A DNA stretch of 64,000 nucleotides from Hysterangium stoloniferum (Eukaryota; Basidiomycota; Agaricomycetes; Hysterangiales; Hysterangiaceae), in the NCBI GenBank assembly GCA_015178975.1, contig WHVD01000008.1, forward strand, positions 868,001 through 932,000, read 5' to 3'. This document shows positions 1 through 64,000 of this stretch, one piece after another. The stretch's first letter is position 1, and the number at the start of each line of letters is the position of its first letter. Below the pieces are notes generated by a model. That model was not told the DNA's origin. It did no database searches and worked only from the letters and a program-made list of their open reading frames with translations. The position numbers were made by a program, and so were the translations under genes.

Positions 1-1220
1 CACTCTGTGGCTGAATAGTTACATTCTGCTTTCTTGAGCACACGGCTCCAATAGGCGATAATGCATTCGACCGTGACATTGGTGTCATCAAAATCTGCAG
101 CCCAGGAATCCGTCCAGGTGAATTCCGGCTCTTTGGTTTTATAACAAGTAACAAAGATGGGCACGTCTCATGATTGATCGAAGGCTGCTCGTGCTTGGGC
201 ATAAATTTTTGTATCCTTTAGGTCCTTAAGTCATTTTCTGTATTTGTTGGAGACAACATCCTAGCGTGAAGTCCGAAGCGTCTGTGTATAACCGATGAGG
301 CATACCGCTTGCGGGGTGTCCGACTACTGGAGCTGAGCTCAATGCAACCTTGATGTCCTCAAAGGCTCAGGCGTGTTCAGAATCCCAATTCCAACGAACT
401 CCTTTCTTCAAGAGGTTGAAAAGTGGAGCAACCGTCCAGGAATAAAATGCTATGTACGCAGAGAAGTACAGAACCATCCCTAGAAAATGTTGAAGATCTG
501 CTATCTTAGAAGGCGTGGCTAATTCTAATATAGCGGTGACTGTTTCTTGATGGGTCGAAAAGCCGAGTCTAGACACCTTATGTCCTAGTAGTAGGATCGA
601 ATTATACCCCACGTAGCACTTTTTTGGTGAGAGAGTGATTCCCACTGCAATTATGGCTTGTAAAACCTGGTCTAAATGTTCTAGATGATCGTCCCATGTC
701 TTAGAAAAGATCACGAGGTCGTCAATATAAACTAGGCAGAATATCCATAAGTAAGGTGCAAGTACAGTTTGCATAACCTTTGGAATATAGAAGGTCCATT
801 ATGAAGTCCAAAGGGCATTCTCCTGAATTGCCACAGTCCTCAATGGGATCTGAAGGTGGTCTTCAGCTTGTCTTCCTATAACATTTCAAGTTGGGTAAAA
901 CCGGCTAGTGCATCGAAGGAAGATAAGACGTTGGAGCCCGAGAGCGCTTGCATGATTTCTGACTGGCATGGCAGTGGAAATTTGTCGGGGACTGTTAGGC
1001 TGTTCAACTTTCTATAGTCGATCACTACTCGTGGTTTCCCATTGCGATAGACGACAAAGGCTGGCACCCCCCAAGGACTCTTGGACGGTTCGATTACTCC
1101 CTGTTGGAACCAAGTATCCATTTGTTCATCAATGACTTTCCTATTAGCTGGGGAGGTTGGGAACATTGACATTGAAATAGGTTGCGCGCCCTCTTTCAAC
1201 GGGACATTGACCTTGACATC
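1..1220 (-). pseudogene. Gypsy-1 pol: reverse transcriptase and RNase H, left-truncated by window
   Basis: This is the reverse transcriptase and RNase H part of a Ty3/Gypsy polyprotein. Reading leftwards on the minus strand, the segment at 876-1199 carries the RT N-terminal part (a VIEPSKSPWGVP block, then RVVIDYRKLNSLT). The segment at 367-774 has the catalytic YIDD box with the usual downstream helix. RNase H follows (LYTDASDFTLG near 230-290) and coding similarity continues to base 1, so the element runs off the window. The stretch 775-875 has stops and frame changes between the two RT segments, so the enzyme is dead. Integrase is not visible here. The reading frame is interrupted on its upstream side by the Tc1-type element at 1223-2830 and resumes at 2833. 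The family assignment is firm; the exact original start of pol is not known. Confidence 0.85.
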
Positions 1221-1222
1221 TA

Positions 1223-1442
1223 CAGTGGGTCAAAAAACTGCCCCAATGTTTGTGCATTTTAGAAAGATTGATACTGTGTGAAGGAATGACATCAGCAAAA
1301 ATTCTGAAAAATTCACATGATATACTAGAACATGTTGGCTATCTACCAACTTAAGAAATCATGTGATTCCAATCAAAACTCATTGCTTAATAAATCAAAC
1401 AAAATAATCACTCATTGGGGCAGTTTTTTGACCCTCTATTAT
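1223..1442 (+). repeat. Left terminal inverted repeat of Tc1 element
   Basis: About 220 bp, matching the reverse complement of 2611-2830 with few differences. The outer end and the inner end of the repeat both carry the motif GTCAAAAAACTGCCCCAATG, but in opposite orientations (inner copy near 1416-1438). This resembles the paired transposase sites of IR/DR elements except that the two sites are inverted, not direct. Confidence 0.9.
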
Positions 1443-1582
1443 TTACTCTGATTTTCAATATTACACACCAGTATAAGGTAGGAGTGGATCATATGAATCA
1501 TCAACATGTCATGTGACCTTATTTGTATCAATTTGGCATGCTGAACTTTGTTCATTCATCTCCTTGACTCCTTACCACCACT

Positions 1583-2602
1583 ATGAAATCCATCTCTGCA
1601 GAAAAGCATTCTTCTGTTATTTTTCTCCTCAATGAGGGGTAATCCCAGTGTCAAATTCAAGCTAGGACTGGTCTGGGAAAGGGTACTATTGGCAGGATCA
1701 GTAGGGAGGTAGAGGGGGATAAGGAAAATCATCCTGGTGGCCATTCTTCCAAGCTTTCCCCTTATGATAAACAGTCAATTATCCATTAAATCAGCTCTGG
1801 GAAGCTTGACAATGCTGTCCAAGCCACCCAATTTATAAATTCCATCATATCTACCTCTGTCACTCCTCAGACTGTTAGGAATGTGTTGAAAGAAGCTGGC
1901 TTTAGGTCAGCAACAAAGAAGAAAGTCCCTATGCTCAAGGGGTCTCATTGTCAGCAATATCTAAAGTTTGCCCAATACCATGAAAATTGGACTATGGAGG
2001 ACTGGAAGAGGGTGTTGTGGACTGATGAGACAAAAATCAATAGGATTGGGTCAGATGGGAAGGTATATGTTTGGAAGCAACAAGGGGAACCAGTATCAGA
2101 CAGGACCACCACACCAACTATCAAACATGGAGGGGGGAATAACTTGATGGTTTGGGGGTGTATGGGCTGGAATGGGGTGGGGAAGCTGATAGAGGTGCAG
2201 AAGAACATGGATACAGTGCAGTATTATGAGATTTTGGAGGAGGGAGTGGAGGAGAGCATTTAAAGTTTGGAGATGGCTGAGGATAAGTGGTACTTCCAAC
2301 AGGACAATGATCCAAAACATACCTCAAAAAAGGCAGACCAGTGGTTATCTGACAATAACATCATTCCCATGAATTGGCCTGCCCAATCCCCTGATCTAAA
2401 TCCCATTGAACACCTCTGGCAACACCTCAAGGCCAAACTCCAACAATATGATATATCACCGAAAGGAGTATATAAATTATGGGACAGGGTGGCAAAGGAG
2501 TGGACTGAAATACCACCAGAGACATGTCAGAAGCTAATAGAAAGCATGCCTAGGAGGATACAGGCAGTTTTAAAGGCAAAGGGGGGTCATACAAAGTATT
2601 AG
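1583..2602 (+). pseudogene. Tc1-type transposase (DD34E), three in-frame stops
   Basis: The transposase cuts and pastes the element at TA sites. One reading frame runs from ATG at 1583 to the stop after 2602 and would encode about 340 residues, a normal Tc1 length. It shows an N-terminal helix-turn-helix region, then WTDETK (first catalytic Asp), QQDNDPKHTSK (second Asp) and SPDLNPIEHLW (Glu), with 34 residues between the second Asp and the Glu. Three in-frame TAA codons break it: 1640-1642, 1787-1789 and 2261-2263. The frame is otherwise preserved with no indels, so inactivation is by point mutation and looks recent. The second stop could come from a CAA codon by a C-to-T change. Not functional as read. 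Confidence 0.9.
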
Positions 2603-2610
2603 ATTGTAAA

Positions 2611-2830
2611 ATAATAGAGGGTCAAAAAACTGCCCCAATGAGTGATTATTTTGTTTGATTTATTGAGCAATGAGTTTTGATTGGAATCACATGATTTCTT
2701 AAGTTGGTAGATAGACAACATGTGCTAGTATATCATGTGAATGTTTTAGAAGTTTTGCCGATGTCATTCCTTCACACAATATCAATCTTTCTAAAATGCA
2801 CAAACATTGGGGCAGTTTTTTGACCCACTG
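2611..2830 (-). repeat. Right terminal inverted repeat of Tc1 element
   Basis: Inverted partner of 1223-1442. It ends in GACCCACTG immediately before the TA at 2831-2832 and carries the same outer and inner motif copies. Confidence 0.9.
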
Positions 2831-2877
2831 TACTTGTCCCAATGGCCCGTCTACTCCGAAGGGTAGGACGTTCTTAG

Positions 2878-4023
2878 TTAATACCGACTCTTAGTTAATA
2901 CCGACTCCAAGTGGGAGGAGACGTCGGTAGGGATGTCAGGTCCTAAGTTAACCAGCTTATGCAGATCTTCCGCACGAAATGTTTCTGTGGTTCGGACAAT
3001 GTACATTTCGGCAGTAAATTTAAGGAGCATACCGGTGTCGTCCTCGAGATAAATGGGGATGTTGACATATCCTAATACTTTGGCATTACCAGTAAGTTGT
3101 ACGAGGTGCAGCTTGAGTCCTTGCTTGAGCTTAGGGCGGTCCTCTAGTTCCTTATAGAAGTCCTCCAAAATTAAGGAGAGGTCGGCCCCAGCATCCAGCC
3201 TGATTTTAATAGGATTTGAGGCTTCTGAATTCCCTACGCATCCGTAGACGTGTAATGCTGAAATCCCAATACTGGAATATCCACCTGGAGGGTCCCTTCT
3301 GCAAGAGATAATAGTCGAATCCTCCTTCATAAGCCGACTGGATCGGGGGTATTGGACTCTAGGTCTTTTGCTTTCGTTTCTTGTAGCCAGTTTGACGTTC
3401 CTCCTGATACATCTACTGTTAGGTACCTTGGGAGTGGCATTCAAAATAGAGTCGTCCGCTTCAGAGTCTGACTCATCACTAGGAATTAAGTCGGGTAATT
3501 GCCCTGGGTCGAAGGGGAAGCTCTCCTCCTCCGATCCCTCTGACTCAGAGGGGTCTTCTATAATGTAGGTCTGACTTATTTCCTTATATCGGTTAGCAAA
3601 TGCGTCCTCATCAATGATTTCCTCAATGGTGGGAGGTTCAGGTCGCGATAAAACTCTCATCTCAGTCAGACCTTCACGGTTCTGACGATGAGCGTCTAGC
3701 CAGTCTCCTTTCTCAAGAAAATCACGGTCTGATATAGAAACATAAACTTGCAATGTCTCATTCTCATTCGAAGATGCGTTCACATCTGAAACAATGTTGT
3801 CCTCTGACTGAGGAAGGTAGACAGAAATGAAAATCGATTCCTCATCAGTGTTATGTACTTGTCCCTGTACACTTAATCCATAAACCGTTTCATAAGCCCT
3901 TTGATCCTCTGCCTCCTCCATTGGGTTCTGCGTGGAGCATTTGTTAATAGAGACATAGTGCGACATCCTGCCTGCATGGGGGCAGTCGATCTTGAAATGC
4001 TCTAAACTCCCACAAATCCAACA
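2878..4023 (-). pseudogene. Gypsy-1 zinc knuckle and protease region
   Basis: Minus-strand coding region that joins Gag to pol. Upstream of the first Met at 3966 and in the same frame is a retroviral zinc knuckle, CWICGSLEHFKIDC (CX2CX4HX4C), at 3982-4023. After it comes a long acidic, Ser/Glu-rich linker of about 200 residues, then an aspartic-protease-like core around LDAGADLSLI (near 3175-3205). The usual catalytic triplet is D-T/S-G; here it is D-A-G, so either the family differs or the enzyme is mutated. The frame ends at 2878 and pol continues across the Tc1 insertion. The order Gag, knuckle, protease, RT fits Ty3/Gypsy. Confidence 0.75.
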
Positions 4024-4059
4024 CTCCTTCGGGGGTTTGGCGACACTTTTCTTGTCACT

Positions 4060-5175
4060 TCATTCGAAAAAGAACTTGCCATGTTTCTTACCCTGCTTCA
4101 CGTTCAATCTCCTAGGGACAGTTTTATCCTCGAGTTCACCGAGGAGGATGTGACCTCGGTTAGTGGGGTCAATTCCTCCAGAGTGTTCTTCCTCATGCCA
4201 GGGATCCGACTCATCTTGCTCGGCAATCATGACTCTGGGATTTTGGAACCAATAACGCTCTCGATGTGTTTGAACCCAAGTGTTAATCAGAGCCTCTTGT
4301 AAATTGTTCGCATAAGTCTGCAGGCTCATGATGTCGTCAATAGGTTGTCCCTGTAGAAGGTAAAGCCATTCTGTGGGCAGCATCAGGATGAGTCTGCGCA
4401 TTTCATCCTTCCAGTTTTGGTGGAACCCATACAAGAATCGATAGAGCTTGACCCTCTGCTGAATGTAATGAATGGGTGTCTCACGATTGTGACCGATTTG
4501 TCGAAATTTCATGGCTTCCCATTCTAGAGCTAAGGATTCGCGCCAACGAGTTCCAAGTAATCCTTCTACGATACCCCAAAGAAATGATCCGTGAGATCAA
4601 CTGAATTCAGTGCAATGTTCACGGTCTAGGGTGCTCCACCAGATCTTGGCATTGCCGGTAAGTCGTCTTGGCAGAGCGACTCCCAACAATGTGCTCATGG
4701 AGTCTGAGATCTTCAAGAGACTCATAATATCCATGATGTAATCCAATGCCTTGGATTGAGTTCCATTGTATTCGGGAAGGTCTGACCATTTTATCTTGAT
4801 GTCGTTGGTGTTAAGAGCGATCCTTTTATCCTTAGGTAAGTCATCGATAGGTGCGCTGGCTCGAGGCTGCATCGGAGTTTGAAAGGGTGAGTTAGGTACT
4901 CTGCTGTAACGCCCCCCATGTCCCGAATTCCCTCCATAGATTGAGGCACTAGAACTCCCGGATGAATTACTAGGGGGTCCTCCTGCTGGCAGAAAGGGGT
5001 TCGAGAAGATCGGCAGGGAATGGCAGGGATCGACTGGATTCAGCGACCCTCGACCAGCAACTTGATCAGCTATACCCTCAGTGAATGCAGTAGAGAAAGA
5101 CGGTTAACCCCTGTTGGTGACTGATCGATTCCTAGTCGCAGCTTGTTGATCACCGACGTTAGAATTACTCGGAAT
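4060..5175 (-). pseudogene. Gypsy-1 Gag capsid region, broken
   Basis: Structural protein of the retrotransposon particle. Two open segments are seen, 4597-4872 (with IKWSDLPEYNGTQSKALDY and GNAKIWWSTLD) and 4060-4512 (with the YRFLYGF..NWKDEMRRLILMLP block typical of retrotransposon Gag). They are separated by a short disrupted stretch. Coding sense clearly extends upstream of the Met at 4872 through Ser/Gly/Pro-rich sequence to about 5175, with one in-frame TAA near 5104 that could derive from CAA. No clean start codon was found. It lies head-to-head with the plus-strand ORF starting at 5278. Confidence 0.75.
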
Positions 5176-5277
5176 TCATTTGAACGTTGTAGAGAGTTCA
5201 ATCGGAAAGTAACCTATATGGCAATAGTTTCAAGTCACGTCACAGCACAAATTCTTATATATACTTTGGCACTCAAG

Positions 5278-5805
5278 ATGACTTCTACACAGCCAAATCA
5301 GTTTCATCAAACAGACGACCGAAACTCCATCATGTTCAACACTGCATCATCCTCCAAAGTAACCCTCAGTTCCTACTCAAAACCGACTCTTCACTCCCAA
5401 ATAGAACTCCAGCCAATAACATCTCGCTTCTCCTCATCCTCAGACATCATTTCCAAGCCCCTACCAGCCCACTCATGCTCCTCCAAGAAATACCATTGTT
5501 TCCTCCGTCGACAAGGTATTCGACTCCCATATGCTCCAGACGATCCTGTCTTCATTCATATAGAACACTATAATGGCTCCTCCGAAATCCTCCACTATCG
5601 ATTCAATCGAGTGTTCCAGCAGGACTGTTCCCCACCGTCATCGGGAATCTATTACATGGCAACGTTCACTCCAATAGGAGATCACAGAGGACCCAAGTTA
5701 TTCAGGACCCCGGTTCCAGAGGGAAGTCAAGTAGAGCCTCGTCGAGGTCATCGTCGATTCGTGTTCCTTGCGTGGTTGTGGAGCCTACTCACCACCTGGT
5801 TCTAA
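5278..5805 (+). CDS. Unrecognised ORF antisense to Gypsy-1, hydrophobic C-terminus
   Basis: A plus-strand open frame runs from 5143; the ATG at 5278 is preferred because a TATA-like TATATATA lies just upstream near 5256. It would encode 175 residues. The first 80 are Ser/Thr-rich and look disordered. The rest has a more structured composition (HIEHYNGSSEILHYRFNRVF) and ends in a hydrophobic, Trp-rich segment, FVFLAWLWSLLTTWF, which could be a tail membrane anchor. I do not recognise the family. It sits between the Gag region (minus strand, to the left) and another minus-strand ORF (6591-7737), so it may be an accessory gene of the element, or a leftover. Frame integrity over 175 codons is the main support. 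Confidence 0.4.
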   Translation: MTSTQPNQFHQTDDRNSIMFNTASSSKVTLSSYSKPTLHSQIELQPITSRFSSSSDIISKPLPAHSCSSKKYHCFLRRQGIRLPYAPDDPVFIHIEHYNGSSEILHYRFNRVFQQDCSPPSSGIYYMATFTPIGDHRGPKLFRTPVPEGSQVEPRRGHRRFVFLAWLWSLLTTWF

Positions 5806-6590
5806 AATGGTGATTGATTGCATCCCCTCCTTATACTGCAAAACTAGGAACACAATACGTCCAATCTCGATTCATCGATTGGTAATATTGTCAAGATTTC
5901 GAAATCAAGCATAGCATTTGAGGGTGATGCATTATCATGGGATTCTTGTGTTTCTGACTCATATCATCGATGTTTCATCAGCCATCACTTCTATTACTCC
6001 ATCATCCCTATTGTCTGACTCACTTCCCCTATTGTTCTATTGTGTTTCCCCATTTATCCGTATCACATGTCTGATCTCATCTTTTGTTTGTCATTCTCTT
6101 ATTGTTCAGCGCAGCCTCCCCCTATTATTGTTCACAGCTTTACTAACACTCCTATTGTGATGACTCAGAGATGACTCACACCATATCGCATCGTTATTGT
6201 GTCGTTGTTTGTAGATGTTTGATTTGACCTGTGCTCTCTCATGTATATAAGGGCCTCTCTTTTGCCCACTATTGAACAAGCAATTTCGTTGTATCTCATT
6301 TCGAAGCTCATTCTTAAGGACAATCTCTTAAGTCTTACTCTCAGTCTCACTCCTATGGCCAGTAAGGGATACTGTGGTGTCTCTTATTGTTGAAGTTATA
6401 CGCTCCTCGACATTGGGCTTATGTCAGCCTTTTGTATTCATCTTCGATTATGTCATCCAAGGTCCGATCTCTAGCCTCTCGCTCCGAGTGTGTTTGGTTA
6501 TAGACTGGTTTCAAGAACGACTGTGTTAGTAACCGTCATAAAGACTTGACCGTTGCGCACAGGTTATTAGGTCTTTTCCTAGTAACAAAC
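5806..6590. other. Non-coding, LTR-like segment with TATA box
   Basis: About 780 bp, pyrimidine-rich on the plus strand, with repeated CCTATTGT-type runs and a good TATA box (TATATAAGG) near 6244 on the plus strand. Composition and promoter placement look like an LTR, but I could not find paired termini or a target duplication, so boundaries and identity stay open. No convincing ORF. Confidence 0.35.
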
Positions 6591-7737
6591 TTACAACGTG
6601 ACGTGAGAATGGTGAATTCCTTGATGGGGGGTAGGGCTAGGTTCCGTTGCGATTCCTCTCTCGATTTTGGCCATATTCAAAGGTCGACGAGGTTGAGGTT
6701 GATAGAGGGGAGTGCAGATTTCCATTCCCTTTTCCTGAAGACGTTCTGCAACTTGCGTCCTCATATCTGATGGGAAGTCTTGCAAAATAATGGGACGATT
6801 GAGCGAATGAAGGAAACGAGTGTCGGGAGACCCATTCAGGGTACGAACAAATGAACTGGTTGTGCAGATGGGCGAATTGGGTACCTGGATGGAATCACCA
6901 TAAGGGTAGAGCACTTCCAAAACCATCTTATCAAGTCTCCTCTGATTTCACCTTAACCAACCCCTTAAAGTAAAATATGCAGACGAAGAATTCCGAGTGA
7001 TCCCGTTAAGAGACTCCTCCAACATCCGGATGTATATATACTGGTAGTCAACTTTGGGGACGATGTGATCCCCACTGAGCAGGACGTGAAGGATTTGCAA
7101 CGCGTCATCATGTGTGCGGAGCACTTCGAGAAATAAAGAGAACACTTCTTGCTTAAGAATCATCCTTCCTTCTTCCATAACAGAAGTAACCTCACTCGAC
7201 CATTTGGGAATTGAGTGGGTCAGATCCTCAAGGGTTCGAGGTCGCATGAATAGATCTTGCGCCGATAAAATGGCCTGATAACAACCTAACCAGACTGCTA
7301 CAGTCGCCGGTAGAAGAGGGTAATCCGAATTGTACTCCTCCACAAAGGGAGTAACCTGATCCACAGGGATTCGATCAGCGTAGTACACTTCCCATTGTAA
7401 GTCGATGGGTTGAGCGTAAATCATATGACCCCCAAAGAATTGCTTAAAGATGACCTGTCTAGGTGGGAACGAGAGAACGGGTAGTCTCGACGTTAGCTCC
7501 TGGAATGTTTGACTGCTCAGTCAGCGGACATTCTTCTCGTGGACTTGGGGGGGCTTCCATTGATGGTCCAGCTGCTGCTCTGGGAGGACTCCCAGGAAGA
7601 ACTGGTTTTTGAAAAGTCAACGAAGACTTCCTCATGGTGACGTTACGGGGTGGTTCCAGACTTGCAGGTCTTTGATGAGGTTTTGAATTACTCGGGGTCA
7701 TCGAAGGTCTTGACATTTGGTTCTTGCCAGTAGTCAT
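6591..7737 (-). pseudogene. ORF1 next to Gypsy-1 primer site; unknown, possibly a Gag-like protein
   Basis: A minus-strand gene of about 380 codons. The ATG at 7737 lies about 60 nt inside the primer-binding site at 7798-7814, the place where Gag normally starts. The N-terminal 90 residues are Pro/Ser-rich. The middle (6948-7424) is a helical-looking domain with MIYAQPIDLQWEVYYAD and many Leu/Glu. The C-terminal part (6591-6926) continues in the same frame after one TGA at about 6946, which could come from a CGA codon. A frame change near 7460-7490 separates the N-terminal part from the rest. No zinc knuckle was seen. It could be the true Gag of a second element nested here, or an extra ORF upstream of Gag in Gypsy-1. 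Family unknown to me. Confidence 0.45.
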
Positions 7738-7797
7738 TTACGTGCTTAGAAGCTTATAGTCGTAAGATATCATTTTTTCTTCATAGGGAAAGAGCAG

Positions 7798-7814
7798 TCC
7801 GGCTCAGATCACCA
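7798..7814 (-). promoter_or_regulatory. tRNA-type primer-binding site of Gypsy-1
   Basis: Read on the minus strand, TGGTGATCTGAGCCGGA lies one nucleotide inside the LTR terminus. Its complement on the plus strand ends in ACCA, as expected for pairing to the 3' CCA end of a tRNA. The tRNA species was not assigned. This differs from the self-priming sites of Gypsy-B and Gypsy-C. Confidence 0.55.
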
Positions 7815-7815
7815 C

Positions 7816-8025
7816 TGTGAAGAGTGGTGGAAGTTCTAACCGTTCTATATACGAAGAATATCAACCGTTTAGGTACAACACTAAATGTATTGACTGTCTA
7901 AGTCTAATACAGACTGAACGCGTATTGACTACTTAGTTCAATACCGTAGAGAGAAGTAGCTATCTAGAATAAGGTAGAGAGCTAGAACGAATAAGTAGAA
8001 TCGACTGTTAAGTGCTAAACCCATG
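7816..8025 (-). mobile_element. 5' LTR remnant of Gypsy-1-type element
   Basis: The terminus is TGTGAAGAGT at 7816 on the plus strand, which is the 3' end of the LTR on the minus strand. A TATA-like CTATATACGAAG near 7845 and the first 50 bp resemble the start of the solo LTR at 52755. The distal boundary is not resolved; similarity fades by about 8025. Confidence 0.45.
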
Positions 8026-8491
8026 CCTAGTCATGTGACAGCACATTATGTCATGAATGCATGCATGCACACATGTGCATGAACTGGCACGGCACATTGC
8101 ATTTGCCAACATGTGTAAGTTGCTGCATCATGAGTTGGTGCCTTCAGCACCTCCTGGTGGACCCTCTGTTAAAGTTGCTCGGTGGGTCCATGTAGGTTGC
8201 TTACCCAATGCTGACCAATGCTGATGAATTTCTGACCAATCAGTGACTAAGCAGCACCCACAGACCCACCAATGTAAATTAACTTATTGTAACAAGCCTG
8301 GGAACCCTTGCTTTGCTGCGGGGCAGTCACTTCGTGACCTGCCCCACAACTTCGCTGCAGGCTCCGGCTTGTTGGGGGGCAAAGCCCCCCAAACCCCCCG
8401 CATCAACAACTCTTAAGAATTTCTGAGACTCATTGTTAGAGACCAAGGAAATTGCTTTCAAATGGAAAGTCTCGTAGAATGTAAAGCAGCA
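8026..8491. other. Left flank of minisatellite cluster
   Basis: No gene seen. It holds CATGCATGCA-type alternating sequence near 8055-8100 and a segment at 8254-8340 that recurs at 11537-11617 on the far side of the minisatellites. A GC-rich palindrome (GGGGGGCAAAGCCCCCC) lies near 8375-8391; a similar hairpin recurs near 24617-24632. Confidence 0.6.
8254..8340 (+). repeat. Direct repeat bracketing minisatellite cluster (left copy)
   Basis: Shares with 11537-11617 the blocks CCCACAGACCCACCA, AGCCTGGGAACCCTTGCT and GTCACTTC.TGAC in the same order and orientation. The interval between the two copies is almost entirely tandem repeats. Confidence 0.7.
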
Positions 8492-9220
8492 GTTACAACA
8501 GGAAGCAACGGTTACAACAGGAAGCAACGGTTACAACAGGAAGCAACGGTTACAACAGGAAGCAACGGTTACAACAGGAAGCAACGGTTACAACAGGAAG
8601 CAACGGTTACAACAGGAAGCAACGGTTACAACAGGAAGCAACGGTTACAACAGGAAGCAACGGTTACAACAGGAAGCAACGGTTACAACAGGAAGCAACG
8701 GTTACAACAGGAAGCAACGGTTACAACAGGAAGCAACGGTTACAACAGGAAGCAACGGTTACAACAGGAAGCAACGGTTACAACAGGAAGCAACGGTTAC
8801 AACAGGAAGCAACGGTTACAACAGGAAGCAACGGTTACAACAGGAAGCAACGGTTACAACAGGAAGCAACGGTTACAACAGGAAGCAACGGTTACAACAG
8901 GAAGCAACGGTTACAACAGGAAGCAACGGTTACAACAGGAAGCAACGGTTACAACAGGAAGCAACGGTTACAACAGGAAGCAACGGTTACAACAGGAAGC
9001 AACGGTTACAACAGGAAGCAACGGTTACAACAGGAAGCAACGGTTACAACAGGAAGCAACGGTTACAACAGGAAGCAACGGTTACAACAGGAAGCAACGG
9101 TTACAACAGGAAGCAACGGTTACAACAGGAAGCAACGGTTACAACAGGAAGCAACGGTTACAACAGGAAGCAACGGTTACAACAGGAAGCAACGGTTACA
9201 ACAGGAAGCAACGGTTACAA
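8492..9220 (+). repeat. 19-bp minisatellite, 38 identical units
   Basis: The unit GTTACAACAGGAAGCAACG repeats every 19 bp from 8492 to 9213, exactly 38 units by length, with a partial unit after it. I saw no variant unit. Because 19 is not a multiple of three, the array reads through all frames as a 57-bp peptide period. That explains the long open frame here, which is not a gene. Confidence 0.97.
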
Positions 9221-9304
9221 AGGGAAACCCCCACATCAACAAATTTTAACTTATCTGAGGCTCATTGTTGTTTGAGAAAGGAAATTGTTTAAAAGTGGAA
9301 AGTC

Positions 9305-9590
9305 TTGAAAGAATGGAAAGCCTTGTTAGAACAGTAGAACGTAAAGTCTCGAAAGCACATAAGGTCTCGAAAGCACGTAAAGTCTTTAAAGGACGGGAAG
9401 TCACTTTAGAACAGAAAGTCACTTTAGAACAGAAAGTCACTTTAGAATGGAAAGTCACCTTAGAATGGAAAGTCACCTTAGAAAGGAAAGTTACCTTAGA
9501 ACGGAAAGTCACCTCAGAATGGAAAGTCACCTTAGAACAGAAAGTCACCTCAGAGTGGAAAGTGTTCAGGGGATGGAAAGTGTTACAAAG
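9305..9590 (+). repeat. 18-bp minisatellite (GAAAGTCACCTTAGAAYG-type)
   Basis: Imperfect 18-bp units, cleanest from about 9400 to 9560, degrading at both ends. The unit shares a purine-rich core with the neighbouring arrays, which suggests common descent or common replication dynamics. Confidence 0.9.
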
Positions 9591-9619
9591 GAAACAATTG
9601 TGAGAAAGATAAACAAAAG

Positions 9620-10190
9620 GAAACAAACATTACAAAGGAAACACCCTTTACAAAGGAAACACCTTTTACAAAGGAAACACCCTTTACAAAGGAAACACCC
9701 TTTACAAAGGAAACACCCGTTACAAAGGAAGGAAACAATTGTTACAACAGAAACACCCGTCACAATGGAAACACCCGTCACAAAGGAAACACCCATCACA
9801 ACAGAAACACCCATCACAACAGAAACACCCGTCACAATGGAAACACCCATCACAATGGAAACACCCATCACAATGGAAACACCCATCACAATGGAAACAC
9901 CCATCACAATGGAAACACCCATCACAATGGAAACACCCATCACAATGGAAACACCCATCACAATGGAAACACCCATCACAATGGAAACACCCATCACAAT
10001 GGAAACACCCATCACAATGGAAACATCCATCACAATGGAAACACCCATCACAATGGAAACACCCATCACAATGGAAACACCCATCACAATGGAAACACCC
10101 ATCACAATGGAAACACCCATCACAAAGGAAACACCCATCACAATGGAAACACCTGTTACAAAGGAATACAACCATCACAAAAAAAAAATG
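9620..10190 (+). repeat. 18-bp minisatellite (AATGGAAACACCCATCAC-type)
   Basis: Starts with about six units of the form AAAGGAAACACCCTTTAC (9630-9725), then more than twenty units of AATGGAAACACCCATCAC to about 10160, nearly identical in the centre and varied at the edges. Unit length 18 keeps a frame, so long artefactual ORFs appear on both strands. Confidence 0.95.
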
Positions 10191-10317
10191 ATCACAAAAA
10201 CAACAGTTACAAAAGAAAACAACAGCCACAAAAGTGTAAGAATGGAAACTGTTTAAAGAACAGAAACCATTACAAAAGGTATTACAAAAGACAGAAAGAA
10301 ATATCACAAATGGAACA

Positions 10318-10432
10318 ATGGTTTCAAAAGGAACAATGGGAAAAGGAGCCACAGTTTCAAAAGGAGCAATGGTTTCAAAAGGAGTAATGGTTTCAAAAGG
10401 AGTAATGGTTTCAAAAAGCAATGGTTTCAGAT
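10318..10432 (+). repeat. 18-bp minisatellite (TTTCAAAAGGAGYAATGG-type)
   Basis: About six imperfect 18-bp units between 10318 and 10432, separated from the previous array by 130 bp of A-rich sequence. The region 10440-10620 has loosely repeated ATTGAT-containing motifs. Confidence 0.85.
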
Positions 10433-10619
10433 GGAGTAACTGTACAGTTCTGAATAGAAATTGAGTTGATTCAACTGGAATTGATATGCAATTGACACAG
10501 GATTGATATGATATAGCATTGATTGAGAAGAGGAGAACATTCATTAAGCATTCATGGATCATTGATTGAGAATTGATAAGCATCGAAGAAACATTAATAG
10601 AGCATGGATTGAGCATTGA

Positions 10620-10846
10620 TATATTGTATTGTATTTTGACATATTTTATTGTATATTAATTTATTGCATTTTATTTCTTTTATTCTATTTTTAAACATTT
10701 TATTTTGATTTATTGTATTTTATTTTTATTTTTCCAATTTTATTTAATTTTGACGCATTTTATTTTCATTTACTGTATTTTATTTTAATTTATTCTATTT
10801 TATTTTATTTTTAAACATTTTATTTTCATTTATTGTATTTTATCGA
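10620..10846. repeat. AT-rich imperfect repeat
   Basis: Runs of TATTTTATT and TTTATTGTATTTTATTT with no clean period. Low-complexity; no gene. Confidence 0.8.
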
Positions 10847-10879
10847 ATGCTTCCATGAGGGGCACAGGACCAAAACGGC

Positions 10880-11410
10880 GTGGGGAATTCATCCGGAAAC
10901 ATCGTGGGAAATGTGTCCCTGAGGGGTGCGGGAAATAGTCCCATGAAGGGCATGGGAAATTCATATGTGAATGGCATGCCAAATGCTTATGTGAATGGCG
11001 TGGAAAATGCTTATGTGAATGGCGCAGAAAATGCTTATGTGAAGGGTGTGGGAAATGCTGACATGAAGCATGCAGGAAATTCATTTGGGCATGTGACGTG
11101 GTTCCAGGCATGTGACAAATACTCCTGCGGCCTGACAAAATACTCCCATGCAGTTCAAAAATGCTCCCGGGCATATAACAATACTTCCGTGCATGTGACA
11201 AAATACTCCCACACATGTAACAATACTCCCGCGGCATCGGAAAATACCTCCGTGCACGTGACAAAATACTCCCACGTGGTAACAATATTCACACATGTCA
11301 TGAAATACCTCCGCGCAAGTGACAAAATACTCCCACCCATCACAAAATACTTCCGCACCCATCACACAATACTCCTGCGGTGTCAAAAATGCTTCCGCGA
11401 ATGGCAAAAA
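10880..11410 (+). repeat. Degenerate 22-24 bp minisatellites
   Basis: First block (about 10950-11060): near-24-bp units around AAATGCTTATGTGAATGGCG. Second block (about 11100-11400): 20-24 bp units around GTGACAAAATACTCCCACRC. Units are heavily diverged, so this part is older or less homogenised than the 19-bp array. Confidence 0.8.
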
Positions 11411-11835
11411 GCCTCCAAATTTGCTCCTGTGCTGACTAATAACACCCTTCGGGCGCTAACACACCCTCACAAATTGGGGAAAAAGCTTGGGTGCTCCGCG
11501 CCCTCACAAATATGGCCTGTGGCGCCTAGGAACGCCCACAGACCCACCATGCTCCTTTCACTTATTTGATGAGCCTGGGAACCCTTGCTATGCTGTGGGG
11601 CGGTCACTTCATGACTTGCTGAGATCAGCTGATGGTACCTTTATGGCATCTTTTTGGGCCCACAACCCACAGAGCAACTTTAGTATAGTCAACACCTTTG
11701 GCCCACCACCCACTGTCCAACTTTAACTAATATGATCACCTCACATGCTGAATTTGGCCAAGCTTGCAAATCAACTTATTTGAGTCATGCCATTCACTGG
11801 AGATGGATCTGGACTCACCGTGAAAGACAGCACTA
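11411..11835. other. Right flank of minisatellite cluster
   Basis: Contains the right copy of the bracketing direct repeat (11537-11617). Otherwise no gene or element end recognised before the solo LTR at 11836. Confidence 0.6.
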
Positions 11836-12505
11836 TGTTACGACCGTGTCGCAACCCGACGGTCCCTGAGGTTATCATCACCTATCAGCATTTCAAGTTA
11901 TCATTCAAGTCATCACATCAGAAACCGTTGGTCTCCCGATGCTGACATAGGCTTTCACGGCGATCAAACTCCGTTTACACCCCCATCAAAATATACTCAT
12001 ACTATATACTTGTAACCCTCAGACTATTTCCTTTTCTTGTAATCCTGCTCTCGGTTATTTCACGGCCTCTGAACTAATCATAACCTTCCCGTTCCTAGTC
12101 AAGCTTATTTGTCAATAATGTTTTCCACTCTTCTCCTAGTTAGTATTTTCTAGATGCCAAATATTTGTATATGAACCCGCTGTAGTTGTAGTTACTAGGC
12201 AATCAGAATATTGACTCAGAATACCCTCATACATCTCTAGAAGTCTCATACTAAGTATTCCACCCTCCACCTTTGTGTGTGCTCGCCCACTCTCAGTTCC
12301 CAACCCCTTGGCCTGACACTCGACTTATCCTTTGGTCCCGATCAGTAACTCATCGTGAGGTGCTCGTCAGGACTAGTCTTCACCTGTCCAAAATTTAAGG
12401 ACACCCAACAGATATTTGCAAGGGCACAGCATATAAGCTGAAGCCAAGTCCTTCTGATCAGTCCCTGTCGGCCGACCAACATTAGTCAGTTTTCAGTTCT
12501 TAACA
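11836..12505 (+). mobile_element. Solo LTR, family A, copy A1
   Basis: Begins TGTTACGACCGTGTC and ends CAGTTCTTAACA (670 bp), flanked by CACTA at 11831-11835 and again at 12506-12510. No internal region is present, so it is the product of recombination between two LTRs. It is more diverged than copies A2 and A3. It carries the shared LTR hairpin (stem CAGC/GCTG, loop ATATAA) at 12427-12440. Confidence 0.93.
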
Positions 12506-12510
12506 CACTA

Positions 12511-14185
12511 TAACATTCCATCAGAATCCTGGTTGTTATGCCTATCATCTGCCTTCAAGAGAATGTAATGAAAATCTGAGGTGTGATGGAGTCTCTGCAA
12601 TGACTTTCTTGTCTCTGAGTGAGAGTCTGCAGGCATTGACTTCTATTAATTTTTCAAGCTATAGCAACTGGGTGCACAAGGTAGTGTGACTGCCTGAAAT
12701 GAAATCTTGTGGAATGGCTTATTATTATAACATCTGATATAATATCATAATATGTATCAAATTAGAAATCAATGAATACTAATTTTTAAACTATTAGTGA
12801 GAAATATGCCAAAATAGGACTCACTCCAGTCATACTGGTCAATTATCACCTTCAAATATTTGAGGGAAAGTTTTTTTGAAACAAATAAAGTAGTATGTTA
12901 AGTTTTAGGCAATATATGTATATGCAGGTTATAGGGGGTTCTCAATGCAGCTGGCCAGCTGCTGCTTCTAAATATTGTCTTCAAGGTTTCATTAGAATCA
13001 AATATGAGTATTATCACATTTTCAAATATGTCACCATGTTTTAAGTAAAAATAATCAAAAAGTCTCCTCAAAAGAAGCATTTTGTCCACCCTGCCTAATT
13101 AGGAAGGTAAATAGTGTGACACTACAAAACCATATACTAGTTTTCTCCTAGTGCATAAATACCTAAAATGTACTTTAAAAGAAAGTCATCAAGTGTAATA
13201 TCATCAGTGAAAAGTGATAAAAATGGGTTTAGGGTTTAGACTTGAAGTCCATTATGTGTATATACATACATATGTATGTACATATATTGCTTCAAATTTA
13301 ATTGACCACTGCATCAAAAAGACTTCCTCTCAGATAACCCCCCTATAATCTGTATATATATTGCTTTGAATTTAATAGACTATTGTATCTTTCAAAATGA
13401 GTTTCCCTCAGATATTTGAAGGTGAGAACTTGGCCAGTATGACTGCTGTGCTACCTTCTTCCTAACTAGGAAGTAGAACACTCATGTCTTCAAGGGTTTC
13501 ATTGTAATCAAATATGAAGGTCATCAAGTGTAATATTTTCAATGGAGGTAAAAGTGATAGAAAATGCAGATTTATTTATCTGTATAATTGATTCTAGCCC
13601 TCTTCCAAAGTGACATTTTACCCATATTGTCTAAAGGCTGTTTCTCATTGTTTTCACCATGCTTGCATTTCAAAACCATTCTTGGTTTGGGGTAATTTTG
13701 GGGAATAATTGGAACAGTTAGATCTTTCCATGCCCTCACTGAAATTTGGTTCTGACTGTAAATCAAAAATCATAGATTACTGTAAATGTATTATTAATTC
13801 TGACATTTCTGAGGAAGGTTTTTTTTATTACATACTATGTTTCCTTCCTTCTTAAATGCTGGTATACTGTCATTTCACCAATACATATAGTGTATCTCCA
13901 TGTGTATTTCCAGCATCCATGTCCCATTGATAATTATGTATGTACAGTATGTATGTACTAGCTGGCCCAGCTGACACTATCTCAAACACTTGTCTTTCAA
14001 GCAGGCCAATGGATTCCTTATCAACATCAATGTATGGTGAAAGAGAGGACAAGGTGTATTGAGACTGCTATGTACATACATACATATGTTGTAAGAGAGT
14101 ATAAAAAATGATTGGATGCTCAAGGAGCTGGTGGAAGGAGGTATCTTCTGTGGGGTAACTTTGTAATCATGATAAAGAGTAAGGA
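12511..14185. other. AT-rich repeat-derived sequence without genes
   Basis: No coding region seen. Segments around 12650-13310 recur as inverted copies around 16330-17100, for example the stretch with TTTAGGGTTTAGACTTGAAGTC near 13225 and its reverse complement near 16450. Part of it (13320-13560) is a second, direct, diverged copy. This suggests an old unclassified element. Short ATGTACATACATAC microsatellite-like runs occur at 13260-13280 and 14070-14085. Confidence 0.5.
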
Positions 14186-14817
14186 TGTTAGGATCCACAC
14201 CTTTTTGGACCTCTGAAACCTATTTTGACTCAGTTACACCTTCAGCACCCTGACATTGGCACTCCCACATATGATATCACCATCCATGGCACCCAATATT
14301 TGTCACACCCTGTCACTATTCCATTCTGCTCTACATGTACATGCTCATTTTTTCCACCTCACACTCTTAATATGTCTATATGTCATTTGTATTTAGTTTT
14401 GTTTGATCCATTTCCTCTTCCCATGCTTCCTTTGACCCATTCCCACTTCACTTCCTTGATTGGACCTCCAGCCACCCATTTCATTTTGTATAAATACTTT
14501 TCCATGCATGTTACAAGTTCTTCAGTTTGAATATCAACTTAGATTAGCCCATTTGACTTGTGAAAACCTCCCCCTAATCTCTATCCTCAAATACCCCTCT
14601 AGAATCCTCATAGTTGGTGGCATGCCACAACTATACTACCCCTATGGCACTTAGTATTTTGGCCTCCCAGTTGAGTGAGCTGAGTGTTGTATTCATTCTA
14701 TATCATACTATCTGCTCTGTTTGAAATGCCAGAGCACATTCATGTGAGGGTGCAACACATAAGTTGAAGCCAAGCTCCACTCAGCCTTATAGAGTTGGAC
14801 CTCCCAACTAGTATGAT
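14186..14817 (+). mobile_element. LTR fragment, family G, copy G1
   Basis: Starts TGTTAGGATCC and matches G2 (15596-16264) along its length, including the motif GGTGCAACACATAAGTTGAAG near 14754. The 3' end after CTAGTATGAT is missing and sequence passes into a Tc1-like fragment. Confidence 0.75.
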
Positions 14818-15529
14818 TGTGAGTAAAGGCTTTTTTCTCTTCACAACAGTCCTCATTCCAGCCTTTTTGAGTGCCCTATGAACAGTTCTCACTGAAATGG
14901 ACTCCCCAGTCATATCTTGAAGGGTTTTGGTAATCTCAATAGCCTTCTGAGAAGTGATTTGGTGAATGGAATAATGAATATCTGAGGTGGAAAGCTTGCA
15001 TGGACAGCCACCAGATGATTTGGCAAGTGATGGACAATGGGTAGAGTGAATTCTGGATATACAGTAGTAGAGCCTGGCCAGTGATTTTAGAGATCTGAGA
15101 AGTAGACTTGCCCTTAATGAGGAAAGTGAGAATGTGGCTAAGCTGCGGAGGAGTGAGAGCCTTTATGGTGTAGAATGTTGAGTTGTTGAATTACAAAGTA
15201 AATAGCTGTATATATATGTGTTGTATATATAATTTTGACATGTCACATGATTTTTATTTGCACTTATTTGCATATAATAAATAAGGTTATGAGTTAATCA
15301 TGTGACCAGGACAAAACCTTCCAATGTGTGTTCATTAGTATTTTATTTATAGTGTGGGAAATACTGATGCTTATGTCATAATATTTTGAGAGTAAATATG
15401 TAGATAACATGCAGACCTAACCACTCACCAAATTTCAGCCGTCTATAGCTACAATGGTTCTTTGAGTTATTCAAGAATCTTTGCACAACTAAAAATCATA
15501 GGAAAGGTTTTGTCACTCACTGTAAGTTG
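14818..15529 (-). mobile_element. Broken Tc1-like transposon (second family)
   Basis: The right end reads GTTTTGTCACTCACTG followed by TA, so the element begins CAGTGAGTGACAAAAC on the minus strand. An inner inverted copy of the terminal motif (GGACAAAACCTTCC) lies near 15312-15325, the same arrangement as in the Tc1 element at 1223. The left end is lost at the junction with LTR G1. The interior encodes the N-terminal part of a transposase on the minus strand. Confidence 0.75.
14830..15195 (-). pseudogene. Tc1-like transposase N-terminal fragment
   Basis: Minus-strand reading shows LTPPQLSHILTFLIKGKS, then after frame changes SDIHYSIHQITSQKAIEITK and SVRTVHRALKKAGMRT, which is the paired helix-turn-helix DNA-binding region of Tc1 transposases. 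The catalytic domain is absent because the element is truncated at about 14820. Several stops and shifts. Not functional. Confidence 0.75.
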
Positions 15530-15595
15530 AAGCCAAGCTCCACTTTGTTTTGTAGAATTGGACCTCCCAATTGGTATGATTTATATTGTAACCCC

Positions 15596-16264
15596 TGTTA
15601 GGATCTGAACCATTTTGGATCTCCAACATTTGTTTTGGCCAAGTTACACCCTCACCATCCTGACATTGGCACCCCACATGCATCACCACTATCCATGGCA
15701 ACCCAATACTCATCACCCCATTCTGCCTCTGATCCCAATGGTCCTCCATCTCCACTATATGTCCATCCTCATTCCCTGCTACCTCACTCCTCTAATATGT
15801 TGCTTCATCACTTGTATTTAGTTTGAGTTTGATCTGTCACTCTCCCCCATGCTTCATTTGACCCATTCGCCCTCCACTTCCTTGATCAGACCTCCAACTC
15901 TCTGTCCTACTTAGTATAAGTACTTCCCATGTATCTTACAAGTTCTGTAGTTCAAAAATTGACTTAGATTAGCCCTTTTGACTTGAGGAATCCCCTCCTA
16001 ATATCTCCTCTCAATTATCTCTCTTTGTCATAGTTGTTGGCATGCCATGACTATAATATGTACCTTATAACACTTTAGTATATATCATATTATCTTCTCT
16101 GTTTGAAATACTGGAGCACCCCTAACAGTTCATGTGAGGGTGCAACACATAAGTTGAAGTGAGGCTCCACTTGTCTTATAGAGTTGGACCTCCTGACTAG
16201 TATGATCCCTATCATTGGCCCCCTGACAAGGACTTCCCCACTCCCCTAGGCTTAGATCTTAACA
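15596..16264 (+). mobile_element. Solo LTR, family G, copy G2
   Basis: Begins TGTTAGGATCTG and ends CTTAGATCTTAACA (669 bp). Flanks are ACCCC (15591-15595) and CCCCC (16265-16269), a 4-of-5 match. Carries the LTR hairpin with stem CAAC/GTTG and loop ACATAA at 16143-16156. The 60 bp before it (15533-15595) is another fragment of a family G tail. Confidence 0.75.
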
Positions 16265-16542
16265 CCCCCTGATGTATAACTCCCTTTGCCCTACTTTCAA
16301 CTTAGATCTTAACAATGAGTGGTATGAGTGGTAGACTGGGGGCTATAGTGAATGGGTGTGCAAGGCATGGCTAGTGCGATTGCCTGGTTCAAGGTTTGAT
16401 GTAGTAGTCTACTGTATTAAATTTGAAGCAATATATGTATAGTGGACTTCAAGTCTAAACTCTAAACCCTAAATTTATTTTATTACTTTTATCTCCATTG
16501 ATATTATTACCACTTGATAACCTTCTTTTAAAGTACACTTTG

Positions 16543-16848
16543 TGTAAGGACAACTCTCTAGACTGCACTGACTTGCACTGTGACTGAGTTGGGGCACTAG
16601 CAGAGGGAATCTGAAGTAAGTCTATACCTATCTACATATTTACATACATACAGAGTACAATACTACTTACCTAGCAGAGGGAATCCAAAGAGAAAAGTCT
16701 AAGGAGCCCTCAGCTAGTGGGTGACTAACTAAAGGTCCAGCAGAGTTTGAAAATGTGACAAAGACAAGGTGCCCTCACTCTTGACTTATGAGACTAGATT
16801 TTAGATGGTCAGAAGTGAATTTGGGAAACTTGAGGCTGTCCCCTGACA
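16543..16848. mobile_element. Short solo LTR, family H, copy H1
   Basis: A 306-bp unit beginning TGTAAGGACAACTC and ending CCCCTGACA, flanked by CTTTG on both sides (16538-16542, 16849-16853). A second copy with its own target duplication is at 53467-53771. TG..CA termini and 5-bp duplications indicate an LTR element, but no internal region is known from this window. Confidence 0.85.
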
Positions 16849-16853
16849 CTTTG

Positions 16854-17690
16854 TGTGAATGTTTATGCACTGAAAGAATAAAGATACATAATTTTGTAGT
16901 GTTGCACTATTCACCTTCCTAATTAGGCATGGGCACACAGTGTGCACCCCAAAAGGCAGACAAAATACTTCTTTTGGGGAGATATTTTGATTATTTCTAC
17001 TTAAAAATGGCAATATATTTGAAAATGAAATAATACTGATATTTGATATTAATGAAACCCTTGAAGACAATATTCAGGAGCAGCAGCTGACTTTTGAGCT
17101 GTGACTTCATTTTGAGTGTCATACTACAGTTTAGGGCACTTTCACTAAGCAATAAGTAATTTCATCCATGAGCCTCCAAAAATGTGGTACACAATTTTAA
17201 GTTTCATATGTGTAATAAAGAAGACAAAGGGAATAAAGATCAGAAAAATAGGAGATGTATATAATGTAAGTTTCCAATGATTTGAAAAGAAATATCACCG
17301 GTTTTAACAATGTGATGATCAAAAAGTTCAACAAATAACATACATATCTTCCCACACCTCAGCATAGCCCATAGAAGTTCCATCTATTGACGGAAATTAC
17401 AATTCTTCAATGTTGGGTCCACAAACTCGAACTTGGCACACCTTTTCAAATGCTTGAACTTCCCTGCCCTATTCCACGTCCCATCAAGCAACTCGCCATC
17501 AGCCTCATCTCAACCATGTGATGTCGCTTCATCAGAAACACTTATGAGCATGCAAGTGAGAATGGCATTGCACATGATGTACAAACATTACAAACCTGTC
17601 ATTGAAAATAGTATCAGCCTTACTGGATTGTACGCCATCTGTGTCTCCAGACTTGGTTTCTCCTGTTTCTCCTAGAACAGCTGGACTTAT
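16854..17690. other. No gene recognised
   Basis: The left half continues the AT-rich repeat interrupted by H1. From about 17140 to 17690 the sequence is not obviously repetitive within the window and may be the original upstream region of the oxidoreductase gene now at 22166, separated from it by the Copia insertion. Confidence 0.4.
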
Positions 17691-17960
17691 TGTTAAATGT
17701 GACCTGTGACTTACTGTGACATGTGACACACTCAAGTCTGAGGAAAGTTGTTACTATTCAGGTCACTAACTACAAGCTTATATATGTTATACATCAGTAG
17801 GCTTGTTAGCTGTCAGAAGTGACAGCTGATTGACAGCTTGAATGGAAACTGACAGCTGTCATGGGAAATGAACTGGGAATACCCTTGAACATGCTGGAAG
17901 GTTCTAGAAGGTTCTAGAAGGTTCCAGAAGGTTTTGGAGACAGTGGAGGCAGTTTTAACA
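17691..17960 (-). repeat. Copia 3' LTR
   Basis: 270 bp, TGTTAAATGTGACC to GGCAGTTTTAACA on the plus strand. Contains a TATATATG box and a run of GGTTCTAGAA-type repeats near its right end. Confidence 0.93.
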
Positions 17961-18069
17961 GACCCCCCTGATCTCACATGTCTCCAAAGAAAAAGAAACA
18001 GAGAGAGAGACAGAGAGAGAGACTTTGCTAAACTACATAGAGTAAGAAAAAAGAAAAAAGAACTAAGTT

Positions 18070-19575
18070 CTAATGCCCCATTCCATCATGGCAAAATTGA
18101 ACCTTGGGAGAGGATAGAGGCTTCGTTAGAATATCTGCAATTTGTTCTGCAGTAGGAATATAGGAAGGAGTAATACACTTGGCATTTACAGCATCCCTAA
18201 GCCAATAGTAGTGAAGATCAAGATGTTTCATCCTCCCATGATGCTCAGGATTCTTAGCCACACTGATGGCAGACTGGTTGTCAATGTGTAGAGTGGAGGG
18301 TTGATTAACTTGGTAGCCAAATTCACCTAGGATTTTTTGCATCCAGGCAATCTCCTTGCCAGCTTCTACAGCAGAGACAAATTCTGCTTCAGTTGTAGAA
18401 AGTGTGACAATACTTTGCAGTTTACTACTCCAGCCAATAGCACCTCCAGCCATCATAGTTACATAACCCCCAGTGGATCTTCCAGAATCAATGCAATCAC
18501 CATGAGCAGCATCAGTATATGTGGTGAATAATTCAGAGCCACATTTACCAGAGTAATGCAACTTGTATTCCAGTGTACCTTTTAGGTATCTGAACAAGTG
18601 CTTCACTGCTGTCCAATGCTTTGGTCCAGGATTGCCATTAAAACATGCCAAGTAGGACACAGTATAAGCAATATCTGGACAGGTCATAGTAGCCAGGTAT
18701 TGTAAAAACCCAACAGCACTGAGATAAGGAACACTATGCATAAAATCCACCTCTGCAGCATTCTCAGGACCTATTTCCTTGGAAAGGGATGTACCAGGTG
18801 TCATAGGTGTGAGAACTGGATGACAGTCAGACATGTTATAACGCTCAAGCATGTTGAGAATAAACTGTCGCTGATCAAGAGTAAGGAGACACTTAGAGCG
18901 ATCTCTACCAACTCCCACACCAAGTAAATAAACAGTGGGTCCAAGATCATGGCATTTGAAATGCAGGGACAATTGCTTGACAGCTTTGTCAATGGCAAGA
19001 GTGGACTTGGATGCAAATGTAATATCATCAATGTAAATGGGCACAAAGATCTTGACCTCTCCATTTGAGTAAATGTAAACAGAGGTATCAGATTCAATTC
19101 GTTTGAAGTCCATTTTAGTAAGTGCACCATGTAATTTGATGTTCCATTGACGAGATGACTGCTTGAGACCATAGAGTGATTTCAAGAGTCTGAGAACCTT
19201 ATTAGGACCTCCTTGATGGAAGCCTTCAGGTTGTCTCATATAGATTGTCTCATCAAGGTCACCATGAGTGAAAGCGGCAGAAATATCAACAGAGCGCAAG
19301 TCCATGTCTTCAATGGCAGCTAGGGCCAGAATCAAACGCAGAGTTGCAGGTCTAAAAGTAGGTGCAAACACTTCATTGTAGTCAATGCCAGGACATTGTG
19401 AGTATCCTTTGGCAACAAGGCGAGCTTTATAACGCTCAATTGTGCCATCTGCATTGTGTTTGACTTTAAACACCCAACCTGAACCAATTGCCTTTGCACT
19501 AACTGGAAGGTCAACAAGTTCCCATGTCTTGTTTTCTACCAGTGTATTGTACTCTGCATTTATCTGCATCATCAC
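18070..19575 (-). pseudogene. Copia reverse transcriptase and RNase H
   Basis: 501-codon open segment. It begins inside the RT N-terminal region (ENKTWELVDLP, then VAKGYSQCPGIDYNEVFAPT, the conserved Copia block). It includes the catalytic IYIDDITFAS motif, and RNase H with the STTEAEFVSAVEAGKEIAWM block and LHIDNQSAISVAKNP. It is in the same frame as the integrase segments upstream, but a frameshift at about 19570 disconnects it from the linker segment at 19511-19804. Length and motif order are normal for Copia, so this part is the best preserved. Confidence 0.92.
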
Positions 19576-19915
19576 CTTTCATAGCCTGCTTGTAGTTTTG
19601 TGGATCAGCAGTTGAAGCTGTTCCAACAAACTGTACTTCCTCATAATCAATGTCCTCATCATCATCCTCAGCTAGAGCTGGAGCTGGTTGTACCTTCCAC
19701 CATTCACCAGGTTGCTTTGAAACATGCTGAGAGCGACGAAGCTGTGGTTCTGGTGCAGGTGGAGGAGATAGTTGAATAGGTTCTTCAATACCAGGAGGAG
19801 GCAAAGGAGGTTCAGGAAGTGCAGGAATCTGAGCAGGAGGTGCAGGAACATGAACAGGAGGTGCAGGAACATGAACAGGAGGTGCAGGAACATGAACAGG
19901 AGGTGCACAGTAGAT
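19576..19915 (-). pseudogene. Copia integrase-RT linker, frameshifted
   Basis: The coding sense is in a different frame (19511-19804) from the flanking segments. The readable protein is Pro-rich, with about three copies of a seven-residue PPVHVPA-type repeat encoded by a 21-bp DNA repeat near 19840-19905, followed by RRSQHVSKQPGEWW and an acidic tract. One frameshift lies near 19910 and one near 19570. The 21-bp repeat is a likely slippage site for the first. Confidence 0.8.
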
Positions 19916-21543
19916 AGACCAGGAAAATGGTGTTCATCAAATACAGCCCGTTCAGAGATGATAAACTTCTTTGTAATAGGGTTGTAGAATTGCCAACCTT
20001 TGTATCCTACTGGATAGCCAAGAAAGATGCATCTCTCCATGTGTGACTGGAGTGACTTCCTTTTGTCCTCTTGAATGTAAACATAGGCAGTACACCCCCA
20101 CACTCGCAAGTTGCTCACATCTGGTTTCTGCTTGTACCATTGCTCATAGGGTGTAGTTTTGGGAAATGGTGCAGTAGGCAGACGATTCCATACATAGACA
20201 TAAGATGCCACAGCATGGTTCCAGAATGAAGCAGGCATACGTGCTTCATGCATCATGGCAGTGACATGATCAGCCAAGGTACAATTGGCTCATTCTGCAA
20301 CTCCATTCTGTTGAGGGCGATTGTAAGTATTATGATGGTGTGCTATTCCACATTCATCTGTAAACTTGATGAAAGCATTTGACATGTATTCTCCTCCTTT
20401 GTCATCCTTCAGGGCTTTGACCTTGCAACCCAGAAGATTCTCAGCATAAGCTTTGTATCTCCTGAATGCTTCAAATGCATCACTCTTCCGTTTTAAGAAC
20501 AGAACAGCTCGCAACTTGGTGCAATCATCAATAAAGGTTATCCAGTAGTGATAACCCTCAGTTGTTTGCACAGGAAGTGGTCCATGTAGATCACTATGAA
20601 TAAGCTCAAGTGGTTTCTGAGATTGACTTGGTGAGGTAGGAAATAGATTGGCAGTCATTTTGCCAGCAAGGCAAGGTTCACAGATGGGATCAGGCTGTTC
20701 CTTTGAGTCAAGGTTTAAGCCAACCACTAATCCTTCTCTGATCATCTTCTGGACATCAGCATAGCTGTGGTGTCCAAGACGGCGATGCCAGAGGTTGATA
20801 TCAAAGGGCAGAGTGGAGGCAGCACCAGCTTGCTCAATAATAGGTGCAGTGGTACCATTTAGAATACCTGCATTCTGTGCAGTAACTCTGGCTGTAAACA
20901 AAGTCTGGCCAGAGAGTTTGAAATGCATGGTTGTTCGATCAATCTGTATGAGTAGTCCTTTGTGCCTTGTGAGATAAAGACAAGACAGTAGGTTCCTGCA
21001 CAGTTGTGGTACATGTAAAACTCTTGTAAGCTCCACAGATCGCGATTTCCTTCCATTTATAACTGGGTTGAATACCACAGAACCAACTCCTGCAGAGTAA
21101 ATAACAGTATGATCTGCTAACTTGATTGGGACACATAATGGTGTGTAGTTACGCAGCCAATGACTATGAGGAGTCAGATGACTCCTAGCACCTGTATCAG
21201 CAAGCCAATCATAGTCAGAACCATTCTGCAGGGTGGAGGAATCGGATGAGGAGAAAGCAAGTGCATTTCCAGTATATTCAACATTGTTCTGAGACATTGT
21301 CTTCTGAGGCCTCTTTGGCTTCTTCTTCCTTTTAGCACGATTGGTAAGGACACTCTCCTGTGCTTCCTGCTGCTTCTTGATGAAGTGATGACACTTGTCC
21401 ATAGTATGGTTGGTCATGGAGCAGAAAGTACATTTGAGAAATGCAGTGGGTGCATTGCCCTGAGACATTGTCTCCTGAGTGCTATTTGCCTTCTTCCCTT
21501 GAGTCTGATTGACTTTAGGGAATTGGGGAATGGAAGAGGGCAT
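19916..21543 (-). pseudogene. Copia Gag end, protease and integrase
   Basis: Starts at ATG 21543. The order is a zinc knuckle CTFCSMTNHTMDKC, the protease motif DWLADTGARSHL, the integrase zinc-binding part (H..H..CEPCL), then the integrase core with SDLHGPLP, DDKGGEY and NGVAE (D, D, E). An in-frame TGA at 20290-20292 follows NGVAE; the family normally has Arg there, and CGA to TGA is a CpG transition. The frame reopens at 20277 and runs on through the integrase C-terminal part. The usual Gag capsid domain before the knuckle is missing: only 241 bp separate this ATG from the LTR. Confidence 0.9.
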
Positions 21544-21770
21544 TGTAGTATAGACGTAGCAAACTCACAAAGAAGTGGAGAAAAAAGGTATTTAACTCGA
21601 GGTCCAGACGGTAGTCTCGAGGGAAACTCAGCCTTAGTGGCATACAAGTTCCTCCCTACTAGCAATAGCAATAAGGCTGGGCCTGGCAGGGGAATATAAA
21701 GTATAGGCTGAAACTTACTCAAAAGAAGCGAGTTTGCAAAATGTTATACAGTACTAGAGCGCTTAGAGCA

Positions 21771-21784
21771 CAGGGCCCATAACC
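21771..21784 (-). promoter_or_regulatory. Copia primer-binding site, half-tRNA iMet type
   Basis: On the minus strand GGTTATGGGCCCTG directly adjoins the 5' LTR. Its complement CAGGGCCCATAACC looks like the 5' anticodon stem and CAU loop of initiator tRNA-Met, as used in half-tRNA priming by Copia-type elements. The same start GGTTATGGGCC occurs at 25117 after another LTR. Confidence 0.7.
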
Positions 21785-22054
21785 TGTTAAATGTGACCTG
21801 TGACTTACTGTGACACGTGATACACCCAAGTCTGAGGAAAGTTGTTACTATTCAGGTCACTAACTACAAGCTTATATATGTTATACATCAGTAGGCTTGT
21901 CAGCTGTCAAAAGTGACAGCTGGTTGACAGCTTGAATGGAAACTGACAGCTGTCATGGGAAATGAACTGGGAATACCCTGGAACATGCTGGAAGCTTCTA
22001 AAAGCTTCTAGAAGGTTCCAGAAGGTTTTGGAGACAGTGGAGGCAGTTTTAACA
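21785..22054 (-). repeat. Copia 5' LTR
   Basis: 270 bp, aligned end to end with 17691-17960; about 10 differences counted by eye (roughly 96% identity). Several differences are C/T or G/A. Confidence 0.93.
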
Positions 22055-22165
22055 CTTATTTCATTCCTGAAATGTATCCAAACAGTAAGGATAATCTTAT
22101 TTCAACGCCGTGGATTAGCAGTCTCACTGCTATTTAAATCTCAACAATCCACCCCTGGCAGAGAA

Positions 22166-23711
22166 ATGGACTTCGGCATTGCGTTTTGGGATCCTTGGTG
22201 CTGCTCACATAGGTCCAGATGCACTTATAACACCTGCGAGAAGTCATCCAGACGTTATCATTTCCGCTGTCGCAACAAGAGACCACTTCAAAGCAACTCA
22301 ATATGCAAAAAAACATACATATCCACGGTTTATTCTGGACAGGGCTGTTATCAAAGTACGCGATGCAAATTTTCATGGCCAGGTAGTCTGTTATGAACAG
22401 TCGTTGTGCGTAGAGCTCGTTGATGACCCTGAGATCGATGTCATTTATAACCCGGTAAGTCTGGCATTCTGATAAAGTCACAAACCATCATGTCTTTGCA
22501 CCTTAGCTCCCGAATGCATTGCATTATGAATGGACAATGCGTGCTCTTAGGGCTGGGAAACATGTCCTTGTGGAGAAGCCTATGGCAACTACCTCTGAAG
22601 AAGCCCGCGAGATGATAGCCACCGCTCAACAGAAAGGTCTCGTTCTTCTCGAGGCCATTCACTACACGTGAGTAGAGTTTCCTCGGTAATTTATCTCGTG
22701 CGTACTAATGCGATATGAGGATTGTAGACAAATACTTTCCCAAGATTTCATCCTGCTACCCAGCGCGTGAAAGAAATTATTATTAGTGGCGAGCTTGGAA
22801 ACGTGAAAGATATCAAAGCCGAATTTGCGGTCCCAAGTCTCCCATATGGTATTCTATTCCACAAGGACGACATTCGCTTCAACTATGACCTCGGCGGTGG
22901 ATGTACAATGGATATGGGAGGTAAATTCCGAACATAGCATACTCTTACATTGCAGCCCTTAACCTTATAAGTATATCCCCTATCTGCCTTGCACTATTTT
23001 GCTTCTAGTGAGCCTATAGAAGTCGTATCTGCGACTGCGACTGGCCATGCTACCGATCCGACGCATATCGACCGGTCTATGCACACTATTTTCAAGTTTC
23101 TGGCATCAATCTCGGGTGAGACGTTCGTCGATTTCCAACTTCCTGGATGGGGACTCTTCAGTATCATCCCTCAAGGTCTCAAATTCTGTGTCTACATAAA
23201 GCTAGAAGGTGGCGAGATCGATTTTACAAACTTTGCGCTCCCCCATTTGTGGCACAGTATCAAGGTTAGACCAAGGGATGGAAAGGCGCGCATCGAAAAG
23301 ATGTACAAACGACCCGATGGGTCAGGAGAGGAATGGTGGTCATCGTGAGTACGCACTTCCCTGGCTTCCCCTGCATATACTGCCCAGTAATCTCATGATG
23401 CTCTACTATAGTGTAGAGCCAATCATTCTCATCCTTGTCTCGTCCCAAAGAGTATTTTATTAACACCTACATTCATCCACGCCAGATATCGCTACCAGCT
23501 CGAGGCTTTTGTCGAGAAAATTCGGTCCCGTACGCCCCAATACTGGCCTGCTTCCGATGAGGCCATGCGTTAACTTACGTGGGTGGAAGATATCTATATT
23601 AAGGCGAGCGCTTCTCCTCTTTTCCTTCGACATGGAATGTTAATACCGCCGGTTCTGGGTGAAAAGGCTGGTTTACCTGTTCGTCCAGCTTCGTCGAGTA
23701 AGCGTACATAG
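22166..23711 (+). pseudogene. Gfo/Idh/MocA-type oxidoreductase (dihydrodiol dehydrogenase-like), decayed
   Basis: NAD(P)-dependent sugar/dihydrodiol dehydrogenase family. Seen in order: FGILGAAHIGPDALI (Rossmann start, from 22182), DDPEIDVIYNP, an intron at 22455-22506, LPNALHYEW, AGKHVLVEKPMA (conserved EKP), an intron from 22669, the C-terminal domain FHPATQRVKEI and LGGGCTMDMG, an intron at 22921-22971, YPLSALHYFASSEPIEVVSA, and a final intron at 23345-23485. Defects: the only nearby ATG (22166) is out of frame by one base with the Rossmann region; exon 1 has an unusual extra stretch (a 45-nt intron 22356-22400 is possible); TAA at 23571-23573 truncates the last 25 or so residues, which remain readable to TAG 23709-23711. 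A Copia element sits 111 bp upstream and probably displaced the promoter. Confidence 0.82.
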
Positions 23712-24188
23712 CCACCTGCAAAACTCCTTGTCAAGTCGATTCTTCATTATTTCTTGTTGACCTGTATGCCATTACAACTTTTGTTACTTACTATGAAAAT
23801 TTCTGGATAGCTCATGAAACTATGCTGTGTTTTTGTGTTTTTCTTTCTGGAACTTGTGACCCTAATTTACACTTGAGGTCTAGGAGCTCATTAACTTCAG
23901 TATCAGCACATTATTTACACCAGAGGCACCCCCAGGTTTTTGGAGTTGGAAAACCTTCAGAAAATGTTAATATTCAGCCAAGTTTTCTAAGCACTTTTTG
24001 AACTGAAAGACTGTTTGAAATTTTCAAGTTTAAGTTTTTTTTTAAAGTTGGAAAATCATATCTGAAAACTCTAAAAATTTGCATCTGAAAACTGCAGGTC
24101 TTGAATGGTGAAAAACCTGAGGTTTCTCACATCTCCCAAACAGGCTGCTGCATGATACCCTTACTGCCAGGTTACCACTATTTCCACA
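23712..24188. other. No gene recognised
   Basis: AT-rich sequence downstream of the oxidoreductase, with homopolymer T runs near 24030. No ORF or repeat boundary seen. Confidence 0.6.
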
Positions 24189-25116
24189 TGTTATGATATC
24201 ATGCTGTGCACTGGTGTCATGCTGTGTACTGATGTCATGCTATGTACTGATGTCATGCTGTGTACTGATGTCATGCTGTACACTGATGTCATGCTGTACA
24301 ATGATGTCATGGAATGTTCTAGATATTTTCAGTAGTATAAATACCATGCATGTACAGTAGTTAGCCTCAGCTTCAATCTCTTAGGATTCCCACTAATCAC
24401 AAGTGAGAACCACCATAAGTCATTGATTCCTATTCCTCTACTCTCATCCCTCTCATCTCTTCTACCTCTTAACTGAGACCCTTGTGGTTTATCTTTTATT
24501 TTGGTAGCCTTGTCACTTGTTCAAGTGTTGCCCTGACACTTACATACTAAGGGGTTCCCTTTGCACCTATTACACCTGGATTTACATATAAGCATATGTA
24601 CAAGGCTATGATCTGTGGGGGGCAAGCCCCCACATGCTACCACTGCACTTTACTCAGTCACTTCATGACCTAATAAACCAATAATAATGTCTTTACACAC
24701 TATAACAGCAGTCATATCTGCCTTGGAATAATATTTTCAGATATTTGATCACGTAACTTTTGTATTGCCTTCTATGACCATGTCATATTGAGGGCTTCTC
24801 TACATCCCAGCTTCCCATTTATTCTCATTCATACTCATACCCAACTTTCCTTCCCTTCTACTCAACGATCTGTCATTAAATCTTTTAGTATAAATTATTG
24901 TCTTATATTCTACTAATCTTCAGTTCAAATATTGAGTTAGAACCTACCTGTTAGGAACTACATAGGTCATTTAGACCCCTAATAGTGGGGAAAAGCCCCC
25001 CACCTGTTCATTGTGTGTGGTTTGGACCCATATGTACCCACATGTACTTACTGTAGCATTATCTGCATGTTGGCAATCTACCACAACCAGTCATTTGAGT
25101 ATCTTCTATTCTAACA
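24189..25116 (+). mobile_element. Putative 5' LTR of a second Copia element
   Basis: Begins TGTTATGATATC and ends TTCTAACA directly before a half-tRNA-type primer site (GGTTATGGGCC at 25117), followed by a Gag-like remnant. Contains a tandem 18-bp repeat in its first 120 bp and a TATA box (TATAAATACC near 24336). No second LTR was found, so the left boundary rests on TG, the repeat and the size alone. Confidence 0.55.
24195..24310 (+). repeat. 18-bp tandem repeat in LTR U3
   Basis: About six units of GATGTCATGCTGTGTACT with one or two changes each. It lies upstream of the TATA box, where enhancer-like repeats are common in LTRs. Confidence 0.85.
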
Positions 25117-25479
25117 GGTTATGGGCCTTGGCTTCCACTAAATCTTCACCAATTTCATATATTTCCTGTTGAAGTTTTTGTGGTGCTGCTCCTAGACTGT
25201 ATAACTTTCTGTTTGTCTGAGTGAGATGACGGTACTCATTGTAAATGGATAAGGACTAAATAAGTACAAATAGACCTTATGTAACCCATGGTACATGGTG
25301 AATTCCCAACACTGCAACCCGAGCCCTAATGCTCACAGTCCATCACTAACCCGAAATCCCAGAAAAGTCAACATTTCCCTTATCAGTACTCCTATTCTGA
25401 TGCCTCCTGAATCCTTCCATCCAACATCATGTCCTCTGGTCTTACCTCATCTTCTCTAATGCTCCTCTCCTTGTTGAGA

Positions 25480-25945
25480 CTACTATGAGTGGGAAGAGAG
25501 CAATGAAGATGTATTTCTTGGGTGCTGTCTTTACCTGGATCACTGATGATCCTAATGCTGTTGTCTTGTCCTGCAGATAAGGTCACAGAGGATGGACAGG
25601 CACCTTTCTTTATCTATTCTCATATTTCTCCTCAACTCCAGTCAAAGGTGTATGATATCAGCACTGGATTGGTATCCTGGAAGGCTGTTCATACCTATTT
25701 TCAGAAGTCTACCATGGGTCATAGGGTCAAAGCTGTAGAAGCCTTTATGGCAACTAAACAGGATCCTTCCAAACCTATTGAGGTGTATATCCAACTGATT
25801 CAGAAGTCTCATCAAGTGCTGGAAGGTCTTGGAGTTCCATTCAGTGACGTTTTTATTGGTGACATCAAGATTTCCTGGTGGGTATTCTGGATGCTTTCCA
25901 GAAAGATCCTGGGGACTTTTTGAGTATTAGTCTGAGGAGTTTCTG
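25480..25945 (+). pseudogene. Copia Gag (UBN2-like) remnant
   Basis: Readable in two frames: FLGAVFTWITDDPNAVVL near 25517-25572, then after a shift LVSWKAVHTYFQKSTMGHRV and a helical stretch to about 25890 with IEVYIQLIQKSHQVLEGLG. This matches the style of Copia Gag (UBN2-type) domains. It lies 360 bp downstream of the primer site at 25117. A stop at 25921 and frame changes make it a pseudogene. Coding-like traces resume near 26870-26960 and 27706-27790, on both sides of solo LTR A2. Confidence 0.6.
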
Positions 25946-25970
25946 GGGATCAGTCTAGGAAGTATTAGAA

Positions 25971-26443
25971 TGTTACCAGGAATGCAGATGGACTTGGTTT
26001 CAGCTTATGTGCTATGCCCCTGTACACTCATTTGGGTGTCCATATTTCAGAGCTGACAGAGTGCTTACATAAGAGATGTAAATAACCAGAGTTCCTGGGA
26101 ATTCCAGATATCAAGTGGACAGAAAGAGCAGAGAGTCAATTTAACTAAGTTGATATTCATATACATATGAGTATGGAAAGCTATATAGATATTTCCATTA
26201 TTGTACTACAAATCTGAAGACATAATAAGATGGATTTGGAAATGGTTCCAAAACAAGAATACAATAATAATAAGTCAGATAAATGAAGAACAAGGTAAAT
26301 ACAAGACATAACTGGGAATAAGTGCAGGAAGAATAAAAAAACACATGAACACTTGTCAACCAGTCAGCTACCAAATGCAGGACAAAGGAACAGAGTCGGA
26401 ATATCCATGGATGTCTGAGACTATCTGGAAATGGATCCTAACA
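25971..26443 (-). mobile_element. Diverged LTR related to family B
   Basis: Starts TGTTACC and ends GGATCCTAACA. Shares with family B the order of the hairpin block (TTCAGCTTATGTGCTATGC), ATTGTACTACAAA, CACTTGTCAA and the terminal block. No target duplication was found, so it is a fragment or an old copy. Confidence 0.55.
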
Positions 26444-26979
26444 CTACATACATATAATGATTAAGTGAGCAGATATTCAGGAAAGCCACAGGTTCCAGGG
26501 AAGTCAGAACATTGGCTGAGAGGAAGTGATGAGTGTTGACAAGGATGATTGGGGGAAGGTCAGGTCATAGATTACTAAAGTATCTAGAACAAATGCAGGG
26601 AGTCTGGCTGGAATCCAGGTCGGGAATTGACCAAGGACACCTGGAGATGTGAACTGTGAAGGGGTGGAGTCCAATGGGTTCTGGGGAATGAGATGACACA
26701 TCTAAATAATGGTGGAATATTTGACAAGGGACTGGGTTCAAGGGTACTTGAGGGATGAGGGTCAGGATCCAGTGGATTCTGGATCCTAACAGGAGTCCAA
26801 AAGATGGGTGAGGATCTGATATAATATCTGGGAAATACTCTGTGAAGTTTCCAGGAATGGATCTTCACACTGATATCATCAACATTCTCATTGGTTCCTC
26901 CACTTTAGTTATCAATATCAAAACTGAGCCCATTGAGGCTTCATTTTTAGCCTGGGGTGGATGAGCTACTAGAGGTGAC
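26444..26979. other. Degenerate repeat sequence, no gene
   Basis: Contains a second GGATCCTAACA (to 26791) that may be another LTR end. Positions 26870-26960 are weakly coding-like on the plus strand (INILIGSSTLVINIKTEPIE) and may be Gag sequence interrupted by solo LTR A2. Confidence 0.4.
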
Positions 26980-27701
26980 TGTTACGACCGTGTCGCAACC
27001 CTATTGGTCCCGAGGTTATCGCCACTTGTCAACGTTTCAAGTCACCCTCTCAGAAACCATCGGCCCCGAAGCTGACGAATGTTTTCGCGAAGATCAAACT
27101 CCATTTATGCCCATGTCAAAATAACTCGTATTGTCTGGTCAAACTTTGATACGTCCCCTTTATTATGTTGATCCGTCCAATCTTATGTTTTGCATATGTC
27201 TAGCTATATTTGTAGTCCTTGAACTATTTCCTTTTATCGTAATCCCGCTCTCGGTTATCATCGGCCTCCGAACTAATCATAAACTTCCCATTCCTAGTCA
27301 AGCTTATTGTTAATACCATGTTCCGCCCTTCTCCCCATTAGTATTTTCCAGACACCTGTTACTTGTATATGAACCCGCTGTAGTTGTAGTCACTAGGCAA
27401 TCAGAATATCGACTCAGAATACCCTCATACGCCTGTATCAGTCTCATACTAAGAATCCCCCCATCCGCCTTCGCATGCGCTCGCCCACTCCCAGCCCCAA
27501 CCCCTTGGTCCGACGCTCGACTTGTCCTTCGATTCCGATCGGTATCACGCCGAAAGGTACTCACTAGGATTAGTCTTTGCCCGCCCGAAATTTAAGGACA
27601 TCCTACGGATATTTGCGAGGGTGCAGCACATAAGCTGAAGCCAAGTCCTTCCGATCGGTCCCTGTCGGCCACTGACATTAGTCAGTTTTCAGTTCTTAAC
27701 A
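26980..27701 (+). mobile_element. Solo LTR, family A, copy A2
   Basis: 722 bp, TGTTACGACCGTGTCG to CAGTTCTTAACA, flanked by GTGAC on both sides (26975-26979, 27702-27706). Close to copy A3; most differences by eye are C/T or G/A at CpG. LTR hairpin at 27624-27637 (stem CAGC/GCTG, loop ACATAA). Confidence 0.95.
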
Positions 27702-27804
27702 GTGACTTGCATTCTTCATGTCAGGAATCAGAATATGGAGCTATTCCTAATCATCATTTAGAGGATGACAAAGGGTATCTGTTAGGACAATACTAACAAG
27801 ACTA

Positions 27805-28468
27805 GTAGGATGTTTATAATTACTAGAATCTCAGATATTTACTAATAAAAGTCTTATTTTTACAAAACTCCATTTTTAAATAGTGATATCTATTCTGAAA
27901 CAATTATATCATCAAAAAACAATCATCAGAAATAGTTCTCCATATTACATCTTATACAACCCATAGTTATTTAATAAATTCCATTGTATATACAATAATT
28001 TCCTTCCTTTTACAGATACCTACTAATACTTTTATTAGTATTTTGTTTTTAAAAGTTGTAATGTAGTTATTTCCATGTAAAATATGTAAAATATTATTGG
28101 AAACTTTTCATACCACAGCTGTCTTTATTAAGTGAAACCACCTATATATTCTGGGTATGTTGAATCAAGTAGAAATCTGTTCAGATTGACAGATCTATTC
28201 TGAAGCAATACATATGTATTTAGAGGTGCCAATGATATATGTACATATGCATGGAATGGACTATCTGAAGGTATCTATTTTTTAAAAGTATTAGTGTTTC
28301 AAACTACTAAATTTTTTTATTGTCTACTTGTGTCCAGAAAGATACTTCAGTTTGTAATGTACAAGAAAGTTTTAAAAACCAAATTATGTTTGAATCACAT
28401 CCCAGATGTTTAAATGACTTTAGAGTATATTAGAATTTGGTATACTTAATAGTTTTCAGATATCCTCC
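27805..28468. mobile_element. MITE-like repeat, family R, copy R1
   Basis: 664 bp, AT-rich, non-coding, ends GTAGGATG... and ...GATATCCTCC, flanked by CTA on both sides (27802-27804, 28469-28471). Matches R3 (48197-48843, inverted) end to end. Confidence 0.75.
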
Positions 28469-28771
28469 CTACCAAAATACAAAGAGAGAACAGAAGAGAG
28501 GATAATATAAAGGAATAGAGGGATAGAAGTTCTAATGACTCAAGGATATCACACTTGTATGTAGTGAAATCCTAAGAGATTGAAACTGGGATCTAGTTAT
28601 GTACATCATGTGTCTTTATACTAAACTCAAGGTACTATTAAGAAATGAAATAAGGTTTTAAGTTCAACACATGTATATCACATGATTGTCATGTGATTGT
28701 CATTGCATGGTAAAAACAAAATAAGATAAAATAAAATAAAATATATATTTATATATATGTAATATCAGGAG
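28469..28771. other. No gene recognised
   Basis: AT-rich, with an AAATAAAATAAAAT run and TATATATTTATATATAT near 28725-28760. Confidence 0.5.
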
Positions 28772-28895
28772 AGCCCTGACATTACCCATCTTACTGCATC
28801 TCCTCTTTTGAACTCTGACTTGTTATTTGTAAAACTTACTTCCATTTTGATCATGAATTCTGTTTTTTGTGTACTTCTAGATTTCAGCTTGATTG
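28772..28895 (+). pseudogene. Gypsy protease fragment
   Basis: Plus-strand translation (SDLLFVKLTS and a following VLLDF) matches the region before the protease catalytic Asp in Gypsy-B (PDSLFVKLVSDF, then ALIDSS). About 40 codons only, then it joins LTR C sequence, so this is a chimeric remnant. Confidence 0.5.
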
Positions 28896-28899
28896 TTTT

Positions 28900-29292
28900 A
28901 TACTGTAATGAAAGCCTTATCAAGCAAAGACAAAACAGGAAAGTAAACACCAATCCTGGTGTTAGGGACAGAATGGAACGGGAGCAGAGAAAGAAGCGTG
29001 ACAGGTAATAAAACCATAAGCAGGCATGGGGCTCAGTTAGAGAGCTGACAGATAGTCCAGGTGGAGTCTGGTAACTTGTGCATGGGGCAGAGTTGGGCTT
29101 CGAAAGGTTGACATGTGCACAGGTCCCGGTGGGTATTCTGATGACTGATTCATTAGACAAACAGAGTCAGGCATAGATGAATGTGAGGTTTGGGTTTTAG
29201 TGGGTTTTTTAGTAACTGTAACTTGGTGCATCTTGAGACTTGGGTACATATACATAGGATGGGTTTCAGAGTCCGGTTCTGGTTGTAACATG
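28900..29292 (-). mobile_element. LTR fragment, family C
   Basis: Matches the right two thirds of the LTR at 30302-31079 (from AATGAAAGCCTTATCAAGC to about GGTTGTAACATG). The left part is missing. Confidence 0.65.
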
Positions 29293-29295
29293 TCA

Positions 29296-29935
29296 GGAGG
29301 GTGTTTATAATTACTATAATCTCAGATATTTACTAATAAAAGTCTTATTTTTACAAAACTCCATCTTTAAATAGTGATATCTATTCTGAAACAATTATAT
29401 TGTCAAAAAACAACCATCAGAAATAGCTCTCCATATTACATCTTATACAACCCATAGTTATGTAACAAATCCCATTGTATGTAATTTCCTTCCTTTTACA
29501 GATACATACTAATACTTTTATTAGTACTTTGTTTTTTAAAAGTTGTAATGTAATTATTTCCATGTAAAATATGTACAATATTATTGGAAATTTTTCATAC
29601 CACAGCTGTCTTTATTAAGTAAAACCACCTACATATATATTTTGGGTATGTTGAATCAAGTAGAAATCTGTTCATATTGACAGATCCATTCCGAAGTAAT
29701 ACATATATATTTAGAGGTGCCAATGATATACATATGCATGGAATGGACTATCTAAAGGTATCTATTTTTTAAAAGTATTAGTGTTTTAAACTACTAAATT
29801 TTTTTATTGTCTACTCATGTCCAGAAAGATTCTTTAGTTTGTAATGTACAAGAGAGTTTAAAACTTTTTGAAAGTTTTAAAAACCAAATTATGTTTGAAT
29901 CACATCCCAGATGTTTAAATGACCTTTTGTCATGA
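29296..29935. mobile_element. MITE-like repeat, family R, copy R2, truncated
   Basis: Begins GGAGGGTGTTTATAATTAC and matches R1 to GATGTTTAAATGACC, where it stops; the last 40 bp of the family are missing. Same orientation as R1. Confidence 0.7.
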
Positions 29936-30301
29936 TCTGTGTTTTTGGTAAACCATCAGACCTGATCAGACTTCACAAAAACTCTTATCATTCACAAGTC
30001 CCCAATTTGTGAAAACTGTCAGCCTTCCAACTAACCCCATTAGGCATCTTCATTGTTCCCAATTGGTGTTTTCACCCACCCATTACCTTATACAATCGGA
30101 ACAGTAATCCTGCCTTTCTGTCCCTGTAGCCTTTCCCATCTACATCCAGATTTATAATGTTCCGTTGACTAGTCCCTGTTCATGTCACTCTCTATTCTGT
30201 CCCATCTTCTCCATTAGTACTTCTCTTTGTTCTGTTTATGTTCGGCTAAGTTCTGGTTTTCCATATATAAACTGTTCATGTATTGTAGTTTTAGGTCAAT
30301 C
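29936..30301. other. Unassigned LTR-like sequence
   Basis: Pyrimidine-rich, with a TATATAAACTG box near 30264. It resembles LTR U3 sequence but no pair or termini were found. Ends at the left LTR of Gypsy-C. Confidence 0.35.
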
Positions 30302-31079
30302 TGTTAAGGGGTGAATTCTGGCTTATCGAAAGGTTCTGGGAGAAACCTGTGGATACTGGTAGGCCATCACTTCAACTTATAGGTTGCACCCTCACAAGAC
30401 TGTGGTGTCCAATTTCATAACTGATGGATGGGAAACCTGGGGAGTCTGGGGTGGTGATTGATAGTCAAGTTGTCGAGTTGTTGATGAGTTGGGTTGTAGA
30501 GTCAAGTCGCGAAATCCACGGGGGTTGAGGGGTCAGACACTGATTCAGAGTGGCCTGTGGGTCCTGAGATGATGATGACAAGAGTTTAGATTAAAGATGA
30601 GAGTGATAAGAGTAGAGAGGAATGTTCTAATTTACTAGGGGAAATCTTAGTTGATTTTCTGACCAGATTGTATGTACAAAATATTCTAGACTATATAGAC
30701 TTTGGAATGTATGCTATACCAAATATGGTAATAATGAAAGCCTTATCAAGCAAAAGACAAAACAGGAAAGTAGACACAAATCCTGGTGTTAGGGATGGGA
30801 TGGAACGGTAGTGGAGAAAGAACTTGACAGGTAATAAAACCATAAATGGGAATGGGGCTCAGTTAGAGAGCTGATGGATGGTCTGGGTGGAGTCCAGTAA
30901 CTTGTGCATGGGACAAGGTCGGTTTTAGACAGGTTGACGTGTGTGTGGGTCCCAGTGAGTATTCCAATGACTGATACATGAGACAAACAGAGTTGGGCAC
31001 AGAAAAATGTGAGGTCTGGGACCCGACGGGTTTTCCGGTAAATGTAACTTGGTGCATAGTGGGTTTTCCCGTCATAACA
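30302..31079 (-). repeat. Gypsy-C 3' LTR
   Basis: 778 bp, TGTTAAGGGGTGAATTC to CCCGTCATAACA on the plus strand. Followed by GTACCCTCCCTTTATG, the polypurine tract on the minus strand. Contains the hairpin variant CAAC/GTTG. Matches the right LTR at 43912 over its first 470 bp. Confidence 0.9.
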
Positions 31080-31260
31080 GTACCCTCCCTTTATGCCGAG
31101 GTCCCATAGAGGCTCTAGACTTGATAGAGTTTGTCAGTTACACATATGTGTCAAGACGTTGTTAGGTGATCTGGAAGGTAAGGTTCAAATGCGATGGCCC
31201 TATATAAAAATTCAAAATAATTGATTTTTTTTCTCCTTTCATACCACCACCATCTTCCAC

Positions 31261-32113
31261 ATGGTGCCAAAACCAATGCCTCAAAGAGCCAACATGACAG
31301 CTGGGTCCTCTGTGGCCCCCATCATCCAGGCACCTCTTACTGCTGCCCAATTACTGGTGCAGTGGGAGGAACAGTGCTGCTAATGGGAAGAGGCTGAGGC
31401 AGCTGAAAAAGAATTGGAGAGGGAGTATCAGGCTGTGCTGGAGGCTGAGAGAGAGGCAGAGGAACAGAGGAAGAGGGATGAGGAGGAGGTGGCATGGGTG
31501 GCTGCAGAGAAGGTGGTGGGAAAGGTAAGTTGACTTGTCATCTTATTGTTTGACCTTACTGACTTGTCTTTGTAGCACAAGGCTGTGGAGGTTGAGTCGG
31601 AGTCTGAGGGGGAGGGCAAGAGCCCTCAGAAGGTGAGTAGCAAATCCACAGAATATCTGAGGACTAACACAAACCACAGAAAGTGAAGAAGGTGGATCCA
31701 GTGCATCTGGATGCCAAAAACAACCCGCAGTGCACCAGGTGTTCTGACAGGAACACTGAGTGCTGGCAGAAGTCTGGGCAGGGACTAGGGTGCTACCCCT
31801 GTGCTCACTTAAAGGCCAGGTGCTCCCTAGTGCACAAACCCTTGGGGTTCAGGGGATGGGAAAATGGCAGGTTGTCTGAGAGGCCAGAAGCTTGGAGGAT
31901 GCTTTGGAGAAGAATCGCCAGGCAGTATTGGAGACCCTCCATGGACTCCATGGGGACTTTGGGAAGTTCCTGGCAGACTATGGGGGGTACCAGTATGAGG
32001 AGTCCAAAGGTGGGATGAGGAGCCTGGGGAAGAGGAAGGAGTCATTGTGGAGGTGGCGGGACTCAGAGAAGAGTTCAATGAGGTGGGGAAGAAACATAGT
32101 CCAATTAATATAG
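31261..32113 (+). pseudogene. Antisense Zn2Cys6-type accessory gene, decayed copy in Gypsy-C
   Basis: Plus-strand gene opposite to gag-pol, same place as the intact copy in Gypsy-B. TATAAAAA at 31203-31210, ATG at 31261. Exon 1 has a Glu-rich coiled coil (EREAEEQRKRDEEE) but a TAA at 31381-31383, just after two Cys codons; CAA to TAA and CGC to TGC would explain all three. Introns: 31525-31575 and 31633-31679, both GT..AG and at the same places as in Gypsy-B. Exon 3 (from 31680) carries CTRCSDRNTECWQ and CYPCAHLKARC, a CX2CX6CX9CX2CX6C pattern. After about 31890 the reading frame shifts (31892-32113 continues the helical part). Not functional, but it gives independent support for the gene structure. 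Confidence 0.8.
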
Positions 32114-32197
32114 ACTGAAAATAATATTTCTTTTTAATAATTTTTTGTCCAAGTGTGAAAAGCATGAAAAGTCCACAGAAAATCCACTAAGACTTGA

Positions 32198-32762
32198 TGT
32201 TAAGTGCCGTGTCGGGAACTTATTTGGGAACTATCGGAAAGTCACCAGGAAGTCGGAAACTCGTGGATAGGGTCAGGACATCAGCTTCAGCTTATGTGCT
32301 GTGCCTCTACACAAACGCTCAATGTCCTTAATTTCAGAAGTAAAACTTACGACGGAAGATATGGATATTCAGAGTTCCGAAGAGTTCCGAATATCGAGCG
32401 TACAGAAAGACGGGAGGAAGAATAAGAAACTAAGTCGATATCAGATCTAAGGTAAAGTACAAATTCGCGGAAACTAATATAAGTCTACTCGTTATTGTAC
32501 TACAAACTAAGACCATAATAAGACGGAAATGGAAGTATTCTTAAAACGGAAATACAATAAGACATATTAGGAAGACAATATTCCAAAATGGGAATATAAC
32601 AAACAAATGAGTGAACACTTGTCAATGGACAAATTACCAAATGCGGAACAAGGGAAGAATGCGGATGATACGGTAACTATGATGTTCCGTAGTTGGGGAT
32701 CGGAAGTCGGAGATCAGAGATCGGAAGTCAGATATTGAAACATCCGGGAATGGGTCATAACA
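32198..32762 (-). repeat. Gypsy-B 3' LTR
   Basis: 565 bp, TGTTAAGTGCCGTGTCGG to GGGTCATAACA. The adjoining GTACCCCCCTGTTAGG is the polypurine tract read on the minus strand. Differs from the right LTR mainly by C/T and G/A changes. Confidence 0.95.
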
Positions 32763-32890
32763 GTACCCCCCTGTTAGGCTGAAATCCCATAGAGGCGATT
32801 AGGTACTGAGTGATTGAAGCAATGGCTGATTGTTATGTGTCGTGAAATTTACGCAAATATGGAGGTGAGAGTTTCAGCTGATATTCTGAG

Positions 32891-32898
32891 TATAAAAA
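32891..32898 (+). promoter_or_regulatory. TATA box of the antisense gene
   Basis: TATAAAAA, 56 bp before the ATG at 32947. The copies in Gypsy-C (31203-31210) and Gypsy-J (51106-51113) have the same octamer 58 and 57 bp before their ATGs. The surrounding sequence is much less conserved, so the box and its spacing look constrained. Confidence 0.75.
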
Positions 32899-32946
32899 CC
32901 TCCAGATATTCGAATTAACATTTTTGTTTCTTTATCCACGACTTGT

Positions 32947-34080
32947 ATGTCGATTCGTCGGCTGTTATTCATCACTACCCCAGAAGACTCAGATACCAAA
33001 TTATCCGTACTTGAAAAAATGTCGAAGGTCGCAGAACTTCAACAAAAACGCCAAAAAATGGAGGAGTTGAAACGACGACAGGAGGAGGAGGAAAAAACGT
33101 TGATGCAGGAGTTGAAGGATGCGGAAGAGGCGGAAAAGCGGGAAGTGGAGTGGGCGAAGGCGGAAAAGGAGAAGGAGTTGGCGAGGTTAAGGAAAGTAAT
33201 GGAGGATCGGAGGTCGAAGGAAGAAGAAGAGAAGAAGCAACGAGAGGCTGAGGCAGCAGAAAAACGCAAGGAGGTAAGGGAAGGAAAGGTAAGTCCAATT
33301 CCATAGGTTTCCGTGGTTCCAACTGATAACTTTTGTGTACAGCGAAAAGCTGTGGAGGTGGAGGTAGAGGGAGAAGCTGGGCCTTCGAGTCCTAAAGTAA
33401 GTGCATCTGCATAAGATCGGTAATTGACTAATCTTCCGAAACAGAAACAAAAGGTCAAGGCTCCGGAACGGATGGAAATCGTCCATGAGACTCCGTGTTA
33501 TCGATGTTCCATATGGAACATGACGTGTTGGAAGCAGAAGGTAAAATGGGGCGGAACTTGCTATCCCTGCACAGTCCTCAAACTTCCGTGCACCCTCGCC
33601 TCGAAAAGGGTTCCAAAGGGTGAGAAGACTCCTAAGGCTAACGACGTGGAAAGTTCAGGAGCGGCCAAAGCTGCAGAAACTGAAACATCGAAAACGGATA
33701 GTACGGGCATTGAGCTCCTCAAGGAGACCGTCGACGCGCTGGTTTTTATTGGGACGGAAGTCAAGAAAATGTGGGACACAATGGATCGCCACAATGATAT
33801 CCAGGAGAAGGGTTTCCGTTCGTTGGTCCGGAATTTCCGGAGGCAAAACGATTTCCTGGAGAAAATAATGGTTAGCATTGGTGTTATCGCAGTATCTGAG
33901 AGGTTTTCCGATAAGGCACGGGAAGAGCCTAATGATCCGTTGGCAGAATGTGTCGAAAAGAGGTGGGCGTCAGGAAATGGGCCGGAGGAATCGGAGAGTG
34001 AGGATGAAGAGGTGCAGGATATGGTAGAAAATGCGGAGATTGCAGATGATATGGGAGGATTTGGGTGTCAGAAACTTTAA
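32947..34080 (+). CDS. Antisense accessory gene of Gypsy-B: coiled-coil protein with Zn2Cys6-type motif
   Basis: Three exons (32947-33288, 33343-33396, 33445-34080), introns of 54 and 48 nt with GT..AG ends, all phase 0; 343 residues with no stop. Exon 1 is a long charged coiled coil (about residues 25-114, rich in Glu/Lys/Arg). Exon 3 begins with CYRCSIWNMTC, then CYPCTVLKLPC after ten residues: CX2CX6CX10CX2CX6C, the spacing of fungal binuclear zinc-cluster DNA-binding domains. Next are a Ser/Thr-rich linker, a helical stretch (ELLKETVDALVFIGTEVKKM) and an acidic tail. A second ATG at 33019 is possible. It lies between the polypurine tract and the chromodomain, convergent with pol, 107 bp from its end. 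DNA binding or regulation of the element is inference; the family is not known to me. Confidence 0.78.
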
Positions 34081-34186
34081 GATAGTTCTAATAATATTTT
34101 TTTTTGACTTGCAAAAAACCTAAAATGAGTGTGATATCGAAAATGTTGGGAGTGACGGAAACTGAACAGAAGAAAACAGAAAAGAG

Positions 34187-35472
34187 TTAGAGTGATGATA
34201 AAGGTTCGGGTTTACTTGGATAAGCCGTGTGGAAGTTGGTAACGATTTCCATAGCGTGTCCAAGTTCCGTGGCCAATATCCATGAAGTTTCCTCGTCGGT
34301 ACCTTCATAGCCTGCCCATTTGACTAAATAGAGCAATTTACAAGTACGTCGGCAATTGTCAATTTTAGAATCCAAAATTTCGGAAACTTCAAATTCGGGT
34401 TCTCCATCAATAATGACCAGAGGGGACGGGGGTTGAATACGTTCCGGGATTGAGTTAGGAACACAAGGTTCTAACATGGAAACGTGGAAAATGGGATGAA
34501 CTGCTCACATACTATCGGGAAGACGGAGAGTCCATGAAAGTGAACTGGCTTGTGCTATAATTTCGAAAGGGCCTAAGAATTTCTCAGCGAGTTTTTTAGA
34601 AGGTCGGGTAGTACGGAAAAATTGAGCTTTTACAAAAACCTGATCACCGATTTTAAAATTAGGAGGCGGGATCCTGTTTTTGTCCGTGGAACGTTGATAA
34701 TATTCCTGTGCGGAAGAAATAGCTTTCCGAAGTTCTTGATGTAATTCGTTGAGGTCGGTAATAAATTCTTGAGCACAGACAAAAGCCAAATCTCGTTCGG
34801 AATGTACTATGAGATTCGGATTATAGCCTTTGTTGGTGAAAAAAGGAGATATGCTGGTAGTTGCATTCGGAGAGTTATTGTAGGCGAATTCCGCGATCGG
34901 GAGAAGGGATTTCCAATTGTCCTGTTGATAATTGCAATAGATGTGGAGATATTGTTCCAGTGTTTGATTAACGTGTTCTGTTTGTCCATCACCTTCCGGG
35001 TGATATCCCGAGGTGAAGTGCAATTTCATGTCGAGGGCTTTTCCGAGAGCCTGGAAGAAGTGGGAGACGAACTTGGAGCCTCGATTGGAAGTTACGTGAG
35101 ATGGAACTCCGTGTTTGGAAAATACGTGAATAATGAAAAGTTCCGCTAATTGTAAGGACGTGATTGTATCATGAGTGGGTATGAAAATGCCTTGTTTCAA
35201 GAATTGATCCACAACAACTAAAATGGATGTAAAGCCTTCAGATGTCGGAAGTTGTTCGATGAAATCCATGGAAATTGAGTTCCAAGGTTTTTCCAGTATC
35301 GGGAGTTGTTTGAGAAGGCTGTACGGCTTATGCCTCTGGGTTTTGGAGCGTAAGCAGGTGGTGCATGACTTACAGAACTGGGTTACGAAATCTCAGAGGT
35401 TAGGCCAAGTGTATTCTCTACGGATTAAACCAAGAGTATTGTTGATGCCGTAATGTCTGGAGATTGGATGAT
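34187..35472 (-). pseudogene. Gypsy-B integrase core and chromodomain
   Basis: The C-terminal part of pol, left of the inserted solo LTR. Integrase core: MDFIEQLPTSEGFTSILVV (first Asp), VTSNRGSKFVSHFF where the family has an Asp at the Asn position, and HPEGDGQTEHVNQTLEQYL (catalytic Glu). The second catalytic Asp is therefore replaced by Asn (GAC to AAC), which alone would kill strand transfer. A TGA at about 34505 (likely from CGA) separates the core from a chromodomain (FEVSEILDSKI, LLYLVKWAGY, TSWILATELG) that would bind modified histone tails and steer integration to heterochromatin. In frame with the RNase H part once the 725-bp insertion is removed. Confidence 0.9.
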
Positions 35473-36192
35473 TGTTACGACCGTGTCACAACCCTATCGG
35501 CCCCGAGGTTATCGCCACCTGTCAATGTTTAAAGTCCTTCTCTCGGAAACCATCGGCCCCGAAGCTGACGAATGTTTCGCGAAGATCAAACTCCATTTAC
35601 GCCCACGTCAAATAACTCGTATTGTCTGGTCAAACTTTGATACGTCCCCTTTATTATGTTGATCCGTTCAATCTTATGTTTCGCATATGTCTATCTATAT
35701 TTGTAGTCCTCGAACCATTTCCTTTTATCGTAATCCCGCTCTCGGTTATCATCGGCCTCCGAACTAATCATAAACTTCCCATTCCTAGTCAAGCTTATTG
35801 TTAATACCGTGTTCCGCCCTTCTCCCCATTAGTATTTTCCAGATGCCTGTTACTGGTATATGAACCCGCTGTAATTGTAGTTACTAGGCAATCAGAATAT
35901 CGACTCAGAATACCCTCATACACCTGTATCAGTCTCATACTAAGAATCCCCCCATCCGCCTTCGCGTGCGCTCGCCCACTACCGGCCCCGACCCCTTGGC
36001 CTGACGCTCGACTTGTCCTTCGATTCCGATCGGTATCACGCCGAAAGGGACTCACTAGGATTAGTCTTTGCCCGCCCGAAATTTAAGGACATCCTACGGA
36101 TATTTGCGAGGGCGCAGCACATAAGCTGAAGCCAAGTCCTTCCGATCGGTCCCTGTCAGCCACCGACATTAGTCAGTTTCCAGTTCTTAACA
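35473..36192 (+). mobile_element. Solo LTR, family A, copy A3, inserted in Gypsy-B pol
   Basis: 720 bp, TGTTACGACCGTGTCAC to CAGTTCTTAACA, flanked by ATGAT on both sides (35468-35472, 36193-36197). Inserted between RNase H and the integrase, and opposite in orientation to Gypsy-B. The youngest-looking family A copy by CpG content. Confidence 0.96.
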
Positions 36193-38628
36193 ATGATCGT
36201 GTTTATACTGAAGTACGTGGAGTCGGAGATTGTTGAAATCTGGAATGTAGATATGTCCATCGAGATGGATAAAACCTTGAGAGTCCTGTGACCATCGGGG
36301 TTGGTCCGGATTGTCAGGAACTTCTAGGTGTGGCTTGAGAGCCGGATCAGAAGTGAGTGTAGAAAGGATATCTTGATGTAACTGCTCAATGTCCATAATC
36401 ATGATGCTACACATAATTGGATAGTAAAGGGAAGTTGCTCGGATAGATGCGGAAAGTTGTTGCGTTGTAAAAACTGGTTTTAAGTTATGCGGATTAACAA
36501 CTGCATAGTTACTTTCCCCCTCTTTAGGATAGATGTCCCCTCGTCGAGTCATGGCATCTGGTTTTCCACCAAGATGTCTGGTTCGGAAACGGATAATCAT
36601 GTTGAAGGCAGAAAGGAATTCGGACCAGTGGGCTTGCCGGCGGGTTAAAAGTTTAGTGGTAGAAAAATATTCAAGATTTTTGTGATCGGTAACAATGTTA
36701 ACGGGAGTTGAGGAACCTTCGAGATAATGCCGCCAATGTTTAAAAGCTTCGAAAATTGCCAAAAGTTCCTTATCATGAATGTCGTAGTTGAGTTCGGATA
36801 CCGAAAGTGTCCGAGAAAGAAATGCAACCAGATGAATTTCACCGTCGGAATCTTGAATGGAAAGAATCGTGGCAATTGCATAATCAGAAGCATCGGTTTC
36901 CACAATAATCGGAACATCGGGTTTCCAATGGGAAAGGATCGGAGCAGAAGTGAAAGCATTTTTTAAAGTCTGGAAAGCGGAGCGGCATTTGTCATCAAAG
37001 ACCCATGGTTGAGTTTTACGGGTAAGATGAGTGAGCGGTACTGTAATATCCGAGTAGTTCCAAATAAAACAACAGTAAAAGTTGGCGAAACCTAAAAATG
37101 ACTGAATATCCTTGACTTTCCATGGTTCGGGCCAGTCGCGGACAACTTGAACCTTGGTTTCATCCATATGAAGACCATCAGGTCCGATAATGAAACCTAA
37201 GTATTCAATAGAATCCATGTCAAAGTAGCATTTTTTACCGTTGGCGAAAAGGCCGTTTTTATGGAGTCTTCAGAAAACTTCATGGACTTGTTCGTCGTGA
37301 AGAGCGGGATCCTCGGAAAATACCAAAATGTCGTCCAAATAGACTATAACACATACGTCAAGCATGTCGGAAAATATATCATTAACAAAACGTTGAAAAG
37401 TGGAAGGGGCATTGGTAAGGCTGAACGGCATAACCAACCATTCAAAGGATCCATAGCGAGTCCGAAAAGCAGTCTTCCATTCATCGCCCTCGGCAATTCA
37501 GACCAAATGATAGGCATGTTTGAGGTCTATTTTGGTGTAGATCCGAGCTTTCCGTGGGGCGTCGAGTAGATCGGTAACGAGTGGAAGTGGGTACTTGTCT
37601 TTCCGTGTGATGGAATTCAATCCTCTGAAATCGACACAGAGTCGAAGAGAACCATCCTTCTTTCGGATGAAAAGGACGGGTGCTCCATACGGAGACTTTG
37701 AGGGACGGATAAAACCTATTGATAAATGTTCATCCAGGAACTCCCGAATAGACGAAAGTTCTGATTGGGATAATGGGTAAATAGGTCCTAACGGAGGGTT
37801 TGAACCAGGCTCAATATCGATTTTTATGTCGTAGGGCCTATGTGGTGCAAGCCTGTCAGCTTTTTGCTTACTGAAAATGTCCGCAAAATCATGGTATTTT
37901 TCGGGAACTCCTTCCAGGTCGGCTTTTAGCTCGGATAATTCTGGAGTCGCAAAATGTCCAGATGCTTCATCAACTTTTAAGCTGATCGAAAAACACTGTG
38001 AACCATCCAGTTTACTCACCCTAACAAATGCCGAAGCGTTGATGAGAGAGATTTTTGGAGGCGTGGAGGTTTCAGTAGAAGCCGGAGGTGCCGTAGATGC
38101 CGAAAAGGCGATGGCCGGAAGAGATGCTGCAGGAGGAACGGAAGTGTCGGGAATTTGGAAAGTAATACTGCCCAATACCCAGTCAATCAACGGATTATAT
38201 CGGGTGAGCCAGTTGTATCCAAGAACTACCAAACAGCTAGAGTCCAACTGTGTTACAAAAAAAGTAACCGTCTGGGATGTTCCACAAGGGAATCGGATGG
38301 ACATGTCGCCGGCTTGAGTAATAGCCGTATTGCGAGTGCCGTCACACAGACGCAAGGAAATTGCAGGAACAGAATGGAGTTTCAGATTATGTTTCGTGGC
38401 AAAGGTGGTATCTACAAAACAGTGTGGAGCTGGAATCTATCAGAGCTTGGAACACTAAATTTCCAAGAAAGTCAGAAACAAGTTTTACAAATAATGAATC
38501 GGGATTAGAGAGAGCGGATGCGTTGAGACGGATAACCTCGGAAACACGGAGAGAGTCAATGCAACCCTCTGTCCATGCAGATTCCGGAGAGAACGTTCCG
38601 TCCGGTTCTCTCGAGAAACCTCGGCTTT
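36193..38628 (-). pseudogene. Gypsy-B protease, reverse transcriptase and RNase H
   Basis: Protease near 38387-38470: LFVKLVSDF, then ALIDSSST, where the catalytic triplet reads D-S-S instead of D-S-G; a 2-nt loss just after it shifts the frame. The RT (37498-38355 and on) shows [29 protein letters not shown] and [13 protein letters not shown] at 37498-37500 replaces the expected Trp. The catalytic [10 protein letters not shown] lies near 37325-37350, and a second TGA is at 37270-37272. RNase H (36193-37218) has IVETDASDYAIATIL, LHDKELLAI-type and TDHKNLEYF motifs. Pol and Gag share a frame, which fits a single original Gag-Pol ORF as in Tf1-type elements. Confidence 0.9.
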
Positions 38629-39456
38629 TCATTCCCAATAACAGGCATCGGATGTTTGAGCTTTCATCCGCATGAGTTGGAGAGTTTTCGGCTTTCCATC
38701 TTTGCAGATTTCGTCTTTAAGGCGTGATGGAAGTCCCATATAGAAATGGTGTCTGAGGGCGGAATCATCCCATCCACATCGTGCGGCGAGGGTATTGAAC
38801 TTGACGAGATAATCGGAAACTCGTTGATTGTCCTTCATCTTGAGTGTCATTAATTCATTTTCTGCTTCGCCAGATTGATTGTAAGGTCCGAAATTGGTTT
38901 CCAGTTCTTCCACAAAAGCGTCCCAGTCGTCGAGCCATACGGGTGTCTCGTCGGATATTCTGGATAGTCCAGGTTCGAACCAATCCTGAGCGGTATCCTT
39001 GAGATATGAGAGCGCAAAATTGACTTTTCGACTATCGGATTTGAATGCATTGGGTCGATTGCGGAAGCTGAAACAGCATTGGAGAAGGAAATTCTGCAAT
39101 TTTTTCAGATCCTTGCTGGTAAATGGTTCGGGTTCTTTGACTCCGGTGCGGGATGATTCTTTACTATCCTCAGTGGATTTCAAGTAGTCAGCGAATTTCA
39201 CAATGGAGTTGATAAACAACATTTCAGTCGGTTTGTCGGAAGATTTCTTTTTCGATGTCTCCGGCTGATCTTCTGCCTCATTGTCAGAAGTGTGGGGATC
39301 ATTGGGATCCTTTGTTACCTCGGTAACCTCCTCGGTAACTTCTTCGACTGAAGCTGATGTTGTCAGCTGAATTGGGGTTTCGGGTTGAGTGGTGTAAAGT
39401 TGCAATGGGGATTGAAGTTGGGATGGTCCTTTGGAAGCTTTGCGTTTGGGACCCAT
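38629..39456 (-). pseudogene. Gypsy-B Gag
   Basis: Capsid protein of the retrotransposon, 275 codons as read, starting 34 nt inside the 5' LTR (ATG 39456). Basic and Pro/Thr/Glu-rich N-terminus, then the retrotransposon Gag domain (FALSYLKDTAQDWFEPGL, WDAFVEELETNFGPYN, YLVKFNTLAARCGWDDSALR, FYMGLPSRLKDEI). Ends at a TGA at about 38629 after CYWE; Gypsy-J keeps Gln/Arg-rich sequence and a zinc knuckle beyond this point, so the stop probably derives from CGA. The knuckle region itself is deleted in Gypsy-B, since sequence passes directly to the protease. Confidence 0.92.
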
Positions 39457-39477
39457 GATGAGCGAGTCGCAGAGTTG

Positions 39478-39488
39478 AGATCTGATAT
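39478..39488 (-). promoter_or_regulatory. Self-complementary primer-binding site of Gypsy-B
   Basis: On the minus strand ATATCAGATCT lies 2 nt inside the 5' LTR. It is the exact reverse complement of AGATCTGATAT in the LTR (plus coordinates 39731-39741), about 30 nt downstream of a TATA-like TATATTAG, so at the expected transcript start. This is the arrangement of Tf1, whose mRNA 5' end primes reverse transcription. Confidence 0.7.
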
Positions 39489-39490
39489 AC

Positions 39491-40055
39491 TGTTAGGTGC
39501 CGTGTCGGGAACTTATTCCAGAACTATCGGAAAGTCACTGGGAAGTCGGAAACTCGTGGATAGGGTCAGGACGTCAGCTTCAGCTTATGTGCTGCGCCTC
39601 TACGCAAACACTCAATGTCCTTAATTTCAGAAGTAAAACTTACGACGGAAGATATGGATATTCAGAGTTCTGAAGAGTTCCGAATATCGAGCGTACAGAA
39701 AGACGGGAGGAGGAATAAGAAACTAAGTCGATATCAGATCTAAGTTAAAGTACAAATTCGTGGAAACTAATATAAGTCCACTCATTATTGTACTACAAAC
39801 TAAGACCATAATAAGACAGAAATGGAAGTGTTCTTAAAACGGAAATACAATAAGACATATTAGGAAGACAATATTCCGAAACAGGAATATAACAAACAAA
39901 CGAGTGAACACTTGTCAATGGACAAATTACCAAATGCGGAACAAGGGAAGAATGCGGATGATACGGTAACTACGATGTTCCGTAGTTGGGGATCGGAAGT
40001 CGGAAGTCGGAGATCAGAAGTTGGATATTGAAACATCCAGGAACGGGTCGTAACA
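39491..40055 (-). repeat. Gypsy-B 5' LTR
   Basis: 565 bp, the same length as the left LTR. Hairpin at 39581-39594 (stem CAGC/GCTG around TTATGT on the plus strand). Confidence 0.95.
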
Positions 40056-40845
40056 CTTGAAAAGACTTGTCAGAAACCTGTAAAAGCAAAGAGAGACATA
40101 GGGCGACAGGAAAGAATGAAGTGAGTCCAAAACATATACGGTGTTACGACCGGAAATCCTGCCGGACTCCGGGCACTAACTTATATGCACCCGCACCCTA
40201 TATGCACCCATTGTCAGTTTACCGGAATTCCCACCGGACTCCGTACATCAGACTTGTCTACATTCGACTTCGTTACGTTGTGTTTCAGCCACCGGAATAC
40301 TCACTGGACTCTGTCCCTGTCTATGTCCAACCTCGTCCTGCACGTCAGTCACCAGACCCCACTCAGAGAACCCATCTTCCCTCTAACAGAGCCCTGTTCC
40401 CGGTTTAGTCAAATTACCTGTCACAATTCAGACTCCACTCCTGCTCCATTTCCCGTTATGGTTTATGATTTGTCACTATTCAGACTCCACTCTGTTCCAT
40501 CCCATTCCTAACACCAAACTTGGTGTTTATTATTCCCATTTTATGTTTTGCTCGTTTCGTTTCATCATTACTGGATTTGGTATGACATTCACTTAGATTC
40601 CCTCCAGTAATCTAATACATTTTCCGCTCTAAACTCCTACTTGAATCACACCGCTCACACTAGTCGGAACCCACAGGCTCCGGCACATCTATCTCTCTTA
40701 CCTATCTTGACTCACGACCCACGACCTCCGACCTATGACCCCTTGACCCACGATCCCCACCTGGACTCCCTGGGATTCCTGTCCACCTGTCTGAAATTGG
40801 ACAACACAATCTAGCAAGGGCACAGCCTATAAGCTGAAGCCAAGT

Positions 40846-42827
40846 TGTTATGTATTTCTAAGCTTTTTCTGATTTTTAACCAATCTCCCCTAACAAATGG
40901 CAAAAACGAATATTTAAATGTAATTATATTGTGACGATAAAATTGTACAATATTTTGCTTGATTTATCTTGAATTTTTACAATTTAGTTTGTATTTTTAC
41001 CTTGTAAATTGAGCAAGTTATTGAATTTCTAACTTTTATTCTTTTTTGATTAATATGTCGGCGACTCAGCGCTTATTCACAATGTGCGAGTAATCATGTG
41101 ATATTCACATGACATTTCAAACTCCGATGCCAACAAAATGCGATGTGAAATAATTGCACATAATCAAGGCAATATATATATTTATATTATTATAATAAAA
41201 TATTATATTTATAACTAACTAAAAATAAAAATAATAAACATAATAATATAAAGCCGGCCACCTGTGTTTATTATACGGCATGCGACAGTCACAGAGGTGC
41301 GCAACGGTCACAGAGGCATGCAACAGTCACAGAGGTGCGCAACAGTCACAGAGGCGCGCAACAGTCACAGAGGCGTGCAACAGTCACAGAGGCGCGCAAC
41401 AGTCACAGAGGCGTGCAACAGTCACAGAGGTGCGCAACAGTCACAGAGGCGCGCAACAGTCACAAGACGTGAAGGGTGTCATGCGCGCGCACAGGCACGA
41501 GAGCATTATGTCATCATATATGCTACTACAGCAAAAACCGGAAATTCCCTGGAATATTCCAGTGGCTTCCAAAGGAATAGTAGTTGATAGGTACTAATAA
41601 TAGATAGAATATTGTAGAATATTCTATAAGATTCCAGAAAGTTCTATTGTGCCAAGAATATTCTATAGTGTCTTACATAGAAGTAGTTAGAACCTTCCAC
41701 AATGCTCTAGAAAATTCTAGAAAATTCTAAATGACATCATTCAATCTTCTAGAATCCTCTAAATGTCTCAGAATAAAATGTATATAAGGAGCTCAGCTCC
41801 AGCCCTGAATATTAATCAATCAATCATATCATCACATCAACCCACCACATCTGTGTGTGTCACTGCAGCAAGCAGGCTACTCCACACCAATCTGGGCAGT
41901 TGGACATCTAATTCCACCTCTATCAGAGCTGTTGGAAACCCTTGCCACCTCTATCAGAGTTGTTGGCCCAATCAGATCCCTTGTCACCTCAATCTGAGCT
42001 GTTGACTGATCTGCTGTTCCCCTTGTCACCTCAATCTGAGTTGTTGACTTTTGTTCCCCCTTGCCACTTCTTAATTGAATAGTTGGCTATCTTTTATATA
42101 TTATTTCCACCTCAGTTAGAGTTGTTGGTTATCAACTAATAATATATAAATAATCTCATACTATAGTCATCTCTTAATTGAGTACTGATTATTAGTTTTC
42201 CTTACATTGTTATTTGTAGTTTAAGACTTCAGTCACCTCTAGTTGAGTAATTTGACTGTTTATTGCATTACAAATAATCCTTGTTCTATTGTTCATTCAT
42301 TGTGAATCAGTAAAGCATATTCACATAAACAAATACTGAGAATATCCTTGCAAGATCCTAAGACTACATTAAGATCCTGATAAGTTAATATCACAGTAGA
42401 CCTTGTAGGTTAGTGTAAATAAAGCATATATTAGCCAAATAGTGTTTTATTCTATATCTAATCTTTTGACCTGTTTATAAATATTTTTACCATTTGATAA
42501 ATAGTATAAAATATATATAAACTAGCTAGTATTGAAGTTAAATCTAGCTTCAGAATCAGTAAATTGTTATTCTTATTTTAATAGTTGTTGTCACAGAAAA
42601 AGAACAAGCTTGCACAAGCAGCTCTCAAAACCTTCTTTGTGAAGTAGGGTGCATATATTCAAGTAAACTCTTGACTTCGGGGGTTCTAAGTCTATTTAGG
42701 CTGCCACTGATTAATATCAAATACTTAAATTATTTTACCTTGCAGTGAATTGAGTATTTGCACATCTTGATAGAGCATTGGACTCCTTTTTCGGAAAATA
42801 GTATTAAAATAAGGCTAATACATTACA
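40846..42827. mobile_element. Long LTR-like element E, copy E1
   Basis: 1982 bp, TGTTATGTATTTC to CTAATACATTACA, flanked by CAAGT on both sides (40841-40845, 42828-42832). The ends are short inverted repeats (TGTTATGTATT / AATACATTACA). No protein-coding region. Contains a 19-bp minisatellite, a TATA box (TATATAAGGAGC near 41784) and a CAYCTCTATCAGAGYTGTTG-like repeated stretch at 41885-42060. It could be a very long solo LTR or a non-autonomous element. Copy E2 lacks the central 1.15 kb. Confidence 0.8.
41278..41470 (+). repeat. 19-bp minisatellite in E1
   Basis: About ten units of GCGCAACAGTCACAGAGGY with small changes. Same 19-bp period as the array at 8492 but a different sequence. Confidence 0.93.
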
Positions 42828-42908
42828 CAAGTCCTACCGGATATTCCACGGGTTTCTCTGGAGACCCACCATGTACATACCCTAACATACAGGGTCCATA
42901 GAGTGCAG

Positions 42909-43440
42909 CTAGAGAGAGGAAAGTGGTCCTGGTTTGAGTGGGTAAGCTGTGTGAAAATCAGTGACAATCTCCATGGCATTCCCAAGTTCTGTGGCCAAGA
43001 TCCATGAAGTCTCTTCATCGGTGCCCTCATAACCCACCCACTTGACCAAGTAAAGCAGTTTACAAGTGTGTTGACACTTGTCTATTTTTGAGTCTAAAAT
43101 TTGAGAGATTTCAAACTCAGGTTCTCCATCAATAATGACTGGAGGAGGCAGAGATTGCACACATTCCAGGATAGTGTTGCAGAAGCATAGAGACATGAAA
43201 TACTGGGTGTACCATGTGCATGCTATCCAGAAGCCATAGGGTCCATGAGACTGATCCTACTTGTGCAATAATTTCAAAGGGAGCTAAATATTTTTCAGCA
43301 AGCTTTTTTGATGGACAGGTAGTCCAGAAAAATTGCACTTTGACAAAAACACAGTCACCAATTTTGAAGTTGGGTGGCAGAATCCAGTTTCAGTCTACTG
43401 AATGCTGATATTGCTCTTGAGCAGATGTTATCATGGACCA
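42909..43440 (-). pseudogene. Gypsy-C integrase end and chromodomain
   Basis: Chromodomain at 42909-43196 (FEISQILDSKI, LLYLVKWVGY, TSWILATELG), closely similar to that of Gypsy-B. Upstream (43129-43338, another frame) is the integrase C-terminal segment (TCPSKKLAEKYLAPFEIIAQ). A frameshift lies between them. The integrase core is absent. Confidence 0.85.
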
Positions 43441-43870
43441 GAGTTCCTCTGACAAACCCTTGAGCACAGGCAGAGGCAAGGTTCCATTCTGGGGTGTACT
43501 GTAATATTTGGATTGTACCCTTTATTTGCATAGTTGACCATGGAGGTTCCAAATCTTTTTTCTTTTTGTCCTTTAGCAAGTCATCTATTAACTTATCTAA
43601 AGCATGTGCTAGAAATTCAGAAGCAGGGTCTGGCCATTGCTGTTGGGCATTAGATGGGGGATTTTCGACACCTTTGCCCTTGTTGGGGGCTGTGGACTCA
43701 TCCTCATGCTCAGATCCATCCTCATCTTCCAGGACATCTTCAATACAGGCTTCATCCATAGCTTCTGGCTGGTGCATGAATGTCTGACTGGTGTACAATG
43801 TGAGTGGGGAATGAAGAGTTGATGGTCCAGGTATGCTTTCCTGTCCACATGCTCTTGTTCTTGGTGGCAT
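43355..43870 (-). pseudogene. Gypsy-C Gag-integrase fusion from internal deletion
   Basis: 171 codons starting 41 nt from the 5' LTR. The first 115 or so residues are a Gag N-terminus (Ser/Thr/Pro-rich, then acidic EDVLEDEDGSEHEDES). The last 50 match the region after the integrase core (YTPEWNLASACAQGF, compare YNPNLIVHSERDLAFVCAQEF in Gypsy-B). The whole capsid, protease, RT and integrase core are gone, removed by one deletion near 43500-43540. Confidence 0.75.
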
Positions 43871-43896
43871 ATTGAAAATTTAACAGTCTGCGAGTC

Positions 43897-43909
43897 CTGG
43901 TCAGAAAAT
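43897..43909 (-). promoter_or_regulatory. Self-complementary primer-binding site of Gypsy-C
   Basis: ATTTTCTGACCAG on the minus strand, 2 nt inside the LTR. It is the exact reverse complement of CTGGTCAGAAAAT in the LTR (plus coordinates 44222-44234), about 30 nt downstream of TATATAG. Same geometry as Gypsy-B with a different sequence. Confidence 0.72.
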
Positions 43910-43911
43910 AC

Positions 43912-44383
43912 TGTTAAGGGTTGAATTCTGGGTTATCAAAAGGTTCCCAGAGAAACCCATGGATACTGGTAGGACATGGCTTCAACTTATAGGTTGCACC
44001 CTCGCAGGACTGTGGTTTCCAATTTCATAACTGATGGACAGGTTGTCAATGAGTCGGGTTGTAGAGTCAAGTCAGGAAATCCACAGGGGTCGAGGGGTTG
44101 GACACTGATTCAGAGTGGCCCACAGGCCCCAAGACAATGATGACGATGAAAGTTTAGATTACAGATGAGAGTGATAAGAGTAGAGAAGAATGTTCTAATT
44201 TACTAGGGAAAATCTTAGTTGATTTTCTGACCAGATTGTATGTACAAAACATTCTAGACTATATAGACTTTGGAATGTATGCTATACCAAATCCAGTAAT
44301 AATGAAAGCCTTATCAAGCAAAAGACAAAATGGGAAAGTAGACACCAATCCTGGTATTAGGGATGGAATGGAATGGGAGTGGA
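43912..44383 (-). repeat. Gypsy-C 5' LTR, truncated
   Basis: Begins TGTTAAGGGTTGAATTC and matches the left LTR for 470 bp, then stops. Hairpin at 43983-43996 with stem CAAC/GTTG. Confidence 0.85.
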
Positions 44384-44969
44384 GGATAACCCAAAACGTT
44401 AAAAGTTATTTATCCACTAAAGTATATATATTTATATTGTTTGTTGTAAAATTAATATTTAATCAAATTCAGCCTATCAGATAATATTCTGGAGAATAAG
44501 GAAATATTAATATTTATCTTGTATCTGACAAAAGTTAGTCAAACAAACATATATAGATTATCCTTTTGGGGATAAATTCCACAACAAGGATTGGTTGGCC
44601 AGATAGTTCTGGTTAACTTTCTTAACCAAATAAATTTCAATTATATGAACTATATTTGAAAGTGTGTATAATATACAAGAGAATGCATCTCATCCCAAAG
44701 ATTAAGTCATAACCCAAATAATTCTGGTTAACTATAATGTTTGTGGACATTTTAAAAGTCATGGAGATACTAGAGAATGTATTTTATCCCAAAGATTAGG
44801 TAACAACCCAGATAATCTTGTATAACCATGACATTTGTGCATATTTTAAGGGAGTGTACAAGTCTTAAAGATGAAGTTTTGGGTTAATGAAATATAAATC
44901 CCTAAAACATGTAATCATAGCCAGGAGAAATAGTCTCACTTAAAAATATGAGGAGTTTTTCATAAAATT
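44384..44969. other. AT-rich segment, possible MITE
   Basis: No gene. TAACCCAAAAC at 44387-44397 and its exact inverse GTTTTGGGTTA at 44875-44885 bracket about 500 bp. Inside, a block with CATCCCAAAGATTAAGTCATAACC near 44692 recurs near 44780. Class and target duplication not established. Confidence 0.35.
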
Positions 44970-45108
44970 TTGTCCCTGCTTGTACTCACTCACACTCAGT
45001 TTCCAACTCTCGGTTTCCAACCCTCTGACCTTCTGACCCTCTAACCTCCCTGACCCAACCCTCAACTTATCCTTCAGCTTCTGATCGGTGACTTGCCATG
45101 AGGATTGC

Positions 45109-45930
45109 TGTGATGTATTAGCCTTATTTTAATACTATCTTCTGAAAAAGGAGTCCAGTGCTCTATCAAAATGTGCAAATACTGAATTCACTGCAAGGTA
45201 AAATAATTTAAGTATTTGATATTAATCAGTGGCAGCCTGAATAGACTTAGAACCCCTGAAGTCAAGAGTTTGCTTGAATATATGCACCCTACTTTGCAAA
45301 GAAGGTTTTGAGAGCTGTTTTTGCAAGCTGTTCCTTTTCTGTGAAGACAACTACTAAAATATGAATAACAATTCACTGATTCTGAAGCTAGATTTAACTT
45401 CAATTCTAGCTAGTTTATATATACTTAATACTATTTATCAAACAGTAAAAATATTAATAAACAGGTCAAAAGATTAGATATAGAATAAAACACTTATTTG
45501 GCTAATATATGCTTTATTTATATTATTATATAATTATTATATTTACTTTTAGTTAATTATAAATATAATTGCTTTGATTATGCATGACTATTTCACATCG
45601 GTTGTCAGAGTTTGTGACAAGTGTCGGGTTTGTGACAAATTATCATATTCATGACAATTGTAACAATTGTCACATTTTGTGACAATATTCTCGTGCATTG
45701 TGAATAAGCACTGAGTCACTGGTGTATGACAAAAAAGAATAAAAGAAAGAAGTTTCATATCTCTCTCAATTTATTAGATCAAAATACAAAATAAATTGTA
45801 TAATTTCAAGATAAATCAAGACAATATTGTACAGTTTTATCGTCACGACATAATTACATTTAAACTTTTTTTTCACAATTTATTAGGGGAGATTGGTTAA
45901 AAAATGGAAAAAACTTAGAAATACATAACA
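45109..45930. mobile_element. Element E, copy E2, short form, inverted relative to E1
   Basis: 822 bp, TGTGATGTATTAGCC to AATACATAACA, flanked by ATTGC on both sides (45104-45108, 45931-45935). Matches both ends of E1 but lacks its central 1.15 kb, including the minisatellite and the TATA box. Confidence 0.85.
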
Positions 45931-45960
45931 ATTGCACAACAGGACTAGTTTCTCACCCAC

Positions 45961-46546
45961 TGTTACAACCTGTTCCCGGATGTTTCAATATCCGACTTCC
46001 GGTCTCCCACTCCCGACTTCCGATCCCCGACTTCTGACTTTTGACCTCCGACTACAGAACATCATAGTTACCGTATCATCTGCATTCTTCCCTTGTTCCG
46101 CATTTGGTAATTTGTCCATTGACAAGTATTCACTCATTTGTTTGTTATATTCCTGTTACGGAATATTGCCTTCCTAATATGTCTTATTGTATTTCCGTTT
46201 TAAGAACACTTCCGTTTCCGTCTTATTATGGTCTTAGTTTGTAGTACAATAACGAGCAGACTTATATTAGTTTCCGCGAATTTGTACTTTACCTTAGATC
46301 TGATATCGACTTAGTTTCTTATTCCTTCTCCCATCTTTCTGTACGCTCGATATTTGGAACTCTTCGGAACTCTGAATATCCGTAACTCCCATCATAAGTC
46401 TCACCTCCGAAATTAAGGACATTGAGCGTTTGCGTAGAGGTGCAGCACATAAGCTGAAGCCGACGTCCTGACCCTATCTAGTAGTTCCCGACTTCCCGGT
46501 GACTTCCCGATAGTTCCGGAATAAGTTCCCGACACGGCACTTAACA
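45961..46546 (+). mobile_element. Solo LTR, family B
   Basis: 586 bp, TGTTACAACCTGTTCCCGG to GACACGGCACTTAACA, flanked by CCCAC on both sides (45956-45960, 46547-46551). Inverse orientation to the LTRs of Gypsy-B. Good CpG content, so relatively young. Confidence 0.95.
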
Positions 46547-46673
46547 CCCACTCAAAATTTAAGGACACCTGATGGTAACTTGTGAGGGCACAGAATATGT
46601 ATAAGCTGAAGCCAAGTTCTTCCATTCAGTCCCTATCAGTCTTCCGACCTTAGTCAGTTTTCCATTCTTAACA

Positions 46674-47191
46674 CCTTTAGAGTATATTATAATTTGGTAC
46701 ACTTAGTAGTTTCCAGATATTATCCTCAGTGACTGTATGAAATAATGAGGTTGGCTTATGTGATATGTCACATGACATTAGGAAATTTATTTGATCAGTT
46801 ATAAAACATTTAATGGGAATTATGAAAACATTGGGACAATTTTGTGAGTCACTGTATTCTGGGTATATTGAGTCAAGTAGAAATCTGTTCAGATTGACAG
46901 ATCCATTCTGAAGTAATATGTATTTAAAGGTGCCAATGATATACATATGCATCATGGAATGGACTATCTAAAGGTATCTATTTTTTAAAAGTCTTAGTGT
47001 TTCAAACAACTAAATTTTTTTGTTGTCTACTCATGTCCAGAAAGATTCTTTAGTTTGTAATGTATGAGATAGTTTAAAATTTTGGGAATGTTTTAAAAAC
47101 CAAATTATGTTTGAATAACATCCCAAATGTTTAAATGACCTTTAGAGTATATTAGAATTTGGTATACTTAGTAGTTTTCAGATATCCTCCT
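46674..47191. mobile_element. MITE-like family R fragments with a small Tc1-like insertion
   Basis: 46674-46730 and 46857-47191 are pieces of family R; the second ends GATATCCTCC. Between them about 125 bp ends AATTTTGTGAGTCACTG followed by TA, the terminal pattern of the Tc1-type elements seen at 1223 and 15529. Its left end is not clean. Confidence 0.5.
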
Positions 47192-47195
47192 AAGT

Positions 47196-47519
47196 GAAAT
47201 GGAAAGTTGGAGGGCCAATCAAGGAAGTGGAGGGGTGAACAGGTCAAAAGAAACATGGGGGAGAGTGACAGATCAAACTAAAACTAAATACAAGAGGTAA
47301 AACAACATATTAGGGGAGTGAGGTAGCAGGGAAAAGGATGGAGGTATGATGGAGACGGAGAACCATCAGGATCAAAAAGTGGAATGGAAGGGATGGGATG
47401 ACAAGTATTGGAGGGCTGTGGGTAATGATACCATGTGTGGGGGTGCCGATGTCAGGATGCCAAGGTTGTAACTTGGCCAAAACAATTGTCAGAGGTCCAA
47501 AATGGTGCAGATCCTAACA
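47196..47519 (-). mobile_element. LTR fragment, family G, copy G3
   Basis: Inverse of the first half of G2, ending GGTGCAGATCCTAACA. The 47520-47783 stretch ends in a similar GAGGATCCTAACA and is probably another LTR end. Confidence 0.65.
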
Positions 47520-47783
47520 ACATGTATCTATTCAACAATCTCAATCTCCAATGTGCTCGAGAGATGTAGATGTAGCTATTGGGAAAAGAGTAAGTGGTTG
47601 AGAAAATTGATATCTAATAATGATTGAGAAGGAAACAGAATGCTAAAGGGGTAATCTTCAGTAAACCAAGTTTTTTGAGGGCTGAGGCATTGGTCTATAG
47701 CCTGGGGAACCAATGTCAGGGTCCTGGAAAGGTACCAGGATAGAAACAGGTTGTGGGGGCCTGAAACAGTGAGGATCCTAACA

Positions 47784-49735
47784 ATATCAGTAAAATTGGC
47801 AAATCTGAGGAAAGACTATATGTCTTTAACTTTTCAGGGTTCTGGCCAATTATTGATGACTTGTACTTTGGCTTCATCCATTTGGAGTCTGTCAGGTCCC
47901 ATAATGAAACCTAAATACTTCATGGAGACCATATCAGAAGTACATTTTTTACCATTCTCTAAAAGGCCATGCTGCCAGAGTCTCCAGAGAACTTCATGGA
48001 ACTGTTTGTCATGTGACATGGGATCCTCAGAGTAGATAGGAATAAAATGTTGAAAAACAGATAGAGCATTGGTGAGCCCAAAGAGCATCACCAACCCTTC
48101 AAAAGCTCCATAACAGGTCTGGAATGTACTGTAGTTTTCCACTCATCTCTCTCAGCAATCCAGACCAAGTTGGTAGGCATGTTTAAGGCCTATCTTGGAG
48201 GATATCTGAAAACTATTAAGTATACCAAATTCCAATATACTCTAAAGGTCATTTAAAGATCTGAGATGTGATTCAAACATAATTTGGTTTTAAAACTTTC
48301 AAAAAGTTTTAAACTCTCTCATACATTACAAACTAAAGAATCTTTCTGGACACAAGTAGACAATAAAAAAAATTAGTAGTTTGAAACACTAATACTTTTA
48401 AGAAATAGATACCTTTAGATAGTCCATTCCATGCATATGTATTACTTCAGAATGGATCTGTCAATCTGATACAGATTTCTACTTGATTCAACATACCTAG
48501 AATAATATATAGGTGGTTTCACTTAATAAAGAAGGCCATAGGATGAAAATTTTCCGATGACATCTCACATATTTTACTAGGAAATAACTACAGTTTAGTT
48601 TTTAAAAAACAAATTAACAACAAAAGTATTAGCAAATATTTACATAAATTGGAAAACTATATACAACAGGTTCTATTAATTGATTCTGAATTGTTTAGGA
48701 TAATATGGAGAATTGTTTCTTATGGTTGGTGGCTAACAATACAATAGTCTCAGAATAGATACTGCTATTTAAAGATGGAGTTTTGTAGCAATTTTGCTTT
48801 TATTAGTAAACATTTGATATTATAATGATTACAGACAACCTCCCTTGTATATGTAAATCCAGGCATTCCACAGAGCATCAAGTAGATCAGAAATAAGTGG
48901 GAGCAGATATTTATCTTTCCAAGTGACAGCATTGAGTCCTCTGAAATCAACACATAGTCTAAGGGATCCATCCTTTTTTTGACAAAAAGAACAGGTGCTT
49001 CAAAAGGAGACTTTGATGGCTGGATAAAACCTATGGACAACTGCTTGTCCAGGAAATCCTGGATTGTGGAAAGTTCTGTGGAGGACAGCAGGTAAATACA
49101 TATGTCCAAGGGGTGGCTGAGCCGGTCAATTTTCAAACCATACTGTCTGTGGGATGGAAGCTGGTCAGCTTTGTGTTTACTAAAAACATCCACAAAGCCA
49201 TGATATTTCTCCAGGACACCTTCAAGGTCTGCATTGTGCTCAGATTCTGGAGGCACAAAACATCCAGTTGGTTCATCAATTTTCAGGTTGATTGTGAATG
49301 CCTGGGATCCATCCAATTTTGTAGCCCTAATAAAAGCTGCTGCATTAATAAGGGAAATGGGTGGGATTACTGTGGATTCTGGAGAAGCCATGGATGTCAT
49401 AGAGGCCATGGGTGCCAAAATGGCAGGATGATACAGTTATGTTGGGTGCCATGGGCCTCTAGAAAGTAATACTGCCTGATATGTACCCCATCAATCAACA
49501 GATTGTATCAGGTAAGCCAGTTATGTCCTAGGATGCCCAAGCAACTTGTGTCACATAGAAAGTGACCATCTGAGATCTCTCACATGGGAACCCAATAGAT
49601 AGGTTGCAAGCTTGGGTGATAACTGAATTGCCAATTCCTTGTACCATCAAAAAGTTAAAGTCCAACTGGGTTTATTGAATAAGTTGACAACAAGTTTTTT
49701 CAGGTGAATTCAGTATCTACAGTATTACTGAATTT
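47784..49735 (-). pseudogene. Gypsy-L protease and reverse transcriptase remains
   Basis: Protease C-terminal part and linker at about 49430-49700, then the RT start (48765-49418: [59 protein letters not shown]). A family R element interrupts RT at 48197-48843. RT continues at 47834-48142 (YGAFEGLVMLFGLTNALSVF, VSMKYLGFIMGPD). The catalytic YxDD stretch is deleted between SVFQHFI and SEDP. Same family group as Gypsy-B. Dead. Confidence 0.82.
48197..48843. mobile_element. MITE-like repeat, family R, copy R3, inserted in Gypsy-L RT
   Basis: 647 bp between CTT (48194-48196) and CTT (48844-48846). Terminal inverted repeats about 17 bp, 13 matching: GGAGGATATCTGAAAAC against GGAGGTTGTCTGTAATC. 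Removing it with one CTT restores the RT sequence, so the boundaries are exact. Non-coding. Confidence 0.85.
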
Positions 49736-49739
49736 GGGA

Positions 49740-50153
49740 TAGCATACATTCCAAAGTCTATATAGTCTAGAATGTTTTGTACATGCAATCTGGTTAGAAA
49801 ATCAACTAAGATTTCCTCTAGTAATTTAGAACATTCCTCTCTACTCTTATCACTTTCATCTCTATTCTAAAACTCTCATCGTCATCTCGGGGCCCACAGG
49901 CCATCTGAATCAGCATCTGACTCCATTGACCTCTGCAGGTTTCCCAACTCGACTCTACAACCCAACTCACCAACAACTTGACAAACTCAACCATCAATCA
50001 CCACCCCAGGCTCCCTGGGTTTCCCATCCATCAGTTCTGAAATTGGACATGACAGTCTTGTGAGGGCACAACCTATACGTTGAAGCCACATCCTACCGGC
50101 ATCCCCAGGTTTCTCCAGAAACCATTTGATAAGCCAGAATTCACCCCTTAACA
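49740..50153 (+). mobile_element. LTR fragment, family C, inverted
   Basis: Reverse complement of the start of the Gypsy-C LTR, ending GAATTCACCCCTTAACA. Hairpin variant CAACCTATACGTTG near 50077-50090. Confidence 0.75.
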
Positions 50154-50256
50154 TGATATGACTGTAATGATATGGATGAGTCATTAGTATTTACTTCTGT
50201 CCTGGGATCACAGTCCCAACAAATTGGTGAACCTTTGAGTTCAGGCATAGGATTGG

Positions 50257-50990
50257 TGTTAATAACAGAAAACTGACCAATGTTGGAAGACCGATGGGGA
50301 CTGAACAGAGGGACTTGGCTTCAGCTTATGTGCTGCACCCTCACAAAGGTACCATCTATTGTCCTTAAGTTTCAGACATATAAAGTATTACTCAGTGATT
50401 GGAAACCAAGATGTAGGCAAACAGTTGGAAACCAAAGTGGAGAGTGTTGAAGTTGTGGTGAAGTCATGAGTGTCAGACCATGGGTCAGAAAGGTGTCGCA
50501 ATGCGGTGGTCATGAACAGATAGTGTAGTCAGAGGTTAGAGGGGTATCTAAATTGATATTCTGACTACTTTGTAGCTACAGTACAGTGGGGCTTATATGC
50601 AATTTTTCGCATCTCAAAATTCTAACTAGGGAGAGTGGAAATGTGATGGTGACAAATAAATGTGACTAGGAATGGAAAGGCTATGATAACGTCGGAGGGT
50701 GTGATTAATTGAGGGTGGTAACTATGAGACAAGGAAATGGTTCATGAGTCATGGGTATGTATGGGCATAGAAATCAATGGATCATCAAAGGATGGAGGGA
50801 TGTATCAAAGTATAACCAGATGGCACAAGCAAGACTTGGCAGGGTTGCAAGTGGGGGTTGATCACCATGAAGGTATACATCCACATCGGTATACTGGCGG
50901 TAGCCAATAAAGAGATGGGGATGGTAATCTCAAGGTATACTAAGTCGTCAGTATCATCAGTTGCCTACGGGTTGTGACACGCTCATAACA
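50257..50990 (-). repeat. Gypsy-J 3' LTR, family A-related
   Basis: 734 bp, TGTTAATAACAGAAAACTGACC to GACACGCTCATAACA. Hairpin at 50322-50335. It shows that the family A solo LTRs belong to chromodomain-type Gypsy elements. Confidence 0.8.
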
Positions 50991-51105
50991 GTATCTCCCC
51001 ATTTGGCCAAAATCCCAAGGAGGCTGAAATCTAGATCTTGTTACATAAAACTTGTTGGGTACGAGTGGTGTGTCAAAACATCACGTGATCCAGTAACAAA
51101 TTACA

Positions 51106-51219
51106 TATAAAAATTCGAGGTGTGCTGGTGCTAGAGTTTTTAATTCTTTCTCTTCAACCACAATGACCATGGGTTCTGGCTCTAAACCTTTCCCAATGAG
51201 AGCAACTGTAACCCCCATA
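51106..51219 (+). pseudogene. Antisense accessory gene remnant in Gypsy-J (promoter and first codons)
   Basis: TATAAAAA at 51106-51113, ATG at 51163, and about 19 codons (GSGSKPFPMRATVTPI) before the sequence joins integrase N-terminal coding of the opposite strand at about 51220. The rest of the gene, the chromodomain and the integrase core are deleted. The position directly inside the 3' LTR matches Gypsy-B and Gypsy-C. Confidence 0.55.
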
Positions 51220-51692
51220 TCAGGACCCCATATGGTTTGTGTCACTGTGATTTAGAGCATAGACAGGTTTTACAGGATGTGCAATAGTGCTTAATGAAAT
51301 ATCAGAGGCTGGGCCATGTATATTCCCTTCTAATGAGTGGAAGAGTCGTATTGAGGCCAAAATGTCCTGAGATTGGGTGGTGATGCTTATGTTGTAGGAT
51401 TTGCAGCCAAAGGGTGTCGGAATCCAGTACATAGATGTGGTTGTCAAGTCTAATGAAACCCTGTGAGTCTAGTGACCATCAGGGCTGATTGGAATCAGGC
51501 AGGTTGTCGAGGTGTGCTTTGGTGACTGGGTCTAATGGAATTGCTGATAGTATGTCCTGATGTAATGTTTTGGTATCCATAAGGATAACACTTTGCAAGA
51601 CTGGATGGATAAGGTAAGTAGCTTGGATAGATGCAGAAAGTTGTTTGGATGAGAACATAGGCTTAAAATTATGTGGATTAACTGTGGCATAG
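51220..51692 (-). pseudogene. Gypsy-J integrase N-terminal and RNase H-integrase linker
   Basis: Minus strand; frames change several times. Recognised by similarity to Gypsy-B 36200-36500: the short segment with LYVLDS and DTLWL, and HKHHHPI, which belongs to the zinc-binding region. No intact domain. Confidence 0.55.
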
Positions 51693-52507
51693 TGTTACGA
51701 CTGGAAATCCCGCCAGACTCCAGGCACTAACTTATACGCACCTGCACCCTATACGCACCCATTGTCAGTTTACTGGAATTCCCACCAGACTCTGTACATC
51801 AGACTTGTCTATGTTTGACTTCATTACATTGTGTTTCAGTCACCGGAAAACCCACCAGACTCCATCCCTGTCTATGTCCAACCTCATCCCACGCATCAGT
51901 CACCAGATCCCACTCAGAAAACCCATCATCCCTCTAACAGAGCCCTGTTCCCATTTTAGTCAAATGACCTGTCACAATTTGGACTCTGCTTCCACTCCAT
52001 TTCCCGTTATGGTTTATGATTTGTCACTATTCGGACTCCGCTCTGTTCCGTCCCATTCCTAATAATAATTTGGTGTTTACTATTCCCATTTTATGTTTTG
52101 CTCGTTTCGTTTCATCATTACTGTATTTGGTATGTCATTCACTCCACGGTCTATTTAAACTGGCAGATATTGTACATACAATCTAGTCAGAAAATTGGCT
52201 TAGATTCCCCCCAGTAATCTAATACATTTTCCACTCTAAACTTCTACTTGAATCACACCACTCACACTAGTCAGAACCCACGGGTTCCGGCACATCTATC
52301 TCTCTTACCTATCTCAACTCACGACCCACGACCTCCAACCTACAACCCCTCGACCCACGACCCCTGCCCGGACTCCCTGGGATTCCCATCCACCTGTCTG
52401 AATTTGGACAACAGGATCTAGCGAGGGTGCAGCCTTTTAGCTGAAGCCAAGTCCTAACGGATATTCCGTGGGTTTCTCCGGAGACCTGCTGTGTACATAC
52501 CCTAACA
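51693..52507 (+). mobile_element. Solo LTR, family D, copy D2
   Basis: 815 bp, TGTTACGACTGGAAATCC to GTACATACCCTAACA, flanked by CATAG on both sides (51688-51692, 52508-52512). It has a stretch near 52160-52200 (GTACATACAATCTAGTCAG) lacking in D1 that resembles the transcript-start region of the family C LTR. Confidence 0.95.
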
Positions 52508-52754
52508 CATAGTCACTACTCCCCTCTTTAGGTAGACATTCCATCATCTAGTAATAGCATTGGGTTTTCCACCAAGGTGGCCAGGACAGAAAAGAATTAC
52601 CATATTAAAAGTGGAAAGGTATTCGGACCATCAGGCTTGCCGACAGGTGAGTATTTTTGTGGTTGAAAAGTAAACCAAATTTTTGTGGTCAGTTATAACA
52701 TCTATCAGATGAGCTGATCCTTCCAGATAATGTCACCAAGCCTTGAAAGCTTCA

Positions 52755-53228
52755 TGTGAAGAGTCATGCACTTCAGACCGCTCTATATACAAAGTATATC
52801 GACTTTTGCAGTGTGATATTAGAGAGAATGAGAGAGAAAGAACACAAGAGAGAGAGAGAGCACAAGATGATGCAAGAGTCAACAAATGCGATGGATTGAG
52901 TGGAGGCCTTGACTATTACAGTCCAAGGCCAAAAGTGTTGTTTAGCTCAGATAGTGCTACCTATGTGGTAGCTGGCACATTACCCTAATCACCACTCACT
53001 GTAGACCTAGTTTGTGTCTTACAAGTGGTGGTTTCTGGGTAAAAAGTGTGTCTCTGTATTGGGTGCCGAGTGCACCCACAAGTATACACAAAGCTTTGAA
53101 CTAAAGAAATGGTACAATAGTCAAAGAATGTAAGGGATAGGAAAGTATGAGTAAAATATGTAAAATATAAATAAAATAAAAGAAGTATTTTGCTATAATG
53201 AAACCGTGGTAAGGGCATACTCCTCACA
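52755..53228. mobile_element. Short LTR-like element K
   Basis: 474 bp, TGTGAAGAGTCATGC to GCATACTCCTCACA; the two ends are inverted repeats of about 15 bp. Flanks CTTCA (52750-52754) and CTCCA (53229-53233), one difference. Removing it with one CTTCA restores the RNase H frame (VIFEAF). Its first 50 bp resemble the LTR at 7816. Confidence 0.75.
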
Positions 53229-53233
53229 CTCCA

Positions 53234-54160
53234 AATATCACAAGTAGTTCTTTGTCATGAACATCATAGTTGAGTTTGGATGCTGACAAGGTGCAAGACA
53301 AGAAGGCCACTGGGTGGACCTCACTGTCAGTGTCCAGAATGGACAATATCGCAGCAAGTGCATAATCCAAGGCATCAGTTTCCACAATGAGTTGAACATC
53401 GGGCTTCCAGTGCAACGAAATAGGGGCAGATGTAAATGCACTTTTCAATTCTCAGAATGCCATGTGTGTAAGGGCGACTCTCTAGACTGCACTAACTTGC
53501 ACTATGACTGAGTTGGGGTCCTAGCAGAGGAAATGCAAAGAGAGTTTATACCTGTCTAATTACATACATGTAGAATACAATATTACTTACCTAGCAGAGG
53601 AAATGCGAAGAGAAAAGTCTAAGGAATCCTCGGCTAGCGGGTGACTAACTAAAGGTGCAGCTGAGTTTGAAAATGTGATAACAACAAGGTGCCCCCCTCA
53701 GTCTTTACTTATGAAACTATATTAAGGAGAGTCAGAAGTGAAAATGGAAAACTTAAGATTGTCCCCTGACAATGTGGCATTCCTCGGAGAAATTCCACAG
53801 GGTGTCTTTACGAGTAAGATGAGTGATTGGAAAAGATGTTGTTGATAAAACATTCAAAGACTGATGGAGTGTTGGTGAGACTGAAAGGCATCACTAACCA
53901 TTCAAAAGAGCCATAGTGAGTGCGGAAAGCCATTTTCCACTCATCACCTTTGGTGATCCAAACCAAATGATAGGCATGTTTAAGATCTATCTTTGCATAG
54001 ATTTGGGCCTTCCGAGGGGCATCAAGTAGATCAGAAATTAGTGGCAATGGGTATTTATCTTTCTGAGTGATTGCATTAAGTCCTTGAAAGTCAATGCAAA
54101 GCTGTAGGGAACCATCATTTTCTGAATGAATAGAACAGGGGCTCCATAAGGAGATTTTAA
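53234..54160 (-). pseudogene. Gypsy-J reverse transcriptase and RNase H, split by H2
   Basis: RNase H start at 53234-53448 (IVETDALDYALAAIL, SKLNYDVHDKELL) and RT at 53808-54047 ([39 protein letters not shown]). The YxDD region is largely lost between FINNIF and the H2 insertion. Same family group as Gypsy-B. Confidence 0.82.
53467..53771. mobile_element. Short solo LTR, family H, copy H2
   Basis: 305 bp, TGTAAGGGCGACTC to GTCCCCTGACA, flanked by ATGTG on both sides (53462-53466, 53772-53776). Aligns with H1 over its full length. Confidence 0.92.
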
Positions 54161-55000
54161 TCCTCAGATAGCTGATAGTTTGGACTGCAAGAGAGGATAA
54201 ACCGGGCCTAAGGGTGGATGTGAACCTTCTTCAATATTGATTTTCAAATCATAGGGCCTGTGAGGGGCAAGTCGATCAGCTTTTTGTTTACTGAAGATGT
54301 CTGCAAAGTCTGGTATTTTTTTGGAACACCTTCCAAATCTGTGACAGGTTTGGCCACCAGGGTTGTGAACCAACTGGTGGTTTCCTCAACTTTGAGTTTG
54401 ACAGAAAATGCTTGGGAGCCTTCCAGCTTGATGGCTTTCATAAAAGGTACAGCATTTATTAGAGAGATGGAGGGTGGAGAGCTTGGATTTGCCATAGGGG
54501 CCAGAGGTGCCATAGAGGCCATATTTGCTGAAACAGGTGGAGACAGAGCAGTCATATCGGGCACCAATGGGGTTTGGAAATGGATACTGCCCAATACCCA
54601 ATCAATCAACGGATTGTAGTGGGTGAGCCAGTCATGTCTAGAACCACGGAGCAGCTCAAGTCCAACTGTGTTACAAAAAACATAACTGTCTGAAATGTTC
54701 CACACAGGAACCAAAGTCGGAGTTTTCAGGCTTGCAAGATTACAGAGTTTGAGGTACTATCAAAATGTTGGAGTGGAATTGGATCTATTGCATAGGTTTT
54801 TCACTGATCTTTTCGGGAAAAGCTTATATCTATAAAACAATGAGTTGAACTTGAATCTACAAGAGCTCGAAAAATGAGACTCCTGAGGGGTTCCAAGGTA
54901 AGATTTACAAATAAGGAGTTTGGATCATAAAGAGCGGATGCATTAAGGTGGCAATTCTCTGGTGTGCAGGGAGATTCAATGCAACTCTCTAACTGCACAG
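54161..55000 (-). pseudogene. Gypsy-J protease and protease-RT linker
   Basis: Protease start at 54801-54998 (LYDPNSLFVNLTLEPL, then FRALVDSSSTHCFIDISF, again D-S-S rather than D-S-G), then 54164-54714 (SISLINAVPFMKAIKLEGSQ, FADIFSKQKADRLAPHRPYDL). Several frameshifts. Confidence 0.8.
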
Positions 55001-55440
55001 AATCCAGAGAGTTGCTTAATCTTTTCTCGACTCAGCTGGCTTGGCTAGTTGTGAAGTCATGGCTGTATTGGCTGATCGGGCTTTCATGGCCTTCAGGCAA
55101 GCAGCAACTCAGCGTCCAGGATCTGCACACAGTAAGCACAGATTGTTATCCATTTGGCATTGCTTTTCTTGTGGGGTAAGCTTGCCGTCGGAGCCGAGTT
55201 TGCCAGTGAGGTCAGGTTTGTCCTTGTCTTAAGACCTACCCAACTGTTTGCCTTTGCCCATTTTATCATGGGAGCCTTTGTTGTCAGACTTCTTATTGGA
55301 GTTCGAGTTGCTGGTATTGTTGGCATTTTGATTACCAGATCTGTTGGCATTCTTGTTGTCCAATGGTTTTTTGTCCGACAGATTTTCATGACTGATTTCC
55401 AAGAGTCATTCCCAGTATTGGGCATCCATATGTAGGGATA
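55001..55440 (-). pseudogene. Gypsy-J Gag C-terminal part with degenerate zinc knuckle
   Basis: Asn/Ser/Lys-rich tail (NQNANNTSNSNSNKKSDNK near 55290-55345), then GKLTPQEKQCQMDNNLCLLC and a CX2C..C knuckle whose later part contains a stop (LCLLCADPGR). This is the segment deleted from Gypsy-B. Sequence stops resembling Gag at about 55440. Confidence 0.7.
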
Positions 55441-57260
55441 GATGAATATCTTAGAAGTTGTCTCATCAGTGGTGGCAGTAAAGTTTAAATGGGGAAGTGA
55501 GAGCTGAAGTGAGATCTGTGATCATGTTGAATATTGAGATGTTGCTGTTGCCACTGAAGCTGAGGTTGACGTCCAAGTGAGAGTCCAAGTTAGGGTCAAA
55601 CTCGCAGCCAATCCTGAAGCCAAGCTCGATGCTGATATCAACTCAGAAGAGGGATGCCCCAGCCCAATCCCAACCCAAATCCCTGCGCATCCGATGCCTT
55701 TCTCGTACCATATCCGTGTCCACATGAGCGTGAATGTTCCCTCCTCAGCGAATGGTGATGGATGTGCAGATGGGAGTTCGACGCAAACAAAAACGACGAT
55801 GGCAGTCTCGGCCTCGGCCCTGACGATGATATGCCATTGATATCTGCATTCACATTCCCTGCTATTCTCATCCCCGTGCCCATGCCCATGCCCATGCCCA
55901 AACAGCCCTTCTGGGAGATAGTATTAATAGTCGATTTCCTCAACATGTGCATGGACGTCGATGCGTACAAATAGCCCGATGTCGACACTGCCATCCTGCG
56001 TTTTCTCAACAGGCTGGGTGTGAGATGGGAGAGTCAGTCTGTTACTTCCAACGGGGTGTCTTCATCTTTGCTGTGGATGAGCGGGGGTGGTTGTTAGTCG
56101 GAGGATGAAAGGAAAAGATGAAAATGAAGACTGACCTATCACTCCACCCCAACCCTGTAGTCAACCCAATCCCTCCTCTCAACAGCCTCCCATCCTAGTC
56201 CCTCTGCCTCCTCTTCTCCGTATCACAGCCATCACGACAATGTTTCGATAATGTCACTAATTTCATAAATTTGCAATTTGAATCCATTGGCTAGCATAGA
56301 TGAATTCACGATTGACTTACAGAACATACTCCCCACAGCACTCATCCTTGCTACATCTCTTTCAAGAGATCCATCACGACCATGAGCCTGACATTCCGGC
56401 GAAGGGGTCATACGGGGTAATAATTTCGAGTGGGGGGATAGGAGGCCTAGATGGAGCATAAGATCACTGGGTGATTAGTTGGTTTTTTAAAATAAAAAAA
56501 AGAAATAACGAGTTGGTTAGAGGTGGTCTTAATAACAATTAAACAAGACACTCACACCAATGGCGTTTTCAAATCAATAACATCATCTTCACTGTCCATA
56601 TCCCCTTCTAAATCGAGATCATCCTCCAAATCCAGCTCAACATTGGGATCATCCACCCAATCCACCTCCGTATCCATTCTCACGGCCATACTTTTACCCA
56701 TATTGGCATCCCCATCCCTGTCCACATCGGAACCATCCCCAAATGCATGCTCATCACCTCCCTCCAGGCTCATACTCATACTCAGACTAGGTGTCGAGCC
56801 CGCTCAATACAGTCTCACTACCTCCTCCACCAAAGCAAAACAGAGGGTATTGGCCATCGACTTGCGACCGCGACTCTGGCCCTTCCCCTTTCTCAAATTA
56901 TGACAGCTCTGGCTGCATATGAGTGTTTGAATATCCAGGGATGATGTTTGTGTTGACCGTGTCGGTGAAGGAAGTGGCAATAACAATCATCGGTTGTTGG
57001 GTGTGCTGCTGTCCTTGGCTTTGTGGATGTCGTGGTGGTGGTGGTGGTAGTGATCATGTGCTTGGATGGAGAAGAAATGGGGGAGGACTTCGAGGGTGAG
57101 TTGGGAGGCTTGTATGAAGATGATGCGGCTGCTGCTCTAGTAGCAGACATCAGGGTCGTATTGATCCGAGTAGTCATAGGTGCACATGGCATTGTCAAAA
57201 AACTCCTCAATTTCCATACACATTTCCATAAGGTTAATGCTGAGGTTTTGTGGAAGATCT
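55441..57260. other. Gene-like but eroded stretch, not recognised
   Basis: GC and CpG content are higher than in the surrounding repeats. A plus-strand frame at 55577-55974 has Val/Asp-rich sequence then DGSLGLGPDDDMPLISAF and a PVPMPMPMPK repeat, with a frame change near 55760 and a stop at 55975. On the minus strand, 56552-56779 is strongly acidic (VELDLEDDLDLEGDMDSEDD) and 56893-57210 is Ser/Thr-rich with a run of Thr; stops separate them. Probably one or two decayed or multi-exon host genes. Function unknown; no reliable exon model. Confidence 0.35.
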
Positions 57261-57769
57261 GTTAGGGAATGGTTAAACAATTTATGATAGTATTTAGAGT
57301 GATATGTACATTTGGGATCTAAATGGAAAGTGTGACCTGTCGAAATAGGTTACTGGATGAATTTCTGATTGTGGTTATGCAAGAGATGATTATTATTAAA
57401 ATGAAGAAGGGAGGTGGATGCTCAGCACTAGAAGTACAGGAGCGAATCATGAGCGGGTACTAAGGACCTACAATGGTACACAACCTGTAGCTTAACATTG
57501 ATAGGGTGGAAAGGCTGAGAAAATAGTGTGATAAATTAATATACCTGATATGTTAAGGATTAACATGTGGCATGAGGCATAGCATCATATAATATATTCA
57601 AATATTCACTCATCAACAAAAATGACTATTGCTATAGTGACCCATTGACCGAAATAGATGCCAGCATGATTCTCGCAAACCTAACTTTGTAATTCCAGGC
57701 AAGAAAGGCCCTGCAGGAAATATATATATACATGATGCCTAATAACCCAGTGATTCTGAAAAATAGGAA
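57261..57769. other. No gene recognised
   Basis: AT-rich, no repeat boundary or ORF of note; a TATATATATA run near 57722. Confidence 0.5.
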
Positions 57770-58839
57770 TGACAGAGCTTGAAATGGTGAGGAAGAAGTT
57801 TTGAATGGCAATGAAGAGAATTTCAAATGGTGACATAGAGGTTTTTAAATGGCAAAGAAGACATTTTTCAATGGTGATGAAGTTTTTGAACAGTGATGGA
57901 GAGGTTTTTGAATAGCGACACAGGTTTTTGAATGGTGAAGACATTTTATAATGACGATGAAGAGGTTTTTGAACAGCGATGAGACATTTTTGAATGGTGA
58001 CAAAGATATTTTCAAACAGCAATGATGTTTATGAATGGCAATGAAGATGTTTTGGAATGGCGATCACCGCCAGGGACACCACTTTGAAGACTGGGACTGG
58101 TGAAGACATTTTCGAATGGCAATGAAGAGATTTTTGAATGGTGATGAAGACATTTGATTGGTATTTTGAACGGTGATGGAGAAGTTTTTCAATGGGCAAG
58201 GCATTTTTGAACGGCGACGGAGAAGTTTTTCAATGGGCAAGGCATTTTTGAACGGCGACGAAGAAGCTTCTGAATGGTGTTCAAGTTTAAAAACGGTGAT
58301 GAAGAGGTTTTTGAATGGTGACAAAGAAGTTTTCGAACAGCGATCAAGTTTATGAACGGTGATGAAGTGTTTTGAATGGTGACGAAGACATTTGATCGGT
58401 ATTTTGAATGGCGATGACAATAATGTTTTCCAACGGTGAAACAGTGAAGAAGACCATTTTGATTAGTGTTTTGGACAGTGATGAAGATGTTTGATCGGTA
58501 TTTTGAATGGCGATGAAGACGTTTGATCGGTATTTTGAACGACGATGAAGACGTTTGATCCATATTTTGAATGGTGACAAAGGCATTTTGATCAGTATTT
58601 TGAATGGTGATGACAATAATGTTTGTCCACGGTGAAATGGCAAAGAAGACCATTTTGATTAGTGTTTTGAACGGCGACGAAGATGTTTGATCAGTATTTT
58701 GAATGGTGATGAAGGCATTTTGATCAGTATTTTGAACGGCAACGACAATAATGTTTGCCAACGGTGAAATGGCGAAGAAGACCATTTTGATTAGTGTTTT
58801 GAATGGCAATGACAATAACGTTTGCCAACAGTGAAACGG
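57770..58839 (+). repeat. Complex minisatellite (TTTTGAAYGGYGAYGAAGA-type), left part
   Basis: Short 18-22 bp units built on TTTTGAATGGTGATGAAGA, organised from about 58430 into a longer repeat of 120-180 bp that contains GACAATAATGTTTGCCAACGG and GAAGACCATTTTGATTAGTG. Many CG/TG variants between units. Long frames on the minus strand here are repeat artefacts. Confidence 0.88.
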
Positions 58840-59117
58840 TGTAATGGGAGTGGACCTGGTGGCGGACTTTGCACAGGGCAGTCCACTGCCTTGTCTCAGG
58901 AGGTAAATAGAGGGTAGATTATTTTCCGATCAGTACACCGTTTCATTTCTATTATCTGTCATTAAGGAGGTTAGTCTACGCATGCTAGCATAAATAGGGA
59001 AGCCACCCATTAGTTACAGTAGTTATTTCGAATTGGAGCCTATTCCTACTCTGTTCGTTCCTCTTCATAAGAAGCTCAAACCGAAGGATTACACTATTTC
59101 TAAAGCCGAACCTTACA
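58840..59117 (+). mobile_element. Short solo LTR, family F, inside minisatellite
   Basis: 278 bp, TGTAATGGGAGTGGACC to GCCGAACCTTACA, with a CATAAATAGGG box near 58989. Flanks AACGG (58835-58839) and AATGG (59118-59122), one C/T difference; both are also natural variants in the array. Confidence 0.8.
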
Positions 59118-59344
59118 AATGGTGATGAAGACCATTTTGATTAGTGTTTTGAACAATGACGAAGACATTTGATCAGTATTTTGAATGGTGATGACGATAA
59201 CGTTTGCCAACGGTGAAACGGCGAAGAAGACCATTTTGATCAGTGTTTTTGAATGGCAACAAAGGTGTTTTTGAAACGGGGACGAAGACAATTGGTATGT
59301 TTGAACTGCAGACGACGATAGCACTTGCCAACAGCAATCAAAAA
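59118..59344 (+). repeat. Complex minisatellite, right part
   Basis: Continuation of the array at 57770-58839, interrupted by the family F LTR. Ends before the 21-bp array. Confidence 0.8.
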
Positions 59345-59369
59345 CAAAGACATGTCAATGGCAAAGATT

Positions 59370-59695
59370 GGGGTTTGAATGGCGAGGGCAACGGTTTGAA
59401 TGGCGAGGGCAACGGTTTGAATGGCGAGGGCAACAGTTTGAATGGCGAGGGCAACGGTTTGAATGGCAAGGGCAATGGTTTGAATGGCGAGGGCAACAGT
59501 TTGAATGGCGAGGGCAACGGTTTGAATGGTGAGGGCAATGGTTTGAATGGCAAGGGCAATGGTTTGAATGGCGAGGGCAACAGTTTGAATGGCGAGGGCA
59601 ACGGTTTGAATGGTGAGGGCAATGGTTTGAATGGTGAGGGCAACGGTTTGAATGGGGAACACGATGTTTTAAACGGCAAAGGGGACGGTTTGAAC
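59370..59695 (+). repeat. 21-bp minisatellite (GGCGAGGGCAACGGTTTGAAT)
   Basis: About fifteen units; the 21-bp length keeps a frame, giving the repeat NGEGNGL on the plus strand and a Pro-rich frame on the minus strand. Single-base CG to TG or CA variants mark many units. I do not treat the open frame as a gene. Confidence 0.92.
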
Positions 59696-59719
59696 GGCGA
59701 AGACACCCCTTTCGATGCC

Positions 59720-60060
59720 GTGCACAAACGAGACCTTGTTCGCGGGGGGAATACTGATAGGATCCTCAATAGAGGCTTATTGTATATAAACTCTGCCAAT
59801 CACTCATCAGAGCCTTAAACGATTTAAAGTCGGTTAAGGATCCAACGTGTGATTGCAGGGTTTAGAATCCAATAAATTTTAGGATCCTCAAAAGATCCCT
59901 AATCAATCTTAAATCTTATTAGGATCCAATAGATATTTTTGGAGTTTATATAAGATAAGGCTCTACTACAGATCCTAAAATATTTTGGAGAGAGGGGTTT
60001 TCCCGGTGTTACAACGTATGTGGATGTCGTCGCCGCCTAATGTAACATTCCTGGGTCAGA
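59720..60060. other. Non-coding, TATA-containing
   Basis: Contains TATATAAACTC near 59780 and TATATAAGATAAGG near 59948, with GGATCC/AGGATCCT motifs repeated at 59759, 59838, 59881 and 59932. Possibly LTR-derived; no termini found. Confidence 0.4.
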
Positions 60061-60823
60061 ATGCGATTGAGGCTCACCCTTAAAAGTGAGTGCCGCATTT
60101 TGATTACTGATCAATTTGAACTTGAATTGCCTAATATCAACATATTGCTTGGAAATTTCAGGTTTCGAGCCTGTTTAACTTCCAAGTACAAGGGGTTGAC
60201 GTTGAACCTTTTCAGAGTCTCCCCATTCTTTAAATTAACAGATATGTAGGAAGGAAGCAGACTTCTTTGAACCCCATTTGATATGGAGAATACGTCCCTT
60301 ATGCACCGGGCATCAATCTCAGTTGCCTGATCACCAGTGGTTTCAAAAAGTATCTGAAGATTGGCACCGGCTTTGGCACCCATTATAAGTTCAAAACTAT
60401 TACAGCTTAAAAAGGCGTTATATTCGGTGCCACTGATGCTTCTGTCTACCACCCCGATCGGTATATACACAGCTGACCTGAAATATGCGAAGCTCAGATT
60501 CATCGAAGAATTTTTAGCAAAATTTCATTGACGTTCATTCTGGAACCTGATACAAATGCATCTTCTTTTTCACATTGGCTGCCTAAAGATTTGACATTGT
60601 GTGGCCTACTAGGTGGCTCGCCTGAGGTGCACGTGGTACTAAGGGCGGTGCTTCTGGTGGTGTCCGTGTCATTAGTAATGACCTGCGATTCCGATATTAA
60701 TCCCAAAAATATAATGGGGGAACTCAGGCAATGCCAAGGAAACATCGATGTTCGAGGCACATTGGCCGTCAGCCATCTTAGACATTGACTTTCGGAATAA
60801 TTGAGGTTTAAATATCCAGTCAT
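60061..60823 (-). CDS. Unrecognised host-like ORF pair
   Basis: Two overlapping minus-strand frames: 60500-60823 (107 codons, Ser/Thr-rich) and 60111-60503 (130 codons). The ends overlap as ATGA, so an intron or a frameshift could join them. The second has an even, protein-like composition (SFELIMGAKAGANLQILF, LLPSYISVNLKNGETLKRF, LYLEVKQARNLKFP). No family recognised and no repeat match in the window. It could be a real small gene or part of one with unmarked introns. Confidence 0.35.
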
Positions 60824-61285
60824 GCCTCTGCGATCTAGAATAACCTTATGTCTCTATGGATTAGTACAAACACTAATGACGAAATAGAGAAATTCGCCTC
60901 CACAGTATATTAGAGAACTTGTATGATTTGGATGTAACAAATTTTCCAAGTTCTTGCAATGCAAAAGGTTGGATCGTTTATCATCCCCGAAACACACCGA
61001 TGGACTAGACTAATTGAAAGATCCACTATGGATGGGAAGGTCCACGGGAGCATGGAATTGATACAGGAACTAGTTTCAGTGGACGAAGTGCCGACAAAGC
61101 TAAGAAAGGAGCGGGTTATATTGAAAATTTTGGCAGTCTCAATGTATGGGGGTAAAGTACACTAGAGGACATTTATAAATATAACGAGTTTATAATTTAT
61201 GTCTTAGATAACTCCTCTAAGACGATCCTCTGTATCCAGAGTTTCCAAGATTTCTATGGCTCGCTGACTGATGCTTTGAGATGGC
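60824..61285. other. No confident gene
   Basis: A 68-codon plus-strand frame at 60959-61165 lacks recognisable features. The 3' side of the membrane-protein gene begins at 61286. Confidence 0.4.
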
Positions 61286-62962
61286 TCAAGAGCGGGAAGG
61301 GTGCATATTCATCAACTCCACGCCAGGTGGACGCCGTGTGTTTGTTTTTAGGTCACCCTGGCATTTCATCATATTTAAAAGGAGGCGACAACCCATTGTG
61401 GAACAGATTGCAACCGCCCAACTGAGGCCAATGTGCTCATTAACTATTATGAATTAAATAATAGGCCATCACATACCCTGTTGCGAACCCAATGTAGTCG
61501 TTGCGGGTGTCTTTCATAGACCATATGATGCAGTTGATGAGCATGACTACCGCAATACTAGAAATCTCATATGAACGCTGTCTTCAAATACACAGTTTTT
61601 CATTACCACACCTGAAAAAATAGAGCACACTGTGGCAAATTTATTCTGATGCTTTTATTTATCAGGATAATATATTCATGGCAAACATACCTGTCCCTCG
61701 TCAACATCACCAACAACCTCGAACACCTCGCGCTCTTGGATACCGTGTACGCTTTGTAAACCACAAATACGCATAGCGTAGCTTCTGTAAAGAAAGGGAA
61801 TATCCAAATATAGGGTAGAAATCTTGGTGATCCAATTACAGGCCAACATCCTGTGAAACCTGGGCGTGCCGCCTGAGCTGTTAATTTATCAGGCACATTG
61901 ATAGGTCAGGTTAAAGACACAGATCGTCTACTGACAACTGAAACTGATCAATCCTAGCATCGTACATGTCCCGGCTATTCCAGTAAGGAGAAAAATGCCG
62001 AGAGCTACCATCAGTGCTCTACCACCTCCATAGACCGCATAAAGCTGGGGAGAATTTGGAGTGATCAATAATTGTACTAGTCCAAGAATAAAATGGTCAT
62101 CGAAGCTCACTCGAATGGATAGAATGACTGCAGCGATGAAACATTGATTTAGGACGATCAATGTGCGACAATGAGCAAATACCTTGGATGGAAATAGAGC
62201 TTAAAAGTGTACTGTCCGTTTGTCAGAAAGGCTGTGAATAATCTAGAAGAGAGAACCCACAGAATACCGTCTTCCCACATATATTGGCGACAACTACAAA
62301 GTATTTCAATGCAGCTTTCCTTTGTCATTTGGAGGCGATTACATACAACTGAGTAATAACATTGTGAGAACTCGACGGAACTTGTGAAATTAAATGTCTG
62401 TACCTTGTCGCTCAGACCACTAAGACACTGAACTATTGCGAAACCAGCTTTTAAGAGATACAATATATTTTGGGATGAGATATTTTCGTACCGGCGCCGT
62501 TGAAACACATGAAACATAAAATTGGGTATCGTACCTACTCAGGAGAATTTCGTCATTATTCGTTAATCTATCCCGGTCAAAAATTGCTCGCAATAATGTA
62601 GAGCACCTTGCCCACGGTCAATGGTTTTTTCCATACCAGAAAAGTCTATGAGAGAAAAAAACGGATTAAATAAAAAGGGCCAAAATAGCAGTAGTTCCCC
62701 AACCTCGTCGCCTATATTCAACACTTAATGAGAGGGCGTCAGAATTATACCTTTTGGCATGACCATGAGAGGAAACCAACGATAATCGTATATTACAGCA
62801 GTGACCGCAGCCAGCATTGAATATTTTGTTGCGTTTACTAATTAATAGGTGTACGTTTATGCTATAGATCCCGGGGACATCAAAAAAATAGATTCACGTA
62901 CACGCTATAACGGAAGCCAGTGTTAGTCCAAAGGTCATTGTTTGAGTGTATTGTTTGAGTGT
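61286..62962 (-). CDS. DUF6533-type multi-pass membrane protein, multi-exon
   Basis: Minus-strand gene of a large Agaricomycete family of unknown function with several membrane helices. Seen in order: KYSMLAAVTAVIYDYRWFPL and LVWKKPLTVGKVLYIIA (the DUF6533 N-terminal domain, 62580-62840); VILSIR joined by an intron to LYAVYGGGRALMVALGIFLL (61960-62130); PGFTGCWPVIGSPRFLPYIW and FFTEATLCVFVVYKAY (61730-61870); VVMLINCIIWSMKDTRND (near 61500-61550); and the C-terminal RLLLNMMKCQGDLK ending at TGA 61286-61288. Introns are short with GT..AG ends. A frame inconsistency near 62590 (YIIA to the next helix) may be an undetected intron or a frameshift, so the gene could be decayed. Start codon uncertain. 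Confidence 0.72.
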
Positions 62963-63152
62963 ATTGTTTCTAGCAGTGATGGTTTTTGGGAGTTCGTGAG
63001 CTGGCTGAAAGGTTTAAATCCATACACTCTTCTTATATTATACAACACCGACTATCATCTCACTTGCGGGAGCAGCAAGCACAATCTGAGACAATGGGAC
63101 TTCGGGGGATATCGCCCAACTAGGATGAAAGTAAAATAACTACACAAAAATA

Positions 63153-63400
63153 TTAGCAATCACTCCGAGTGAATTGGATCAGTAGTAGTAGTTTTTTAGG
63201 TAAAAAAACTCCGAAGACGATTTCAAAGGTAGTTTCATAATTCGAACCGAGACTGTATGTCAAAGGGATCTGAGTGTCGGTTCCATACAGTTTGACAACG
63301 CAGTAGGCAGCGATCATCAAGTGCCAAATAGCAAACAGCGATAGGATGTCAGATAATCTCTCAGAGTCTGGGAACAACTGATATTAAGTAGAAGTGAGTT
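63153..63400 (-). pseudogene. DUF6534-like membrane protein exon or fragment
   Basis: A 75-codon segment (FPDSERLSDILSLFAIWHLM, AAYCVVKLYGTDTQIPLTY, YETTFEIVFGVF) resembling the middle helices of DUF6534-type proteins. An acceptor-like ..ATATCAG precedes it and a donor-like GTTTTT follows. The remaining exons were not identified; it may be the edge of a second gene or a fragment. Same strand as the DUF6533 gene, so a local cluster of such genes is possible. Confidence 0.4.
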
Positions 63401-64000
63401 TGGGATATTGTTGCGTCTGGATCACGTGTCTGTTTGGGTCCACTCCATAACTGTCGCATATGTGCCATGTCAAAAATGCATTGTATCAGTGACGCGTACC
63501 CTGACTTCAAACCTCGGCTGTGCTTCTCCCAAGTGCCAGATTGGCGAAGAGGATTATATGATGCTATACAACATATGAATCAAACATAAGAGGGAGGGAA
63601 CAAAATAAATAAAATGGACGGAAACAGATTGCCTTCTGAAATTTAACTTATAATTATTTATCTGAAATAGTCGACGAGTGAATTCATCTAGACCAAAGAA
63701 TCACGGCCCCGTTGTTAGGGCTGGTCATTGTCCGAGTAGCGTTGTATGCATTGTGTAATGTCATTTATTTCAAACACTGGAGCAGGTTAAATATTCGACT
63801 CTAAGATGTTGAACATTGAGGTCAGTGTGATGTGACTATAATATATTCAGCTGGTTTGGAGCCAAGCCCATGTTAGAATAAAATATAGAGGCTCCGAGTG
63901 AACTATAAGAGCGATGTATAAATTCCGTTTGTGCGTATATCTTGTAGTAAGATTTGGCAAACGAATGAGTAAATACATGAACACTAGGTTACTTATATAT
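63401..64000. other. No gene recognised at right edge
   Basis: Moderate GC, no clear repeat or long frame. Could hold the 5' exons or promoter of the membrane-protein fragment. Confidence 0.4.

Follow-up and report, generated by a model that had tools for sequence, protein, structure and literature searches.

A predicted spliced antisense gene with a zinc-cluster-like cysteine motif in chromodomain Gypsy retrotransposons of Hysterangium stoloniferum

Chromodomain Gypsy retrotransposons of Hysterangium stoloniferum contain what appears, from sequence comparison, to be an integral accessory gene, which has a fixed antisense position, is predicted to be spliced, and occurs in three diverged types. 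It is almost certainly a gene of the element that is under protein-level selection. In the window, a 64,000-nucleotide stretch of contig WHVD01000008.1, the gene is located in the element Gypsy-B at positions 32947-34080 of the plus strand. It has three exons with 343 codons, runs opposite to gag-pol, and sits between the chromodomain end of pol and the 3' LTR (Table 1). The gene starts 184 bp inward from the 3' LTR of the minus-strand element and is oriented tail-to-tail with pol. The coordinates, the number of codons, and the cysteine spacing CX2CX6CX10CX2CX6C given in a preliminary description of the window were all exact. Its claim that the antisense gene belongs to the element was borne out, and homologues occupy the same place in other elements of the genome.

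Table 1 Positions of the antisense gene, of Gypsy-B, and of related gene copies in the window.
Feature	Positions	Strand	Basis
3' LTR of Gypsy-B	32198-32762	-	matches the direct repeat at 39491-40055 with 94.3% identity
Leader and presumed promoter of the antisense gene	32763-32946	+	TATAAA at 32891
Exon 1, charged, probably coiled-coil; second half is the swapped block	32947-33288	+	splice model, block differences
Intron 1, 54 nt, in-frame stop	33289-33342	+	donor and acceptor conservation
Exon 2, 18 codons, acidic	33343-33396	+	splice model
Intron 2, 48 nt, in-frame stops	33397-33444	+	donor and acceptor conservation
Exon 3, from an NLS-like start through the six-cysteine cluster and the C-terminal region to the stop	33445-34080	+	splice model
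Six-cysteine Zn2Cys6-like cluster, residues 150-181	33496-33591	+	cysteine positions; sub-threshold PF00172 match
Decayed pol of Gypsy-B, ends in chromodomain, insertion at about 35480-36192	34190-38587	-	tblastn with open pol of the same family; 4 in-frame stops
Decayed gag of Gypsy-B	38581-39492	-	tblastn; 1 in-frame stop, 119 codons missing
5' LTR of Gypsy-B	39491-40055	-	direct repeat
Decayed type-C antisense gene in Gypsy-C	31261-32113	+	sequence comparison
Start of type-D antisense gene, remnant in Gypsy-J	51163-51228	+	sequence comparison

Both introns of the Gypsy-B gene have the form GTAAGT...CAG and contain in-frame stops. Across 31 copies, the GT donor is present in 31/31 for each intron, and the AG acceptor in 29/31 for intron 1 and 30/31 for intron 2. 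The interiors of the introns are only 83% (intron 1) and 62% (intron 2) identical between copies of type I (84% or more identity to B) and type II (78% or less). A TATA-like box is located at -56 or -57 in 20/20 copies examined. The splice sites and the TATA-like box, together with a dN/dS far below one in the true frame, indicate that the gene is more than a chance reading frame. Introns that are antisense to the genomic RNA escape splicing during retrotransposition. The introns survive retrotransposition because their antisense orientation makes them unspliceable from the genomic RNA, and the gene thus illustrates that antisense carriage allows a retrotransposon to retain a gene with introns.

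Selection was estimated by pairwise Nei-Gojobori comparison of codon alignments of the 31 copies, a sample biased toward good gene matches, with gaps masked and with pairs that are not independent. The median dN/dS was 0.50 at dS below 0.05 (35 pairs), 0.37 (44 pairs), 0.33 (28), 0.26 (6), and 0.23 (171) in the next bins of rising dS, and 0.24 at dS above 0.45 (180 pairs). The four false frames gave values of 1.19, 1.08, 0.98, and 1.38. Seven deep single pairs had dN/dS of 0.14-0.32, none of them with an upper 95% bound above 0.44, and the shallow pair L018-L019 had 0.66 (0.27-2.02). The gene is therefore under purifying selection, with a ratio among deep copies that is not near one. Since dN/dS is lower in deep than in shallow pairs, the protein has been constrained while the elements multiplied and decays after insertion; 14/31 copies are open from start to stop, and two more, L027 and L029, are truncated where the fetched stretches end. 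Between types I and II, residues 185-230 are the loosest part of the gene (0.71), and the other five parts have values of 0.18-0.32.

The preliminary description took the open gene beside broken gag and pol as a hint of a different kind of selection, which the comparison of copies does not bear out: with rising dS in 21 copies, dN/dS falls from 0.47 to 0.15 in pol and from 0.42 to 0.18 in gag, the same trend as in the gene, whose values are somewhat higher than those of gag and pol at dS from 0.05 to 0.30. The open frame in Gypsy-B alone is unremarkable. A simple substitution model that ignores indels gives a chance of about 0.29 that this 1-kb gene has no stop at the age derived from the LTRs, and the gene has less than a third of the length of pol; the frame was therefore rejected as a sign of special selection. 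A minus-strand frame of 180 codons across exon 3 is open in 14/21 copies (L009-L028 and the window copy), with 168-176 codons or a different arrangement in the others. Coding on this strand was considered and rejected, since the reverse frame whose third positions coincide with those of the gene has a dN/dS of 0.33, which is above that of the sense frame and would fit the sharing of third positions. The open minus frame is probably a by-product of sense coding.

The position of the gene was determined in 21 copies, consisting of 20 stretches fetched around the best gene matches and the copy in the window. A flanking LTR pair is present in 18/21, L020 has a partial pair only, and L026 and L027 have none. 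In two of the 21 copies, L018 and L019, the gag frame (420 codons stop to stop), the pol frame (1239), and the gene are all open, and the stops of pol and the gene are about 90 bp apart. The open gag and pol frames of L018 (minus strand, 6424-6454) share 31 bp in different reading frames, an arrangement suggestive of programmed frameshifting. Of four type-C stretches fetched at greater length, all have the gene on the strand opposite to remnants of gag-pol, and three have it within an LTR pair.

Elements were also ranked by pol, with its last 111 residues as the query and the best 150 of 2641 candidates scored. A listed B-type gene is present at a distance of 1198-1260 bp in 91/150 of these elements, always antisense and never on the other strand, and in 62/75 at the top of the list. 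When a longer list of genes was used, a B-type gene from that list was found within 1.7 kb of pol in 67 of the 77 best pol-ranked elements; strand was determined for the set at 1198-1260 bp in the 150 elements. The 77 elements comprise 44 of type I, 23 of type II, none intermediate, and ten without a listed gene. One of the ten, L049 (G000:C522:183900-185150), contains the 3' half of the gene, the 5' half being replaced by unrelated sequence, and yet its pol is open over 1237 codons. The gene may therefore be dispensable or supplied by other copies, and L049 is possibly a trans-dependent element. In the lower part of the pol list, a type-D gene adjoins 8/16 pol ends tested. A related 3' end of pol, with a chromodomain part 80% identical, is located in the window at 42912-43532 (minus strand) with no antisense gene detectable beside it, and is probably truncated.

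The gene is not peculiar to Gypsy-B. In the 111-Mb genome, the related types B, C, and D occur at least at 116, 150, and 150 separate places, respectively, all of these counts being lower bounds. The search with the Gypsy-B protein yielded 204 exon matches at 116 places (best 118 of 1129 candidates scored). All 150 scored candidates matched for a 160-residue exon-3 piece (best 150 of 450), for the Gypsy-C gene piece (best 150 of 1214), and for the L050 gene piece representing type D (best 150 of 413). The listed places of B (116), C (150), and D (150) do not overlap within 1.5 kb. The three types have a common layout, which for C and D was derived by visual reading of one or a few copies: a long charged exon with GK at its end, a short acidic exon that closes with SPK or SPNK, and a cysteine exon; the cluster CX2CX6CX9-10CX2CX6C is also common to them. 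BLASTP of exon 3 gave E-values of 5e-5 (B-C), 0.007 (B-D), and 5e-8 (C-D), and identities between types of about 29-41% over the aligned parts, compared with 71-75% for pol of B and C. Two further copies that had been proposed in the window are real. The decayed one in Gypsy-C is 44% identical over 57 residues of the cysteine region and belongs to the second large set. The remnant in Gypsy-J has its ATG at 51163 and is 73% identical over 22 residues to the start of the type-D gene, with 80% DNA identity of leader and start over 221 aligned columns.

It is very improbable that the gene was captured from the host, to be carried along as a passenger or put to use by the host. Host genes usually have introns, and 42 places in the genome score above the Zn_clus cut-off. 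However, 0/42 of them lie within 1.5 kb of the listed B, C, and D genes, the copies decay after insertion like gag and pol, and three old types are found in elements of one lineage. Nothing in the analysis points to usefulness to the host, which had been suggested earlier. A search of a large protein database produced no scoring match at E 0.001 or E 10.

The cysteines of the cluster in the B protein are residues 150, 153, 160, 171, 174, and 181, and two more are at 301 and 340. Zn2Cys6 binuclear clusters have the spacing CX2CX6C-X(5-12)-CX2CX6-8C, which is found in the B protein and is present in 27/31 copies (two with a stop inside). The earlier assignment to the Zn2Cys6 type stands for the cysteine pattern, as PF00172, a DNA-binding family, was the sole Pfam family matched by the cluster pieces (8/8, best E 0.00014). 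It does not stand for formal membership in Zn_clus, since the B piece reaches 13.9 bits against a cut-off of 21; the type-C piece from the window scored 17, L048 12.3, and L050 12.0. The whole B protein matched Zn_clus at E 3.8, and its best Pfam match, Hamartin at E 0.034, is insignificant as well. Neither the whole type-D protein nor the half clusters matched any Pfam family. The likeness to PF00172 consists of six cysteines with a fitting spacing. Apart from the score, the cluster differs from the family in the apparent order of its triads: in the alignment, the first cysteine triad falls on the profile's second half, and the second triad contains the invariant lysine. The halves of the zinc cluster are perhaps in swapped order. 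A profile search of the PDB at E 10 identified no relative, and the predicted fold of exon 3 alone was uninformative (pLDDT 47). Splicing across the junction of exons 2 and 3 would create the motif SPKKQKVK, which we take to resemble the consensus of a monopartite nuclear localisation signal; its counterparts in the other gene types are SPKKPKVK, SPKKQKQ, and SPNKQKARK.

Parts of the gene have been exchanged as blocks between elements that are otherwise nearly identical. In the 100-column windows shown, L028 and L018 have identities of 90-100%, apart from a pair of windows in the latter half of exon 1 with 60% and 80%. L033 (with L051 as its extension) matches L028 at 90-100% along some 3 kb of pol and at 98-100% in the exon-1 block, but at 75-83% across exons 2-3. 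Among 108 pairs of 22 sequences with a median gag-pol window identity of at least 95.5%, windows below 86% identity make up 129/1282 in the gene and 0/4622 in gag-pol, with one such window in the LTR. The pol tree places 15 rows in one clade (support 100/100), whereas the exon-1 block tree groups L027, L028, and L033 with B and L026 (99/99). Forcing the 15-row clade on the exon-1 block was rejected (AU p = 0.014, for a group named from earlier comparisons). The exon 3 tree leaves the 15 rows unsplit (90/90), with a branch of 0.33 for L033 compared with 0.012 in pol. The block differences and the conflict of the trees therefore indicate that recombination with diverged relatives exchanged parts of the gene; no donor of the exon-3 block was found.

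The contrast between the gene and gag-pol rests mainly on three sequences, as 126/129 low windows involve L027, L028, or L033 with L051, and the remaining three belong to L024-L025 and L024-L026. Independent exchange events are therefore few. This favours ordinary recombination between element lineages, in which a few chance events with breakpoints near the 3' end occurred without selection for variants, as do the initial choice of copies by gene similarity and the comparison of L033 over only 3 kb of pol. We regard ordinary recombination as a serious possibility, somewhat short of an even chance. It is opposed by the pol-ranked list, which is blind to the gene and contains no intermediates among its best 77 elements, by the lack of any such block in the gag-pol windows, and by the pair L024-L026, which also has an exon-1 block. 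Block exchange between near-identical elements suggests, without proving, that new protein variants are advantageous, for example against host silencing or resident copies, and selection may have favoured the exchange. We propose only tentatively, as less likely than not, that this is a combinatorial recognition gene, in which old discrete variants of the coil and of the zinc-cluster and C-terminal part would be reshuffled onto constant backbones, driven by conflict. Elements would gain from a DNA-binding protein that neither host silencing nor resident copies recognise as yet.

Pressure from the host is suggested by the decay of the elements. In 16 LTR pairs (B, L009-L019, and L021-L025), transitions are found at 182/1194 CpG and 58/7697 other positions. 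The decay, overwhelmingly of C-to-T type at CpG, suggests a RIP-like or methylation signature, and that the elements are methylated and silenced. In 12 copies, 12.5-16.7% of CpG positions are decayed across all 11 regions from LTR to LTR. The decay thus proceeds at much the same rate throughout the element, and no trace of local CpG protection of the gene or leader was found in these copies and regions.

The VANC proteins of Arabidopsis VANDAL transposons are anti-silencing proteins (PMC5735166, PMC10398659). The antisense gene may resemble them in encoding a fast-diverging protein of the element that is proposed to act on the element's own DNA; unlike the retrotransposons studied here, VANDALs are DNA transposons. 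A sequence-specific factor of this kind would bind repeats within the element that encodes it, lower methylation, and so clear silent marks from the family it belongs to; variants of the factor would diversify as host silencing follows them. This is a stricter form of a general regulatory role. We consider it unlikely. The fast divergence of the gene types relative to pol, the exchange of blocks within the gene, and CpG-directed decay are in its favour. However, the CpG decay is about uniform, neither target repeats nor a co-varying motif were identified, and the leaders of types I and II are still 92-96% identical over the aligned stretches.

The chance is about even that the product of the gene is an accessory nuclear regulator of the element that acts on DNA or chromatin. 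A role as a regulator of the element, or as a silencing or anti-silencing factor, which the preliminary description had put forward as inference, stays so here. A Pol II transcript would begin on the antisense strand, immediately inward of the 3' LTR, and splicing would join the coil to the nuclear-localisation-like motif and the Zn2Cys6-like cluster. The protein may pair through the coil and enter the nucleus, where it would bind the DNA or chromatin of the element and regulate the element's own expression; activation or anti-silencing is slightly favoured over repression. The fixed antisense place, the deep dN/dS, the conserved splice sites and TATA-like box, the PF00172 matches, the NLS-like motif, the block pattern with its tree conflict, and the CpG decay of the LTRs speak for such a regulator. 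The Zn_clus scores below the cut-off, the lack of a PDB match, the uninformative fold, the even CpG decay along the element, the higher dN/dS of the gene in the middle bins, the elements without a listed gene, and the few sequences behind the block contrast speak against it.

HBZ of HTLV-1 is a spliced antisense bZIP regulator that is read from the 3' end of a retrovirus. The gene studied here is similar, by analogy only, in being a predicted spliced antisense gene starting at the 3' end with a proposed nuclear regulatory product, and it differs in that HBZ is a bZIP protein of a retrovirus. HBZ is an example of retroviral antisense proteins that repress the sense promoter, and the gene anatomy predicts antisense transcription from the 3' end toward pol. 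Both are consistent with a self-limiting repressor, in which the antisense protein or transcript damps gag-pol expression and controls copy number, but such a repressor is improbable. Its RNA-only form does not predict the dN/dS of deep copies or the conserved splice sites. Furthermore, the gene and pol are convergent with their stops close together, so that a transcript ending between the stops would miss pol. Antisense promoters are named in PMC7264820. The same source reports proposed roles of plant antisense ORFs in nuclear import, which, together with the NLS-like motif and the DNA-binding-like cluster, would fit a cofactor that acts with the chromodomain integrase, either in integration or in bringing the pre-integration complex into the nucleus. 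That function is quite improbable, since the blocks change while pol remains constant, which is unexpected in a tight partner of integrase. The regulatory reading is open to experiment: hundreds of copies in three types, open and decayed, with natural block swaps on constant backbones, make it testable which block recognises what, and whether the outcome is activation, anti-silencing, or self-limitation.

A gene of Boty-like retrotransposons of Botrytis cinerea, brtn, was reportedly described by Zhao et al. in 2011. It is an antisense extra gene (PMC8365987) located between pol and the 3' LTR (PMC7264820), and by this description the gene of Gypsy-B is alike in being an antisense extra gene at the same place in a fungal LTR element. 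Plant elements contain antisense additional ORFs between pol and the 3' LTR (aORF-3R), including gene23 of maize Grande, rice RIRE2, ORF4 of Silene Retand, and PvRetro13; an own promoter is reported for the Grande ORF, and the function of these ORFs is called unknown (PMC7264820). When the features that characterize aORF-3R were looked for in the Gypsy-B gene, we found the place, the many copies, and conservation like that of the other element proteins; the orientation and the proposed nuclear role are also shared, and as a sign of a promoter of its own the gene has the conserved TATA-like box. Four traits set it apart from aORF-3R: its element is fungal, it has two introns that are conserved, it encodes a Zn2Cys6-like cluster, and blocks of it have been exchanged. 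Comparison with the plant proteins was by way of Pfam, where the cluster pieces matched no family but PF00172. In a survey of fungal and plant Gypsy elements (PMC2864245), a figure legend includes additional ORFs of unknown function and does not mention antisense. In the literature searched, with subscription journals mostly beyond reach, no antisense zinc-cluster gene was described for LTR elements of basidiomycetes. Antisense extra genes were already known in plant elements and in Boty, and the spliced zinc-cluster gene, its three types, and the block exchange look new within the literature searched.

Self-comparison of the window identified additional repeats. A repeat of about 730 bp is located at 35469-36196, inside the pol of Gypsy-B, and at 26976-27705, with 94.7% identity between the two places. 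A third place at 12005-12505 is 82-83% identical to the first two, and the repeat inside pol is probably an LTR of another element. Long tandem arrays occupy 8484-9223, with a spacing of about 19 bp, and 9395-10233, with a spacing of about 18 bp.
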